Assembly: GCA_003154775.1 (NCBI GenBank)
Contig: PMES01000101.1
Coordinates: forward strand, 1 to 64,000
Direction of reading: 5' to 3'
DNA from: Acidobacteriota bacterium
Lineage (GTDB): Bacteria; Acidobacteriota; Terriglobia; Acidiferrales; UBA7541
DNA length: 64,000 bases
Part shown: piece by piece, positions 1 to 64,000 of the stretch
Layout of the letters: the number at the start of each line of letters is the position of its first letter
Numbering within the stretch: position 1 is the stretch's first letter
Made by a program: the position numbers and the translations under genes
The notes under the pieces: model-generated
The model's database searches: none
What the model was told of the DNA's origin: nothing
What the model saw: the letters and a program-made list of their open reading frames with translations, nothing else

Positions 1-99
1 TTCTGCCTCGCCATCGTAGCCGGATGCGGCCCAGCCGAGAGCCGCGTCGTCGGCTTTTGGCCGACCAAGAGAAGAGCGGTGCCTTCGGCACCGGGAGTT

Positions 100-294
100 G
101 GACGGACACGTCACCCCGTTTCGGGTGCTGCACGGCAACCGAGGTTGCTATGCGGGAACTTGCTGCAACCGCGGCGGCTAGCAACTTTCCGCTGGCCGTG
201 GTTCCTATCCTCCAATCCGTGGTTCCCGTATGGGAACTTGTTGATTCTGTTGGGCGTCACGCCGCGCCCGATTGCCTGCCTTTGATTCAGAACT
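100..294. promoter_or_regulatory. candidate oriT region upstream of mobilisation genes
   Basis: Inverted repeats GCAACC-GA-GGTTGC (135-148) and GTTCCC-GTAT-GGGAAC (222-237); direct repeats CCGTGGTTCC (196-205, 217-226) and GGGAACTTG (154-162, 232-240); lies immediately upstream of a trwA/trwB/trwC-like gene order. Confidence 0.4.
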
Positions 295-306
295 ATGGAG
301 TGCCAC

Positions 307-636
307 ATGCCCACGCCACGGAGCAAATCCATCAGCACCAAAGTTACCGAAGAGGAGTACGCGCAGTTTGAAGCCCTCGCGGGCGATCAAACGATCAGTG
401 AGTGGGTGCGCGATGCATTGCTGAAGGCTGCTGAGCCTAGTCCCGCCGAGCAAACTATTGTGGCGGAACTGCTGGCCCTGCGAATGATCCTGATGAATAT
501 CCTATTCAGCATTGCCAATCGCGAGCAGCTCACAAGCACGGCTATGGACGACATTATTAAACGGGCCGACGCGAGTAAGTTGGCGAAAGCGATGGAACGG
601 CTGACAAGCGCAACTACGGGACCACAGAGGGGCTGA
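307..636 (+). CDS. small relaxosome accessory / ribbon-helix-helix-like mobilisation protein (TrwA/MobC-like position)
   Basis: ORF MPTPRSKSISTKVTEEEYAQFEALAGDQTISEWVRDALL..., RHH-like N-terminus; first gene before coupling protein and relaxase. Confidence 0.6.
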   Translation: MPTPRSKSISTKVTEEEYAQFEALAGDQTISEWVRDALLKAAEPSPAEQTIVAELLALRMILMNILFSIANREQLTSTAMDDIIKRADASKLAKAMERLTSATTGPQRG

Positions 637-661
637 GAGACAACCCAGTCGGAGCGAAGCA

Positions 662-1537
662 ATGCGCATGGAATGGGGTCGAGCAAAGAGCACCGTAGGA
701 CCGAGCACCCCGCCGGTGTACACCTACGTCCTCGTGCTCCTCTCCGTCGTGGTAACTCTGGGAGTCCAAGGCTTCCGTTACGAGCGAGTCTGGACGCCCC
801 TTGAACGACATTATTTTGCTGCTTATTCGGCCTCGCAGATAGCCGGTATTGTTCGCGACAACGGCTGGTACACCCTGCTGCAAGTTGTTACCCGTAAGGG
901 GAGCCGATTGGCGCTGGACAGTGACGTAGCGTCTGCAGTTACAGAAAGCGGAGAGAACACTTTCGCACTCACCGAGGAAGCCTTGAATCATGGCGCGATG
1001 CGCCTTGAATTCCATCGCAGTTATTGCAACAACTCCGAGATGCACGCCTACCTCGGTAACTGGATTTATCAAAACCAAACCTTTATGGATTTTGTGCGGC
1101 CAGCCTTGTGGGCCGGGCTAGTTCTGTTTTTCACGGGCCTGTTGCCGGCGACCTATCTGGACCGCAAACATTCTATTGCGCTGCGTTATGGGAAGAGACC
1201 AAGCGGCCCGAATTTGATGAATGTGGCGAAGCACAATCCCACACACCGCTTCCGGGGCTTTGGTTTGGTGAACGGGAAACGCACGATGCTGGACAGAGTG
1301 TTCGGTCTTAACAAGAAGCTCCCTGTTCCACTATGCAAAGAGAATCCCCACGTTTTGATGATGGCGGAGCCCTCGCCTCAAGCACCAGTTAAGAGCGCAG
1401 CCCCTGATACGGGAATAGATCGCGGGTATCCAGGGAATGGCACGCGACAGGAATCAGCGCCACAAGAGCCAGCGCCGAGTCAGGAACCAGAGTTAGAGCA
1501 CGCCGTGACATCCACCAAGAGGCACTTCTTCGAGTAA
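662..1537 (+). pseudogene. type IV coupling protein (TraD/TrwB-like) N-terminal membrane domain with ATPase domain missing
   Basis: Two TM segments, then RPSGPNLMNVAKHNPTHRFRGFGLV...LPVPLCKENPHVLMM as in the region preceding Walker A of T4CPs; no P-loop; continues into Pro/Glu-rich tail. Confidence 0.6.
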
Positions 1538-1542
1538 AGAAC

Positions 1543-4317
1543 ATGCTTACCATTTCCAAGCCGCTCAGTGCAGGCCAAGCGCATGCTTATCATCAGGAGG
1601 AGTTTAGCAACGCGCAGGAGAACTACTACAGCGAAGGCGACCGGATACGCGGCGAATGGCACGGGAAATTGGCCGAGAAGTGGGGCTTGCGTGGTGGCGT
1701 CCAAGAGGAACAATTTCGGCGGCTCAGCGACGGTCAGCATCCGGTTAGCGGCGAGCAGTTGGTTCGCCATCAGACGGCGCGTGAATATGTGAACGAGCAA
1801 GGCAAAACGGTCAAGGCGATGGAGCACCGCGCAGGCTGGGATGCCACCTTCTCCGCGCCCAAAAGCGTATCGCTGACGGCGCTTGTGGGCGGCGATGAAT
1901 GCGTGCAGGAGGCCCATCGTGCCAGCGTCGGAATCGCGCTGGGCGAGATGGAGCGCTACGTCCAGGCCCGGCTTGGAGGAAATGTTCCACCGGAGACAAC
2001 CGGGAATTGGGTCGCCGCAAGATTCGAGCACGACAGCGCCAGGCCCGTAAACGGTTATGCAGCCCCGCAGCTTCACACGCACGTGGTCTTCTTCAATCTG
2101 ACAGAAACGGCCAATGGTGAAACACGGCCCCTTCAACCGCAGGAACTCTATCGCACGCAGCAATATGCCACCGCCGTATATCGCTCGGAACTGGCGCACC
2201 GTCTACAAGGGTTGGGCTACGAGATCGAGCACGGCAAGAGCGGTCAACCGGAAATCAAGGGGTATAGCCATGAGTATCTCGAAGCTTCCAGTCCACGCCG
2301 GAAACAGATCAAAGAGCATCTGGCGATGGAGAATCAGAGCGGCGCGGCCGCTGCGCAGATCGCCGCCCACCACACACGCGAGGCAAAGATCGGGTTGTCG
2401 CATGAGGAGATGCAGCAGCGGCACAAGGACATGGCAACTGAGTTTGGGGATCAACCTGACCACGTGAAGGCGGAGGCCGAAGGAAGAGCGCGCGACGTTG
2501 GCCAGGATACGGGAAAGAAGATTGCTCACTCGGCTGTGACCTTCGCCAAAGAACGAAACTTCGAACGCGATGCCGTAGCCGATGGGCGCGCTTTGTTGAC
2601 TGACGCACTCAGGCGCTCCATGGGTGGAGCGACGCTGGCCCAGGTGAAAGCGAATTTCGAAGAGCGCATCGAATCAGGCGAGTTCGTTGAAGTCCAAAGG
2701 CAAGGTAACTCGCCCGACCGGGCGTTTACGACCGCTGAGATGATCGACTACGAACGCGACACGATCAATACCATGCGCGCGGGCCAAGACCGGCATGCGG
2801 CGCTAGCGACTTTTGGCACGCGCTGGGCTATGCGGGAAGCGCATGGCCATTTGAGCGACACGCAACGCCGGGCTGTGGAACAAATCTTGTCGAGTCGCGA
2901 TCAAGTGACGGCGCTTGAAGGCGTGGCAGGTGGGGGTAAGACTACCTCCCTCGCGGCGGTCCGAGAAGCCGCTGAGCGAGAGAACTACATCGTCAAGGGT
3001 TTAGCGCCCACCTCTCGCGCGGCACAGAAGCTAGAAGAAAGTGGAATCAAATCGAACACGTTGCAACGCCATCTTGCCCAAAGCTATGAGGGACACGAGG
3101 AACGGAAACGCCTTTACGTCCTGGACGAATCGAGCCTGGCGAGCACGAAACAAATGAACGAATTCCTCCACCGGTTGCAAAAAGAGGATCGCGTGCTGCT
3201 CGTTGGCGACACACGCCAGCACCAGGCCGTTGAAGCGGGCAAGCCGTATCAGCAGTTACAGGAAGCCGGAATCCAGACGACTCGACTGGACGAGATCGTG
3301 CGGCAGAAAGACCCGACGCTCAAAGAAGTTGTGGAAAAGCTCTCGCGAGGGCAAGTCCGAGAGGCGATGGAGAAACTCGATGCCACTGGCCGAGTGCATG
3401 AGATCTCCGACCGGGACGAGCGTATCGCCACAATCGCGCATGAATATAAGAAACAACCTGAAGGCACGCTTGTGGTGTCCCCCGACAACCAGTCACGAGT
3501 GGCGATCAATGAAGCGATTCACTATGCCATGCAGGATACGAACCGGATACCGTACCTCGAGTACCGGATGAAAGTCCTGGTCGCCCGGCAGGAGGTTACA
3601 GGAGCTGACCGCCAATGGGCCGCCCAATACGAACCCGGCAATGTGGTGCGGTACGCCAAGGGCAGCAAGACGCTCGGCATTGCACCAGGCGAATACGCGC
3701 GAGTCGAAAGCGTTGACGAGAAACAGAATCGCGTCACGGTTGAACGGAAGAACGGCCAGCGGCTGAGCTACGACCCTCGCCGTTTACAAGGCGTGGCGTT
3801 GTATCGAGAGGCAGAGCGAGCATTCAGTGAAGGCGACCGCATACAGTTCGCCGCTCCGAATCGAGACCAGCACGTCGCCAACCGTGAGCTGGGCACTATC
3901 GAGAAGATCGATGAGAGTGGCCACCTCAGAGTCCGTCTCGACTCGGGCCGCGCGATCGCGTTCAACATTCGAGACAATCCTCATCTCGATCACGGCTACG
4001 CAGTGACCAGTCACAGCAGCCAAGGACAGACTGCTGATCGCGTGCTCATCCATGTGGATACCGAGCAGGCGGGAGAAAAGCTCGTCAATCGTCGCTTGGC
4101 ATACGTCGCAGTGTCGCGTGGACGCTACGACGCCCAAATCTATACCAATGATAAAGCCGCTCTTGCCGAAGGGCTTGGCCGCGAGGTTTCACATCGATCT
4201 GCTTTGCAGTCCACACGCGCAGCAGAACCACGCGTCGCTCAAAAGAGCGAGCCAACCTCTTCTCCAACTCTGGAGAAGGAGCGAACAATCGAACGAGACC
4301 TCAGCCCTGGCCGCTAG
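1543..4317 (+). CDS. MobF-family relaxase/helicase (TrwC/TraI-like)
   Basis: N-terminal relaxase features (ENYYSEGDRIRGEW Tyr motif, LHTHVVFFNLT His motif) and helicase Walker A VAGGGKTTSLAAV, DESSLAS. Confidence 0.93.
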   Translation: MLTISKPLSAGQAHAYHQEEFSNAQENYYSEGDRIRGEWHGKLAEKWGLRGGVQEEQFRRLSDGQHPVSGEQLVRHQTAREYVNEQGKTVKAMEHRAGWDATFSAPKSVSLTALVGGDECVQEAHRASVGIALGEMERYVQARLGGNVPPETTGNWVAARFEHDSARPVNGYAAPQLHTHVVFFNLTETANGETRPLQPQELYRTQQYATAVYRSELAHRLQGLGYEIEHGKSGQPEIKGYSHEYLEASSPRRKQIKEHLAMENQSGAAAAQIAAHHTREAKIGLSHEEMQQRHKDMATEFGDQPDHVKAEAEGRARDVGQDTGKKIAHSAVTFAKERNFERDAVADGRALLTDALRRSMGGATLAQVKANFEERIESGEFVEVQRQGNSPDRAFTTAEMIDYERDTINTMRAGQDRHAALATFGTRWAMREAHGHLSDTQRRAVEQILSSRDQVTALEGVAGGGKTTSLAAVREAAERENYIVKGLAPTSRAAQKLEESGIKSNTLQRHLAQSYEGHEERKRLYVLDESSLASTKQMNEFLHRLQKEDRVLLVGDTRQHQAVEAGKPYQQLQEAGIQTTRLDEIVRQKDPTLKEVVEKLSRGQVREAMEKLDATGRVHEISDRDERIATIAHEYKKQPEGTLVVSPDNQSRVAINEAIHYAMQDTNRIPYLEYRMKVLVARQEVTGADRQWAAQYEPGNVVRYAKGSKTLGIAPGEYARVESVDEKQNRVTVERKNGQRLSYDPRRLQGVALYREAERAFSEGDRIQFAAPNRDQHVANRELGTIEKIDESGHLRVRLDSGRAIAFNIRDNPHLDHGYAVTSHSSQGQTADRVLIHVDTEQAGEKLVNRRLAYVAVSRGRYDAQIYTNDKAALAEGLGREVSHRSALQSTRAAEPRVAQKSEPTSSPTLEKERTIERDLSPGR

Positions 4318-4365
4318 GCGTGCCACCTGCTCCTACGGTCGCCCACCTTGGCTCTTCTTCCGGTT

Positions 4366-4629
4366 CTACAGCTTCAGCAGTGTAGCCATGACCGACTCAA
4401 GCTTCGTGCCGTACGTGTTCAGCCGGAGAACCCGCCGCCGTTGTGGACGCGAAAGGCGCTCCTCGTACCGTAGAACTTCATCACGATGTTTGGGATCCTC
4501 AAGGTCCGCTCGTAGTAGTTTCCGTTCCAAAGCCCGATCCCCCTGTGCCAGGATTTTCATCCAGACAACGCGCACGCGCTTGTGTTCTGCCCAGAGAGCA
4601 TTGTAGGCACGCGCGGCGTTACGGTGCAT
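4366..4629 (-). CDS. hypothetical protein, last gene of a five-gene minus-strand operon
   Basis: ORF of ~87 aa starting directly after the stop of the upstream gene (TGATTGATG). Confidence 0.5.
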   Translation of the reverse strand: MHRNAARAYNALWAEHKRVRVVWMKILAQGDRALERKLLRADLEDPKHRDEVLRYEERLSRPQRRRVLRLNTYGTKLESVMATLLKL

Positions 4630-4632
4630 CAA

Positions 4633-4905
4633 TCACTCCCCATTGCTTTCATTCTGCACGAATACTTTGAGCTGCCTGAAATTGCCCGTTTTCCAGTCGC
4701 TCAGATCGGCTTCCTCGATCACGGTGGAAGTGACAATCCTCCAACACAATTCGGTCCTGTCTGTGAATCGGACGCGGATATAGAGAATGCCTTCCTCGAA
4801 TGCATGGTCAGTCCAATGCACGACCTTGCCATGGATACCTGGGTATTGCTTGCCGTGGATAATTCCCCGAGGGGACAGCCTCACAGGTGACTTTCGCTTC
4901 GTCAT
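4633..4905 (-). CDS. hypothetical protein (MTKRKSPVRLSPRGIIHGKQYPG...)
   Basis: Start at 4905 overlaps the stop of the upstream gene (ATGA). Confidence 0.55.
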   Translation of the reverse strand: MTKRKSPVRLSPRGIIHGKQYPGIHGKVVHWTDHAFEEGILYIRVRFTDRTELCWRIVTSTVIEEADLSDWKTGNFRQLKVFVQNESNGE

Positions 4906-5420
4906 TGGTTGGAATCCTGCTCTCGCGTCGGCGTGGTGTCGATTCGTGAATCGCTGGTTGGTGGCTGTGACGGATTCGCGCGTTTTGCTGTGCGCTTTCT
5001 CGTCGTCTTTCGAGGCCTCTTCGCAGTGCGCTTTTGTTTCTCTGCCTGCTCTACTTCGTAGCGCTTCTCGTCGTTGAAATCCCAATCGGGAAGGATGATC
5101 AATCGCGGCGGGAGTCCCTTCGCCTTGCGTGCTTCTTCGCGATGTCTGATCTCAAGATAGATATCATCTGGGTCTGTAATCCTCTTTTTGTGCTCACTCA
5201 GAAATTTGTATGCCGCAAGTGCATCGTTTTCGACGATGGCATCAAATTCGTCAAAAAACTGCCGATTCGCCTCCACCTGGGCGCTCTCGACATGAGCCCT
5301 GGCCCACCGAATCATCTCGCTTCGATAGGTCGGCACCTTTTCCATGCGCTCAAGCGCACGAATGACATGTTCGAACTCTTCGTTCAAGGCAAGTAGTTCC
5401 TGGAAGAGATGCAGCTTCAT
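4902..5420 (-). CDS. hypothetical protein, DPDDIYLEI/KGLPPR paralog 3
   Basis: Shares DPDDIYLEIRHREEARKAKGLPPRLIILP with the two upstream paralogs; Lys/Arg-rich tail; ATGA overlap. Confidence 0.65.
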   Translation of the reverse strand: MKLHLFQELLALNEEFEHVIRALERMEKVPTYRSEMIRWARAHVESAQVEANRQFFDEFDAIVENDALAAYKFLSEHKKRITDPDDIYLEIRHREEARKAKGLPPRLIILPDWDFNDEKRYEVEQAEKQKRTAKRPRKTTRKRTAKRANPSQPPTSDSRIDTTPTREQDSNQ

Positions 5421-5872
5421 TGCTTCTTCCTTTCAGCAATCGCTTTAGAGGAAGAGCCTCGTTTGCTCCTTGCCCTACGTTTCTTGGCAGCCTGAGTCTT
5501 CTTGGCGGTGAGGAGTTTCTCTTCCTCCTCAGCGGACCACGGCAGCACGACGATCCGCGGAGGAAGGCCCTGCTTTTTCCGCTGCACATCACGGTCCTCG
5601 GCCTCCAAAAACACATCGTCCGGGTCTTTGAGCCATTGCAGGTACTTGTGATGGATTCGACTCCAATGCGTTTGGTTCGCCTGTTCGAAGTCGTTCGCTT
5701 CGCTCGTGACCTCGAATCCAATTTGTGCTCTCACGTATTGAACCTCGTTCGAGAGCGGCACGAGCACGTCGGACCTCTGACCAGGGCAGGCAGTGAGCCG
5801 TTTGAGGAGGGTTACGGACTCGCGGAGATTGCGATCGAGTAGGGCAAGAAGTTCGTAAGCAGTTTGTTTCAT
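5417..5872 (-). CDS. hypothetical protein, DPDDVFLEA/QGLPPR paralog 2
   Basis: DPDDVFLEAEDRDVQRKKQGLPPRIVVLPWSAEEEEKL; ATGA overlap with upstream gene. Confidence 0.65.
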   Translation of the reverse strand: MKQTAYELLALLDRNLRESVTLLKRLTACPGQRSDVLVPLSNEVQYVRAQIGFEVTSEANDFEQANQTHWSRIHHKYLQWLKDPDDVFLEAEDRDVQRKKQGLPPRIVVLPWSAEEEEKLLTAKKTQAAKKRRARSKRGSSSKAIAERKKQ

Positions 5873-6336
5873 GTCCCGCTACCTCCTTCTGGACTCTCCT
5901 GCTTGGCGTCGCCAGTGTTCCGGGACTGTTCCGATTGTGGAGGGGGCGCAGACGCCGCAGCCTTCTGCATGGCGAGGATGCGGTCGTCGTCAGACTGAGT
6001 CCACGGAAGAAACACGGCACGTGGTGGCAACCCCTTTTCGCGGCGAAGCCACTCACGGGCTTTCACATCGTGGTAGATGTCGTTGGGATCTTCCTCGGCC
6101 TTCTCGCGCTTCCGGCGAATCCGGTAGAAGTGGTTCTCCTCCTCCTGCTCTTTCTGCGCGATCTTGCACGTAAAATGGTTATTCGCTTCGGCGCGCAATT
6201 CGCTCAGACTGGTGCGGACTTTGCTAACGTAATCGGGAGCTGCCATATCCAGCTTCTCTATGATGTTGAGGGATGCAAGGGCTTGGCTGAGTCCCTGATT
6301 GAATTGAAACAAGACTTCGTAAACACGAAGATCCAT
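5869..6336 (-). CDS. hypothetical protein, DPNDIYHDV/KGLPPR paralog 1
   Basis: DPNDIYHDVKAREWLRREKGLPPRAVFLPWTQSDDDRI; start at MDLRVYEV preceded by AGGAAAGGA. Confidence 0.65.
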   Translation of the reverse strand: MDLRVYEVLFQFNQGLSQALASLNIIEKLDMAAPDYVSKVRTSLSELRAEANNHFTCKIAQKEQEEENHFYRIRRKREKAEEDPNDIYHDVKAREWLRREKGLPPRAVFLPWTQSDDDRILAMQKAAASAPPPQSEQSRNTGDAKQESPEGGSGT

Positions 6337-6810
6337 CGAACTATATCCTTTCCTGTGCGAGAGGCGGATCTCGCGGGTTCGAATCATTCCGCTCCGTCAC
6401 GAGCGTCAAGCGTGCCGTTCTATCTGTTGAGGCACACGGATAGCGAGGCGGTCGAAAGTCCGACCGAAGCGGAGAGACACACTCAACGATTTTCAGTTAG
6501 GGGGGAGATTCAGCGACTGGCTCAGGAGGGGTTCGAGTCGGAAACAAAAGGAGCGATGGAGGTTGCGCCCAAAATGGGAAATGGATAACTTCTCTTACAG
6601 CCATCATTGCACCTCAGACGTGCGATTGTGGTCAGGGGCGCGTTCGGTGTTCAAGCACCGGCGCGTCCCGCTCAACCCAAACAGGAACGACGCAATACAT
6701 CGCTAGTTCTATGCAAATAGCGCCATTCGCATGAGAGTATCGCAAACCAAACTGTTTGTGTCAACCCCCCACGACTGGCGAGTTCGGCTCATTCCTCCTA
6801 AGATAGGGCT

Positions 6811-7002
6811 ATGAAGCGCGATCTTATTTCCAAAGTGATGAGTGAAATGGGCAGAAAAGGCGGGAAAGCAGCTAAGGGTAAGGGTGCAAAAGCCCGGATG
6901 GCAGCTCTGACGCCGGAACAAAGAAAAGAAATTGGAAAGAAAGCAGCAGAAGCACGATGGGCAAGAGTCAAGAAAAAGGGCAAAGGCCGTGCCAAGACAT
7001 AA
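6811..7002 (+). CDS. small basic KGG-like protein
   Basis: GRKGGKAAKGKGAKARMAALTPEQRKEIGKKAAEARWARVKKK; upstream purine-rich RBS. Confidence 0.6.
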   Translation: MKRDLISKVMSEMGRKGGKAAKGKGAKARMAALTPEQRKEIGKKAAEARWARVKKKGKGRAKT

Positions 7003-7149
7003 TGCAAACCATCCCTTCCGCCACGCCGAGGGAATCGGGGCAAGTTGGCGAACCATGTCGGGCTCGAGTACGCGTCGTGAGCACGGTTAACTTAGGAAGT
7101 TCCACAAATCAGTTCTTCACCCGAATCTGCGGCTGCGAGGAGGTTTCAA

Positions 7150-7758
7150 GTGCCATGGATTTTCGGTCCCGCCTTTCCGGGCCATCCCAAGACAGTTGAA
7201 ATGCGTGAGCTAAAGAACCTGGATGTGGAATCAAGAGCTAAGGCGTTCAAAGCAAGAGCTGATGCATTTTTCATCAAACAAGTCGATCATCTCCAGTCGC
7301 CATCGCTTTGGGTGCCGTTTCCCCTTGCTGTGATGACGTGCATTGGAATTGAGATGGTGGGCTCTTATAAGTTCGGTGATGCCCCGAATGATCGCAACGA
7401 TCACTTCAAGAAGACCGTCGAAGACATTGATGTAGGCTTTTCTACAGAGCAGTTGACCCCGAAGGGAGACAAGAAAAAGCTCAGCTGCTTCATCTATCAG
7501 GGATTCAGAAATTCGCTCGCGCATGGTTACTATGGCCAATGGGTGTTCATTACACACGACGAGAAGAAGGCTCGAACTTTCCGCTATAGTGCTGCAAGGA
7601 ATCTTGTCGTGTTGAATGTCTATTGGTTCTACGGACAGTTCAAGAAGACGTACAACCGCTATTTTTCAGACCTGCTGGCGGGAACCGATTCAAAGCACGA
7701 CCCACTTAAGACGTTTAATGAGACCCTTGAGAAGAAGTTTGAGCTCTGGCTCAGGTGA
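7150..7758 (+). CDS. HEPN-like protein upstream of SIR2-like gene
   Basis: Contains FRNSLAHG (Rx4H HEPN-type motif); alternative start ATG 7201; 23 bp upstream of the SIR2-like ORF. Confidence 0.5.
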   Translation: MPWIFGPAFPGHPKTVEMRELKNLDVESRAKAFKARADAFFIKQVDHLQSPSLWVPFPLAVMTCIGIEMVGSYKFGDAPNDRNDHFKKTVEDIDVGFSTEQLTPKGDKKKLSCFIYQGFRNSLAHGYYGQWVFITHDEKKARTFRYSAARNLVVLNVYWFYGQFKKTYNRYFSDLLAGTDSKHDPLKTFNETLEKKFELWLR

Positions 7759-7781
7759 ATGCTAGCGAAGTCGGCTAACCA

Positions 7782-10700
7782 ATGAAGAAAAACACTGCAA
7801 TCGAGCAACTGCCAGACTTTCCAGCAATCAGACAGATTCAGGGGGCTCTGTGGGGAGTCACCGAGACGCGCGGTGCAGCGGTGCTGATCGGGGCCGGATT
7901 CAGTCGCAATGCAGTGCTCCCGGCACCTAATTCTCCCAAACCGCCACTTTGGACTGATTTCTTCCGGATCATGAAAGAACGCCTGTACCCAGGTTCGCGA
8001 GAAAAAGACACGACATCTGATCCCCTCCGGCTTGCGGAGGAATACAAGGCCGCATTAGGGCCAGCAGCGCTAGAGACCCTTATCTACGAGCTCGTTCGAG
8101 ATAAGGAATGGAGGCCAGGTCCACTTCACCGCAAGCTTGTGCATCTCCCATGGACAGATATCCTGACCACGAACTGGGACACGCTTTTGGAGAGTGCGGC
8201 AGACGTTACCGACAGGGAAGAGACATATGACACCGTAAGAACGATTGCCGACATACCTCGCACGCGCTCTCCCCGGATCGTGAAGTTGCACGGTAGTATG
8301 CCATCAAACCCTCCATTCATCTTTACTGAAGAGGACTACAGGACTTTTCCGAGGAATTTCGCCCCGTTTGTCAATCTAGTCCAGCAAGTTCTGATGGAAA
8401 ACGAACTCTGTCTCGTGGGATTTTCTGGAGACGATCCGAACTTCCTTCAGTGGTCAGGCTGGATACGAGATCAACTCGGTGACTCTGCGCGCCGTATTTA
8501 TCTTGTCGGGGTTTTGAATCTGTCCCCTGCGCACAGGAAATATTTGGAAGCGAGGAAGGTCACGCCGATTGATTTTGCGCCCATCGTTGACGAGGCAGAT
8601 GGTGAGGATTGGCACAACGTGGCTTCTGGTTTGTTCTTGGACTTCCTGCTCAACTCAAAGCCAAAGGCTGCCTCACAGTGGTTGTCGAACACGGGGTCAA
8701 TTCGGTCGCAACAGTTGCTCGGGATGTCGCTAAACCGGACTGAGAGCGCAGGGCTGGTAGGGAGTTTCAAGGAACTTGTCACTGCTTGGCAAAAGGAACG
8801 CGAGTCCTATGCCGGCTGGCTGGTATGTCCATCGGGGGACCGAACTCGCATCAGGTCTGAGATCGGTAACCCTGAATACGTCTTCAGGCAGGTGCACGAG
8901 CATCTCCAAGCTCCCGAGCGAGCCACAGCCTTGTACGAAATTCTGTGGCGTCTTGATTTAGCATTTGTGCCCCCGTCCGTCTGGTTCCGCGGAGTATTGA
9001 CCGAACTCGTCGAAGACTCCTCTTCTATTGTGAAAAAGCGGCAACGCTTTGAAATCGCTTTGATTCTCCTGCGTATCGCACGCGAGGAACGGGACCGTTC
9101 CTTGTTTGAACGCTGGGTTATATTTCTCAAAACGAATACCAGCTCTGACAAGGATGTCGTTGCAGCGATTGCCTATGAGGAGAGTCTGTGGGCTCGCGAT
9201 CATTTAGACTATTCGGCACTTGAGAAGCTAGTGCCTACTATCACTGGGGAAGATCCGGCATGGAAGATAAGGCGCGCGGCTCTCCACTATGAATTGGGTG
9301 AGTCCGACAAAGCCGCGAAACTAATTACTGAAGTACTTCAAGAAATCCGCGAGCGCTACGTTCGGGACCGCAAGTCGATTTGGAACATTTCTCGGCTTGG
9401 GTGGGCTCTGTTTCTCGCTCGTGGTGCCAGACTTAACTCCGTCCAGCCGGAGAATGACGAACCACTCATTGCCTCTAATGAGTGGCCAGACTATTTTGTC
9501 AGGAATAAGTGTCTGTCTTGGGATGAGCTGGCCGAATTAGATCGCCAAATCAGCGAGGAATTTCGGGAGACGACAGAAGGCACACAATCCGAAAGCGCAC
9601 TTTTTGAACCAGGCGCTTATACAACCACTGTGCGGTTTTCGAGTTCGTTAGGCAGGGCGATGAACGACACTGTACGGGTTGCAGACACAATTGGCCTGCC
9701 GACAATGGCCGGATCAGTTGATGTGATGCGTTCCCGTTTTTCCCGAGCAGTTGAGTTATCAAGCAGCTATGACGAAGCCGCGTTCTTGCGCACGATCCGA
9801 ATTCTGAAAGGGCCTTCGGACAAACTGATTGAAAAAGTGTTCGGTCGTGTCCAAGTGGCTCGTATACCCTACGCTACTGCACAGAGATTGATCGACGTTT
9901 TGTGGACAGCGATCAACTTTGGACGGATGCGGTTTCCCAGCCCGAGCAGTTTCCTCCAGCCTGGTTTCAATGAGTTTTGGGTTGACCGTTTACGAGTTCT
10001 AGTTGAGGTCCTCTCTCGTTTGGTTGTTAGACTCGATGGTGAGCAGGCCATCGCGGCATTTCGTAAGGCTGTTTCTCTTGCTCATGCTCCGGACTGGAGA
10101 TATTGGGCGCTGTTTGAACCACTCGGGAATCTGTTAAACCGCGCTCTCTTGGCGACTCCGCCTCGCGAGCGTCAAGGACTGCTCCTGGAGATCCTGAATC
10201 TGCCTCTTCCAGATGAGCGGGGCATCCAAGGACAGACTGGCGGCCCACTGGATGAATGGCCCGAAGTGATGGCTCGCTTTCCGGGCAGAATAAGAGGTCG
10301 CGGTTCCGATGAGGCTGGATTTACAGCACGAGTGGCTGTCCTACTTTCGAAACTGATCTGTGGCGATCCACTAACTCGAGGACGAGCAGCGATTCGCCTT
10401 GGCTATTTGCAACGAATGGGTTCACTGACTCCCGAGGAAGGTATCTCATTTGGGAAAGCCGTGTGGTCGAAGCGAGAGTCTGCTTCGGCTTTTCCGCAAC
10501 ACATTAGTTTACTTGCACACGTGCTGTTCGACATTCCGGGGCACGACAAGAGTGATTTGACGCGACTCTTCAGGAGTAATGTTGTCGCCAAGACTTTGTC
10601 CGGTCTCGTCAGCCCCGATCCAATTACGGAAATTGTCGGCGCGACCCGCGCGCGAAGTGATGGATCAAGAGCATTTGAATTAACCAGCGATGAAGCACTC

Positions 10701-11423
10701 AAGCTTTTCGATCTAATCCTGGTCTGGCAGCCCCGTCCCGTCACAATAGACCTTGACCGCCACAACGCCAAAATGACAGACGTCTTTGGCCTCGCACTGG
10801 CGGAGTCAATTTTTCCGGTTGTAGATCTCAAACACTTGGGACAAGACAGAATTGAAAAACTATTCAACAGAGTTGAGGCAGGAACATTGAATTCTGCCCT
10901 CATCGCCCTTGCCGATATCGTCCGATTGGATGGATCTCGGGAGAATAGGGCTGTCGAATTACTTCATCGGGCGATTTTCAGTCGTGAACGGGATGCCGTC
11001 GTTTACAGCCTCAGTGGCATTAATCGTTGGCGAATTCGTTCAAGAGAAGGCTCACTTGGAAAGATACCTCAGCGATTGAAGCAAGCTGCAATCACACTTG
11101 CTGTTGGGGCAAGAGAGCCTTGGTTGTCTTCGGCTTTATACCTCGCAGGCAAGTTCGTGGAAGATGGTGACGTCAGTGATGGCGACAGGCAAGAGTTGCT
11201 AGTTGTACTCGACAAGTTGAGAACCGAGACGGCATACACATCTTGGGAAACGAGCGACCCGCGGACTATCAATATCACTCACGTCCGTGCGCAATGTGTG
11301 AGGCTGGCAGAACAATTGCGGCAGGCTGGTGTGGTTCATGGCGCGATTGCATTTTGGATCGACCGCTCCATGGATGATCCGATGCCAGAAGTGAGATATG
11401 CCCTTGCCGATCTGGAAGAATAG
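7782..11423 (+). CDS. SIR2-like domain protein with long C-terminal region (defence-associated sirtuin-like)
   Basis: N-terminus has GAGFSRNA, TTNWDTLLE, VKLHGSMP, GFSGDDPNF; ~900-aa helical C-terminal region; 1213 aa. Confidence 0.8.
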   Translation: MKKNTAIEQLPDFPAIRQIQGALWGVTETRGAAVLIGAGFSRNAVLPAPNSPKPPLWTDFFRIMKERLYPGSREKDTTSDPLRLAEEYKAALGPAALETLIYELVRDKEWRPGPLHRKLVHLPWTDILTTNWDTLLESAADVTDREETYDTVRTIADIPRTRSPRIVKLHGSMPSNPPFIFTEEDYRTFPRNFAPFVNLVQQVLMENELCLVGFSGDDPNFLQWSGWIRDQLGDSARRIYLVGVLNLSPAHRKYLEARKVTPIDFAPIVDEADGEDWHNVASGLFLDFLLNSKPKAASQWLSNTGSIRSQQLLGMSLNRTESAGLVGSFKELVTAWQKERESYAGWLVCPSGDRTRIRSEIGNPEYVFRQVHEHLQAPERATALYEILWRLDLAFVPPSVWFRGVLTELVEDSSSIVKKRQRFEIALILLRIAREERDRSLFERWVIFLKTNTSSDKDVVAAIAYEESLWARDHLDYSALEKLVPTITGEDPAWKIRRAALHYELGESDKAAKLITEVLQEIRERYVRDRKSIWNISRLGWALFLARGARLNSVQPENDEPLIASNEWPDYFVRNKCLSWDELAELDRQISEEFRETTEGTQSESALFEPGAYTTTVRFSSSLGRAMNDTVRVADTIGLPTMAGSVDVMRSRFSRAVELSSSYDEAAFLRTIRILKGPSDKLIEKVFGRVQVARIPYATAQRLIDVLWTAINFGRMRFPSPSSFLQPGFNEFWVDRLRVLVEVLSRLVVRLDGEQAIAAFRKAVSLAHAPDWRYWALFEPLGNLLNRALLATPPRERQGLLLEILNLPLPDERGIQGQTGGPLDEWPEVMARFPGRIRGRGSDEAGFTARVAVLLSKLICGDPLTRGRAAIRLGYLQRMGSLTPEEGISFGKAVWSKRESASAFPQHISLLAHVLFDIPGHDKSDLTRLFRSNVVAKTLSGLVSPDPITEIVGATRARSDGSRAFELTSDEALKLFDLILVWQPRPVTIDLDRHNAKMTDVFGLALAESIFPVVDLKHLGQDRIEKLFNRVEAGTLNSALIALADIVRLDGSRENRAVELLHRAIFSRERDAVVYSLSGINRWRIRSREGSLGKIPQRLKQAAITLAVGAREPWLSSALYLAGKFVEDGDVSDGDRQELLVVLDKLRTETAYTSWETSDPRTINITHVRAQCVRLAEQLRQAGVVHGAIAFWIDRSMDDPMPEVRYALADLEE

Positions 11424-11498
11424 CGAGTCGCAAAGGATCACATCCCTGACGAAACCGTGAATTGCCCTTGCTGCCCCGATGCTCCCCGGATAACTCCC

Positions 11499-11679
11499 AC
11501 ATGCTTTACTCGGCGCAACATAGGCCGTAGTTCGCTCCCACTGTAAAGCCCGCTTGTGCAGCTCCGCTCGGTATACCCCAACCGTGCTCGCTTCCGCGCC
11601 CCTCCGGGCTGCGCTGAAATACGCTTCGGAGCTTGACAGCCGCGAACCACGGCCAGAACCCGCCTCCAGTAAAGCATGT
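11499..11679. repeat. 12-bp inverted repeat pair flanking a ~157-bp spacer
   Basis: ACATGCTTTACT (11499-11510) and AGTAAAGCATGT (11668-11679). Confidence 0.6.
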
Positions 11680-11735
11680 TGTTTTTTATGCCCTGAAAGG
11701 GCCTAGAAACACTAACTCACACTGGAGCGAACACA

Positions 11736-12656
11736 ATGGCTAGCGTCTACGAAATCGTCACTGAGAAAATTATCAAGCAGCTTGAATCCGGCGTGGCTCC
11801 CTGGCGCAAGCCCTGGACCTGTCAGATTCCCGCAAACCTGCTCACGCAAAAAGAGTATCGCGGCCTCAATGTCTTTACTCTCGCCTCGCAGGGGTTTCCA
11901 TCGCGATTCTGGCTTACCTTCAATCAGGCAACGAAGCTTGGCGGAAGGATTCGCAAGGGCGAGAAGTCTTCCCCCGTCATCTTCTGGAACGTTGGCGAAG
12001 AGCGAGAGATGACCACGCAAGACAGCAAGAAAGAGACTTCGCGGCCTTTTCTGCTCCGTTATTACAGCGTCTTCAATTTCTCGCAGACGGAAGGCATCGA
12101 CATCCCCGCTTCCCTTCTGCAGGAGGCCCGCACCAACGATCCGATTGCAGCGTGCGAGCAGATTGTGGCGAACATGCCGAATCCACCAGCGTTCCAGCAA
12201 TCCGACAAAGCATGGTACTCACCCAGCAGAGACGTGGTCGGTATGCCAGCACGCGGCCTCTTTCATTCATCGGAAGAATTTTACGCCACCGAATTCTACG
12301 AATTGGGTCACAGCAGTGGACACCCAAAGCGCCTGCACCGGGAGAACTTTGATAACCCGGCTCATTTTGGCTCTGAATCCTACTCGAAAGAGGAACTCAT
12401 CGCGGAGATGACCGCTGCCATGCTGTGCGGCGTTGCGGGAATCGAACAGAAGACGATTGAAAACTCCGCCGCCTATCTCAAGACGTGGATTGCACGGATC
12501 AAGTCCGATTCGCGGTTGCTTGTCTCCGCCGCTTCGCAGGCCCAGAAAGCCGCCGATTTCGTCCAAGGCAAAATTGCGCATCAGGAAGGCGAATGGGAAC
12601 TCGTGGGCGTAGGTGACACCAAACGCAATCCTACCCTCACTAATACACTCACTTAG
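11736..12656 (+). CDS. ArdC-like antirestriction / zincin-like domain protein, metal motif altered
   Basis: MASVYEIVTEKIIKQLESGVAPWRKPW ... FYATEFYELGHSSGHPKRL ... SYSKEELIAEM; typical ArdC N-terminal and metallopeptidase regions. Confidence 0.85.
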   Translation: MASVYEIVTEKIIKQLESGVAPWRKPWTCQIPANLLTQKEYRGLNVFTLASQGFPSRFWLTFNQATKLGGRIRKGEKSSPVIFWNVGEEREMTTQDSKKETSRPFLLRYYSVFNFSQTEGIDIPASLLQEARTNDPIAACEQIVANMPNPPAFQQSDKAWYSPSRDVVGMPARGLFHSSEEFYATEFYELGHSSGHPKRLHRENFDNPAHFGSESYSKEELIAEMTAAMLCGVAGIEQKTIENSAAYLKTWIARIKSDSRLLVSAASQAQKAADFVQGKIAHQEGEWELVGVGDTKRNPTLTNTLT

Positions 12657-12708
12657 AGTTCCTACCCTTACTCGTCTCGTTGCACCAACGCGCGGCACGC
12701 CCTTTGCC

Positions 12709-12960
12709 ATGGCAAGTCACTTCCCCGGAACTTTTCAGATCGACCAAGAGCTTCCGAATCCATTCCCGGCCAACACCGGGACACGCACGCTCTATATCCG
12801 CCAGCCGAAATTCCCCGAGTTGGGCGTGAATGGCTCACAAGACCATTTCTGCCTTCGCCCCTTTGTTTCGCCCCTCGACCATGTGAGCGCGGGAGCCAAA
12901 GTCATCATCGAACGAGACTCGCGGCCCGTGGCGATCCTTGGTGCAACTCAAAGACTTTAA
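12709..12960 (+). CDS. small protein ending in a Phd/YefM-like antitoxin segment (possible fragment)
   Basis: C-terminal HVSAGAKVIIERDSRPVAIL resembles the Phd/YefM core; short and isolated. Confidence 0.35.
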   Translation: MASHFPGTFQIDQELPNPFPANTGTRTLYIRQPKFPELGVNGSQDHFCLRPFVSPLDHVSAGAKVIIERDSRPVAILGATQRL

Positions 12961-13131
12961 CTATCTCCTCCCAGACTGTGCGGCCCTGAAAGCTCTCTTT
13001 CACTGGTACGCCTGCAACACGCATCGAATCAACACCGTGTAGATGCCGAATAACTTCTTGCAATTCTTCGATATAGTTCATAGGCTTTGCCTTGGTAGAT
13101 AGTTAAACGTCCAGATAACAGGAGGATTCCA

Positions 13132-13302
13132 ATGGCAAAGGTATCTCCTTATCACACAAATTCGCAGGAATATCCGCCGAAACATAGAAACGTATATCAC
13201 GATCACGATGACTGCCCGGACGGTAAGAGAATCAAGCCGCAGCACCGTGAAAGCGGAACGGGCGGCAAATCGCGATGCGACGAGTGCATTAGGCTTGGTT
13301 AG
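13132..13302 (+). CDS. small Cys/His-rich protein (56 aa)
   Basis: Below the ORF-track cutoff; MAKVSPYHTNSQEYPPKHRNVYHDHDDCPDGKRIKPQHRESGTGGKSRCDECIRLG; AGGAGG RBS 7-8 nt upstream. Confidence 0.7.
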   Translation: MAKVSPYHTNSQEYPPKHRNVYHDHDDCPDGKRIKPQHRESGTGGKSRCDECIRLG

Positions 13303-13393
13303 CATAACGGCTCCCGAAAGGTTACTTCGCGTTGAGGTCCAGTCAGTTCTCATTGCCATCGAGCATGTTCCATGTGCGCCGAGGTTGTATCCC

Positions 13394-14353
13394 ATGACCG
13401 TCATGAGGCGCTTGGCTTTTCTTGTGATTTTGCTTGCAGCAGCAGTCGGGATTGCTGCTGCTCAAGGCACGCCAAAACAGGGGGGCACAAAACAGAAGAG
13501 CGGTCAAAAGACTGAGGGCGCCAAGCAATCCGACCAGAATCACGAGACTGCCGACAAAGTGGCGATTCCGACTACCGACCAGCCATGCGCCCACCTGTCC
13601 GATACCCACACAGTAAAGAGTAGCGAGGATGCAGAAATACAATGGAAGGTCGTCGAATTTACAAAATGGCTCGCCATCGTTGGGGCGCTCCAATTTCTTG
13701 CTCTGATCGTTCAGGCCATTGTTTTTGGGCGCACCCTGAGGCAGGTTAGGATGCAGGCCGTCCTCATGCGGGAACATGCTGGACACCTTGAAAGTCTTGC
13801 CACCGCAGCCAGAGACAATGCCAAAGCCGCCAAAACCAGCGCCGATGCCCTGATCGGCGCTGAACGCGCTTGGATTCTTGAAGCTATAAATTTCCCAAAC
13901 AATCTTCCGGTGCAACCAATCGCAGGAGACGTAATCATCGTCTATGTGGGCTTCACTTTCACAAATAGAGGCGGAACACCAGCCAGGGTTCTCGCCATCA
14001 AACTGAGATTCCATACCGTAGAAACGCCAAATAGCTTGTCGGATTCCCCGCAATATGACACCACGTCCATGCCGGAACTCGGTGCTTACGGCAGGATGCT
14101 AGCTTTTGGCGAACCGATCAGTGTCGGACGCAGCTTGGAAGGTCGCGCTGCCTTTAAGGAAGGCGACCGTCAAGCGATTGCCGAAAACAGACTTTCCCTC
14201 TATGCCTACGGAATAATTGAATATGAAACGCTCGGCATCAAGGCTTCGACCCAATTCTGCTACGTCTGGTGTGAACCTTGGGGATTCTCAACCTCTGCCG
14301 ATGTAGCGGGTTTCCGCAAGGGCGGTCCACCCGCTTACAACAAGGCAATCTAG
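13394..14353 (+). CDS. hypothetical membrane protein with signal peptide
   Basis: MTVMRRLAFLVILLAAAVGIAAAQ signal peptide, TM KWLAIVGALQFLALIVQAIVF, coiled coil and C-terminal beta-rich domain. Confidence 0.6.
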   Translation: MTVMRRLAFLVILLAAAVGIAAAQGTPKQGGTKQKSGQKTEGAKQSDQNHETADKVAIPTTDQPCAHLSDTHTVKSSEDAEIQWKVVEFTKWLAIVGALQFLALIVQAIVFGRTLRQVRMQAVLMREHAGHLESLATAARDNAKAAKTSADALIGAERAWILEAINFPNNLPVQPIAGDVIIVYVGFTFTNRGGTPARVLAIKLRFHTVETPNSLSDSPQYDTTSMPELGAYGRMLAFGEPISVGRSLEGRAAFKEGDRQAIAENRLSLYAYGIIEYETLGIKASTQFCYVWCEPWGFSTSADVAGFRKGGPPAYNKAI

Positions 14354-14445
14354 CAGCAAAGTCAGGGTCGGAATCCAAATTAGGACACTACCTCCCGCTG
14401 ATCCGGCTCCCGATGGCGCGAACTTGATGGTATAATCCGGGCAGA

Positions 14446-14712
14446 ATGCAACACGTTACTCTTGCTCTTCCTGACGAACTCTCAGCAGCGCTTGCTGCTC
14501 CCGGTCAAGATTTGTCCCGCGCCGCCTTCGAGGCCCTGGCTCTGGCGGCCTATCGCGAACGCAAAATTTCGGCTGCCCAACTACGACAGTTGCTAGGCTA
14601 CGAAACCCGCATCGAGGTTGATGCCTTTCTGAAGAACCATGGCGTCGAACTGGAATACGCGATGGAAGACCTTGAGCGGGATCGCGAGACGCACCGGCGA
14701 CTTGGCCTGTAG
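14446..14712 (+). CDS. UPF0175 family antitoxin
   Basis: ALPDELSAAL...SRAAFEALALAAYRERKISAAQLRQLLGYETRIEVDAFLKNHGVELEY. Confidence 0.85.
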   Translation: MQHVTLALPDELSAALAAPGQDLSRAAFEALALAAYRERKISAAQLRQLLGYETRIEVDAFLKNHGVELEYAMEDLERDRETHRRLGL

Positions 14713-15246
14713 ATGCAATCGATTGTAGCTGACACAACTCCCCTAAACTATCTCGTACTCATCCAAGCAGCCGAGATTCTTCCGAACCTATATAGAAAGG
14801 TTTTGATCCCTCCCGCTGTGAAGGCCGAACTGGCCCATGCAAACACGCCACATATCGTGCGCTCGTGGATTTCACAGGCCCCCTCATGGTTGGAAGTGGT
14901 GAACCTGAAGCAGCCCGTCGATTCGGCTCTATCACATCTGGACGCTGGCGAACGCGAAGCGATATCGCTTGCGTCCGAACTCCAAGCTAGCCTTTTGCTG
15001 ATGGACGAACGAGACGGAGTGGCTATGGCCCGCCACCGCGGATTGACGGTGATCGGCACGCTCGCTGCGCTGGACCTTGCTGCAGTCCGTGGACTCATTG
15101 ACTTGCTGACGATGTTCGACCGGTTGCGCGCGACCACGTTTCGATCACCACTTCGCCTCATGGTTAGCATGCTGGAGCAGGATGCCGAACGCAAGAAACG
15201 TCAAGAAGGCGGGCCCGAATATGGTGGGCCTTCTAACGCCGGTTGA
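14713..15246 (+). CDS. PIN-domain toxin (DUF3368-like)
   Basis: VADTTPLNYLVLI, DAGEREAISLA, LLLMDERDG acidic motifs; starts immediately after the antitoxin stop. Confidence 0.85.
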   Translation: MQSIVADTTPLNYLVLIQAAEILPNLYRKVLIPPAVKAELAHANTPHIVRSWISQAPSWLEVVNLKQPVDSALSHLDAGEREAISLASELQASLLLMDERDGVAMARHRGLTVIGTLAALDLAAVRGLIDLLTMFDRLRATTFRSPLRLMVSMLEQDAERKKRQEGGPEYGGPSNAG

Positions 15247-15320
15247 GCTGCGCCAATTTGCCCCTCTGCGGAGAGCGTCTCTCTCTAGCCCTTCGTATGC
15301 CCCGCTCCTTTCGGCGACGC

Positions 15321-15512
15321 CGCACTTGTGTGCGTGCGACGCTAAGGGCGCGTCGTTTCTAGTACAGAGCTACCAACCGTAGGACAGCAGTTTTCCAAAC
15401 GTTGCTAAGGGACTTTGGTCCCCTCGCTGGTCCACACGACTGGCTTGGAGACGCTTTCACTAGGTAGGCCGTGAGCTTTTCACGGTAAACCTCCTAGCGG
15501 GAAGTGTCCCGC
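15321..15512. ncRNA. candidate structured RNA: six consecutive hairpins
   Basis: CGCAC-TTGT-GTGCG (15321-15334); CGACGC..GCGTCG (15337-15355); AGCAGTTT-TCC-AAAC(GT)TGCT (15386-15406); GGGAC-TTTG-GTCCC (15409-15422); CTAGGtAGG-CCGTGA..TCACGG-taaa-CCTCCTAG (15460-15497); GCGGGA-AGTG-TCCCGC (15497-15512). Confidence 0.6.
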
Positions 15513-15771
15513 TTCGCCATTGGGCAGAAGCCGCAGGAAAGCTTGAGATGTTTCGCGGAATTCGCTTATCGCATCAGTCAAAGAAGCGGTTGGAATCGAA
15601 TTGCTCCGGAGTAAGCCTTTTGCTCTTGAATCGCTGCAATTCCGAACGGGCCACTTTAAGGACCTCGCGCTTCTCCACGCTTACACTCTCCTCCCTGATC
15701 ATTAGTCGACACCGACACCTAGGTCAGTAGTCAAATTCTGCGCTTGAGCCGTTTGAGCAACACACTCGCTC

Positions 15772-15810
15772 AAAAAGGATCCAAGATCGTCTCCTCGGGT
15801 GCGCCACTTT
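15772..15810 (+). repeat. dispersed ~38-bp direct repeat, copy 1 (diverged)
   Basis: AAAAAGGATCCAAGATCGTCTCCTCGGGTGCGCCACTTT. Confidence 0.65.
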
Positions 15811-15968
15811 TTCGATAAAAAAAAGACCAATCCAAAACGCACGTTGCAAATCGAACGTGGGACACCCTCCATCCCTCTGTGCTTCCCAGGAACTTGCTGC
15901 AGTGTCACCACCACATCGCGCCGCAGGATTGCGTCTGATTTCCTAATTATTTTCCGGGCCACCCCGCC

Positions 15969-16448
15969 CTATAACCCCTGTTCCATATCGCTAAGCAATG
16001 TGTCGGCAGCGGGTTGAAACTCGGCCACCCGCGTCTGGCATCGCGCCACAACGTGATAAACGCCAATAACGGTGAGCCGCGCTTGCTCCACATCCTCTTT
16101 GGTTATTTCCTGCCAGCAATTTGCATGAATGGTGTTGCGGAGATTCCGCACCTTATCGGCAACGCAGGTTACGCATTCTCTGCCCTGTGGATTATGTGCT
16201 TCCAAGGCGTCAAAGAGTGGGTCAGCGTCGAAGCTCTCGATCAGCTTATAGAATTTCAAGTTTGGACCGTATTTGATACGCAGAAGTGATTCAAGAGCCG
16301 CACCGAAATTCATCTCCGCTTCGGGCCAAAGCTCGTGACTGGCACACAGTACGGCACGATATACGTAGTAAGCACCCATGTCGTGATATTTTTGCTGCTC
16401 TGGAGTAGCGGTTAGCGGGTTCATATTTACTCCAGCCTCGTCGGTCAT
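15969..16448 (-). CDS. hypothetical protein, HEPN/DUF4145-like
   Basis: VRNLRNTIHA motif; ATGA overlap with the upstream gene (16445-16448). Confidence 0.5.
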   Translation of the reverse strand: MTDEAGVNMNPLTATPEQQKYHDMGAYYVYRAVLCASHELWPEAEMNFGAALESLLRIKYGPNLKFYKLIESFDADPLFDALEAHNPQGRECVTCVADKVRNLRNTIHANCWQEITKEDVEQARLTVIGVYHVVARCQTRVAEFQPAADTLLSDMEQGL

Positions 16449-16726
16449 TTGTAAGGTCCGCCAGTTGGCATGCAACTGCCGTCAGGAGACAAGAAGAAAT
16501 TCCACTTGCGCCCGTCACTCATCTGAAGCGTCAGACGTTCGTTCCATCCTGCGTCTATCTTCGCCGAACTGTCTATGTGCATCCGCGCAACAGAAAAATC
16601 CGGAACGACGCCCGCACTGTCGAGTGCATTGACTCTATGGAATCTGCGCTCAATCTGAATTTCGTACCGAACATCTGCAAGAAAGTCCTTGCCCCGATAG
16701 ACCTTTCCCAAACCCTTTTCGGTCAT
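16445..16726 (-). CDS. hypothetical protein
   Basis: 93-aa ORF in tight operon with neighbours. Confidence 0.5.
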   Translation of the reverse strand: MTEKGLGKVYRGKDFLADVRYEIQIERRFHRVNALDSAGVVPDFSVARMHIDSSAKIDAGWNERLTLQMSDGRKWNFFLSPDGSCMPTGGPYK

Positions 16727-16735
16727 AGCGCGCTC

Positions 16736-17140
16736 TCACCTTCGGCCTTCGTCTTCCTGCTCGTCCTCGTTCCGGTCCAACACTTCCATAAAGCCATCGA
16801 ACGTGATGACGCCCGGCTCATGAGCGGTAAAAACCTCGTCTGTAGCGGTAAAGATTCCTCGATGTTCCACAATGGTCTGCTTCTTGAGTCGGTGCTCGTC
16901 AGTGTCTACCGCAATGGCGTACTGCTGCTCCATGAGCTTGGGGTTCTCGACGGCAACGAGTTCGCTGTCCAGTCCATGCTGGGATTTGAGATCACTCTGG
17001 GTCTTCTGCATAGTGGGAAGATAGTCAGTCGAGGCGTGCTTGATGTTTTTCACCCAAACGAACGGGTAGTGGTAGTTCCGCAGGTAGCGGGTCACTTGGG
17101 ACACACGAAGGTTAGGCAATGCCCGGTAATAGAATCGCAT
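16736..17140 (-). CDS. hypothetical protein
   Basis: 134-aa ORF, first gene of a three-gene minus-strand operon. Confidence 0.5.
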   Translation of the reverse strand: MRFYYRALPNLRVSQVTRYLRNYHYPFVWVKNIKHASTDYLPTMQKTQSDLKSQHGLDSELVAVENPKLMEQQYAIAVDTDEHRLKKQTIVEHRGIFTATDEVFTAHEPGVITFDGFMEVLDRNEDEQEDEGRR

Positions 17141-17372
17141 GGCGACAGCATAGCAGATTGGTTTTTTGCAGAAGGCGTGAAGTGCTCTCGGAGTTACCTA
17201 GTTCTTTAGCATCATCAACGCACCTATCAGGCGGGTGGCCGATAGACCGCCAGCTAGGACGGTTTTGGGTGCCGCCCCCTTTGGTTTTCGAGGGTACGGA
17301 TTGGAACGAACTGACGAAGCTATGGTGCGAGCTATGCCTCAACTGCCCTCAGAGCCCGCTCCGGCCATCGTA

Positions 17373-17410
17373 GAAAAGTTCTAAAATCGTCCCCTAGGGC
17401 GCGCCACTTT
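17373..17410 (+). repeat. dispersed ~38-bp direct repeat, copy 2
   Basis: GAAAAGTTCTAAAATCGTCCCCTAGGGCGCGCCACTTT. Confidence 0.75.
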
Positions 17411-17645
17411 CCTCATTTTGGGTCTGCTTGAAGAATTGCAGTTCCACCCGGTGCTTCATCCGAGAACCCCGCGCACCCTTCAAACCCGAAAGGGATGCGC
17501 ACCCACTTAATTGTCGTATCCTTAATCGTTAACCGTCGGTGTGTTATTTTCCGCCCGCGTGAAAAATCAGTGCGAGCAAATCATCCGAGGCGAAAGGTCG
17601 GCCACCCGCCCCGTCACTTCACTTTCGAGGATTGGATAAAATCAA

Positions 17646-18671
17646 ATGCGCATTTACATGGATGAATCGGGAAATTTTACTGCGGATCAGTTGATCTCAG
17701 TCGTACTCGTGCTCGCTATTCCTTCGACGAACGAAAGCGAACTCTTTTCCGAGTTTTCGCGTGTTACAGCAAGCTGGCCAAAGCAAGACGGAGAAATTAA
17801 AGGCAGCAGTCTCGACGAATCGAAGGCCGCTGAGATAATTGCCTTGCTTTCGCGATTCGAGGTTATCGCGGACTTCTGTTGCATCGATATGGCCAACCAT
17901 GCGTCCGCCGATATCGAAGACTTCAAAGAACGTCAGGCAAAGGCAGTCGTCGCAAACCTCTCACCATCGAACCACGCGGATATGATTAAACAATTGAATG
18001 ATACTGCGGCGGCAATTCGCCGGATGCCAAACCAATTATTTGTGCAGGCTGTGCTAACGATCAATTTAGTTTTCGAGACCGTTCAGGTCGCCACAATGTA
18101 TTACTCTCAACGGTTGCCGAAGGAACTTGGAGACATTGCGTGGGTAATCGACGGCAAGGATCATAAGCCGACCGAAATGGAGGACATTTGGAGCTTGCTC
18201 GTTGTTCCGTTCGCCGAGAGTCATTTCATAAAAACGCCGCTCATTATGTTAGTGGAGGGCGACTACTCGGACTTTGATCGCCGCTACAAAAGCGATAGTG
18301 ATGCGGAGTTGATGTCTCATCGTAAGTGGTTAGAAACAACGTATTCGATCCCCGCGCGATCTCGCGCGAATCCGGTCACGGATCCGAAGTTGCTCTTGAC
18401 CGAACAGCTCGAATTCACGGACTCAAAACGCCATGTGGGACTTCAGCTTGCAGACATGCTCGCGAACATTGTTCGGAGGGCATTGAACAACATGCTTCTG
18501 CAAACTGGCTGGGAAGATTTGGGCAAAGTGCTCGTTGAAAAGAAATGGAAGGACAACTCTTGGTTTCAACGAATCGGCAACAGCCGAGGCCACGTGCTCC
18601 CCTCGAATCACGTCGTCAGGGTAGCCGAAATTCTTAAAAGCAAAGCGAAGCCGATGCAGCATCAAAAGTAG
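17646..18671 (+). CDS. DUF3800 domain protein
   Basis: N-terminal IYMDESGNF and C-terminal HVGLQLADMLANIV typical of DUF3800. Confidence 0.8.
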   Translation: MRIYMDESGNFTADQLISVVLVLAIPSTNESELFSEFSRVTASWPKQDGEIKGSSLDESKAAEIIALLSRFEVIADFCCIDMANHASADIEDFKERQAKAVVANLSPSNHADMIKQLNDTAAAIRRMPNQLFVQAVLTINLVFETVQVATMYYSQRLPKELGDIAWVIDGKDHKPTEMEDIWSLLVVPFAESHFIKTPLIMLVEGDYSDFDRRYKSDSDAELMSHRKWLETTYSIPARSRANPVTDPKLLLTEQLEFTDSKRHVGLQLADMLANIVRRALNNMLLQTGWEDLGKVLVEKKWKDNSWFQRIGNSRGHVLPSNHVVRVAEILKSKAKPMQHQK

Positions 18672-18852
18672 ATGATCTTAGTCAGTCTGACCTTTTCGAT
18701 CTCAGGCACCGTAAGCGTCATCGATCGCCGGGTGCCGCATCTTTTTGCGTGTTTGCACAGCGTTAAGCCCTTTACCGCCAGCCATTCCTAAGTGCGCATG
18801 ACCACATCACACCGCAGTTCCCTCAGGCCTCGCATCACATTTTCGAGGGTGC

Positions 18853-18884
18853 CGCATCCCTTGCGGTTCTTGCAAGGGTGCGGG
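18853..18884. repeat. palindromic hairpin, REP-like
   Basis: CCGCAtCCCTTGC-GGTTCTT-GCAAGGGTGCGG. Confidence 0.5.
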
Positions 18885-18899
18885 TTTCGGTTTTCCGGT

Positions 18900-19078
18900 G
18901 GAACTAGCACCACTGACGCGAACAACTACGTCATTCAGCTCCTACACCTACGATGCGGACAAGAATCTAACCATCAAGACGGGACCCCAACACCTACGAC
19001 TTCGTGGGGGAAGGTAACGCAGGTCAACGATCCGACCGGGACGTGTGGATTCTCCCAGGACAACATGGGCCGCTAATT
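18900..19078 (+). pseudogene. RHS/YD-repeat remnant
   Basis: Frame-interrupted TSFSSYTYDADKNLTIKTGP and VNDPTGTCGFSQDNMGR resemble YD repeats. Confidence 0.4.
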
Positions 19079-19140
19079 TGAAGCTGGAAGTCCAGTCCCA
19101 GGGAACTCAATCTATGTCAAGGCTGCCACGAAATTGCCGA

Positions 19141-19178
19141 GAAAAGTTCTAAGATCGTCCCCTTGGGCGCTCCACTTT
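19141..19178 (+). repeat. dispersed ~38-bp direct repeat, copy 3
   Basis: GAAAAGTTCTAAGATCGTCCCCTTGGGCGCTCCACTTT; 35/38 identical to copy 2. Confidence 0.75.
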
Positions 19179-19340
19179 CATTTCTCCTTTACATTCGGTA
19201 ACTTCCGACGATACCCTTTTTCCAATCAAGAACTCTACGAATGAGACACATACGCGGATCACTGATGTCGAGAAAGACATTCAGAAACATTCTTAGGACG
19301 GCCGGAGCGTACCTTTTTCGTACGTCGCGGGAGGCATTAC

Positions 19341-19547
19341 ATGGGAACTCTTATTTTTCAGGGCATGGCATCAGACGCAGGCGACGGCAAATGCCAAGTC
19401 GCCGAAGGAACATCGGGCGGCGCGGTGAAATGCAATCAGCCGGCCGTGGCGACTGTCACCGACTCCATAAAGTCCTATCGCGTTTGTGCAGGACACGCGA
19501 GACAAATGGAGAATACCGGAGGGTCTCACACGGTCAAGTGGGACTAA
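19341..19547 (+). CDS. small hypothetical protein
   Basis: 68-aa ORF with even composition; two Cys. Confidence 0.35.
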   Translation: MGTLIFQGMASDAGDGKCQVAEGTSGGAVKCNQPAVATVTDSIKSYRVCAGHARQMENTGGSHTVKWD

Positions 19548-19658
19548 TGGGCAGTGCCAGAGGCAAAACCGAAGATGCAATGGGATTACGGATCGTTCGT
19601 CCATTTAGTCGATGAATTCTTGGTCAGCTATGCCTGTTCCGCATCAGGGAGAACTCGA

Positions 19659-20288
19659 ATGCGTTTGCTACTCATTGTTAGCTGCCTTTTGTTTTCTACA
19701 GGCCTTGCCAGAGCCCAGATGGTTCTAAATGACTCCATCGGCAATGATCCGGCCAAAGAAAAGCTCTGTGCATCACGAGCAAGAGGTAAGACCGTACCTT
19801 TTGAAATCGACTCTCGCTACGTTGCAACTGCGCGGTCGTTCCATCCAGACGCAACTTTTATTGCAATTGATGGAGCTAGCCCTCAGCTTGTTGAATGTTA
19901 CCTTCGCGAAGGAACGGGCAGGTTTGAACCTGATTCCTATAGTCCTGAACAGACCTTTTGGCATTTAATTCGACCCAAAGGCTTCGAGCCGGGTATCAAT
20001 ACTCAAATTGGTATTTCGATGGCGGCCAAGGTCTGTCTTGACGCAGCTCCAGCCAAAATTGATCGCCCACACTTCGACCACAGTGTGTACACGAGCGTTG
20101 TCGAAATAAATATAGGTAGCCCCCTTTATCATCCAGGCGCATCAATCGCAGGAAAAAGAGCGGAGCGCTACGACATTACAGTAACGGCAACGTCGTTCTA
20201 CAAGTCGTCTGGGCCAGACTTAACCGCCGTCAAGCTCACGTGCTTGCTTTCGCCCATGCTGGACGTTAAAGCAATTCAGTTCAAATAG
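19659..20288 (+). CDS. secreted hypothetical protein
   Basis: Signal peptide MRLLLIVSCLLFSTGLARAQ; 209-aa mature-like ORF. Confidence 0.55.
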   Translation: MRLLLIVSCLLFSTGLARAQMVLNDSIGNDPAKEKLCASRARGKTVPFEIDSRYVATARSFHPDATFIAIDGASPQLVECYLREGTGRFEPDSYSPEQTFWHLIRPKGFEPGINTQIGISMAAKVCLDAAPAKIDRPHFDHSVYTSVVEINIGSPLYHPGASIAGKRAERYDITVTATSFYKSSGPDLTAVKLTCLLSPMLDVKAIQFK

Positions 20289-20491
20289 TGATGTGCCTTG
20301 GACATGCGACAGAGAAGGTAATTCAGTTCGGCGCTAATTTTCTAAACGCTTTATCACTTAGCCACAAACCTTGCGACATGGCCGAGCCGAGCTGTATGAA
20401 CGCATCTTCTTTCATGAATGGTTGAGGTCTCTAAAAACCGCATAATCACAGATCACCAGATTTCGGTTCCCGCGCTCTAAATGGCACGCAG

Positions 20492-21667
20492 TCAGTTAGC
20501 GTCCTTCGGCGGTTGGTCCACTTTTCTCCTGCTTGAGACGAGGTGTGTGAGAAATGACAGCATTTGTGTTGTGACGCACTTGCTCAACGCCATAATCTCT
20601 TTGCGCGTCAGAGTCTGGCCGGATGAAAAACCAAGCGTTTTAATGCATTTCTTCCAAGCCTGTTCGACAACCTTTCTCTGTTCTCTGCCAAAAGACATGG
20701 ACTGTCCAATTGCCAACGCTTTCTGAAAAGCTTCCACCATGTTCGCTGCATAATCCTCCTCGTTCGAACAAGCGCAGCGGACCTCCTCTTCACTCAGAGA
20801 GAGGTTAAGGTCAAGATCCAACTCTTGACCGCTGGTCGGGTCAATCGCGTAGTAGTTGAAGAGAGGAGTGCCCGTCCAGCGATCCGACAGGCACGCAACC
20901 ATTCGATATACACCAAAGAACTCGACATAGCCAATCAGCCTTCGAGACGAGGAGTCTCCCTTGATCGCTACGCAATGAAAGACTCTGTCCGTAGGCCTAC
21001 TGCTCACAAGATCGCGTTTGTAGAAGTAGCCGAAGCAGGGCTCTCCATCATTATTCCTAAGGTAGCTCGTAGCCACTTCGCAGGCCTGCGCCTCGATTCC
21101 CGAAGCAACCGCCAAGGCGAGAGCGGACTTGACGACACATCGTCCAGATTGCGCGCCACCAAAGTTGCACACCGTTCTCACGGGCTCTGACAGGTAGCTG
21201 CGTTCCTCTACCACGGTCCGCATTGCTTCATCAACGTCGAGCTTTGGGTACCGGCGCTTGAAGCCAAGCATCAGCTTCTTAGCTTCGTGTTTCGTTGGTA
21301 CCCGCGCCTTGATTTCTGCGGTTGAACCATATTCCGCAACCTTAGGCCGAGCGCTTGCTAGGGTGAGGTGCCCATCGGAATGTATTCTAACGGCTTGACC
21401 TGACTCTGTTACGAAGTCCCCCGCTCGCACCGTGCCACGTTCTCTTCGTATCGCGAAGAGCAAACACAAGAAGTTGAGCTGCTCCGCAGCGACGGCATCC
21501 CACTTTTCTCCGGCCCTACTGTTACAGTCTCTGCAAAGAAAACCACGAACCCGTCTTCTTCCTCCGATCCCGTTCGGGACAATATGTTCCCGAGAGTCAT
21601 TATCCCGTGTTATCTCGATGTCGCACAAAGCACAATTTGGGCCGCTCATCTGGTGCCCTTTCATCAT
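20492..21667 (-). CDS. HNH-type endonuclease domain protein
   Basis: CALCDIEITRDNDSREHIVPNGIGGRRRVRGFLCRDCNSRAG (CxxC..EHI..GIGG..CxxCN). Confidence 0.7.
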   Translation of the reverse strand: MMKGHQMSGPNCALCDIEITRDNDSREHIVPNGIGGRRRVRGFLCRDCNSRAGEKWDAVAAEQLNFLCLLFAIRRERGTVRAGDFVTESGQAVRIHSDGHLTLASARPKVAEYGSTAEIKARVPTKHEAKKLMLGFKRRYPKLDVDEAMRTVVEERSYLSEPVRTVCNFGGAQSGRCVVKSALALAVASGIEAQACEVATSYLRNNDGEPCFGYFYKRDLVSSRPTDRVFHCVAIKGDSSSRRLIGYVEFFGVYRMVACLSDRWTGTPLFNYYAIDPTSGQELDLDLNLSLSEEEVRCACSNEEDYAANMVEAFQKALAIGQSMSFGREQRKVVEQAWKKCIKTLGFSSGQTLTRKEIMALSKCVTTQMLSFLTHLVSSRRKVDQPPKDAN

Positions 21668-21934
21668 CTCGAATTGCGTCGAATGTGATTCTTTACGCCG
21701 CCGCCCCTCAGATCGAAATCCGCTCCACGATATTCCGCGTCACGCGCTGCCGTCTGCGATCGTAAATCTGCGTGGTCCATTTGGCAATTCAGGAGCTAAC
21801 TGCGATCCCTGTCTAGAATCTGTTCGACGGACTCAGCTCTCTATCCGGAGCCATTGGTGCCACCCGTGAGACTCTTATTGCCGCCTTTTGCCGCCGCGAG
21901 AAATAGCTAAGTTATTGTTGGGGAAAAGGATGGT

Positions 21935-21962
21935 TGGTAGGGGCGGTGGGGATCGAAACAAC
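21935..21962 (-). other. tRNA 3'-end-like fragment (T-arm + acceptor + CCA)
   Basis: Minus strand GTTGT-TTCGATC-CCCAC-CGCCCCT-A-CCA; no full tRNA. Confidence 0.4.
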
Positions 21963-22376
21963 CAACCCCTGGCATTTCAAGGACTCACGAAGTAGGGCTC
22001 GGTATGAAAAAGAAGGGCTTGGTAGTCCTTGGAACACTTGCTGCCGCCGCAATGCCGCCCTTTTTTCCATGATGTTGCGCACAACTCTGCGATTTGCTTC
22101 TCTGACCGACGTGGGGAATGCATTCATGATTCGGCACATCGAAGTCGGCAAGATGCCGAGATCAGATTCCGACATGTCGACTGTCTTTTTCACCGAATGT
22201 ATTGCCTCATTTGCGTTCTCCTTAAGCGTACCGGGCGACTTCGATAGCGCAGCCAACAGAAAAGGCTTTAAGCAAATGAGAATTTCCCCGCTATGCCGTT
22301 TCTACCGCAAGAGGAACGAACGTCGGGCGATGCTCACCATGCGATTGGGAACACCGCGGAGTAGAGTGGAGTGAGT

Positions 22377-24116
22377 TTAGTCTTTGCGGACGATGTCTGC
22401 GATGCCAGCCACGACCATCGCGGTAAAGAACCAGCCGAGGATAATCTGGAGCCAGCGGTAGCCGCGCAGAAATTGAGACGAAATGAACGGGCTGACGACA
22501 CGATGCATCCATCCAGCGGTTGCAACGGTCGACGGACTGGGATCAGGCTGCCAGCGATCTGTCTGGCCAAGATTGACGAGTTGAAAACAATTCTGTAGCG
22601 AGTACATCGAGGCATGGAAACGCTCGTAGTATGCCGGGAGTTCTCTGTGGTCGCTTTTGAAAAGGAGGTACGCGTCTTTGTCGGTCGGGACGATACTGCC
22701 AGTACGAAAACCTCCCCAGAAAAGAACAAGGCCCAGGATGGCTAGTCCTAGCAACCAAGAGGCGGCGAATTTCGCTGGGTAGTAGCCATAGCCGACCGTG
22801 TTCCTGAAGAAAAAGCTACACGCGCGGTTAACCGGTCCGCGGTCCTCCTTCTTTCTACGTAGGTGCTCCATTTCGAAGAGGATCTGTTGCGCTCCCGCAA
22901 CGTTTCCGTCATCCCTCAAGACCTTCGCCAATTGGCGGTAGGGTTGCCGTGCGAAGGTGCTTTGACGAGACAGCCAGTCCAGTCGGCTTGGCGCATCGGT
23001 AGGCGCGCGTCCGGACATGCGCCCGTAGACGAAGCCGTCAAGTTTCAGATTCCCGGGCGCAGGCCAGCTCGTCATATCATCCGCGAGAATCCCTACCGAA
23101 GCGTTCATTAGGTTGAGGCGTGCTGTCACCGGCTCGGCGGCGAGACCGGTCCAGAACAGGGCCCCTCCGATTTCAGCGCCCTCCGCGTTTACCTCCCCGA
23201 CCAGCGTAAACTTGCTACAGTCGAGGTCCATTCCTATCCGACTCCTCGGCAATCTCACCTGGCCAGTAATGAAGCTATCACGGAGAAAAAGACCACTCTT
23301 CACACTAACGCCGTCGGCGTTCAGCGCTGTGCCGGTTCCCTCTATCAGCACAGTGTGGTTTCCTTGCACGCGTGTCTGCGGTGCATTTTTGATTGTCCCC
23401 GCAGAGCAGTCGAGATCTCCTTGGATTTGGGCTCTCGACAGGCGCACTTCACCTTCAGCGTGGATGCCGGTAAGAGAAACGCCGCCTCCAACAACAATGC
23501 CGTCCGCTGTCAGGGCTCTACCGCTTCCAGCAACGGACTCCTGCGCGGGATTGGTGAACGTCCCCTTACTGCAATCGAGACCTCCCCCGATTCGCGCGCG
23601 ATGCAGCCGCACCTCGTGCTCTGCATAGAAACCGTTGCGCAGGAAGACCCCACCATTCACATCGGCACTGTCGCCTTTAATTGAATGCACCCGCGTGCCG
23701 TCCAAACTCAACATTGGGATCTTGACTGCCTGGAGCTTCATGACGTCCGCCACGCGACATTTCACAAGAACAAGAGGAAACGGGACCACCACATAAGAGA
23801 GGTCCAGGGCGTCAGGTATCTTTGCGCCATAGACCTGGATTCCCCGAGAGTCCACACACTGGCTCGCGGTTCGGTCCACGCAAAGCCAATGGATCAGGGC
23901 CGCGCGAATGTGTCGATCTTCGGACCAATCGCCTGCCTTATCGGGATCATTGTCCGGGTGTTTGTCATCCACGTTGGGACCGCAGACGGCGAATTCGCCT
24001 CTCGGGGACCGTTGTACAAGCTCGATTTCGGCTTTGTTCAGTGGCGGGTCGGTGAAGCGTGCGCGTGCGAGGGATTCGAGGTTGGGAGCATCTTCTGGAT
24101 TGGAGGCGAGAGTCAT
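22377..24116 (-). CDS. membrane protein with N-terminal pentapeptide/beta-helix-like domain and C-terminal TM segments
   Basis: Periodic VRLxRAxIGGxLDCSxGT... repeats; C-terminal WLLGLAILGLVLFW and IILGWFFTAMVVAGIADIV. Confidence 0.65.
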   Translation of the reverse strand: MTLASNPEDAPNLESLARARFTDPPLNKAEIELVQRSPRGEFAVCGPNVDDKHPDNDPDKAGDWSEDRHIRAALIHWLCVDRTASQCVDSRGIQVYGAKIPDALDLSYVVVPFPLVLVKCRVADVMKLQAVKIPMLSLDGTRVHSIKGDSADVNGGVFLRNGFYAEHEVRLHRARIGGGLDCSKGTFTNPAQESVAGSGRALTADGIVVGGGVSLTGIHAEGEVRLSRAQIQGDLDCSAGTIKNAPQTRVQGNHTVLIEGTGTALNADGVSVKSGLFLRDSFITGQVRLPRSRIGMDLDCSKFTLVGEVNAEGAEIGGALFWTGLAAEPVTARLNLMNASVGILADDMTSWPAPGNLKLDGFVYGRMSGRAPTDAPSRLDWLSRQSTFARQPYRQLAKVLRDDGNVAGAQQILFEMEHLRRKKEDRGPVNRACSFFFRNTVGYGYYPAKFAASWLLGLAILGLVLFWGGFRTGSIVPTDKDAYLLFKSDHRELPAYYERFHASMYSLQNCFQLVNLGQTDRWQPDPSPSTVATAGWMHRVVSPFISSQFLRGYRWLQIILGWFFTAMVVAGIADIVRKD

Positions 24117-24345
24117 CTTCCGAACCTTTTATACCATTCCTGCCGGATTGGGAAATGGAGATTTCAGGAGGCCCCAATGGATTGGGAACAAACTACAACG
24201 GAACAGAGGTGAAATAGGTAGAACAACATGCACGTAAGTCATTGAGAAGCAAAGACGGGCCTATTCAGAGTCAGACTCATAACCTGACGCAGCAGAGAGC
24301 AATGCGTAAGAGAGCGTGAAGAGGTCTAAATATTTCTTGTTAACC

Positions 24346-24966
24346 CTACTTTTCTTCCTCGATCTTCTTTGGAAGCTCTCGGACATACGCAACCTCAATT
24401 TCACGGATGCGAATCGGGTTATCCCGAAGGTGGTTCTCAATCCTGTCATAAATGTACTCAGCCTCGCGGATGTGAACCTGCTGTCTGAATGAATCCTCGG
24501 TTAGCTCGCGAATGTCGGCCTGCCCTTGGCCCAGGGGTTGCGCCAGCTCTCTTCTGAGTTTGTCCCGGTTGAGTTTTAAGATTTCACGGTTCAAGCTGAA
24601 GTTGGCAATTTTCTCGAATATCTGCACACCTATCCAAATTGTTGCAGCCGTCGCGGGGAGTGCTGCCACTACGGTGGCGATGTAGAGAGGTGATTGTTGA
24701 GTGAGGCGTTCAATTCTAAGCTGATCGTCGGCATCGATTCGACGGCGATTTCTATAAGTGAAGAAACGGGAAAACCGGTATCCTCGATACTTGGGGTCCA
24801 CTATGACCCGTGAGAATTCGTAAAGCAGATTTAGGTCGTGGAGGAAGTAATTGGTATCCGGAAACGCTGGATAGTCGTCCTCATCGTTGGCCCTGAATTC
24901 AATTCGGAAAAATCCGAAGTCGCTTGTCGGAGGCATCATTTGTGCTGCCTTATTATCATCGTCCAA
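24346..24966 (-). CDS. hypothetical membrane protein
   Basis: Single TM PLYIATVVAALPATAATIWIGVQIF and long helical C-terminus; overlaps the upstream EF-G domain IV-like gene. Confidence 0.5.
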   Translation of the reverse strand: MDDDNKAAQMMPPTSDFGFFRIEFRANDEDDYPAFPDTNYFLHDLNLLYEFSRVIVDPKYRGYRFSRFFTYRNRRRIDADDQLRIERLTQQSPLYIATVVAALPATAATIWIGVQIFEKIANFSLNREILKLNRDKLRRELAQPLGQGQADIRELTEDSFRQQVHIREAEYIYDRIENHLRDNPIRIREIEVAYVRELPKKIEEEK

Positions 24967-25484
24967 TCGGCGGCTAGAAGGTCTCGCATCGCAGACTTGG
25001 CAGCACTCATGAAGGCAGACTCACTACTACCGATATCGTCGTAACGTACCTCAACCAGCGAGACCGTGCAGCCGGTATGTTGGTAGAGACCGTCCAACAG
25101 TACATCAGCAACACTCTCCGCGATAGCTCGCTCAAACCTGGGCAGGGCGCCTTTGTCCACCGCTGCTGACCAAGAAGCACACACCTCAAAACTAAGGTCG
25201 TCTGCCGGAGCACACTCGAACCGGACGAACGCGTAACTTGATGGATGGCCGTACTGCCCACGAAACTCGTGCTGGACGGTCGTTGAGGATGCAAGACGGA
25301 AGAAATTGCGTGAACGCTTGTGGTCCCGAAGTCCTTCAAGTGCGTTTCTGTCGAGGCGAGAATTCATGAATGTTCCCAGTATAGGCTCTGCGGGCCCCTC
25401 TGCAACGCGCCGAGCAAAGTAACGGCACGCTCGGCAGGAATCCACTTGGACGAATAGCGCTACTGTTACATGTGAGTCCGGCAA
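24936..25484 (-). CDS. stand-alone EF-G domain IV-like protein
   Basis: FRGQYGHPSSYAFVRFECAPADDLSFEV ... VEVRYDDIGSSESAFMSAAKSAMRDLL matches the RGQYGH and YHDVDSSELAFKLAA signatures of EF-G domain IV. Confidence 0.65.
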   Translation of the reverse strand: MPDSHVTVALFVQVDSCRACRYFARRVAEGPAEPILGTFMNSRLDRNALEGLRDHKRSRNFFRLASSTTVQHEFRGQYGHPSSYAFVRFECAPADDLSFEVCASWSAAVDKGALPRFERAIAESVADVLLDGLYQHTGCTVSLVEVRYDDIGSSESAFMSAAKSAMRDLLAADWTMIIRQHK

Positions 25485-26264
25485 AACGAACCAGAAGTCC
25501 TAGGAAACGCTAAGCACAATCTGGGTACATTAAGGGGACGATAAGAAGTGACCTTCGGTACCTTGTGGTATCAACAGATGTCCGCCGACACCGTTTGATA
25601 TCAATCGATTACATAACAGTGCTACCCTGTCACGGCAGATATCGCCGGCATGCCACTCTGGGAGCCGGTATGAAAATCACGAGGAGTCTCACCCTCGGCT
25701 TCCCGCGCCAAGTCCGCTCGTTTTTCTACACGCCCTTGTGGCGCGGAGCTGCCAGTGCTCCCCATCCTGTTCCTTACTCTGCTGTCCGCCTGGGGCGTTT
25801 GCCCTTTCCTGGCCGCCTCGGTTCCGCTCCTGAAATCACGATTACTTCGGTGTTCGCTTTGACCTCGCATTCTCGTAGCAGTTGCCGCCACTGCTTTTCC
25901 GGCTTAATTCTCAGTGTTTCGTAGATCACATAAATGTACTTCTTCCATTCATTCGAAAGATATCCACGCGTGTCGGCAAGAATTTCGTCCGCTAGTCTTT
26001 ACCCTCGACAATCGCTTCCGAACAGATCACTGCGTTTTACGCTGCCAGTGATGAAACGAGACAAACGACTTACGTGCCTGTTTCCTGGAGAGTGGCAGAC
26101 CATAGGTCTGGATCCTAGCCGAATATTTAACGGATAAGGCCACACTTTTTTAAACGCGCTGAAGAATGCTGTGCAGCTCTGGCCATCTCCATTTACGTCT
26201 CCGAAGTTCCACAACCTTCATTTTTGTTCTAGTGCGTGCTAAGGTCCTCTATGACTGACTCTAT

Positions 26265-26906
26265 ATGCCAGCCAGCGAGAAAAGGCCTCGGCGGAAGCTG
26301 TCCCCCGAGAACGAAACTGTCGTGCTGATGAGGAGTGCCCGGAGATGCGCTCTATGCTTTCAACTCGATGGCGACCTAAGGCAGCAGGTCGGCCAAATAG
26401 CGCACCTGGACGGCAACCGCGCGAACGGAGCGCGCGACAATCTCGCTTGGTTATGCATGCGCCATCATAGTGAATACGACTCCACCACTAGTCAGCACAA
26501 GAACTACACCATTTCCGAACTCAAGCTGTCGCGCAACCGACTATACGGAATCATTGCAAGCGGGAAGCATCTGAAGGGCAGGACCCCAAGCCTTTGGCCA
26601 GACAGCGGCTATGAAGGGTTCCAGAAAGTTATGGCCGACATCGAGGCCCGGCTTAATGAACGCTTTGCAAAGTCGGGATCTAAGGGCGAGGCGCCAACCC
26701 TCCGCGAGGTATTGGATCAAGGGCGCCGTTTGGTAGACGCGGCGTTAGAGCGTCTCTTGCCTCCACCCACACATTTTCCGCGTTCGATTCACCAAGCGCG
26801 TTTGCTCGAATACTGCCGCATGCGATCAGCGTCAACAATCACTCGCGCAATTCCTGCCTGCACGATGGCCCGCGCGCAGTCCATGCAGGGCGTCACCTCC
26901 ACATAA
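26265..26906 (+). CDS. HNH-like endonuclease, 3' end fused or truncated at island junction
   Basis: CALCFQLDGDLRQQVGQIAHLDGNRANGARDNLAWLCMRHHSEYD; last ~45 codons are antisense to the deaminase. Confidence 0.65.
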   Translation: MPASEKRPRRKLSPENETVVLMRSARRCALCFQLDGDLRQQVGQIAHLDGNRANGARDNLAWLCMRHHSEYDSTTSQHKNYTISELKLSRNRLYGIIASGKHLKGRTPSLWPDSGYEGFQKVMADIEARLNERFAKSGSKGEAPTLREVLDQGRRLVDAALERLLPPPTHFPRSIHQARLLEYCRMRSASTITRAIPACTMARAQSMQGVTST

Positions 26907-27202
26907 ATCGTGCAGCCCTGAAGCGCCGTGCCCGCCCGCGCCGCATTGTAGATGCCGTTGCGTTCCGCGTGCTCAATCCAGAGATACTTCTCAGGGCGCG
27001 CCAGTCTCTCAGGAACAGTGTCCCTAATCCCGCGCGGAAAGCTGTTGTAGCCTGTGGACCGGATTTCGTGCGCCGGGCCGACAATCACGCACCCAATCTG
27101 GGTCGCTGGATCTTTGCTGCGCAATGCAAGGGAGCGGCACACACCCAGGTAATACGCGTGCCAGCCGGGAACTCGTCTTACTAGGGTCGTCATTTTGTCC
27201 AT
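26789..27202 (-). pseudogene. dCMP deaminase-like protein, C-terminally truncated
   Basis: WIEHAERNGIYNAARAG and CTIYVEVTPCMDCARAIVQAGIARVIVDADRMRQYSS then aberrant KRAW-stop. Confidence 0.75.
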
Positions 27203-27334
27203 TGTACTTGGGATACGTGCAAAGTCACGTCTTGTGATCGCCGATGCCTCGCAACACTGCTGACCGTAACTCCACATACAGACCATGGGCCGGGCACAAG
27301 CGTCTGGCCTGTTCCACTTTCGTGAGGGACGCAC

Positions 27335-27772
27335 TCACCACGTATTGTAGGGCGTGCCGTCGCTTCCGGTCTGGTCGGAATTGGAATGCACATCGTCCAG
27401 GCCCGTGCCCGTCTGCTCCGGGCTGATGAGTGTATCGCCGAAATGCGCCACCCAATCGCGCTGCTGCGTGAATGGATCGATGGGAAGTTCACGGAGGTAG
27501 TGCGCGTCGGCGAGATCCTGAAGTGACTGCGGCGCTTGCAACTTGTCCATCGTATAGTTGTCAATCGCGGTGCGCATCGTCTGCAGGTCCGTCTTCAACA
27601 CCGACTCGCGGGCCCTGCGAATCGACTGCTGGTACATCCCCGCGGCAATCCCAACGAGAATCAGGATGATCGAGATCACGATCATCATTTCGAGAAGCGT
27701 GAAGCCGCCCTCCGAGCAGGGAACTCCCGCCCCTTGGCGTTTGCGCCACCTCCGCCCGTTCTGCTTGTTCAT
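27335..27772 (-). CDS. type II secretion pseudopilin (GspG-like)
   Basis: GGFTLLEMMIVISIILILVGIA prepilin N-terminus; C-terminal DGTPYNTW. Confidence 0.85.
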   Translation of the reverse strand: MNKQNGRRWRKRQGAGVPCSEGGFTLLEMMIVISIILILVGIAAGMYQQSIRRARESVLKTDLQTMRTAIDNYTMDKLQAPQSLQDLADAHYLRELPIDPFTQQRDWVAHFGDTLISPEQTGTGLDDVHSNSDQTGSDGTPYNTW

Positions 27773-27794
27773 GCCTTCGCGTTCCCGCACCATC

Positions 27795-28283
27795 TCACCA
27801 ATCCGAATACTTTGTGCCATCGAGCCCCGTGCCCGTGGACTTGGAGTAAACATCAAACACGTTATTCCCGCCCCAACTCGTCGAATCCGCATCATCCTGC
27901 ACGGAGCGCATGCCCCAGTCTGCCTGGCCGGTCATGGGGTCCACGGGAACGCGGCGCAGGAAGCGAATATTATGCCCCGTAGCGCCGGCTCCGCCGGCGG
28001 CGACGCCCTTCACCAGGGTGTCCAGGTCGGGTGGATAGCCCTCGCTGCCCACCTGCACGCGAATCTGATTGCGGTCGGCTAAATCCTTGTAGCGGTCAAT
28101 GGCGTCGCGCATGTCCCGCAAATCCTTGCGGAGTTCCGCTTCGCGCTGGCGCACGATGGTGTAGCGCTGCAAGGGAAGCGCCGCGGAAGCCAGGACCAGC
28201 AGAATGGTGCAGGCGATGATCAACTCCAGAAGCGTCATACCCGCTTCCGGGGTGCGCCGGCTTTTGCTTGGATGCGACTGCAT
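27795..28283 (-). CDS. type II secretion pseudopilin (GspG-like)
   Basis: EAGMTLLELIIACTILLVLASAALP; VPVDPMTGQADWGMRS; C-terminal DGTKYSDW. Confidence 0.85.
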   Translation of the reverse strand: MQSHPSKSRRTPEAGMTLLELIIACTILLVLASAALPLQRYTIVRQREAELRKDLRDMRDAIDRYKDLADRNQIRVQVGSEGYPPDLDTLVKGVAAGGAGATGHNIRFLRRVPVDPMTGQADWGMRSVQDDADSTSWGGNNVFDVYSKSTGTGLDGTKYSDW

Positions 28284-28306
28284 TCCGCCCTCTTGAATTG
28301 GAACGA

Positions 28307-30631
28307 TTACTGTACCCGCAGAGTTGCTTCGCTGGTGACCAGCGGTATCGGCTTCTGCTGCGAATCCTTGGCGTTCACCTGCACGATCGAAAGATTTGTT
28401 GTGCCGACCGCGAGCGCTTTGACCACCACGCCGAGCAAGGTGCCGCTGCCATTCACGCCGGGGGTGTTGGGCTGGCGGGTTGTCGAAATAATGGCCTGTC
28501 CGTGTTCCTTATCCACGCGCTGCACAATCGCGATTTCCTGAGTGCCGCCGGAGAGGAATCCTCCGTGGCGCACTTCCTCGACGCTGATAATCGCGGGGTT
28601 GTACTGCAACAGCATGGGCACGGAATATAGATCATTCACATTCTCCACCACCACGCCGATCGTGGCGGTCTGCCCTGGGCTCAGGTTCAGCGTGGAAGGC
28701 TCGAAGCGGATGCGCGGCCCCGTTGCCTGCGCTTGCGGATTGGGAATTTGCGCGGGCGCGCCGGGCTGCGCGCCGGGCGTTGGCGCGGCCGCGGGCACAA
28801 CTACCCCTCCAGGTCCTGGAGTTGCCGGCGCCGCTGCCGGCTGTGTCGCCTGTGGATTCGGATTCGCCGTCGGAGCCTTGACGTCCAACTCGCGCTTGGC
28901 CCCAACAAAGGTGTCTGTACCGGAGAACATCGGCCGTAGGTTGGCCTTGGTCCATTCCGGCAGGCGCACCACGCGCGGGATCATCACGATCAAAACTTCG
29001 TCTTCCTGCACCTCCGTATTATCCGCGGAGAAGAGGTAGCGCATCACCGGAATCTGCGCCACACCCGGCCAGCCATTCAGAGTCCTCGTGTCCGTACGCT
29101 GTATCAATCCTCCGAGGATGCTGACCTCTCCCTCTTTCAGGCGGATTTCGTGCTCCACCTTGCGCTGGCTGATGATGGGCTGCGAGATGCCACCGATGGT
29201 GGACGTGCCGGTTACGGACGAAACCTCGATGGAAACCTTCATGCTCACATCCCTATTCGGATGCACGTGCGGCGTCATGTCCACGTTCACGCCGACGTCG
29301 ATGTACTGAAACTGCGTGTTGACCAGCGGGTTCACGAATCCTGCTCCACTCGTGGCTCCCACGCCAACCCCTGCCTGAAAGCTTCCCGTTGCCACTGGCA
29401 CGCGGTCGCCAATCTTCAATTTTGCCGATTGCCCATCGATTCCGCGTAGTTCCGGGTTCTGGAGAATCTTTGTCGAACTGTCGGTGAGCAAGAAGTTCGC
29501 GGTGGCGCTCGGCAGCGTCAAGACCACGTCGCTCTGGTTCAAATGGCGTAGCTGATTTAGGGCGGCGGTGTTCGCAGCACTGGTGGTGGTCGTCGAGGTT
29601 GTTGTGGACGTGCTCGTGGTATAGCTTGGATTGATCTGAATGGACGCCGACTGCCCCGGCAGGATGCCCAGATTCTTCAGATTGTCCGTGCGCGCTTCCA
29701 GGATTAGCACCTGGACGATTACTTCCGGCTTGGCCTTGTCGATATCCCGAATGATTTTTTCGGCCAAAAGCAGTTTATCCGGCGTGTCGCGAATAATAAT
29801 GGCATTCTGCGAGTTCACCTGCTGGATGCGCTTCAGGTCCAGCAATTGCCTCAGCCCCGTGCTGATTTCCGTCAAGTCCTGTGGGATCGACACGTTGCTC
29901 AGGTAGAAAGTCCGCACCACCTGCTCTTCGTAATCGCGCCGCTTTTGCGCCTGGTCCGGAATGATCATGATGATGTTCTCCGTGACCGGTTTCCAGAAGG
30001 TCTTGCTCTGCAGACAGGTGATATCGAGCGCCTGCTCCAGCGTCACATTGTTCAATTCCGTGCTGATTCTTTTTTGCTGCAAGTCCGGATCGTAAATTAC
30101 GGTCAGCCCCGCAAGTTTTCCGATGGTGTCGAAGACCACCTTGGCATCGTTCGACATCTTCAGGTTGATGGGGGCCCGCGAAAGTGGCTTGATTTCCGGT
30201 GGCTCCGACGCCATCACCGGCTCCCCATTTTCAACCAGGGGCTCCTCGGCGGCCTGGTTCGCGGCGGCGCGCTCCGCGATAAGCTCCAGCGTTTTTTTTA
30301 CTTCCTGATCGGCGACGGAACTCGAGGGATCGTACACCTGCGCGCGCTGGAACTCGGAGAGGGCGCCTTGCAAATCGCTTTTGTCCAGCAATTTCATGCC
30401 CTGATGCACGTGCTGCTGGCTGGCTTCGAATCGCGCCTGGTTCAACTTGATCTGGAAATTGGCGTTGTGCGGATCGACTTTCGTGGCCTTCAGGTAGTAG
30501 TCGACGGCGGCGTCAAAATCCTTCAGGTCTTCGGCGCGCATGCCGGCAGTGTAGTTCTGGTTGCCTTTTGGGCAGCCCGCAAGGGAGACTCCGAAGGCAA
30601 TGCAGATGGCAACCTTACTCCAGCGACGCAT
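28307..30631 (-). CDS. secretin (GspD/PilQ-like) lipoprotein with C-terminal cohesin-like domain
   Basis: MRRWSKVAICIAFGVSLAGC lipobox, TPR-like N-terminus, secretin core VEHEIRLKEGEVSILGGLIQ, C-terminal RIRFEPSTLNLSPGQTATIGVVVENVNDLYSVPMLLQYNPAIISV. Confidence 0.85.
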   Translation of the reverse strand: MRRWSKVAICIAFGVSLAGCPKGNQNYTAGMRAEDLKDFDAAVDYYLKATKVDPHNANFQIKLNQARFEASQQHVHQGMKLLDKSDLQGALSEFQRAQVYDPSSSVADQEVKKTLELIAERAAANQAAEEPLVENGEPVMASEPPEIKPLSRAPINLKMSNDAKVVFDTIGKLAGLTVIYDPDLQQKRISTELNNVTLEQALDITCLQSKTFWKPVTENIIMIIPDQAQKRRDYEEQVVRTFYLSNVSIPQDLTEISTGLRQLLDLKRIQQVNSQNAIIIRDTPDKLLLAEKIIRDIDKAKPEVIVQVLILEARTDNLKNLGILPGQSASIQINPSYTTSTSTTTSTTTTSAANTAALNQLRHLNQSDVVLTLPSATANFLLTDSSTKILQNPELRGIDGQSAKLKIGDRVPVATGSFQAGVGVGATSGAGFVNPLVNTQFQYIDVGVNVDMTPHVHPNRDVSMKVSIEVSSVTGTSTIGGISQPIISQRKVEHEIRLKEGEVSILGGLIQRTDTRTLNGWPGVAQIPVMRYLFSADNTEVQEDEVLIVMIPRVVRLPEWTKANLRPMFSGTDTFVGAKRELDVKAPTANPNPQATQPAAAPATPGPGGVVVPAAAPTPGAQPGAPAQIPNPQAQATGPRIRFEPSTLNLSPGQTATIGVVVENVNDLYSVPMLLQYNPAIISVEEVRHGGFLSGGTQEIAIVQRVDKEHGQAIISTTRQPNTPGVNGSGTLLGVVVKALAVGTTNLSIVQVNAKDSQQKPIPLVTSEATLRVQ

Positions 30632-30878
30632 GGACTCTCCGAGACCCCGTCTGATCCCAAACCTCGTCTTTACTTGCCTTTGGAGTCTAGCATCCGCCTT
30701 AGCAGCGCGGCAAGCGACGCCCGCTCGGATGTCCTGCATGTCACACTGTCCCATATACCAATCGCATCCCATCTGGTGGACCTGTGGACACACGGCTGGG
30801 GCCTATCTCCACCGGCTGGACCACCTTGGCCAGCCTTCCTTGCTTGTTTAGACGCAGCATCGGGTAAAATGAAAGATT

Positions 30879-31385
30879 GTGACCAAGCCAACTAAGAAAC
30901 CCGAAAAGGGCAAAGATACCAAAGGCCCGCGCGACCTGATCGTCGCCCAAAACCGCTCCGCTTCCTATCACTATCATATCCTTGAGAAGCTGGAAGCGGG
31001 CTTGGTGTTGCACGGCACGGAAGTCAAAGCCCTCCGCGAAGGCAAGGCCAACATTCGCGATGCCTATGTGGACTTCAAGCCCAGCGGTCCCTACCTCGTG
31101 AACGCGCACATCGCGCAGTATATGCCCGGCGGGCCGTGGAATCATGAACCGCTTGGTAACCGCAAGTTGCTGCTTCATAAACGCGAAATCTACAAATTGT
31201 CTGGCCGTACCGAATCGAAAGGTTTGACCGTCATTCCCTTGCGGATTTATTTCCGCAACGGCATTGCCAAGGTCGAAATCGCGCTGGCGCAGGGCAAAAA
31301 GTCGTGGGACCGCCGCCAGAACGAACGTGACAAGGATGCCCGCAGGGAAGCGGAGCAAGCGATGTATCGCAACCGGAGGCGATAA
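30879..31385 (+). CDS. smpB: SsrA-binding protein
   Basis: IVAQNRSASYHYHILEKLEAGLVLHGTEVKALREGKANIRDAY; GTG start. Confidence 0.95.
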   Translation: MTKPTKKPEKGKDTKGPRDLIVAQNRSASYHYHILEKLEAGLVLHGTEVKALREGKANIRDAYVDFKPSGPYLVNAHIAQYMPGGPWNHEPLGNRKLLLHKREIYKLSGRTESKGLTVIPLRIYFRNGIAKVEIALAQGKKSWDRRQNERDKDARREAEQAMYRNRRR

Positions 31386-31392
31386 ACGAACC

Positions 31393-32883
31393 ATGCAAAT
31401 CACGTTGCAAACCAAACCCATTGTCACGCTCGCGGAAGATGCTCTTGTCACCTACCTGTTCGAGGAGAGCGTCCCCATCCAAAACCGCATCGCCGACCTC
31501 GATAAGCTCACGGGCGGTTTGCTCGGCCGCTTGGCCAAGAGCGGCGAGCTCACCGGGAAAACCCTGGAACTGACCCTTGTCCATGCGCCGGCAGGCCTGA
31601 AGTCCGCCCGCTTGCTTCTCGTCGGGGCAGGGAAGCGCGAGCTATTTAACCCTGCAACGCTGCGAAAAGTTGCGGGTGCGGCGCTGCGTTATTTGAAAAC
31701 CCGCGGTGTCCACAAATTCGTCTTCGCCCTCCGCGAAGGCGATCTCACCGAAGAAGCCGCCCAAGCGGTCACGGAAGGGGCCATTGCCGCCGATTTTGAG
31801 TCCGACAAGTACAAGACGGACAAGAAGAACGATAAGTTCATCGAGGCGCTGTCTATTGCGGGCTATGGTGACGCGCAGAAAGCCGTGGGCGAAAGGGGTA
31901 TTGCCCGCGGGCGCTTTGTTGGCGATTCGCAGAACTTTACCCGCGACCTCGTGAACGAGCCCTCCAATAAACTCACGCCGCGCATCCTGGCCGAAAAAGC
32001 CGAAGCCATGGCCAAGGAAGCCGGCCTGAAGGTCGAGATCCTCGACGAAAAGAAAATCGCCGGCTTGAAGATGGGCGCGCTGCTTAGCGTCGCTCAGGGC
32101 AGCGTCGAGCCGCCTCGCGTCATCGTGATTACCTACACGCCCGCGATTGCAAAGCCCGGCGCGCCGGTCATCGGCCTCGTCGGCAAGGCGGTCACCTTCG
32201 ATACCGGCGGCATTTCCATCAAACCGTCCGAAGGCATGGAAAAAATGAAGTACGACATGGCCGGCGGCGCCACCATGCTCGGCGTGATGCGCGCACTGGC
32301 CGCACTGAAGCCCAGCGTCAAGGTCATTTGTGTCGTCCCAGCAACGGAGAATATGCCGGGCGGTAAGGCGCAAAAGCCCGGTGACATCCAGACCGCCATG
32401 TCTGGGAAGACCATCGAAGTGCTGAACACCGACGCCGAGGGGCGCTTGATTCTTGCCGATGGCATTCATTACGCCAAGCAGCTTGGCGCAACGCATCTCG
32501 TTGATGCTGCCACGCTCACTGGGGCGATTGTTGTAGCGTTGGCGGGTATCAATGTAGGCGTGTTTGGCTCCGATCAGGCTTGGACGGACAAACTGCTCGC
32601 CAGCGCCAAAGCTGTCGGCGAAAAAATGTGGCCCATGCCCATGGACGAGGAATACCGCGAATTTATCAAAGGCAGTTTTGCCGACATTCAGAACATAAGC
32701 AGTGGAAAAGGCGGCGGCGCCATCACCGGCGCGATGTTCATTCGTGAATTCGCGGGCGATACCCCCTGGATTCACCTCGACATCGCCGGCACCGCCTGGA
32801 ACGACGACGCCAAACCTTGGCTAGCCAAAGGCCCCACCGGCGTAGCCCTCCGCACCTTGGTCCACCTAATCACCACGCTCTAA
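31393..32883 (+). CDS. pepA: leucyl aminopeptidase
   Basis: VGKAVTFDTGGISIKPSEGMEKMKYDMAGGA and NTDAEGRLILADG M17 motifs. Confidence 0.95.
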   Translation: MQITLQTKPIVTLAEDALVTYLFEESVPIQNRIADLDKLTGGLLGRLAKSGELTGKTLELTLVHAPAGLKSARLLLVGAGKRELFNPATLRKVAGAALRYLKTRGVHKFVFALREGDLTEEAAQAVTEGAIAADFESDKYKTDKKNDKFIEALSIAGYGDAQKAVGERGIARGRFVGDSQNFTRDLVNEPSNKLTPRILAEKAEAMAKEAGLKVEILDEKKIAGLKMGALLSVAQGSVEPPRVIVITYTPAIAKPGAPVIGLVGKAVTFDTGGISIKPSEGMEKMKYDMAGGATMLGVMRALAALKPSVKVICVVPATENMPGGKAQKPGDIQTAMSGKTIEVLNTDAEGRLILADGIHYAKQLGATHLVDAATLTGAIVVALAGINVGVFGSDQAWTDKLLASAKAVGEKMWPMPMDEEYREFIKGSFADIQNISSGKGGGAITGAMFIREFAGDTPWIHLDIAGTAWNDDAKPWLAKGPTGVALRTLVHLITTL

Positions 32884-33072
32884 ACGCGCATCAATTGTGC
32901 GTAAATGCGCCTTGGGGTTCGGAGCCGCCCCCAAGCCCGTCATTCCGAACGGAGTCCGCGAAGCGCGGGTTTTGCGCCCCGTACGCTTCGTCGGGGTGAG
33001 GAATCTCTCTTCAGCTTTCGCTCATCGCTCCTGGAGTCTGCAGGGCATGCAATCCCTCCCCCAGCCATATCC

Positions 33073-35085
33073 TTACATCTTCTCAGGGGCCTCAATACCG
33101 AGCAGGTGCAGCGCCCGCACTAGTTGCCTCTCCACCAGTTCCGTCAATCCCAGCAAAAACGCCCGTTTCTGTTCATCCGTCTCCGAAAGAATGTGATGCT
33201 TGTGGTAAAAAACATTGAATCCCTGCGCCAATTGAAACACGTACTTCGCCACAAAAGCCGGTTCCTGCGCGCCGATTCCGGCATCCACGGCGTAATCGAG
33301 CGTGCCTGAGTCGAGCACAAGCTCCCAAAGCCCATTGCCTTCCGCCCCGCCAAGGAATTTCTCCACCGACTCCTTGGTTAACTCCGCGCGCAACGCACCC
33401 GCCTCCAGCCCCTTGCGCCGTATGCCGCGAATGCGCACCACGGCGTACTGGCAATACGGCCCGGTCTCGCCCTCAAAGCTCAAAGCATCCTTAAAGTCAA
33501 ACGCGATGATGGTGTTCCGCGTGTACTTCAGCAGGAAAAACCGCAGCGCGCCAATCGCAATGGCATGCGCCGTGGTAAATTGCTCCGCCGCAGGCATCTC
33601 CGCATGGCGCGGCTGTACTTCGGCCAGTGCCGCGGCCTCCAGCTTGGTGATCAGGTCGTCGGCCTTCACGCCATGGCCCTTGCGCCCGCTCACCTCGACG
33701 TAAGCCTTCTTCGATTCCTCCGCGGCGATTTCGTATCCCAGTTCCGCGGCGCAACGCGGCGTCAGCGCCACAATCTGATAATCGAAATGAATCGAATTCT
33801 CGGCCTCGCGCGTGTGTCCAAGTGCCCGCAGCCCTTCCGCCACCACCTCCTGCAAATACGCCTGGCGCGTATCAATCACGTTGTAGACCGCCGTTGCCTC
33901 TCCAAAGTGCGGCGCGCCCGGATCGCTCTTCTCCGTGGTGGTAGCCCACACTATTTTCTCGTCAGGCGGAGCGGGCCAGTTGCGATACTGAAAATCCTTG
34001 CCCAACAGTCCAAATTTCCACAACTGGTAAGCGATGTCCTTCCCGACATACGTCACCGTGCCGTTGGACCGCACGATAATCTTCGCCTGGCCGTCTTCGT
34101 CGGAGGATGAGGTCAATGAGGTAGTCGGACTTTCCTTCACTTCCTTTACCTCTCCTGCGTCCTCCACTTCCTTCCCCCACGGCATAATCCAGCACCCGGC
34201 ATTCTTGCCGCCCGTGGCCAATTGAATCGCGCCGCTGGCCTTCAGCTTTTTAAACGCCGCATCCCAAAAATGGAGATGCAGGATTTCGCTTTCCCGCGCC
34301 AATAGTTCGTAGAAAATGTCCAGCCGCGCCATGGTGCGCAGGTGCAGGCTCACAATCGCGTCGGCAATCACCGTGGCCATCTCGGCGATCTCGCCTTTGC
34401 CTTCTTCGATGGCCTTCAGCGTCTCTCCGCGCAATTTGGCGGCGCGCGTCTTTTCTTCCTCAAAGAATTGCGTGGCCTTGGCATAAAGATCCCAACACAA
34501 ATAATCAAACCCCGGCTGCCCGGCGAGTTTCTTAACCTCGGCGAGAGACTTTTTCTCCATCTCGCGGAACGCAATCACCACGTCCGCCACCTGCACGCCG
34601 GTGTTATCAATGTAGTTCTGCACTGCAACCTCGTGGCCCGTGTGCCGTAGCATCCGCACCATCGTGTCGCCCAGCACCGCATTGCGCAGGTGCCCGATGT
34701 GCGCGGCCTTGTTGGGATTGATGCTGGTGTGCTCAACGATGACCCGGCCAAGCGCGTCGTTCACCCCGCGCGATTCACCGCTGGTTTCGGCACGCAGGTT
34801 CTCCCAAAACGCCCCGCGATCGAAAAACGCGTTCAGGTAGCCGCCGCCGGCCACCTCCACGCGTGCTACCCCGGCGATCGGCGGCAGCGAGCCGGCAATT
34901 TCCTGCGCGATCTGCCGCGGCGCCTTCTTCAGCCGCTTGGCCAGTTCAAAACATACCGGCGAAGCCGCTTCGCCGAGTTCCAGCTTCGGCGGCCGCTCCA
35001 GCGTGATGCTGATCTCGCAGCCATACTTCTCCCGAATGTGCGCGCCGAGCGTTTCTCGTAACCTCTGGATGATTGTCAGGTACAC
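33073..35085 (-). CDS. argS: arginyl-tRNA synthetase
   Basis: INPNKAAHIGHLRNAVLGD signature; C-terminal anticodon domain. Confidence 0.95.
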   Translation of the reverse strand: MYLTIIQRLRETLGAHIREKYGCEISITLERPPKLELGEAASPVCFELAKRLKKAPRQIAQEIAGSLPPIAGVARVEVAGGGYLNAFFDRGAFWENLRAETSGESRGVNDALGRVIVEHTSINPNKAAHIGHLRNAVLGDTMVRMLRHTGHEVAVQNYIDNTGVQVADVVIAFREMEKKSLAEVKKLAGQPGFDYLCWDLYAKATQFFEEEKTRAAKLRGETLKAIEEGKGEIAEMATVIADAIVSLHLRTMARLDIFYELLARESEILHLHFWDAAFKKLKASGAIQLATGGKNAGCWIMPWGKEVEDAGEVKEVKESPTTSLTSSSDEDGQAKIIVRSNGTVTYVGKDIAYQLWKFGLLGKDFQYRNWPAPPDEKIVWATTTEKSDPGAPHFGEATAVYNVIDTRQAYLQEVVAEGLRALGHTREAENSIHFDYQIVALTPRCAAELGYEIAAEESKKAYVEVSGRKGHGVKADDLITKLEAAALAEVQPRHAEMPAAEQFTTAHAIAIGALRFFLLKYTRNTIIAFDFKDALSFEGETGPYCQYAVVRIRGIRRKGLEAGALRAELTKESVEKFLGGAEGNGLWELVLDSGTLDYAVDAGIGAQEPAFVAKYVFQLAQGFNVFYHKHHILSETDEQKRAFLLGLTELVERQLVRALHLLGIEAPEKM

Positions 35086-35158
35086 GGTTCCTCAGTCTGC
35101 TGCAGCAGTGCTTTGTAATCCCCCAGTATAGCAGTGCCGTGCTGCTGCCGGCCGACCC

Positions 35159-35189
35159 CGTAGCACAGTCACTCCTGACTGTGCTCTTG
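35159..35189. repeat. intergenic palindrome
   Basis: AGCACAGTCA-CTCC-TGACTGTGCT (35162-35185), 10-bp perfect stem. Confidence 0.7.
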
Positions 35190-35197
35190 GGTTTGCC

Positions 35198-35292
35198 TTT
35201 GTAGCGGCCGCCTGGCGTTTATCCCGACCTGGTCGGGGAGGCGGGCGCTTTGTTCTCGCCTTCGTAGTGCCCGATCCTTAGATCGGCCACCG
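35198..35292 (+). repeat. dispersed intergenic repeat family A, copy 1
   Basis: TTTGTAGCGGCCGCCTGGCGTTTATCCCGACCTGGTCGGGGAGGCGGGCGCTTTG... Confidence 0.8.
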
Positions 35293-35711
35293 TAGTCTTT
35301 TCGCAATCCCCGCGGCTTTTCTCTATCCGCCTCCCAGCGGGAATCAGGCGCTAGATTTGCTGCCCTTTCCATCGCCCGCGCCACAAAGAAAATGCGGGGG
35401 CACCGGGCTCAACGGTTAGTAGAGAGAAACGAGGAAAGGAAAGGTCCGCAACAGTTGCGGCTTAGCGAACTACGATGACGTTTGCGGTGAACATCGTCAC
35501 GTCCTGGGCGCTCCTCGTAAGCGCCACGCAATGAACTTACATCAGTCTAACTTGCCCAAGATTAGACAAATTTCTGCCCATCCAGGCCACCTGAATCGTC
35601 TACTAGCAAAAGGTCAATTCCCCGGTTGCCGTGTTAACTAGATATTCGTTTATCTTCCGCCAATGAGTCGGCCACTATTGCCCCTCTGATTTCCGACCTA
35701 TACTCTAGATT

Positions 35712-36437
35712 ATGAAGACTAAACGCCGAGCTTGGAGTATCGCGCTTTTGTTTCTTGTTCCGTTGCCCGCCGGGTCGGAGGCAGACGCGGCCGCGAAAGT
35801 CGAAGGTGTGGTGCTGGACATCACTGACGCGAGAATTTCGAATGCATCGCTCACTTTTGGGAACGAGGCCCGCGAGTACACGACGAAGACTCGGGAGGAT
35901 GGAACGTACTCCATCGAGCTGAAACCGGGCACATATACGATGGACGTCAAAGCCTTTGGTTTTTGCAATTTGCGGCGCGCAGGATTCGTTCTGGAGAAGC
36001 ACGCAACGCTTCGATTCGACATGCAGATGTGGGTCTGTCCAACCGACACTGAGTTCATCCAATACACTGAGTTGGAGGAAGTACCTCCTACACACCTCAA
36101 ACCTCTTGTTTTGTATGCGAATAGAGAGCTGCGAGGTGAACTCCAGCGGTTCATGGGCCCCAATACCTACAATGACGGAACGGGGCATTCTCGGCAGTAT
36201 CCTGCGATCTTCACCTTTAATCTCCTGACGGTCCGAGCCAAAGAGATTCTCTATGACCCAACCAAACATCTACTCAGCGCGTTTGGGAATGTTCTTTGGC
36301 AGGATGGGAATGATTCCGGTGCAAGCGCAAAGGTCGAGATCAAATTGGATGGATTGAGGCCAAGGGTCAGTCTACCGAACTGCCAGCGATGTCCCATTGA
36401 TCCAAATAGCTCTGTGGGTAACGCCTATTCAGACTGA
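35712..36437 (+). CDS. secreted carboxypeptidase-regulatory-like domain protein
   Basis: Signal peptide; VEGVVLDITDARISNASLTFGNEA...TREDGTYSIELKPGTYTMDVKAFGF. Confidence 0.65.
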   Translation: MKTKRRAWSIALLFLVPLPAGSEADAAAKVEGVVLDITDARISNASLTFGNEAREYTTKTREDGTYSIELKPGTYTMDVKAFGFCNLRRAGFVLEKHATLRFDMQMWVCPTDTEFIQYTELEEVPPTHLKPLVLYANRELRGELQRFMGPNTYNDGTGHSRQYPAIFTFNLLTVRAKEILYDPTKHLLSAFGNVLWQDGNDSGASAKVEIKLDGLRPRVSLPNCQRCPIDPNSSVGNAYSD

Positions 36438-36536
36438 AGATTGAGGACTAACCCGCCACCCGTCTGACATCGAACTCCACTACTGTCTAAGGTACACTCT
36501 CTCAAAGTGTGATTCGGGCACCGCTCGAGGAAAATC

Positions 36537-37700
36537 TTGCCGCAAAAATTTGACGTTCTGGTAATCGGCGGCGGCGCTGCCGGCCTGCTGTGCGCCATCG
36601 AAGCGGGCAAGCGTGGCCGCCGCGTCGCCGTCCTCGAACACGCCGACCGCATCGGCAAGAAAATCCTCATCTCCGGCGGCGGACGCTGCAACTTCACCAA
36701 CATTCATTGCCAGCCGCAAAATTTCCTCTCCGCGAATCCCCACTTTGCCAAATCCGCCTTGGCCCGGTACACCCCCGCGGACTTCCTCGCCCTCGTCGAA
36801 AAACATCGCATCCCCTACCACGAAAAAACACTCGGCCAGCTCTTCTGCGACAACTCCGCCAGCGACATCACCAACATGCTGGAAGCCGAATGCCGCGCCG
36901 CTGGCGTAAAAATCATCCTGAACAGCAAGATCACGGAGGTTTCCCGCGATACGCAATTTGTCATCCGCTGCGAATCCGCCGAATATCGCGCCGCCGCGCT
37001 AGTGGTAGCCACGGGCGCCCTCTCCATCCCCAAGATGGGCGCAACCCCCTTCGGCTACGACCTGGCCCGCCAATTCGGCCTGAAAATCATCACGCCCCGC
37101 CCCGGCCTGGTTCCTCTCGTCCTCGCTCCTGCCGACCGCAAGCGATACAGCGAACTCGCCGGCGTTTCGACAGAAGTGATCGCGCAGGCCAATCAAACGC
37201 CCTTCCGCGAGAAAATGCTCTTCACCCATCGCAGCCTCAGCGGCCCCGCCATCCTGCAAATTTCCAGCTACTGGCAAGAAGGCAAACCCATCCGCATCGA
37301 TCTCGCCCCCGACCGCGACGCCACCGCCGCCATCCGCGAAGCCGGCACGCGCAATCTAACCGCCGCTGAAAAAGCCTTCCAACAGTTTCTCCCCAAACGA
37401 CTCGCGGAAACCTGGCTGCACCACAATGCGCCCCGCTCCTGGACGAATCCCGCGCTCGCCGCCCTCGAAGCACAAGTGCACGCCTGGTCGCTCACGCCCG
37501 CCGCCACGGAAGGCTTCGAGAAGGCCGAAGTCACCGTCGGCGGCATAGACACCGACGAACTCTCCAGTAAAACGATGGAATGCCGCAAAATCCCCGGCCT
37601 CTTCTTCATCGGTGAAGTCGTTGACGTCACCGGCCAACTCGGCGGCTTCAATTTCCAATGGGCCTGGGCCAGCGGCGCCGCCGCCGGCCGCGTCCTCTAG
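36537..37700 (+). CDS. NAD(P)/FAD-dependent oxidoreductase (HI0933/YhiN-like)
   Basis: FDVLVIGGGAAGLLCAIEAGKRG; ISGGGRCNFTN; C-terminal GEVVDVTGQLGGFNFQWAWASG. Confidence 0.9.
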   Translation: MPQKFDVLVIGGGAAGLLCAIEAGKRGRRVAVLEHADRIGKKILISGGGRCNFTNIHCQPQNFLSANPHFAKSALARYTPADFLALVEKHRIPYHEKTLGQLFCDNSASDITNMLEAECRAAGVKIILNSKITEVSRDTQFVIRCESAEYRAAALVVATGALSIPKMGATPFGYDLARQFGLKIITPRPGLVPLVLAPADRKRYSELAGVSTEVIAQANQTPFREKMLFTHRSLSGPAILQISSYWQEGKPIRIDLAPDRDATAAIREAGTRNLTAAEKAFQQFLPKRLAETWLHHNAPRSWTNPALAALEAQVHAWSLTPAATEGFEKAEVTVGGIDTDELSSKTMECRKIPGLFFIGEVVDVTGQLGGFNFQWAWASGAAAGRVL

Positions 37701-37822
37701 CCCCCCTCACCCTCCCGCGAGCACGCACAAATGGCCATCCAATGTAGTGGCCAACCTTTAGGTTGGAGCTTGTAACGCAGGGCGAGTCTGCGAGCCCTGC
37801 GCCTTTTCTCTTGCCGTCTCCG

Positions 37823-37861
37823 CGTAGGGGTCGAGCACTGCTCGACCCCAGCTCGGCAAGC
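37823..37861. repeat. hairpin repeat family B, copy 1
   Basis: GTAGGGGTCGAGCA-C-TGCTCGACCCCAGCTCGGCAAG. Confidence 0.75.
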
Positions 37862-37945
37862 TGTAAACACTCTTCTCGTACCGCTCGCGTTTGACGCTGA
37901 GGAACCGCAACAGATAGTATCAACAGGCGGGAAATCAAAAGCGAA

Positions 37946-39127
37946 ATGAAACTCGCCTATTTTGACTGCTTTAGCGGAATCAGCGGGGACATGACCCTCG
38001 GCGCATTGCTCCATGCCGGCGTGCCCCTGGAACATCTGCGCGAAGAACTAAGCGGCCTCGCCGTCCCCGGCTGGGAAATCCGCGCGGAAAAAGTCTGGAA
38101 GAACGGCATGGCCGCCACGTACGTCCGCGTGCAAACGCAAGAAACGCACGCGCACCGCTCGCTCTCCACCATCGAAGGTATCCTGCAAAAGTCCACACTC
38201 GCCAATCACGTCCGCGAGCACGCCGCCGCCATTTTTCGCAAACTCGGCGAGGCCGAAGCCGCCGTCCACGACGTGCCCATCGAAAAAATCCATTTCCATG
38301 AAGTAGGCGCCGTGGACGCCATCGTGGACATCGTCGGCGCTTGCATCGGTTTCCATTTTCTGGCGATTGCGCGCTTTGCCTGCTCGCCGCTGAATGTCGG
38401 CGGCGGCACCGCGAAAATGGCTCACGGCGTTCTTCCCGTGCCCGCCCCGGCCACCGCGCGGCTGCTCCTGGGCAAGCCCACCTATTCAAATGGCGTGCAA
38501 AAAGAACTCGTCACGCCCACTGGCGCGGCCATTGTCGCCACGTTGTGCGATACCTTCGGCCCGCAACCTCCGATGACCGTTTCCGCGATCGGCTATGGCG
38601 CGGGCACGGCGGATCTCGAAGGCCAGCCAAATGTGCTTCGTCTTATGATGGGCGAGGCCGCCGAAAAACTCGAAGGCGAGTACAGCGAGGAGATTCGCGT
38701 CATCGAAGCCAACCTCGACGACCTGAATCCCCAGGTGTACGGCTATTTTGTCGAACGCGCCCTGGCCGCCGGTGCATTGGATGTGTTCACCACCGCCGTG
38801 CAAATGAAGAAGAACCGCCCCGGCACGCTGCTCACCGTCCTCTGCAAGCCCCCGGACGAGAGCAAATTTCAGGAACTCTTTTTTGCGGAGACGACCACGC
38901 TCGGCGTGCGCAGTTACACCACCCAGCGGCGCGTCTTGCCGCGCGAGTGGGAAACGGTAGCCACTTGCTATGGCGAAGTCCGCATGAAACTCGCCCGCGT
39001 CAACGGCCAGGTCCTCCAGGCTTCACCCGAATACGAGGATTGCCGTAAACTGGCAGAGGAGAAAGCGGTGCCGCTGCAACGCGTCATGCAGGAAGCCATG
39101 CAGGCGTGGCGGCAAGGACAGAAGTAG
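37946..39127 (+). CDS. larC: nickel pincer cofactor biosynthesis protein LarC
   Basis: MKLAYFDCFSGISGDMTLGALLHAG; FHEVGAVDAIVDIVG; LEANLDDLNPQ-type motif. Confidence 0.9.
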   Translation: MKLAYFDCFSGISGDMTLGALLHAGVPLEHLREELSGLAVPGWEIRAEKVWKNGMAATYVRVQTQETHAHRSLSTIEGILQKSTLANHVREHAAAIFRKLGEAEAAVHDVPIEKIHFHEVGAVDAIVDIVGACIGFHFLAIARFACSPLNVGGGTAKMAHGVLPVPAPATARLLLGKPTYSNGVQKELVTPTGAAIVATLCDTFGPQPPMTVSAIGYGAGTADLEGQPNVLRLMMGEAAEKLEGEYSEEIRVIEANLDDLNPQVYGYFVERALAAGALDVFTTAVQMKKNRPGTLLTVLCKPPDESKFQELFFAETTTLGVRSYTTQRRVLPREWETVATCYGEVRMKLARVNGQVLQASPEYEDCRKLAEEKAVPLQRVMQEAMQAWRQGQK

Positions 39128-39131
39128 GGAC

Positions 39132-39222
39132 TTTGTAGCGGCCGCCTGGCGTTTACCCCGACCTGGTCGGGGAGGCGGGCGCTTTGCTATTGCTTTCGTA
39201 GTGGCCGATCTTTAGTCGGCCC
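39132..39222 (+). repeat. dispersed intergenic repeat family A, copy 2
   Basis: TTTGTAGCGGCCGCCTGGCGTTTACCCCGACCTGGTCGGGGAGGCGGGCGCTTTG, near-identical to 35198 copy. Confidence 0.85.
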
Positions 39223-39238
39223 GTTCTTGGGTCGCTCT

Positions 39239-39275
39239 CGTAGGGGCGCAGCACGCTGCGCCCCATCTCGGCAAG
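39239..39275. repeat. hairpin repeat family B, copy 2
   Basis: GTAGGGGCGCAGC-AC-GCTGCGCCCCATCTCGGCAAG. Confidence 0.75.
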
Positions 39276-39404
39276 ATCGTTCATGTGTCGAGCCCGCTCT
39301 TGGGTTTCTCCTGACGATGCCGGCGCTTCATCCGCGGCGCAAAGCCCCTGCGTGAGGCAGGGCGTGATAACGAAGGATTTATGAGATAGTTTCTAGAGAC
39401 ACAG

Positions 39405-41426
39405 ATGCCTGAGCGAAAAGAAAAATTCTATCTCACCACGCCGATCTACTACACGAACGGCTTGCCGCACATCGGCCACACGTATACCACTGTGGTCTGC
39501 GACACCGTTCGCCGCTACAAACGCATGCGCGGCTACGACGTCGTGATGACCACCGGCACCGACGAGCACGGCGTCAACGTCGAGCGCGCCGCCAAAAAAG
39601 CCGGTATCCCCGAATCGGAATTCGTGGCCAATATGGCGGAGGCGTGGCGCTCCCTCTGGGATGAGCTGGGCATTTCTGCGGACGAATTCGTGCGCACCAC
39701 CGATCTGAAACACCATCAAGCCGTGCAGTGGCTCTTCAAGCTCTGCAAGGAAAACGGTTTCGTCTACAAAGGCCACTACACCGGTCAGTATTGCATCTAC
39801 GACAACGCTTTCGTGAACGACGCGAAGCCCGGTGAAAACTGCCCGGACTGCGGCCGCCCGCTCGAAACGCTCACCGAGGAAAATTACTTCTTCAAGCTTT
39901 CCGCTTTTCAAAAGCCACTGCTCGATTTCTATCGCAGGAATCCCGAATTCATTCAGCCGGAAAGCCGCAAAAACGAAATTGTGAGTTTCGTCGAAGGCGG
40001 CCTGCGCGATCTCAGCATCACGCGCACATCGATTCGCTGGGGTATTCCCGTCCCCGGCGAAGAGCCGCACGTCTTTTACGTCTGGTTCGACGCGCTGACC
40101 GCTTACCTCAGCGCCGTTGGCGGCCCGGACTACGAGAAGCGCGGCATGTGGCCCGCCGATGTGCATTTTGTCGGCAAAGACATCATCCGCTTCCACACCG
40201 TCTACTGGCCGGCGTTCCTGATGGCCGCGAAGTTGCCCCTGCCAAAGCAGGTTTGGGCGCACGGCTGGTTCCTGATGGACGCCGCCAAAATGAGCAAGTC
40301 CAAGGGCAACGTAGTCCTTCCGCGTCCCATCGTCAACATGCTGGGAATGGATGCGCTCCGTTACTTCATGCTGCGCGAAGTCGTTTTCGGCCAGGACGGC
40401 AACTTCAGCTACGACTCGCTCGTCACCCGCTACAACAGCGACCTCGCCAACGGCCTCGGCAATCTCGCCAGCCGCGTGCTTACGATGATCCAGAACTACT
40501 TCGACGGAAGAGTTCCCTCACCGCCTCCTGAACGACGAGGCCAGAGTGCACTTGGTCGGAATATGCCAGCCGTTAAGCTCGGACTGGTCCGCCAGTCATC
40601 TTGGGACATGACTGATAGTGACATTCAGGTGGGGCACTACGACTCGTTTCGATTTGCTGCCGGATTGCAGGAACTCTGGCAATTCATCTCTATGGTAGAT
40701 AACTATCTAACGATGGAGAAGCCCTGGGACCTTGCGAAGGACCCCACAAAGACGGACCAACTGGCCGAAGTGCTTTACGAAGCAGCGGAGGCTCTCCGAG
40801 TAATTAGTGTGTTGGCACACCCAGTCATCCCGAACGGGACGCAGCTCCTTTGGGAAAAACTTGGTCTCTCTGGTTCAGTCGTCAATGAACGTATTGACGA
40901 ATTGAACTGGGGCGGGCTCAAGGGGGGCGAGCATGTGAAGGTTGGCGACCCGCTTTATCCAAGAGTTGACCACAAAGAAGCAATAGAGAGGATCGAAGCT
41001 ATGGCGAACGAAGAACTGAATTCCGCATCGGCCACGCCGAAACCCGCGAGTGCGCCTGCTGCGCCAGCCACACCGGCCGCGACGCCCGCGGTGCCCGAAA
41101 AGATTGCGATCGAGGACTTCGCCAAGGTCGAGATGCGCGTCGGCCAAATCAAAACCGCCGAGCGCATTGTCGGCGCGGACAAGCTTCTGAAACTGACCGT
41201 GGACATCGGCACGGAAATCCGCCAGATTTGCGCCGGCATCGCCCAGTTCTACGAACCCGAAGCGCTCATCGGCCGCAAAGTCGTGGTGGTCGTCAACCTC
41301 GCCCCGCGCAAGTTGCGTGGCGTCGAATCCAACGGCATGGTCGTCGCCGCTTCCGTTGGTCCCGAAGGCCGTCCCGTTCTCGCTGGCTTCCTCGAAGACG
41401 TGGAAGTTGGCGCGCGCCTGAAGTAG
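39405..41426 (+). CDS. metG: methionyl-tRNA synthetase with C-terminal tRNA-binding domain
   Basis: PIYYTNGLPHIGHTYTT; KMSKSKGNVV; C-terminal DFAKVEMRVGQIKTAERIVGADKLLKLTVD. Confidence 0.95.
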   Translation: MPERKEKFYLTTPIYYTNGLPHIGHTYTTVVCDTVRRYKRMRGYDVVMTTGTDEHGVNVERAAKKAGIPESEFVANMAEAWRSLWDELGISADEFVRTTDLKHHQAVQWLFKLCKENGFVYKGHYTGQYCIYDNAFVNDAKPGENCPDCGRPLETLTEENYFFKLSAFQKPLLDFYRRNPEFIQPESRKNEIVSFVEGGLRDLSITRTSIRWGIPVPGEEPHVFYVWFDALTAYLSAVGGPDYEKRGMWPADVHFVGKDIIRFHTVYWPAFLMAAKLPLPKQVWAHGWFLMDAAKMSKSKGNVVLPRPIVNMLGMDALRYFMLREVVFGQDGNFSYDSLVTRYNSDLANGLGNLASRVLTMIQNYFDGRVPSPPPERRGQSALGRNMPAVKLGLVRQSSWDMTDSDIQVGHYDSFRFAAGLQELWQFISMVDNYLTMEKPWDLAKDPTKTDQLAEVLYEAAEALRVISVLAHPVIPNGTQLLWEKLGLSGSVVNERIDELNWGGLKGGEHVKVGDPLYPRVDHKEAIERIEAMANEELNSASATPKPASAPAAPATPAATPAVPEKIAIEDFAKVEMRVGQIKTAERIVGADKLLKLTVDIGTEIRQICAGIAQFYEPEALIGRKVVVVVNLAPRKLRGVESNGMVVAASVGPEGRPVLAGFLEDVEVGARLK

Positions 41427-41513
41427 CGAAAGTTTTTATATCGCGGTGTCGCATACGGATATCTGATATCTGATCGCCGTTACCTGACATCTGATATCCA
41501 TCATCTACTAACC

Positions 41514-42326
41514 ATGGACCTCATCGATTCCCACGCCCACATCGACTTCTCGCAATTCGCGGACGACCGCGAGGCCATGCTCGAGCGCGCCCGTGCCGCC
41601 GGTGTCTCTACAATCCTCGCCATCGGCACCGGTCCCGGCCCGGAAAAACTCGATGCCGCGCTGCCCTACGCGGAAGCGCACGATTGGATCTACACCACGG
41701 TGGGCATCCATCCTCACGAAGCCAGGGAGGTCACCCCGGCGCATCTCGAAACTCTCGCCAAGCTCGCCCAGCACCCCAAAGTAATCGCCTGGGGCGAAAT
41801 CGGCCTGGACTACTTCTACGATCACTCCCCGCGCGACATCCAGGAGCGCGTCTTCCGCCGGCAAATGGAACTCGCGCAAGCGGCCAAGCTCCCCATCATC
41901 ATCCACTGCCGCGATGCCTGGAGCGATTGCCTCCGCCTCCTCGAAGAAGTCTGGAAGCCCACCGCCCTCGGCGGCGTTCTGCACTGCTTCACCAGCACAC
42001 TGGAAGACGCCAAGCGCGGCCTCGACATGGGCTTTATGATTTCGTTTACGGGCAATTTGACTTATCCGAAAATGCAGAATCTGCGCGACGTTGCGAAAGC
42101 TCTGCCGCTCCGGAACATCCTGATCGAAACGGACTCCCCGTACCTCGCGCCTCAACCCTACCGCGGCAAGCGCAACGAGCCCGCGTACGTGGCAGAGGTG
42201 GCGCGGGTCCTTGCGAATGTGAGAAACTTACCCATAGAGGAAGTCGCCCAAGCCACCGCGGAAAATTTCCGGCGATTCTTTCCCCTCACCCGGTCGGGGA
42301 CAGCCCCGCCTGTGGTGTCCCGCTGA
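41514..42326 (+). CDS. TatD family DNase/hydrolase
   Basis: LIDSHAHIDFSQF; GEIGLDYFYDHSPRDIQ; ILIETDSPYLAPQPYRGKRNEP. Confidence 0.93.
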   Translation: MDLIDSHAHIDFSQFADDREAMLERARAAGVSTILAIGTGPGPEKLDAALPYAEAHDWIYTTVGIHPHEAREVTPAHLETLAKLAQHPKVIAWGEIGLDYFYDHSPRDIQERVFRRQMELAQAAKLPIIIHCRDAWSDCLRLLEEVWKPTALGGVLHCFTSTLEDAKRGLDMGFMISFTGNLTYPKMQNLRDVAKALPLRNILIETDSPYLAPQPYRGKRNEPAYVAEVARVLANVRNLPIEEVAQATAENFRRFFPLTRSGTAPPVVSR

Positions 42327-42388
42327 ATCAGGGCAGCGGCTGCAGGAGGCAAGTCATCGCAGTTCTTACGGCCAAGGAGATTTTTGAG

Positions 42389-43348
42389 TTGGTGCGCGTC
42401 GACCTCGTGAAGGTCGAGCAGGAGTTGTCCCGCCAGAGTGCCGCGGCGTTCCAGCCGGTTTCGGAAATCACCAGTTATTTGTTGGGCGGCGGCGGAAAGC
42501 GCGTGCGCCCCGCGCTGCTCCTGCTTTGTCACGGCTACGCCAGCGGAAACCGCGCCGCGACGCGCAGCGCCATCCGCCTGGCCGCCGTCGTCGAACTCCT
42601 CCACAGCGCCACGCTCATCCATGACGACGTGATTGACAGCGCCGATACGCGCCGTGGCCGTCCCTCCGCGAATTCCCGCTGGGGCAATCATCGCAGCGTC
42701 CTGGCGGGCGATTGGCTTTACATGCAGTCCTTCCAGATCGCCCTCGAAGAACGCAATTTCCATGTGCTCGATATCCTGATTGATCTCACCCAGAAAATGG
42801 TCGAAGGCGAACTCCTGCAGCTTGCCAAGATCGGCCGCATGGATGTCACCGAGGAAGATGCGCTGAAGCTGGCCACCTACAAAACCGCGTGCCTTTTCAG
42901 CGGCTGCGCGCGCCTCGGCGGCGTGTTGGGCGGCCTCGGCAACAAGCACGAAGAAGCCCTCGCGGAATACGGGCGCAATGCCGGCTTGGCCTTCCAACTC
43001 GTGGACGACCTTCTGGACTTTACCGCTTCCAGCGAGCAACTCGGCAAGCCCGTCCTCAGCGATCTGAAAGAAGGCAAGGTCACGCTGCCGCTGATCTACG
43101 CCATGGAAAATGGCCACAGCGAGGCGCGCGAACTGGTCGCTCGTGTTCTCGAAGAAAAGGAATTTAATTCCGTGCAGCCGGAAAAACTTGTCGCCCTGGT
43201 GCGCGATTCCGGCGCTCTGGACCGTGCGCGCAATCTGGCCCTCAATTATGCGGGCCGCGCCAAAGCCTGCCTCAACGGTCATGGCGATTCCGAATATGCG
43301 CGCGCGCTGCTCACGTTGCCCGATTTCATCCTCGAACGCGAAAATTAA
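42389..43348 (+). CDS. polyprenyl diphosphate synthase
   Basis: GGGGKRVRPALLLL, HDDVIDSADTRRGRPS, FQLVDDLLDF; start uncertain (TTG 42389 or GTG 42392). Confidence 0.9.
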   Translation: MVRVDLVKVEQELSRQSAAAFQPVSEITSYLLGGGGKRVRPALLLLCHGYASGNRAATRSAIRLAAVVELLHSATLIHDDVIDSADTRRGRPSANSRWGNHRSVLAGDWLYMQSFQIALEERNFHVLDILIDLTQKMVEGELLQLAKIGRMDVTEEDALKLATYKTACLFSGCARLGGVLGGLGNKHEEALAEYGRNAGLAFQLVDDLLDFTASSEQLGKPVLSDLKEGKVTLPLIYAMENGHSEARELVARVLEEKEFNSVQPEKLVALVRDSGALDRARNLALNYAGRAKACLNGHGDSEYARALLTLPDFILEREN

Positions 43349-43458
43349 TTCTCTGTTTAGTTGTTTGTCGAGAAACGCTATTTCGCTGTAATCCGTGGGG
43401 CCAATGGTTGTCATCCCGAGCGCAGCGAGGGATCTGCTTTTTCCGCAAGCCTTTCCAT

Positions 43459-43495
43459 TGTAGGGGTCCAGCATGCTGGACCCCATCTCGGCACG
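43459..43495. repeat. hairpin repeat family B, copy 3
   Basis: GTAGGGGTCCAGCA-TGCTGGACCCCATCTCGGCACG (22-bp perfect palindrome). Confidence 0.75.
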
Positions 43496-43713
43496 GTATA
43501 GACCGGAGCAAGGCGTGGACATTTTTGTCATCCCGACCGGAGGCCCGCGTCGTTTGCGGGCCGTAGTGGAGGGATCGTGGCAAGGTCGCTGCTTGCCACT
43601 GGCCCCGATCTTGGCAAGACGTAAACACTTTTGCCATGCCGATCCCGCAACCTGGGAGAGGATCTGTTTTTCGCAGTAGTCCGGGGGAAACCGCTTCTCC
43701 AAGGCGACCATTC

Positions 43714-44646
43714 ATGCTGCCCTTCAAGCTCATCTACCACGAACGCTACGATCTCAACCTGGGCGCACACGTCTTTCCGTCGCAAAAATATCGCCTGGTC
43801 GCCGATAAGCTGGTGAGCGACGGCATCGCTCTCCCCGATAATTTCCTTCGCCCGGAACCCGCCGCCGATGCGGACATCCTGCGCGTCCACACTCCCGACT
43901 GGGTGAACAAGCTCAAGACCGGCACGCTCACTCAAAACGATGTGATGATTCTCGAAGTGCCCTACTCGCCGGAACTCGTCAGCGCGTTCTGGCTGGCCGC
44001 GGGTGGCACGATCCTTGCCGCACAGGCCGCCTCCCTCGATGGTTTCGGCTGCAACATTGGCGGCGGCTTCCATCACGCCTACCCCGGTCATGGCGAAGGC
44101 TTCTGCGCGATCCACGATGTAGCCGTGGCCATCCGCAAGATGCAAGCCGACGGCACCATCCGCACCGCCATGGTCGTGGACACCGACGTGCATCACGGCA
44201 ATGGCACCGCCGCGATCTTCGCTCATGACCCTTCCGTGTTCACGCTCTCCATCCACCAGCGGGACCTCTACCCCGGGCACAAGCCGGCTTCCACCGTGGA
44301 TCTGAACATGGACGATGGCGTCGGTGATGACGAATATCTGGAAGCGCTCCTGCCCGCGGTTCGCGAGGGTCTGGAGAAGTTTCAGCCGGACATGCTCTTC
44401 TATATCGGAGGCGCGGACCCCTACAAGGAAGATCAACTCGGCGGCCTGCGCCTGACGATAAATGGTTTGCAAACTCGCGATCGCAGCGTGTTCGAGGAAG
44501 CGCGCTGGCAGGGGATTCCCGTAGTGACCACGCTCGCCGGAGGCTACGCCCGCCGCGTCGAAGACACCGTGCAGATCCATGTGAACACCATCCTCGCCGC
44601 CGCCATCGCCGCCGGGAAATATCCTCACAGCCGCAAGCTCTCCTGA
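43714..44646 (+). CDS. histone deacetylase-like (acetoin utilisation/HDAC family) protein
   Basis: GGGFHHAYPGHGEGFCAIHDVAVAI; VVDTDVHHGNGTAAIF; GGADPYKEDQLGGL. Confidence 0.92.
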   Translation: MLPFKLIYHERYDLNLGAHVFPSQKYRLVADKLVSDGIALPDNFLRPEPAADADILRVHTPDWVNKLKTGTLTQNDVMILEVPYSPELVSAFWLAAGGTILAAQAASLDGFGCNIGGGFHHAYPGHGEGFCAIHDVAVAIRKMQADGTIRTAMVVDTDVHHGNGTAAIFAHDPSVFTLSIHQRDLYPGHKPASTVDLNMDDGVGDDEYLEALLPAVREGLEKFQPDMLFYIGGADPYKEDQLGGLRLTINGLQTRDRSVFEEARWQGIPVVTTLAGGYARRVEDTVQIHVNTILAAAIAAGKYPHSRKLS

Positions 44647-44775
44647 CCAGCCTGCATCAAAACTAGGGGCTCGGAGCGGCGCCTGTCCCGACCCGGTCGG
44701 GAGCTCCGACATTAAGTCCTAGGCTCTGAACGGGTTTTCGCCCGCCGCAGGCGGGTCCGCCGATTTCTGGCGGAA

Positions 44776-45234
44776 GCCACGATTGGCTATTTCCCGCAGG
44801 ATTTCAGCTACACCATTGACAAAAGCAAGGGCATGACGGCGATGGAGTGGCTCTGGCAATTCAACCCGCAAGCGCCGCAGGAAGAGATCCGGGGACCGCT
44901 GGGACAAATGCTCTTCAGCGGAGAGGATGCGCTGAAGCCCACCTCCGCACTGTCCGGGGGCGAGCGCGCGCGGCTGATTTTCTGCCGCCTGATGATTCAA
45001 AAACCGAATTTCCTGGTCCTGGACGAGCCCACAAACAACCTGGACCTGGAAGCGATCAATGCCCTGAATATCGCGCTACAGAAATACGACGGTACATTGC
45101 TGTTGGTGACGCACGACGAAGACGTGCTGGATGAAGTGGCCACGCGAATCTGGCATTTCCACGATGGAAAGATCGAGGACTTCAAGGGCACCTACGAGGA
45201 ATTTCAACTCACGGCGCAACGCAAGGCGGGGTAG
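44776..45234 (+). pseudogene. ABC-F ATPase C-terminal fragment
   Basis: ATIGYFPQDFSYTIDKSKGMTAMEWL...LSGGERARLIFCRLMIQKPNFLVLDEPTNNLDLEAI; first NBD and linker absent. Confidence 0.85.
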
Positions 45235-45390
45235 GATCCGCTATACGCCGTCTCACGGAGCGCGGTGATCGCGACTCCCTCGCTGACCACCTCTTCCCAA
45301 AATCCACAGAAAAAATTGCTGGGTGGGGGAATCGGAGGCCGAAAAAGGGTACCATTTGGCCCAGGAACGCGGGTGCCCGCCGGAGCCGAT

Positions 45391-46044
45391 ATGTCCACCA
45401 AAGAACCAAATTCACAGCCGGGAAAAACAACCCTAAGTCTCTTTTCGGGGATTCTGGGTGGCGCCCTGATCACCCTCACGCTGGTGGGGATCGCGGTGTG
45501 GTTCACCACAGGGATTGGACTTCTGCGCCTGATGGGCGTGGTGAAAGACGGCCGCGTTTTGATTAACGTGGACCAGCCCACGGTGGTCCGCCAGATCCAG
45601 AAATTGCAGCGACTGGAAACTGTCAGCTACACGATGGACAAAATTATTTCCGGGGAGCACGACAATCCTTATCTGCCCAAATTTCTGGCCAGCGACCGCT
45701 TGCTGTTGGTGGTACATGGCGAAGTCATTGCTGGTGTGGACCTGGGCAAGTTGCAGGCCAGCGATGTGGCCCTGAGCAACCGGAACATTTCCGTGCATCT
45801 GCCGAAGGCGGAGATTCTGGTGACGCGCCTCGATAACGAGAAGACGCGTGTCTACTCGCGCGATACGGGGTTGTTTTCGTCGCCCGATCCCAACCTCGAA
45901 ACACAAGTGCGCCAGGAAGCCGAACGCCAGTTGCAGCAGGCCGCTCTGCAGGACGGCATTCTGAAGTCAGCGGACGAGAACGCCCGCAACTCCGTGCAGA
46001 GCATTCTCAAGGGCTTGGGTTTCGACCAGATTGCATTTCGCTAA
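45391..46044 (+). CDS. DUF4230 domain protein
   Basis: N-terminal TM then VQKLQRLETVSYTMDKIISGE...LLLVVHGEVIAGVDLGKL. Confidence 0.8.
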   Translation: MSTKEPNSQPGKTTLSLFSGILGGALITLTLVGIAVWFTTGIGLLRLMGVVKDGRVLINVDQPTVVRQIQKLQRLETVSYTMDKIISGEHDNPYLPKFLASDRLLLVVHGEVIAGVDLGKLQASDVALSNRNISVHLPKAEILVTRLDNEKTRVYSRDTGLFSSPDPNLETQVRQEAERQLQQAALQDGILKSADENARNSVQSILKGLGFDQIAFR

Positions 46045-46211
46045 CAATTCACAATTTGTCATTCCGCCTGCCCTGAGCGAAGTCGAAGGGACCGGAGGGA
46101 CGGCGCATTTGGCCGTCCCGTAGCGGAGGAATCACTCTGCAACTTCGGATTTCAGGATTAGGAAGCATCTGCGGATTGTCAGATCATTGCGCGGAGCGAG
46201 TGACGGGAAAC

Positions 46212-46240
46212 AAAAAGGCGAGGGACGCCAAGCGCCCCTC
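46212..46240 (-). terminator. rho-independent terminator for the DUF4136-like gene
   Basis: Minus strand GAGGGGCGC-TTG-GCGTCCCTC followed by GCCTTTTTG. Confidence 0.6.
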
Positions 46241-46267
46241 ACCCAATGATCCTGTGCCGGGATACTC

Positions 46268-46939
46268 TTACCTGGGTTTCAGGTCCTTCAACAGGTGATC
46301 GACGGCATGTTCGGCCTGGTGCGGCGAAATCGTGCGCTTGTTCAGTTCCTTGTGGCTGATGGCGCGGTACGCCAGCTTCTTCGGGTTGCGCAACCCCAGA
46401 TCGAACACAAAGGTGCCTTCATGGAAGCGGATGTTTTCGTATCCGAATCCCGGAGGTCCCCACCCCCATCCTGCATAGCAGCCAAATGGGCCGCAAGCCA
46501 TTCCCGGATAGCCGGGATAGCCGGCCGCCACCGTTGCGGTCTGCGTCTTCACAGCCACATGATAGTCCACCAGGAAATCGGCGGTCGCCGGATCGCTCGC
46601 TTGCACCAGTCCCCGCGCCTTCAGACCCCGCTCAATCGCGTTCTGTAATTGCTTGCGGTTTGCTTCCGTGTTCCAGTCGCGATTGCTCTCCAGGTGTTGC
46701 TGTTGTTCAGGCGGCGGCGCAATCACATCGCGCGAAACCACCGGCCTTCCATCGGGACTCCGCGTAGCAGCGGCTGCGGGCGGCGTCATGGGACGCCAGG
46801 CCCAGGTCATCCCTTTGGTGACCTTGACATCCGGATCGTGCAGCACCTCTACGTCGTCGTTGCACCCGGCAAGAACCATGCCCCCTATCAGCACGGCGGT
46901 CATAAGAACTGCAGTTTGTACTTTCTTCCCCAATTCCAC
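46268..46939 (-). CDS. DUF4136-like lipoprotein
   Basis: MTAVLIGGMVLAGC lipobox; TADFLVDYHVAVKTQT; FHEGTFVFDLGLRNPKKLAYRA; GTG start after TGGAGG. Confidence 0.75.
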   Translation of the reverse strand: MELGKKVQTAVLMTAVLIGGMVLAGCNDDVEVLHDPDVKVTKGMTWAWRPMTPPAAAATRSPDGRPVVSRDVIAPPPEQQQHLESNRDWNTEANRKQLQNAIERGLKARGLVQASDPATADFLVDYHVAVKTQTATVAAGYPGYPGMACGPFGCYAGWGWGPPGFGYENIRFHEGTFVFDLGLRNPKKLAYRAISHKELNKRTISPHQAEHAVDHLLKDLKPR

Positions 46940-47007
46940 TGGATGTACCTCCACATGATATGAAACACCGAACCCGGCAAAAAGTTGGCTGGCCTCCCTA
47001 AATGCTT

Positions 47008-47352
47008 TCAGTTGCTTCGGGGAGGGCCCCAATCGGCAGGGGGGAAAACAATCGGCCAAAACTTGGGGGCGGGGCGGGCAAATTCAAACGCCACGTTATA
47101 GAACTCCAGCCCGGCATCGTCGACACGCACCACCCGGCAACTCTCTTCCATACCAGTTTTGGGATTGTTCAGCAAGAAGGCCTGACCCAAATGGAGTTCC
47201 GACTGCATTTTCAGCAGGCCGCCATGGGCATTCACAACCTGGGTTTTCGCCTCTTCCCGCAACTGCCGGCGCTCCACGTCCTCGGCCAAGACGACCACGG
47301 TCATGTTGAGCATGACCCGTTCGCTCCTCCTTCGATTCTCTGGGACTGGCAT
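47008..47352 (-). CDS. PilZ-like domain protein
   Basis: NRRRSERVMLNMTVVV...NAHGGLLKM pattern. Confidence 0.65.
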   Translation of the reverse strand: MPVPENRRRSERVMLNMTVVVLAEDVERRQLREEAKTQVVNAHGGLLKMQSELHLGQAFLLNNPKTGMEESCRVVRVDDAGLEFYNVAFEFARPAPKFWPIVFPPADWGPPRSN

Positions 47353-47475
47353 AGTAAGGAAACCCTTAGGGTGGCATTCTACAGGAAATGGCGGGGGTAT
47401 TGGACTGTCCCTGAAGCCAGGGCAGAACTGAGGGCTTAGGTGTCCAATTTCCGGTAGTGTCTCAGGTTGGCGAAA

Positions 47476-48072
47476 TCAGGCTTCGGTGAGTTGACCCTTC
47501 AGCAGCTCTTCGAGGTACTTGGCCATTACGGAAACATCGAGTTTGCCTTCATCCCAAGCACAGTCGGCCGCTGTTAGCGCGGCATAGTAGGGCGCTCGGT
47601 TTTCCCGTATGCGTTCCGGTACTATTTTCCTCCCCGGAAGCAACCTGCCATGTTTCAAGCAGATCAAGTAGTAGCAGGCCGCCCTGGCTGTTCTTCCATT
47701 GCCTTCAACAAACGGATGAATCCAATTCAGCCTCCACAGGGCATAGCCTGCAAGCAATGTCGGGTGGTCAACGATTGTCCAGTTTTCATGGATAAGTGAA
47801 AAGAACCGGTCCATCAAATTGGGTACGTTGTTGAAGTGCGGAGGAATATGTTTCCCGACTAAAATTGGGTCTTCGCGGTATCTTCCCCCAAACTGAGCAA
47901 TATTGGCGACCGCAGCATAATTCACGGCCCATAGTGTGTATTTGTCGAAGGCTTCAATTCCTTTTTCCAGCCCGATCTCAATGCAGTTCGACAATAAGTC
48001 GTACTGCCGCAAGAGATTCTGCTCTTGAATTCTCGTATAGAGTTCTGGATTGTCTTTTTCGCGCACTGACAT
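47476..48072 (-). CDS. Fic family protein
   Basis: HPFVEGNGRTARA Fic motif. Confidence 0.92.
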   Translation of the reverse strand: MSVREKDNPELYTRIQEQNLLRQYDLLSNCIEIGLEKGIEAFDKYTLWAVNYAAVANIAQFGGRYREDPILVGKHIPPHFNNVPNLMDRFFSLIHENWTIVDHPTLLAGYALWRLNWIHPFVEGNGRTARAACYYLICLKHGRLLPGRKIVPERIRENRAPYYAALTAADCAWDEGKLDVSVMAKYLEELLKGQLTEA

Positions 48073-48115
48073 GTTTGGGGACCGTACCCCGCGTCATGCG
48101 GGCCACACTCATTGC

Positions 48116-48319
48116 TTATCGCCGTAAGCGTATGTGCTCAGATGCCAGTCGCACGCTGTCCTTGGTGATGCTCGTGGCGTTAGCGGGGGCATTACCAAAG
48201 GCGAAACTGATCCTCTGTTCGTGCAAGTCTTCTTCTGTCACGGGGCTAGATCCTTCTAGCATTCTCTTCAAATCGGGGTCAGCTTCGATATCACCGAAAA
48301 ATTGTTTTCTGTCTGCCAT
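48116..48319 (-). CDS. small partner protein upstream of Fic
   Basis: 67-aa ORF MADRKQFFGDIEADPDLKRMLEGSSPVTEEDLHEQRISFAFGNAP..., same strand, 43 bp upstream of fic. Confidence 0.6.
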   Translation of the reverse strand: MADRKQFFGDIEADPDLKRMLEGSSPVTEEDLHEQRISFAFGNAPANATSITKDSVRLASEHIRLRR

Positions 48320-48625
48320 GGCTCATTACCCCCTTCTCTTTTTGTTCGACTCGATCATACCTCTTGTCCACCAGATGTCAATATCTTACCCCCTACGATC
48401 TTTGGATTACCCAGGTTCAACGACGGGATGCTCGGTTCAATGTTCTCCTTTCGCCTTATCGCTGGGACGCCTACTTTTGGCCACAGAACGAGTGCGCCAA
48501 AAGTTACCGCGTCTTTCTACGCTGCTCGATTTGAAACTGAGACATTACCCAATTTCCTTGAGCATGCACCGGGTTAATGTCTTTGGTATGATAGTATTTT
48601 GAGAATTCAGCGGCATAGGAAGAAA

Positions 48626-49591
48626 ATGGAAACACAATCTGAGGCCAAGGTCCTGCTGCGTGTCCGTCCTCGCGGATTCTGCGCGGGCGTAGTGCGAGCG
48701 GTGGATATCGTGGAACTGGCGCTGGAAGCCTATGGCGCCCCCGTGTACGTGCACCATGAAATCGTCCATAACACCTACGTGGTGGAGCAGTTAAGGCGGC
48801 GCGGCGCAATCTTTGTCGAGGCCATCAGCGAAGTGCCCCATGGGGCCGTGCTGGTTTTCAGCGCGCACGGCGTGCCACCGACGGTGCGCGATGAAGCCAA
48901 GAGCCGCAGCCTGCGCGTGATTGATGCCACATGTCCACTCGTGACCAAGGTGCATCTGGAAGCGCTGAAGTTTGCCCGGGAAAAGCGTACCATCATCTTG
49001 ATTGGTCACCGGGATCACCAGGAAATTGTGGGCACCTCCGGGGAAGCCCCGGATCGCACGCTGGTTGTGGACTCGGTGGCGGAAGTGGATGCGCTTAAAG
49101 TGGCTGATCCCGATAAGTTGGCGTTCCTCACGCAGACGACGCTCAGCCTCTACGACACCCAGGAAATTGTGGCCCGGCTTCGCCAGCGCTTCCCGAACAT
49201 TGCGGGACCCGCAAGCGACGACATCTGCTACGCCACGCAGAACCGCCAGGAAGCGGTCGAGCAAGTGGCCAAGGACGTGGACCTGATCCTCGTGGTGGGT
49301 TCGCAGAACAGCTCGAATTCCAATCGTTTGGTGGAACTCGCGCAGCGCTTAGACATAAAGGCGCAGCTCATTGATGCGGCCGCGGACATCGATCCCAAGT
49401 GGCTCGAAGGCATTCGCCGGGTGGGCTTGACGGCCGGAGCTTCCGCGCCCGAGGTATTGGTCGAGCAAGTGAGCGAGCGGTTGGCGCAGTTCGGATTCAC
49501 CGACCAGCGCGACCTGGACCTGATTCGCGAAGACGTGCGCTTCACGCTGCCCGCGGAACTCGCCACCATCGCGCCCGCGCCGCGCCGTTAG
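48626..49591 (+). CDS. ispH: 4-hydroxy-3-methylbut-2-enyl diphosphate reductase
   Basis: PRGFCAGVVRAVDIVELAL; VFSAHGVPPTVRDEA; DATCPLVTKVH; SQNSSNSNRL. Confidence 0.95.
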   Translation: METQSEAKVLLRVRPRGFCAGVVRAVDIVELALEAYGAPVYVHHEIVHNTYVVEQLRRRGAIFVEAISEVPHGAVLVFSAHGVPPTVRDEAKSRSLRVIDATCPLVTKVHLEALKFAREKRTIILIGHRDHQEIVGTSGEAPDRTLVVDSVAEVDALKVADPDKLAFLTQTTLSLYDTQEIVARLRQRFPNIAGPASDDICYATQNRQEAVEQVAKDVDLILVVGSQNSSNSNRLVELAQRLDIKAQLIDAAADIDPKWLEGIRRVGLTAGASAPEVLVEQVSERLAQFGFTDQRDLDLIREDVRFTLPAELATIAPAPRR

Positions 49592-49713
49592 TTGGCGCGC
49601 GCTTTTTGCGCGCACGGCTTTTTGCATTGCCGGGCAGGGGCAGTTGCCGGGATGCTTTTCCGGCGCCCGGGGTACCCACAGGAGCAAGAAGAAAAAAAGT
49701 AAAGGAGCGTACC

Positions 49714-50685
49714 TTGGCGGTCAAAATCGTCCGTCAACCCAGCAAGATTGCCTTGATTAGCGCGCCCTCCAGCGCAGCCGGCTTCGCTCCCGGCTCCGAA
49801 AAAGCGCCTGCCGCACTTCGCGCCGCCGGCCTCATCGAAAAACTCCAATCCATCGGCTATGAAGTCACCGACTTCGGCGATTGCGCGCCGCGTCTCTTCG
49901 CCGATGACGACGATCACAAGCGTGCCCGCAATATCCCTGAAATCGTCGCCGCTCTCAACGACCTCAAGCCTCGCGCCGAGCTGGCCGCCAAGTCCGGCGG
50001 CTTGATTCTTGTCCTCGGAGGCGACTGTGTCCAGATCGTCGCACTCCTCGCCGGCGCGCGCCGCTACTATAAGCACCTCAGCCTCCTATGGTTCGACCGC
50101 GACGCTGATCTCAACACGCCCGCCTCCACGCCCTCTGGCCGTCTCGACGGCATGGCCCTGGCCGGAATCATTGGCAAAGGCTCGCCGGATCTGGTTCGTT
50201 TTTGGGGCGAACCGCCGCTGGTGCGCGAGCCGGACACGCTGATTTTCGGATTGGTGCGCCTGGATCCCGCGGAACAGGAATTTCTGGCGCGCTCGCCCAT
50301 GCGCCATGTGTTCGCGGCTGACATTCAGGCGAAAGGCCTCCCGAAGGCGGCACACGATGCGCTCGGCCAGTTGCACGCCGATACGCGTGAGTTCATGCTG
50401 CACCTCGATTTGGATGTCATCTCCCAGGAAGAGTTTCCCGCGACCAACGTGCCAGGCGGCGGCGGAATGACTCTCGGCGAAGTGCAAGCTTCGCTGGAGG
50501 AATTTGCCAAACACAAGAACCTGCTCGGCCTGGATGTAGCGCAGTACAACCCCGACCGCGACCCGGATGGCGCCGGAGCGCGAAAGATCGTGGACTTGCT
50601 TGCCAGCGTGCTCTCCGCGCGGCTGGCCGCGTTGACGCCGGTTGCGCCTCTGGCAGCGGAAGAAACGCCTTCAGCGACGGCTTGA
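49714..50685 (+). CDS. arginase/agmatinase-superfamily protein with substituted metal ligands
   Basis: LGGDCVQIVALLAGA, LLWFDRDADLNTPASTPSGRLDGM, HLDLDVISQEEF; TTG start after AAAGGAG. Confidence 0.85.
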   Translation: MAVKIVRQPSKIALISAPSSAAGFAPGSEKAPAALRAAGLIEKLQSIGYEVTDFGDCAPRLFADDDDHKRARNIPEIVAALNDLKPRAELAAKSGGLILVLGGDCVQIVALLAGARRYYKHLSLLWFDRDADLNTPASTPSGRLDGMALAGIIGKGSPDLVRFWGEPPLVREPDTLIFGLVRLDPAEQEFLARSPMRHVFAADIQAKGLPKAAHDALGQLHADTREFMLHLDLDVISQEEFPATNVPGGGGMTLGEVQASLEEFAKHKNLLGLDVAQYNPDRDPDGAGARKIVDLLASVLSARLAALTPVAPLAAEETPSATA

Positions 50686-50982
50686 GTGCCAGAAAAGTCA
50701 GAATGTAGAGTGAAGAGGGCGTTGCGCTCTGCTCACGAGGAGTTGTGGGCGCGAGTCTCGTCGGCAAACGGCGCTCAAATGAAGCGTAATCGATAGGAAA
50801 CCGCACCCCCTGTCGCATCGCGTTTCGTGCCACAATAATGAAAATCAACGCCCAGCCCCGGGCGTCTGCCTTGCTTTCCCAGCCCAGATGTAGTCGCCAA
50901 ATGATTTGATTGCCTGCGGGACGCCGTGGGAAGAGAATCAAGGGTTCCCCAGGTCAAGGGATTTCCCGGTCGGAGGTGTGTG

Positions 50983-52554
50983 ATGGCCGATTTCTGGAAG
51001 CGCTGCGAAGGGCGCGTGATCGAGCAAAAGTACCCGCTAAAACAATATCTGGGCGGGTCACCGAGTAGCGGGGTTTTCTTAACAGGCCACAGCGGTACGC
51101 CAGCGGGAAAAGCAGTTATCAAGTTTATTCTTGCGCATCCGGGCACGGCAAAGTTGCATCTCTCCCGATGGGCGCGCGCCGCGAAGCTTTCTCACCCCAA
51201 TTTGCTGCAACTCCTGGACTCCGGGCGTTGCGGACTGGACGGACGGGACCTCCTCTATGTCGTGGTCGAATACGCGGAAGAGAATCTCTCGCAAATCCTG
51301 CCAGAGCGAGCGCTGACAGCGGAAGAAACCCGCGAGATGGTGGTTCCCGTCGCAGAGGCTTTGTTCTACCTGCATGGACAAGGCCTCGCGCATGGGCGCC
51401 TCAAGCCCGCGAATGTGCACGCGATCGGCGATCAGATCAAACTTTCGATCGATTCGGTGACGCGGCTGGGGGAATTGCATTTCGGGCGGGGCGCGGATTC
51501 CTATGGCGCTCCGGAGTTGGTCTCATCCCCAGTGACGGGGGCGAGCGACGTCTGGTCGCTTGGCATCACGCTGGTGGAGGCGCTGACGCAGCACGCGCCG
51601 GACGTGCAAGCAGCGCGACAGGGTGATCCCGAAGTTCCAGCTACCCTTCCCCAACCGTTTCTGGATATTGCGCGGCATGCGTTGCAGCGCGACCCAGCAC
51701 TGCGATGGACCGCTGCCGACATCGCGGCACATCTGAAACCTGGACACGTTGTGAAAGCGGAAGCGCCATCCGTCCCGGCGGTGAGCGCCACACCTGCGAA
51801 GGCCACGCCCGCGAAACTTTCTCCGCTGGACGTTCCGCTCTCGCCAGAGCGCGGGATTCCGGTGGCCAAGTTAGCGGCAGGGCCGCCCAGAGTGATGCCG
51901 CCACAGCAAAAGCCAGGCGTGCCGGCAAAGAAAACGCTGTTCCTCCCCAATTACGCGATTCCACTGGTCGCGGGGATCTTCGTTGTCGCGGCCATCGTTG
52001 TATTGCCAAAACTCCTGCGCCATCAGCAGGAAACTCCACCGTCCGCAGGCGCCTCATCGGCTCAGGTGCGCTCCGAAGCAAAACCCATGGACCACGCTGG
52101 GAATCAGCCACGGCCCGCGCCGCAGCCAACAGTGAAAGATTCTGCAAGGGCAGCGCTTGAGAAGGCCCCTCCCGCATCGGCCGCGCCCGCGAAACTGCGC
52201 ACGGAGATCGCTCCCGCGATGCCAGCGCCCAGGCTTGCCGGTGATTCGCCGGCGCGAGGAGAAGTTTTGGACCAGGTCTTGCCCGAGGTTCCCGACAAGG
52301 CACTCAACACAATCCGAGGTGTTGTGCGCGTTAGTGTCCGCGTGCATGTGGATGCCGCCGGGAATGTTTCGCAGGCTGAGCTCGAGGCGCCCGGTCCCAG
52401 CCGGTATTTTGCGGATTTGGCATTGAAAGCGGCGGGCAAGTGGGTTTTTGGCTCGCCGGATTTGGAAGGCAAGAGTGTGCCGAGCGAATGGCTGATCCAC
52501 TTCGACTTTGCACAATCGGGCGTCGTGGCCTTGCCGCAGCAAACAGCGCCCTAA
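50983..52554 (+). CDS. Ser/Thr kinase-fold protein (likely pseudokinase) with TM and TonB_C-like C-terminus
   Basis: AVIKFI Lys present; HGRLKPANV in place of HRDLKPxN; IDS in place of DFG; TM YAIPLVAGIFVVAAIVVLP; C-terminal VRVSVRVHVDAAGNVSQAELEAPGPS. Confidence 0.8.
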   Translation: MADFWKRCEGRVIEQKYPLKQYLGGSPSSGVFLTGHSGTPAGKAVIKFILAHPGTAKLHLSRWARAAKLSHPNLLQLLDSGRCGLDGRDLLYVVVEYAEENLSQILPERALTAEETREMVVPVAEALFYLHGQGLAHGRLKPANVHAIGDQIKLSIDSVTRLGELHFGRGADSYGAPELVSSPVTGASDVWSLGITLVEALTQHAPDVQAARQGDPEVPATLPQPFLDIARHALQRDPALRWTAADIAAHLKPGHVVKAEAPSVPAVSATPAKATPAKLSPLDVPLSPERGIPVAKLAAGPPRVMPPQQKPGVPAKKTLFLPNYAIPLVAGIFVVAAIVVLPKLLRHQQETPPSAGASSAQVRSEAKPMDHAGNQPRPAPQPTVKDSARAALEKAPPASAAPAKLRTEIAPAMPAPRLAGDSPARGEVLDQVLPEVPDKALNTIRGVVRVSVRVHVDAAGNVSQAELEAPGPSRYFADLALKAAGKWVFGSPDLEGKSVPSEWLIHFDFAQSGVVALPQQTAP

Positions 52555-52805
52555 GTCCTTCCTCACCCGCGAGGAACTCGGGAAACACTTAGAGCGCCCA
52601 TGAGCCACCCTGCTGGAAAGTTGCCCCTAATTCTCGCAGACTTCAATTTATCCGTCGTTCAAGTTCAGCAAGCCACGGTCATCCTGAGGCAATCCGATGA
52701 GGATCGCCGAAGGACCTCAACATCAAATCTGTGCACGATGTGTCCGTCGAATTCTTCCATGGCGCAAACTTCTCGCCGGGCCGCCCCGCGTTGCCCGGAG
52801 CCATG

Positions 52806-53717
52806 TCAGGCAGGCGCCGCGGCGCGCTTGCGGTGGTAACGCGCCAGGCCCAGCCAGGAAAGATGCAGGGCCCCGTTGAACAGGTAGTGATCCACTTCCT
52901 CCCGGGAAAGTGTCTGCCTGGCCTCGGCGGCAATCGCATTGATGAAAGCCTCGCTCGCTTGGGTGTCGTCCGCTCCCTCAGTAAGAATCTTGGCCACAAG
53001 CTCGCTCCAGCGGAGGAGGCGCTCGCGGTAGCTGGCGATATGCCGCGCGGGATGATCGGAGAAGCTGAAGTGGGTGAGGAAAAGACGCTTGGGGTCGAGC
53101 GCGGCGATGGCGTCCAAAGAAGTGTTCCACAGTTCAAGGTTGATGTCCGGCGGAGGTGTCGCGGGCAGGATGAAGGGATGCCCTTCGATGGCGATGCCCG
53201 CGGTATCGCCAACAAAAGCAACCCCCTCCAAGCCATCGAAATAAGTGACGTGATGCGAGGCGTGGCCCGGAGTATAAACAACCTGAAGCTGCCGAGATCC
53301 AAAGGTCAGCGTTTCGCCGCCCTCCAGGATGCCTAGGTTGGACTGGGGCACGGCAAGGAATTCGCCGTAAAGTCGTTGCATCGTGTCGCCATAGAGTCGC
53401 CGGGCGCTATCGAGGAGTTTGGATGGATCGGCCATGTGCGGGGCGCCCCGTGAGTGCACAAAAACTCGCAGCCGCGGGTTTTCACGGACGAGGGAGCCGG
53501 AAGCGCCGGCATGATCCAGGTGAATGTGGGTCAGAAAGAGAGCGTCGAGATCGCTGATGCGCAAACCGTGAACGGCCAGTTGTTCGCGGAGATGGGGAAT
53601 CGTGGACGATGGCCCGGGATCAACTAATGCGACAGCATCGCCGGAACGCAGCAAGGCTGAGGCAATGGAGCGGGGATGGCCGGCCCAGTGCAAATCGAGA
53701 GGGATCGTGGGTGTCAT
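52806..53717 (-). CDS. MBL-fold metallo-hydrolase
   Basis: LFLTHIHLDHAGASG; VVYTPGHASHHVTYF; FVGDTAG. Confidence 0.92.
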   Translation of the reverse strand: MTPTIPLDLHWAGHPRSIASALLRSGDAVALVDPGPSSTIPHLREQLAVHGLRISDLDALFLTHIHLDHAGASGSLVRENPRLRVFVHSRGAPHMADPSKLLDSARRLYGDTMQRLYGEFLAVPQSNLGILEGGETLTFGSRQLQVVYTPGHASHHVTYFDGLEGVAFVGDTAGIAIEGHPFILPATPPPDINLELWNTSLDAIAALDPKRLFLTHFSFSDHPARHIASYRERLLRWSELVAKILTEGADDTQASEAFINAIAAEARQTLSREEVDHYLFNGALHLSWLGLARYHRKRAAAPA

Positions 53718-54046
53718 AAAGTGAACAGTTTAGCGCAAAAGGGCGGGGTAGAATCGTTGCGATGTTTGCCGTTTCTGACCATTCCGAGAGCGGCCAGCGA
53801 ACCTGATCGGACATGAGGAATTACTTGCAGAATGATTTAGTTGTGGACTATTCTTTTCAGGCAGCAGCTTGCTTCTTTTTACCGCTTGCGATGACGAGTG
53901 AGTTTGCATTGTTCCCGCCCCAATGTGAAGAGAGAAGCGCTGAGCTGCCTATTGTCCTGCGCCCTTCGCCCGGCGCAGTCGACGCTCTTAAAGGAAAACA
54001 CATGGACTACACGGGATTCTCATGTATAAATTTAGGGAGGAATACA

Positions 54047-55747
54047 ATGCTGAAATGGGCTGTAACGGTAATCATGGGCGTGCTTCTCGCCCTGCCACTC
54101 TGTGCGCAGGAGAAGAATGTAATCACCGCATATAACTGGAACGCAACGTCGGAAAATAGCGTAGCGGCCACAAGCACGGGGCGCGATTTTAGCATCGCCC
54201 CGGCATCGCCACGCCTTTTTGCCATGCCCGCTGCAGCGGCAGGCAAGCCGGCGGACATTTTTTCGGACTGGGCGGACAACCCGTGGAACCGTGGCGCTTG
54301 GGGTCGCCTGACGCCAAAATTTGAGGTTGCGGGGCTCTTCAGCTACATCAACTTCGGCCCTGGTTCGGAGCCCAACTTCAATAACTTTGGAGCAACGGGT
54401 TCGTTTGCTTACAATGCCAACAAGTGGCTCGGGCTGGTTGCGGAAATCGGCGGTTACACCTTCTCGCGGAACATCTATGTGCTTCCCACAGGGGCAACCC
54501 AGGAGATACAGAACACCATTAAGGGCGATCAGTGGACCTACCTGTTCGGGCCGCGGTTGAACTACCGGCACTTCGATCATTTCGTCCCCTTTGCGGAAGT
54601 CCTTTTTGGCGACGCGCGTGGCCACCCTAACCTCACCGGCAACGCGACGGCGCAGAGCTCCTTTGGCTTGGCGCTCGGCGGTGGTGTGGATGTGGTCTTA
54701 GCGAGGAATATCGCCTGGCGCTTTATCGAAGCCGACTATTTCATGACCAACTACTCCGGTCCAGATTTGGCCGCGAGCGCCAGGCAGAACAACTTCCGGA
54801 TTGGCAGCGGTATCGTGATCCGCTGGGACTACCCCCCCGCTCCGCCGAAGCCCAATCATCCGCCAGTGGCGGCTTGCTCGGCGGCCGCGCCTTCGGTTTA
54901 CCAGGGCTCCACGGATCCCGTGGCGATCCACGTGAACGCCAGCGATCCTGATAATGACCCGCTCACCTACAGCTATACGGCGACGGGCGGCACGGTCGAC
55001 GGCACGGGCCCGGATGCGCGTTGGAACCCCACGGGCTTGGCCCTGGGCTCTTACACCATCAATGTCAAGGTAGACGATGGCCGCGGCGGAACGGCTACTT
55101 GCGCCGCCGACGTTGCGGTTGCCCAGCGGCCGAATTCTCCACCGGTTATCTCTTGCTCGCCGGAACGCAATCCGATTATCTCCGGCGAACGCGTGGCTAT
55201 CATTTCGCGCGCATCCGATCCGGATGGCGATCCCTTGACCTACAGCTATTCCGCAACGGGCGGCCAGATTTCCGGCACCACCGCCACCGCGCAGTTTGAT
55301 TCCACCGGGTTGGCTGCGGCCAGCTACGGTATTACCTGTACCGCGGATGATGGCCGCGGCGGCAGGACCAGCGCCCCAACCAGCGTCGATGTGCAGGCTC
55401 CCGCTCCCCCGCCGCAGGCTAGCAAGGTGGGCGATTGCGGTTACACCAAGGTCGCCGCGTCGCGCTTTGACAACGCTTGCAAGCGCGTGGGCGACGATGT
55501 GGCCTTGCGCTTGAAGAATGAACCGAACTCCAAGCTGGTCATCGTCGGCTTCGCGGATCCCAAGGAACCCAAGGCCGCGAAGCTGGCCGAAACCCGTGCG
55601 GAACTCGCCAAGAAGTACCTGGGCGAGAAGGGCATCGATGCCTCGCGCATCAGCACCCGTGCCGGCACGGCGTCTACCGAAAAGGGCATGGAGAAGGACA
55701 ACCGCCGCGTGGACTTCGTCTTCGTACCCGAAGGCGCGGCGTACTAA
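54047..55747 (+). CDS. OmpA-family outer membrane protein with two Ig/cadherin-like repeats
   Basis: Signal peptide MLKWAVTVIMGVLLALPLCAQ; beta-barrel-like region; two DPDxDPLTYSYxATGG repeats; C-terminal NRRVDFVFV OmpA motif. Confidence 0.85.
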   Translation: MLKWAVTVIMGVLLALPLCAQEKNVITAYNWNATSENSVAATSTGRDFSIAPASPRLFAMPAAAAGKPADIFSDWADNPWNRGAWGRLTPKFEVAGLFSYINFGPGSEPNFNNFGATGSFAYNANKWLGLVAEIGGYTFSRNIYVLPTGATQEIQNTIKGDQWTYLFGPRLNYRHFDHFVPFAEVLFGDARGHPNLTGNATAQSSFGLALGGGVDVVLARNIAWRFIEADYFMTNYSGPDLAASARQNNFRIGSGIVIRWDYPPAPPKPNHPPVAACSAAAPSVYQGSTDPVAIHVNASDPDNDPLTYSYTATGGTVDGTGPDARWNPTGLALGSYTINVKVDDGRGGTATCAADVAVAQRPNSPPVISCSPERNPIISGERVAIISRASDPDGDPLTYSYSATGGQISGTTATAQFDSTGLAAASYGITCTADDGRGGRTSAPTSVDVQAPAPPPQASKVGDCGYTKVAASRFDNACKRVGDDVALRLKNEPNSKLVIVGFADPKEPKAAKLAETRAELAKKYLGEKGIDASRISTRAGTASTEKGMEKDNRRVDFVFVPEGAAY

Positions 55748-55809
55748 GAACCCATGTCCCGCTTGAGTGCTGCTCCACTCGTGTCGGGACTTGAAAACAT
55801 AACGCGAAC

Positions 55810-55851
55810 CCGGGCTCTCCGAACTCTACTCTGGAGAGCCCGGTTTGTTTT
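55810..55851 (+). terminator. rho-independent terminator
   Basis: CCGGGCTCTCC ... GGAGAGCCCGG then TTTGTTTT. Confidence 0.85.
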
Positions 55852-55863
55852 GGGGCGAGGCTC

Positions 55864-57882
55864 ATGGCGCGACGCGGGGAAAACACGCAGCGATTGCTGC
55901 TGAGGATCTGGATTGCTGTTCTCATCACGCTGAGTGCAGCCGCGGGCGCCGCTGCGCAGACTTGGCAGCGACTCGGGCCGGAAGGCGGCATGGTGGTGTC
56001 CCTTGCCGCGGCCACCGGCGAACGTTTATATCTCGGCACGGCCGACGGCCATGTGTTCGTCAGCGAGGATCGGGCGGGGAGATGGGAATTGCGCGGCCGT
56101 ATAGGCAGCCGCACGGACGCCGTGATATCGCGGCTGGTGGCCGACCCACTCAAATCGGATCGTGTGTATGCGGCAGTGTGGTACCAGGAACCCGGGAAAG
56201 GCGGCGGGGTTTTCCGGAGCGAGGACGCCGGTCGAACGTGGAGCCCGCTCGGCTTGGCGGAAGAAGAGGTGCGGGCGTTGGAGCTTGCCCCCGGGCAGCC
56301 GGATGTTTTGGTCGCGGGTGCGCGCAGCGGGGTGTTTCGCTCGCGGGATGCCGGGATAAACTGGGAGCGCATCTCTCCGGCGGGGGATGCAGAGCTGAAA
56401 AACGTCGATTCGCTCGCCGTGGATCCCGGCGACGCCAGCATCATCTACGTCGGCACCTTTCATTTGCCCTGGAAGACCACGGATGGAGGAAAGACCTGGA
56501 ACTCCGTTGCCGCTGGGCTGATTGATGATTCGGACATCATGAGTTTGCGAGTGGACGCCACGAATCCCTCCCGCGTCTACTTGAGCGCCTGCTCGGGAAT
56601 ATACCGCAGCGAGAACCAGGGCGGCGTCTGGACGAAGCTCCAGGGCATCCCTTACACCGCGCGGAGAACGCACCAGATTGTCCAGGACACTCGCCATCCG
56701 GAAACCCTCTATGCCGCGACTACCGAAGGACTGTGGGTTACCCGCGATGCCGGCGAGAACTGGAAGAGAACGACCGCGAAAGATTGCGTGGTTACAGGTC
56801 TGGTGGTCTTGCCCGGGAATCGGGGCGCCCCGGGAAAAGTCGTATTGGGGACAGAGGGGCAGGGAGTTCTATTCAGCGAGGACGCGGGAGAGAATTTTGT
56901 TGAGGCGAACGCCGGATTTCGCCATCTGGTTGTCAAGCAACTCGTGGGAGACACCTGGCAAGACCCGCGGCACCTTCTTCTTGTGACGGAGCAGGGCGGC
57001 GAAAGGATTTGGGAAAGCCGGGATGCGGGAAAGAGTTGGGCACCCGTGCAGCTTGCCGCAGAAGGCCCTGGGAAAACGCTAGTTCTTCATCCCGAAATGT
57101 TCCAGAAAATCTACGCGAGCCCCTGGGGATGGCTGGTGCGGTTGAATAGTGGGCAAATCTGGATGTGGGATGCAGACAAGGGGCAATGGAAGGAGTGGAA
57201 ATTCGCCCTGGCCTCGGGAAGCACGGACCCCGCGCGGCGGGGAACGCGCAAAGGGCACCCATCGGCGCCGGGGATAGCCCTAAAGGTAGCCGGTAGTCCC
57301 ATCGCGCTTTCGTGGGACGCCCTCTACTTCGCGGCCCGCGAAGGGGTGATGCGTTGCTCGCCCGGGGCAGCTTGTGCGCGGATGAAAGCGTTTGGGCGGA
57401 GCGGCCTCGTGGATGCTATCTGGGCATCTGGTGACGGCCAACTCCTGGGAGTGGTGGCCGATGGAAAAGTGGGAATTTCCGTGAATGCAGGGACGGATGG
57501 GGTCTGGCGCGACTTGCCAGCGGGCTTAACCGATGTGACCTGGCTCGACGGATGGTTGCGTGCCGGCAGACTGATTCTATTCCTGGGAACGCACGAAGGC
57601 CTGTTTGAGTCCTTGGACGAGGGAATTCACTGGACGCGATGCGAGAATGGATTGCCGGCAGGACCTGTCGACAGGTGGCTTCGAGGCGACGGCATTCTGA
57701 TCGCTTCGTTGCGGCAGGGTGGGGTCTACCTCTCCCAAGATGAGGGCATGAATTGGACGAGGGTCGATGAGGCTGCGGAAAGAGGAAGGACCACCGGACT
57801 GGTCCAGACCGGGCAGGGAATCGTGATTGTAGGGTCGCAAAGGGAAGGGGTGCTCCAATTAGAACTGGGGCCGGGGAAGTAG
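55864..57882 (+). CDS. secreted BNR/YCF48-like beta-propeller protein
   Basis: Repeated S(R/E)DAGxxW motifs (SEDAGRTWSPL, SRDAGINWERI, TRDAGENWKRT, SRDAGKSWAPV, SQDEGMNWTRV). Confidence 0.85.
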   Translation: MARRGENTQRLLLRIWIAVLITLSAAAGAAAQTWQRLGPEGGMVVSLAAATGERLYLGTADGHVFVSEDRAGRWELRGRIGSRTDAVISRLVADPLKSDRVYAAVWYQEPGKGGGVFRSEDAGRTWSPLGLAEEEVRALELAPGQPDVLVAGARSGVFRSRDAGINWERISPAGDAELKNVDSLAVDPGDASIIYVGTFHLPWKTTDGGKTWNSVAAGLIDDSDIMSLRVDATNPSRVYLSACSGIYRSENQGGVWTKLQGIPYTARRTHQIVQDTRHPETLYAATTEGLWVTRDAGENWKRTTAKDCVVTGLVVLPGNRGAPGKVVLGTEGQGVLFSEDAGENFVEANAGFRHLVVKQLVGDTWQDPRHLLLVTEQGGERIWESRDAGKSWAPVQLAAEGPGKTLVLHPEMFQKIYASPWGWLVRLNSGQIWMWDADKGQWKEWKFALASGSTDPARRGTRKGHPSAPGIALKVAGSPIALSWDALYFAAREGVMRCSPGAACARMKAFGRSGLVDAIWASGDGQLLGVVADGKVGISVNAGTDGVWRDLPAGLTDVTWLDGWLRAGRLILFLGTHEGLFESLDEGIHWTRCENGLPAGPVDRWLRGDGILIASLRQGGVYLSQDEGMNWTRVDEAAERGRTTGLVQTGQGIVIVGSQREGVLQLELGPGK

Positions 57883-58004
57883 TGGGGCTAGCGAATACAC
57901 GATGGGCAAAACGGAGCAAGTACAGGCCAGAGCGCCAGAATCAGACGCAAACCGTTCCATTTCAGTACACTATTCCTGATAGTCCTGTTTTGGTAATTAA
58001 CATA

Positions 58005-58032
58005 TTGACAATACTATGAATCTGTCATAGAA
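58005..58032 (+). promoter_or_regulatory. putative sigma70-type promoter with palindromic operator in spacer
   Basis: TTGACA (58005-58010), palindrome CTATGA-ATCTG-TCATAG (58014-58030), weak -10 ATAGAA. Confidence 0.35.
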
Positions 58033-58135
58033 GAGAGGTGTGCAAAAGCTTTCCCGGAATGGAATGCGCCCCCTTCCCCGTTCGATATCTACCCCCTGGA
58101 CCCCTGTCGAAGATCGTATGTGAGGTGCAGCGACT

Positions 58136-59590
58136 ATGGCGAACCTACAAGGATTCCGGCCAGAGAATTCAGCCTGCGGCAGAGGGATTGAGAAAGTGCC
58201 CTTCGAGGGCATAGCGCGCAACGACCGTGCCGCGCCGCCGATGCACCTGCTGCTGGTTGACGATGACGATCATATCCGTGAAGTCTGCCGCAGCGTCGCG
58301 GAAGATTGCGGCATGAAGGTGACGGACGTCAGCACGGCGGAAGAGGCGCTCGAAGTAATGGAGATCTCCTCGGTGGATATCCTGCTGACCGACCTGCGCT
58401 TGCCGGGAACGAGCGGCCTCGAGCTGTTGCGGCGCGTGATGCAGACCTATCCGGACATTGCCGTGGTGATGCTCACGCAGTACGGCACGATTGATTCCGC
58501 GGTGGAGGCAACGCGCATGGGCGCGGCGGATTATGTCACCAAGCCGTTTCGCGTGGAGGAACTGCGCGCGCGGCTCGAGCTGGTGGCCCATTCCGTGGAG
58601 CTAAAGCGGGAGAATCGCTTGCTCCGGGAGCAGGTGCGGGCGCGGCCGGGGTTCGGCGGGCTCATTGGGATGTCGCCGCGCATGGAGCGGGTCTACAAAC
58701 TGATCGAGAAGGTGAGCCAACGCACGCATCCCGTGCTGATCCTCGGCGAGAGCGGAACGGGAAAAGAACTGGTGGCGCGAAGCGTTCATTTTCTGGGACC
58801 TCGCAAAGACCGGCCTTTTGTGCCCGTGGAGTGTTCCGCGCTGGTGCCAACCCTGGTGGAATCCGAGTTGTTCGGATACACCAAGGGAGCGTTTACCGGA
58901 GCCATGCAGGCCAGGCAAGGCCTGATGGAATCGGCCAATGGGGGCACCTTGTTCCTGGATGAGATTGGAGAGATGTCGCTGGAAATGCAGGCGAAACTCC
59001 TGCGCGCGCTACAACAGAGAGAGATCAAGCCGGTGGGCTCCACGGAGCGCAGAACGATTGATGTCCGCATCGTCGCCGCCACCAACCGGGACTTGGAATT
59101 GGCCATCAAGAACGGGATCTTCCGCCAGGACCTCTTTTTCCGGTTGAATGTGGTGCAGATCAAACTTCCGCCGCTGCGAGACCGGAAAGGCGACATCCCC
59201 TTGCTGGTGACCGCGTTTCTGGAGAAATTCGCCGACCCGGACGACGCCCACCGTGAGCTGACCGAAGACGCCATGCGGCAATTGATGGCCTACGACTGGC
59301 CGGGAAACGTTCGCGAGTTGGAGAACACCATCGAACGCGCGGTGGCTTTAAGTTCTGGCCCTCTCATAAGTGTCCATGACCTGCCGACGAATCTGCAATA
59401 TCCCACCACGGAGCGCGCCCCGGATAAAGAGGAGCTGTTGCCGCTGAACGAACTGGAACGCCGTGCGATTCTGAGCACCTTGCGGCAGACCGGCGGCGAC
59501 AAACAAGCGGCAGCTCGCATGCTGGGAATCGGCAAGACCACACTGTACCGGAAATTGAAGCAGTACCAGATCGAGCGCATTGACGCTTAG
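58136..59590 (+). CDS. sigma54-dependent NtrC-family response regulator
   Basis: Receiver LLVDDDDHIREVC; GESGTGKELVARSVHF; GAFTGAM; Fis-type HTH; alternative start 58241. Confidence 0.93.
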   Translation: MANLQGFRPENSACGRGIEKVPFEGIARNDRAAPPMHLLLVDDDDHIREVCRSVAEDCGMKVTDVSTAEEALEVMEISSVDILLTDLRLPGTSGLELLRRVMQTYPDIAVVMLTQYGTIDSAVEATRMGAADYVTKPFRVEELRARLELVAHSVELKRENRLLREQVRARPGFGGLIGMSPRMERVYKLIEKVSQRTHPVLILGESGTGKELVARSVHFLGPRKDRPFVPVECSALVPTLVESELFGYTKGAFTGAMQARQGLMESANGGTLFLDEIGEMSLEMQAKLLRALQQREIKPVGSTERRTIDVRIVAATNRDLELAIKNGIFRQDLFFRLNVVQIKLPPLRDRKGDIPLLVTAFLEKFADPDDAHRELTEDAMRQLMAYDWPGNVRELENTIERAVALSSGPLISVHDLPTNLQYPTTERAPDKEELLPLNELERRAILSTLRQTGGDKQAAARMLGIGKTTLYRKLKQYQIERIDA

Positions 59591-59759
59591 CCGGGTGCTC
59601 CAGCGCACTCCGTTTCACTTCGGGAATGGATTCCCGCGAGTTTCGAGTTGGCAACTGCCTGCCATTCAATTCCCCTGCTTTTTCAACAAGATCCCCTCCT
59701 CACTAGTTTGGTCCGGCCAATGCATAGCTGAGCCCTGAGTAGGCCACGGGGGCCCCGGC

Positions 59760-62700
59760 ATGTTCTCGCAAAGCCGCGCAAAAAAGACGCCGCAGGAAAT
59801 CGCCGCTGGCGGCGTTTTGCGTGCCGCCAGGGCGGGAGCCGGCCGTGAAACGTGGATCCGCATCGCCATTGATGAATTGGCGATGGAACCATCCATCGAA
59901 CGCATCGGGATCTGGCTCGAGCCGGCTGCACAGGATGGAGACAGAGGTACGGTTGTCTTCAGCGGCGCAGTTTGGGAACGCAGCGCTGGTAACTTGCCGC
60001 CGGAGTGGCGAAAGATCTCAGCGGAAGCGCCTCTGCCCCGCGAAGTTCTAAACGGCACAAGCAGCGTGGAACACGAACTGGCGGGCACTTCGAATGCGCC
60101 CATGCTCGGGCCGCTTGTGGAACTCCAGCGCGCCCTCTGGGTGCCCATCATCGGGCACCGCATCCTCGGCGGCCTGATCCTTGCCGGAACCAGGGAAAAA
60201 CAGACACTCCTGCCCCGCGCGAAGGTGGAGCGCATCGCGGAAGAACTCGGCCTTCTCCTTGAAATCGAGGAAGAGCGCCGGTTGGCCCGCGAGCGCCAGG
60301 AGGATCTGACGCTCTGGCGGCGTATTCAGGATCTGCTGCGGGAACCCGAAGACCCCAAGGATTTATTGCGCGAATTGGCGGAAAGCTGCACCGGGGGAAA
60401 GGGGAAAGGCGGGGCTGGCGCCGTCTTTGCATTGATTGGCGAGCGAAGCAACGCTTTCCCCGTGAACGCACCAGCGGCCTCGGGCGAAGTGAATCGCCTG
60501 GTGCTCTGCGGACAGAGCGGAGATCCCGAGTGGGCGCACAGTCTCGATCAAGGGCCGCTCGAGAATCTCTGGCGCCAGGCGCTGGAAACAGGGCGCGTCT
60601 GTGGCGCGGAGGCCGAACGCCTTCCCCTGGCGCGCAAGATTTCCAGGGTTGTGGCCATTCCCATGGAATTCGATGGAGCGGTGAACGCGGTGCTGCTGGC
60701 CGGGCTTCCCTGGCCAAGGAGTTCTCTCGGCGTGCTGGAGCGATTGGAGCTGCGCGCGCTTCTGGCGGCTCAGGTCCTGGAGCGTCGAAACCGCATCGCG
60801 CGGGAGCTGTGCGAAGAGTCGCAACAAAGAACCTTGCTGGAATTGCATGAAGAGCCCGTGGTGATCGTGGACCGCCGAGGATTCATCACCGCGATGAGCC
60901 GCGGGGCCAGGCAACTGATCGCGGATTCGGCAGAACCGCGGGAAGATACCCATCAGGTCTTGCGATTTGCGGAGGTCTTCCGGCCACGGGAGTGGGAGGA
61001 AGTTCATGGTTGGGTGGAATCTGCTTTCGTCGAGGGAACCCAGGGACCGGAAGAATCGCTTGTGGCGTACTTGAAAAACGGGACCGAGTTACGATTGCGA
61101 CGCACGGCGATTTCCGATGGGAAGCATTGCTCCATATTCCTGGAGAGGGTGGCCGGATTGGGGCGCGCGCGGCAGGTCCATGAAGGGGAGGCGGAACTCC
61201 ACCAGGTACTGGACTGGCTGGATGAAGGGGTTGTTGTCTTCGACGAAAACGATCGCATTCGTGCGAAGAATGCGCGATTTCTTCAGATCCTGGGTCTCAG
61301 CGCGGACGACGGCGCTTCCTTGCAGAGTCTCGAGGACCTGATACGCCGCACGGCAAAGAGTGCCAGGGAGCCCGAAAAGTTCGCGGCCCGTTGGAAAGCC
61401 TTTGCGGAAGGCGCCGAGGAGAGGATGCGCGAGGAATTGGCCATGGAAGCGCCTCTTCCTCAGGTGATTGAGCGGTCCACACGCGCAATTGTCGGGGAAA
61501 ACGGGCGAAAACTGGGGCGCGTGGAAGTGTACCGGGAGATGAGCGCACAGCGAATGTTCCAGTCCCGCATGATGCAGACGGAGAAGCTGGCGGCAATCGG
61601 GCAGCGCGTCACCGGGATCGTCCATGAATTGAGTAACCCGCTCACAACCATACTGGTGAACGCGCAGCGCCTGGTGTCACAGGATGGCGATGGGATGCGC
61701 GCCACGCTTTCGCAAAACATCTTGGAAGAGTCCGAACGCGCCACGGCCATACTCCGGCAGTTGCTCGTATTGTCGCGGGAATCGTTGCCGGAGCGGCGGC
61801 GTGTTTCCTTGAATGAATTGGTCGATCGCACCATGGAACTCCAGAGGCTGGCGCTTTCCGGAAGCCACCTTCGCCTGATCGTCGAAAAGCAGGAGGGGCT
61901 GCCTCTCATTGAAGGGGACTACGTCCAACTGCAGCAGGTACTGATGAATCTGCTCCAGAATGCCCAGCAAGCCCTCGAATACAGCGGAACGGGCAGCACC
62001 ATCGGCGTGCGCACGGGATTCGCCGGCGGCAGCCGCGTCACCCTGGAAGTCTGGGACGACGGCCCGGGGATTCCCGGGGTGATCCAGGCGCGCGTTTTCG
62101 ATCCCTTCTTTACCACCAAGCCGCCCGGTGTGGGCACCGGTTTAGGGCTGGCGATTGTGCTGGGCTTCGTGCGCCAGCACGGTGGCACCGTCGCGCTGGT
62201 GAGTCCGCCGCACGGGGGCGCGCGTTTCGTCGTGGAATTGCCGGTTCCTCCAGTGGCCGGCATACACGACGACGAGCAATGTGCTGGATTGGCGGCAGAA
62301 GAACTCCCGCTAACGGCGGAGCATGTCGTGCTCGAAAGTGTGCCGGCAGGCAAAGTGCCACGAATCCTGGTAGTGGAGGACGAACCAACGGTCGCGAACC
62401 TGATTGCGGATGTTTTGGGCGACCAAGGCATGCGCGTGGACGTCCTACTGGACAGCTGCGAGGCCGTGCAGCAGGCGGAACGCGAATCCTATGACCTGGT
62501 CATCTGTGACCTGAAGATGCCCGGCATGGATGGCCAGAGGTTCTATCAGACACTGGTGCAGCGGCAGAATGCGCTTCGCGAGCATGTTTTGTTTGTAACG
62601 GGCGACATGGTTGCGCCGCGCACACAGAAGTTTCTGGATCGCCATCACCTGACACACGTAGCTAAACCATTCCGCATGGAAGAATTGAGCGGCGCGGTCC

Positions 62701-62768
62701 ACGGGATGTTGAGAACGAAAAAGGAGATGGCTGCCGTCCGGGTAAGCGTCAAGGCCAAAGAAGCCTAG
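59760..62768 (+). CDS. hybrid sensor histidine kinase with C-terminal receiver domain
   Basis: H-box [38 protein letters not shown]; receiver [30 protein letters not shown]. Confidence 0.93.
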
Positions 62769-62772
62769 AGAG

Positions 62773-63513
62773 ATGGGTAACACGATGTGGGAACAAGAGC
62801 AAGACAAACGGGAAGAGTTCGTGATGGTGTGCGGAGAGCGGGAATTCAGCGAAGAAGTGCAGGGCGAATGGGGGCAGCGCCATAATCCGGCCCGCCTGGA
62901 GTGCGTAAGTGGATGGCAGTCGGCGCGCAAGCTACTGGAAGCACGCATCCCCGCCGTGATTTTAGTCGAGCAGCGAACCGTGGAGCCGGACGCCAGAGCG
63001 GAGCGGGAGGAGCTGCCGGCGCTGAACGCGGTGGTCACTCTGTTTGCGGGTTATGCGCCGACGGTGGTGGTGGGTAGCGCGGAGCAGCAGGCGGGTCTGC
63101 TGGCACTGCTGGCGGGCGGAACAGTGGATTTTGTGACGCGCGCCGCGGATTGCCTGCCGGTGGCCATGGGCTTGGTGGAGCGCCGTCTGCGTCGGCACAA
63201 CGGATGGCGAAACGCCAGGATGGCGCACCCCTTGGAAACCGAAGATCATCCCGGAGATTCGGAGACCCGGGATTTCGGGGAAATTTTGCGCCACGAATTG
63301 AACAACCCCCTCACCGGGATACTCGGCAATGCCGAGCTCTTGTTGGTGGAACTCCGCAGGAAAAAGGTGCCCCTGCCACCGCAGGCGGAGCACCGTCTGG
63401 AAACCATCGCCGCGCTCGCCGTGCGCATGCGGGAAACCGTGCGGCGCCTGAGCGACGAATGGGAAGCGCAGTCCGAAGCCATGACCCGCGACGTGGTCCA
63501 GTCCCCGAACTAA
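62773..63513 (+). CDS. receiver-like + HisKA-only protein lacking HATPase
   Basis: LRHELNNPLTGILGNAELLL H-box near the C-terminus; no N/G boxes. Confidence 0.65.
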   Translation: MGNTMWEQEQDKREEFVMVCGEREFSEEVQGEWGQRHNPARLECVSGWQSARKLLEARIPAVILVEQRTVEPDARAEREELPALNAVVTLFAGYAPTVVVGSAEQQAGLLALLAGGTVDFVTRAADCLPVAMGLVERRLRRHNGWRNARMAHPLETEDHPGDSETRDFGEILRHELNNPLTGILGNAELLLVELRRKKVPLPPQAEHRLETIAALAVRMRETVRRLSDEWEAQSEAMTRDVVQSPN

Positions 63514-63526
63514 GCGTTAGCGCGAA

Positions 63527-63924
63527 TCACGGCGCCGTCGTGGGGTCCGCGAAGAACTGCAAGACCCGGCGGCGGAATTCCTGCGGCTGGTACGCCAGCG
63601 CCGCCGTGTGAAACGCGCGCGGAACCACCCAAAGCGATTTTGGCCGCCGCGCAGCCTTGTAAATCCTTTCGGCGTGGCGGCACGGCAGCGTCGTGTCCGC
63701 GGTGTCGCAAATCAAGAGAACAGGAAAAGGGCGCGAAGCCACCGCGAGTTCCGGAGAGACATTCGCGGCTGGGAAGCCCGCCAGCGATTGCCCGCGGTGC
63801 AGCATCATCCACGCGCCGGGTGCAAAAATGCCGGCGCCGCCAGCCAGCCTGCCACGCCCGCAAACGCAGGCGGAAAGAAGAGCAAGATTAGAAGGATGCG
63901 GAGAAGCCGCCGGCGCGTTCGCAT
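63527..63924 (-). pseudogene. alpha/beta hydrolase remnant with internal deletion and frameshift
   Basis: N-terminal MRTRRRLLRILLILLFFPPAFAGVAGWLAAPAFLHPARG then frameshift into MMLHRGQSLAG...PVLLICDTADTTLPCRHAERIYKAARRPKSLWVVPRAFH. Confidence 0.6.
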
Positions 63925-64000
63925 ATTAAAGTAGACGCAAAAGAAGCAGGGAAAGTTCAAGGCAGCGGGAACTGTTTCTCATCGTGCACAAGCCGTCGCA

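Follow-up and report, generated by a model that had tools for sequence, protein, structure and literature searches.

A divergent DSR2-like sirtuin gene in a probable acidobacterial accessory island adjoins an orphan reading frame that is probably not its partner

The functional core of the locus described here is probably one gene: a DSR2-like anti-phage protein of 1213 amino acids, next to which a small open reading frame (ORF) lies, probably as a separate accessory gene. Both occur in the first part of a 64,000-nt stretch of an Acidobacteriota genome contig (GenBank PMES01000101.1), to be called the window; the features concerned are listed in Table 1. DSR2 is a known anti-phage system, described as one effector-plus-sensor protein, which destroys NAD+ and thereby kills infected cells. 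The original prediction had read the two ORFs as a candidate two-gene defence system, in which a HEPN-like protein is paired with a SIR2-like one. We found both ORFs where that prediction had placed them, 23 bp apart on the same strand, as well as the small KGG-like basic protein said to precede them, but the proposed pairing itself was not supported.

Table 1. Positions of the DSR2-like gene, the small ORF and their neighbours in the window
Feature	Position	Strand	Remarks
MobF/TrwC relaxase-helicase	1543-4317		
KGG-like basic ORF, Lys/Gly-rich	6811-7002	+	63 aa; weak PHROG matches, best 5.6e-05
Small ORF	7150-7758	+	202 aa if started at GTG 7150, 185 aa if at ATG 7201; RNSLAHG motif; possibly HEPN-like, orphan
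RNSLAHG codons	7507-7527	+	Rx4H, putative HEPN RNase motif
DSR2-like sirtuin ORF	7782-11423	+	ATG start, 1213 aa; SIR2 NADase domain at about residues 8-295, then helical middle and C-terminal region
ArdC-type anti-restriction protein	11736-12656		Pfam
381-aa ORF	13208-14353		Two genes after DSR2; Pfam, PADLOC and NCBIfam gave nothing significant
UPF0175 protein, directly followed by PDC-S70 (DUF3368-like) protein	14446-15246		Pfam, PADLOC; ~3 kb after DSR2; likely a toxin-antitoxin-like pair

By its sequence and its predicted fold, the large protein is a DSR2-like defence-associated sirtuin. It matches the PADLOC Dsr2 model over residues 16-934 (E = 5.1e-147) and the NCBIfam Dsr2 model (NF041819) over residues 29-1181 (E = 2.3e-153). 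The latter match scores 512.8 bits, against an equivalog cut-off of 1400 bits; we therefore call the protein DSR2-like rather than an equivalog, and its trigger and output may differ from those of Bacillus DSR2. The three SIR2 motifs noted in the original prediction (GAGFS, TTNWD and KLHGS) are all present, Pfam SIR2_2 is matched at 1.4e-20, and the best PDB chains by sequence are those of Bacillus DSR2 (2.2e-10, in the SIR2 region). Among 55 homologues, Asn131 is invariant and His170 is conserved in at least 90%; these residues correspond to N133 and H171 of Bacillus DSR2, both of which are required for its NADase activity (PMC10981675). Of the traits of the DSR2 family in the broad sense of the PADLOC model, the protein has the SIR2 domain at its N-terminus, catalytic Asn and His included, and middle and C-terminal regions of the DSR2 type, the latter recognised by PADLOC, NCBIfam and structure alignments.

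An AlphaFold2 model of residues 1-1200, built from the 55 homologues, has a mean pLDDT of 88. When it was searched with Foldseek, DSR2 cryo-EM chains came out on top among the matches listed. VIA-align superposed the model on DSR2 chains with Z scores of 24-29 and up to 747 aligned residues, some alignments covering at least 700, whereas other SIR2 defence proteins were aligned over ~250 residues (Z ~14-26). The long alignments have an rmsd of 5.6-7.8, so the domain arrangement differs. Most of the structure alignments span residues 3-914, and the far C-terminus is backed mainly by the NCBIfam alignment and by the alignment of the relatives. The claim of a defence-associated sirtuin is thereby borne out, and can be narrowed to the known DSR2 kind by PADLOC, NCBIfam, PDB and fold evidence alike.

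By analogy with the DSR2 proteins that have been studied, from which we infer both NADase activity and tail-tube sensing, the window protein may act as follows. Its C-terminal region would sense an incoming phage component, which in Bacillus DSR2 is the tail tube protein (the phage sensor there is the C-terminal domain; PMC10981675). The N-terminal SIR2 domains, with their predicted catalytic Asn131 and His170 and the long helical DSR2-type regions behind them, would then be switched on within a tetramer and hydrolyse NAD+, upon which the infected cell would stop growing or die.

The small ORF is probably a real gene, since an AGGAGG Shine-Dalgarno sequence (7138-7143) lies 6 nt 5′ of GTG 7150 and since codon usage favours its own frame over the five alternatives, at the level of the neighbouring genes. 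Translation may start either at this GTG, 147 bp after the end of the KGG-like ORF, or at ATG 7201. No terminator-like site was found on the coding strand between the small ORF and the DSR2-like ORF, and the two may be co-transcribed. The ATG of the DSR2-like gene has no obvious strong ribosome-binding site in front of it, which, together with the 23-bp gap, makes co-expression or translational coupling possible.

The product of the small ORF is possibly a HEPN-type RNase or an RNA-binding protein. The RNSLAH string is present as originally predicted (residues 103-108 counted from ATG 7201), and no other Rx4H occurs in the 185-aa form; the string agrees with the HEPN definition of Rx4-6H with, typically, a polar residue after the Arg (PMC3710099). 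The HEPN reading itself stays plausible on the motif, being neither backed nor excluded by a match to any family, profile or structure. No match was obtained in Pfam (to E = 10), PADLOC, NCBIfam or PDB, and PHROG gave one weak match (0.0038). Profile comparison (hhalign) with true HEPN proteins returned a probability of 4%, aligning the 13-residue motif alone, with a single-sequence query that is weak in itself; the single-sequence AlphaFold model (pLDDT 42) is too poor for reading the fold or for a structure search.

A little less than an even chance goes to a reading in which the small ORF has no functional tie to DSR2 and is its neighbour in a defence island, as a HEPN toxin or Abi-like gene standing alone; this is compatible with the preferred one-gene reading. 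Motif fishing for RN-x-LAHG in viral contigs brought up several ORFs that are HEPN by Pfam (MAE_28990, pEK499_p136), and DSR2 genes elsewhere adjoin varied neighbours. However, no relative showing independent mobility was found in the collections searched, and no MNT antitoxin-like gene is adjacent, as would be expected of a HEPN-MNT toxin-antitoxin system: the small ORF is flanked by the KGG-like ORF and DSR2. The true HEPN proteins fished by motif were not accepted as relatives, their alignment being confined to the motif.

It is rather unlikely, though less so than a two-gene unit, that the small ORF is not HEPN at all and carries its motif by chance. Any Rx4H occurs in 24% of composition-matched shuffles, R[NHD]x3H in 3.3%, and a strict RN-x-LAH-like motif in 0.35%; hence, Rx4H alone is weak evidence for HEPN and RN-x-LAH is stronger. 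The lack of a family match and the low pLDDT fit a chance origin, but the full RNSLAHG string is close to the HEPN consensus.

At the level of sequence, the small ORF is an orphan with no detectable relatives. None was found by tblastn in plasmids and phages, nor by scans of viral contigs and, once, of a species-genome collection, which used exact degenerate 8-residue patterns that would miss distant relatives. Chance matches aside, no true relative occurred in ~1,100 sampled whole genomes, which were drawn from its own family, its class and its phylum, with 398 from another phylum. Candidates were rejected for a rhomboid-like reading frame (L097), for unrelated reading frames with an internal stop (L225), or for E values above 0.1 (L014-L016 and L224).

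The small ORF was sought in 80 homologous DSR2 loci on genome contigs, of which 72 are intact and extend 700 bp or more upstream, and in a further five cellular, five plasmid and 12 viral loci. It was present in none of the 80, in none of the 10 other cellular or plasmid loci and in none of the 12 viral ones, and nothing among 8,530 ORFs from 90 loci matched it. In the phylogeny, the window gene forms one clade with two acidobacterial homologues (SH-aLRT 98), neither of which shows the small ORF: in one (L004), DSR2 is preceded by a tRNA-Pro-like sequence and by a TetR-like ORF, and in the other (L017), checked over 448 bp of upstream sequence, even the C-terminus of the partner is absent from that stretch. 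The plasmid relatives of DSR2 have unrelated neighbours.

Upstream neighbours vary across the 80 loci, and no recurrent upstream partner of DSR2 could be recognised, none being repeated across distinct clades. Small upstream ORFs in five loci (L032, L056, L087, L090 and L096) look spurious and without relation to the query. In four loci from as many genera (L033, L039, L061 and L072), an ORF of 965-1008 aa, ~96% identical between them, lies just upstream of DSR2 and overlaps its start by 13-16 bp; it looks like a recently transferred neighbour and may, in that group, be a genuine partner of DSR2 within one operon. These long neighbours, like the pair L044/L049, are each shared between closely related DSR2 loci.

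A lineage-specific two-gene unit, in which the small ORF would be co-expressed with DSR2 and supply either a HEPN RNase as second effector or a HEPN-like protein with a regulatory or sensing role, is accordingly improbable, since no relatives of the small gene could be detected and it does not accompany DSR2 in a conserved manner. The shared strand, the short gap without a terminator-like site, the polar residue in RNSLAHG and the gene-like codon usage would suit such a unit, but the ORF is missing from all homologous loci examined, the two nearest acidobacterial relatives included, and neither Pfam nor profile comparison adds to the motif. The new architecture that had been proposed is thus not supported by the loci examined, none closer than ~40% identity, and a very recent pairing is possible because the homologues tested reach no further. 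The original prediction had held that it would be refuted if the homologous loci all had the SIR2 gene and lacked this partner, and the co-occurrence check found just this in every locus examined. A literature search, with most subscription journals outside its reach, found no DSR2-HEPN pair described, and the one paper found to name both gives DSR2 and HEPN as separate systems (PMC10952713). More doubtful still is a co-regulated double-effector abortive-infection unit of HEPN RNase and DSR2 NADase, confined to a narrow lineage outside the searched collections.

The locus is, then, probably not a new two-gene system, and the adjacency of the two genes seems to be a one-off within an accessory island, where the small ORF would be a separate, fast-evolving gene adjoining DSR2. 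Indeed, the first 27 kb of the window, which also hold DUF3800 and HNH proteins, look like such an island: GC content is 0.50-0.56 over ~5-26 kb against ~0.60 in most of the region past 27 kb, where tRNA synthetase genes occur, and the MobF/TrwC relaxase and ArdC flanking the DSR2 region suggest an integrated mobile element. Another contig of the same genome (G000 contig C138, 11346-11660; L227) encodes a second SIR2_2 protein in a 370-aa open frame.

The window contributes a divergent DSR2, which lies in what looks like an accessory island with a relaxase gene in an acidobacterial genome. Conservation would have to be seen before a neighbouring RNSLAHG ORF is taken for a partner of DSR2; were the two to act in concert, one defence locus would combine the depletion of NAD+ with the cleavage of RNA. 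With HEPN families (Pfam HEPN_MAE_28990, pEK499_p136, RiboL-PSP), the small ORF has RN-x-LAHG in common and no likeness beyond it. The large protein shares the SIR2 domain with its catalytic Asn and His with DSR2 (PADLOC Dsr2, NF041819, and Bacillus DSR2 in PDB 8wyb, 8wy8 and others), which is also its best fold match; the family models, of 1215-1222 positions against its 1213 residues, align nearly end to end. Identity to Bacillus DSR2 is ~13% in the long structure alignments, and 27-40% to the other homologues compared here. ThsA (Thoeris), SPARSA, SIR2-HerA, KomC and Avs5 have the SIR2 NADase domain alone in common with the window protein: ThsA and the other SIR2 effectors do not match past that domain, whereas the remainder of the protein is DSR2-like.

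Follow-up and report, generated by a model that had tools for sequence, protein, structure and literature searches.

HEARO RNAs are located in the 5' UTR of IscB genes; the Rfam model RF02033 matches only 65% of these UTRs (PMC9755519). Among the structured RNA motifs known from Acidobacteria are Acido-1 and Acido-Lenti-1 (RF01686 and RF01687), both of which are held in Rfam (PMC2864571). Here we describe a hairpin-rich intergenic gap in an acidobacterial contig (PMES01000101.1), the first 64,000 nucleotides of which were analysed as a whole (hereafter, the window). The original prediction had placed a candidate structured non-coding RNA in this gap, at 15260-15545, and had suggested that it might be an orphan guide-type (HEARO/omega-RNA-like) element. 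We find that the gap holds a real copy of a structured RNA, and that this copy lies on the minus strand.

Position and folding of the element

The dense stem-loops that had been predicted for 15260-15545 are present and exceed chance on both strands, more strongly on the minus strand. For the interval 15247-15560, the minus-strand fold gave z = -4.39, with none of 100 dinucleotide shuffles as good, and the plus-strand fold gave z = -2.87 (2 of 100 shuffles as good). When the element was redrawn to 15203-15521, the corresponding values were z = -3.89 (0 of 100) and z = -2.18 (3 of 100). The conserved RNA is that of the minus strand, which the original prediction had left unspecified. Its 5' end falls inside the interval first proposed, but its 3' end passes the low boundary by about 60 bases, to about 15200, giving the window copy a length of roughly 320 bases. 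The accompanying statement that no open reading frame overlaps the element was not quite right, in that the final codons of a PIN gene (14713-15246, plus strand) lie across the 3' hairpin (15242-15200). The features of the window copy are as follows.

15200-15521, minus strand: whole RNA element, 5' end at 15521 and 3' end at about 15200 (covariance-model match 15521-15371 plus homologous 3' hairpin 15242-15200)
15441-15519, minus strand: helix P1 (15519-15516 with 15444-15441), closing the branched 5' domain; 68% of cells paired, the weakest 5' helix
15498-15511, minus strand: hairpin P0, GCGGGA-CACT-UCCCGC (15511-15508 with 15501-15498); 87.5% of cells paired, two of four pairs changed on both sides
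15458-15499, minus strand: helix P2, CGCUAGG/CCUAGUG (15499-15493 with 15464-15458), containing the first half of AGGAGG
15490-15495, minus strand: Shine-Dalgarno-like AGGAGG, with a GTG start at 15483-15481
15469-15485, minus strand: hairpin P3, CCGUGA/UCACGG; 94% of cells paired, three of six pairs changed on both sides
15379-15435, minus strand: helix P4 (15435-15426 with 15389-15379); 93% paired, six of ten pairs compensatory
15393-15411, minus strand: inner hairpin P4b (15411-15407 with 15397-15393); 69% paired
15243-15370, minus strand: middle domain, strongly folded in each copy and poorly alignable across copies
15200-15242, minus strand: 3' terminal motif CCGGCGUUA and hairpin (15237-15228 with 15210-15201), assigned by homology to other copies

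Homologous copies

A DNA search of 61 genomes returned the first two homologues, one from the same genus (G019) and one from another family (G057), both of which match the minus strand of the window. Across 85,462 species genomes, the exact core pattern was found on two contigs only, QHYH01000087.1 (G019) and the newly found QHZK01000371.1 (G551), each from an acidobacterial MAG. When 399 genomes of the class were searched with a covariance model built from four copies, 10 of them gave matches, 11 in all (E 5e-32 to 3e-6); besides the window copy, these are 10 further copies in nine other acidobacterial genomes. With a second model, made from 10 sequences, the fetched loci scored 98-150 bits, except for the 5'-degenerate copy of G018, at 53. 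A sample of 396 genomes from the phylum yielded the window copy only, a count that is a lower bound (seven candidates were scored per genome). Occurrence is scattered among soil Acidobacteria, usually at one copy per genome; G057 is host to two copies, and G018 and G019 have one orthologous chromosomal copy in common.

Covariance-model matches in G048 and G056 were discarded as false, being located within a long coding frame. Phages, plasmids and viral contigs yielded no believable copy: matches to the first pattern in two viral contigs did not extend to the surrounding element and were counted as chance, and both further pattern scans of viral contigs and searches of plasmids and phages were empty. 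A description of the motif was not found in the open-licence literature, where absence is weak evidence.

Covariation and the ends of the RNA

In an alignment of ten copies, 15-17 pairs had changed on both sides, a count reached by none of 500 shuffles. The fold that places P0 and P2/P3 inside P1, and P4 with P4b after it, had 82.7% of cells paired, 17 double-changed pairs and a covariation score of 0.260; none of these three values was equalled by the 500 shuffles, and pairing fell to 32-48% in controls with slid partners. Because the structure was chosen from these same sequences, the paired percentage is biased in its favour, and the compensatory counts are the better evidence. P4 is the best-supported helix (six of ten pairs compensatory), and P2 is maintained in the second G057 copy by the compensatory pairing CGUAAGG/CCUUAUG. 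An alternative, P1b, in which the far side becomes the partner of the 5' strand of P0, fares slightly less well, P0 alone giving better covariation; it is possible that the two form in turn, as a two-state switch. The compensatory base-pair changes that mark a structured non-coding RNA family are present. Folding excess and covariation, whose joint absence had been named as grounds for dropping the candidate, were both found, and covariation across 10 copies strongly supports the proposal of a structured RNA.

Downstream of this 5' part, the copies have in common a terminal motif, CCGNCGUUAAGGGGC, with a hairpin. A pattern describing this 3' hairpin matched three times in 299 genomes, each time at a known copy and about 260-310 nt from its 5' end, while control matches were zero. 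From the position of the hairpin we take the RNA to be about 295-390 nt long, and to run from 15521 to 15200 in the window.

Promoter and micro-ORF

A -10-like box is located at -5 to -8, just upstream of P1, in every one of the nine copies whose 5' end is intact; in seven it has the extended form TGNTANNAT. No such box was found in the window copy, by consensus scan, or in the 5'-degenerate G018 copy. Comparison of the copies shows the family, its strand, its helices, its 3' hairpin and the promoter box of the other copies. With no gene common to the flanks, the element looks like a stand-alone RNA gene; its transcription, stand-alone action and ribosome coupling we infer.

In the other copies, a short frame, for example MKKFTGYLVQESRRQ in G701, begins with ATG, GTG or TTG (CTG in G529) at the usual distance from an AGGAGG-type site. 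This micro-ORF was open in three of the first four copies, and a 12-nt deletion common to two copies preserves its frame. Compared with the other copies, the window copy has lost 1 nt here; the frameshifted ORF reads MKSSRPT before a stop. Coding selection on the micro-ORF was not detected: frame-0 similarity was 2.04 versus 2.22 in another frame, 305 of 2000 permutations were as good, and substitutions were spread about equally over the three codon positions. Pairing in P2 and P3 can account for the local sequence conservation, save for the unpaired second half of AGGAGG. Translation of the micro-ORF is possible; given that coding selection was not seen, a coupling to ribosomes may be wrong.

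State of the window copy

The window copy has lost the -10 box and the frame of the micro-ORF, and its 3' hairpin also forms the final codons of the PIN gene. In the PIN protein, the best PADLOC profile covers residues 1-159 of 177, and the last 18 or so coincide with the hairpin. On the simplest reading, the PIN gene runs into what is probably an inactive relic. This reading rests on absent features, and pairing in the window P4 is still good. Within P4, 15434/15380 is U-A in the window against C-G in the other copies, and this compensated pair suggests that the window copy was under constraint for some time. The earlier proposal of a stand-alone copy or remnant is probably right for this copy, except that it would be a relic of another RNA family than the one suggested.

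Known RNA families

The proposal of an orphan guide RNA, whether HEARO/omega-RNA or TnpB-associated, found no support beyond the size and dense structure of the element, and we regard it as very improbable. Rfam 15 returned nothing at the gathering threshold in the window, and 15150-15750 had no match even at E <= 5, to HEARO, which Rfam contains, or to any other family. At eight homologous loci searched at E <= 10, the only matches were a neighbouring tRNA, which alone exceeded the cut-off, and chance matches off the element. IscB (PF14239) was found in none of the 10 host genomes, although the control genomes of the tool also gave none and its sensitivity is unproven; TnpB (PF07282), for which the controls worked, was absent from six of the 10. 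The original prediction had seen no IscB or TnpB ORF next to the window element; no gene resembling either was recognised beside any copy. Further, P1 is paired and partly conserved from its first bases and does not look like a free, variable 5' guide; where a guide RNA would have one variable end, both ends of this RNA carry conserved motifs.

Two other candidates were rejected. ARAGORN found no tRNA-like domain at any copy or in the window, arguing against tmRNA or another tRNA-like RNA. Several Rfam-type RNA motifs carry the DUF3800 name, and a DUF3800 gene lies 2 kb from the window element; a link of that type was discarded, there being no Rfam match and no DUF3800 gene recognised near the other copies.

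Genomic context

The flanks differ at all loci except the orthologous G018/G019 pair, with no kind of downstream gene in common, and several copies are followed by a gene on the opposite strand. Both copies in G057 begin about 20 nt after a transposase gene, the two transposases belonging to unrelated families (IS1-type and IS1595-type). Elsewhere, a SIR2-domain gene adjoins the copy in G008, and a DUF2971 gene and a PDC-S31-type gene that in G701; the window flanks contain genes for a Dsr2-like SIR2 protein, ArdC, a UPF0175/PIN pair, DUF3800 and HNH. The proximity of defence-candidate genes to three copies is a lead only, made without a background control. No terminal inverted repeats were found around transposase and RNA in G057, so that an element closed by such repeats was rejected, as was the transposase as a constant partner, related transposases in G498, G529 and G455 having no adjacent RNA.

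Several neighbouring genes were noted in their own right. Most of the 1213-aa SIR2-domain protein encoded at 7782-11423 (plus) is covered by the Dsr2 profile of PADLOC (E 5e-147), and the protein is likely a DSR2-type anti-phage NADase. The same defence-rich island contains an ArdC-type antirestriction gene (11736-12656, plus; ArdcN and a zincin-like domain), a UPF0175 antitoxin-like gene followed by the PIN/DUF3368-like gene (14446-15246, plus; PADLOC PDC-S70), a DUF3800 gene (17646-18671, plus) and an HNH_5 gene (20492-21667, minus). IS1-type transposase genes about 48-71% identical to that of G057 occur at loci L047-L050 and L052 (in G057, G455, G529 and G498); they resemble one another in a TTGACA-like promoter region and are followed by short cargo of varied kinds. 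Some 100-130 nt beyond the transposase gene of L049, a TATAAT box precedes a tRNA-like sequence, GGAGAGTG...GGTTCAAGTCC...CACTCTCC, on which ARAGORN makes no call. A small ORF of the window (12905-13081, minus), for which no Pfam match was found, and one after a G498 transposase (L054) are alike by eye, with VPVKExFQGxTVWE.

Proposed function and alternatives

The reading that we favour, tentatively and at somewhat less than even confidence, is a stand-alone acidobacterial structured RNA gene, most likely regulatory and possibly dual-function, with a ribosome-responsive fold, of which the window copy would be an inactive relic. In working copies, RNA polymerase would begin at the base of helix P1, just past a -10 promoter that is often of the extended form. 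The transcript, of about 295-390 nt, would fold into a branched domain at its 5' end, where P0 and P2/P3 lie within P1, then into P4/P4b, and would finish in a terminal hairpin. Because P2 pairs half of AGGAGG and P3 contains the micro-ORF start codon, ribosome entry and RNA folding should be mutually exclusive, and the RNA would most likely serve as a regulator, possibly with a dual function, whose fold responds to ribosome loading. We count in favour of a stand-alone gene the 11 copies in 10 genomes, the covariation, the family-specific 3' hairpin, the -10 boxes, the unshared flanks, the AGGAGG and start codon at normal spacing, and the defects of the window copy.

That the RNA is instead cargo or a functional part of a mobile element, travelling with transposases or in defence islands, would explain its position about 20 nt past transposase genes of two unrelated families in G057, its scattered, mostly single-copy occurrence, and its proximity to the SIR2 (G008) and PDC-S31-type (G701) genes and, in the window island, to the Dsr2-like and PDC-S70 PIN genes. 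We nonetheless consider this rather unlikely: the terminal inverted repeats are missing, related transposases in three genomes stand without the RNA, searches of phages, plasmids and viral contigs found no copies, G018 and G019 have an orthologous chromosomal copy in common, and the defence link is without a background control. The burial of the ribosome-binding site, start codon and micro-ORF in P2/P3, and the possible exchange between P0 and the outer P1b pairing, are also what would be expected of a cis-acting attenuator, with the micro-ORF as a leader peptide whose translation switches hairpins that control a downstream gene. Such a gene may be merely hard to recognise, which would make the RNA cis-acting; however, the absence of a common downstream gene kind, the opposite orientation of the next gene in several copies, the conserved hairpin that closes the RNA and the lack of coding selection leave an attenuator distinctly improbable. 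We give a similarly low probability to a new class of acidobacterial RNA of mobile or defence islands, whose fold would be switched by ribosome entry at the micro-ORF and which would act in trans on host or phage functions. Finally, the micro-ORF, open in three of the first four copies, could suggest that conservation reflects coding sequence or chance hairpins rather than RNA, but compensatory changes exceeding all shuffles, a fold better than shuffles and the missing coding signal make this scarcely credible. The stand-alone RNA gene remains our preferred reading.

Comparison with known systems

This analysis adds a covariation-supported RNA family without an Rfam match, together with a working covariance model, to the poorly charted RNA biology of the Acidobacteria. 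The clear promoter and ends of the other copies make the family testable by transcriptomics, and the locus illustrates that a hairpin-rich gap should not be called an orphan guide RNA before a test for the partner nuclease. The family resembles Yfr6 and the Downstream-peptide motif, with their RNA of about 250 nt and internal short ORF; that ORF, however, shows synonymous changes and indels of three (PMC2864571), whereas coding selection was not seen here. Like Acido-1 and Acido-Lenti-1, it is an acidobacterial structured RNA not bound to one downstream gene; unlike it, those motifs are present in Rfam, and they match no copy tested. With HEARO/omega-RNA (RF02033) it has in common a large, densely folded RNA in accessory DNA and a sporadic distribution, but it differs in that neither a sequence or structure match nor a host IscB was found, and in having its own promoter and conserved motifs at both ends.
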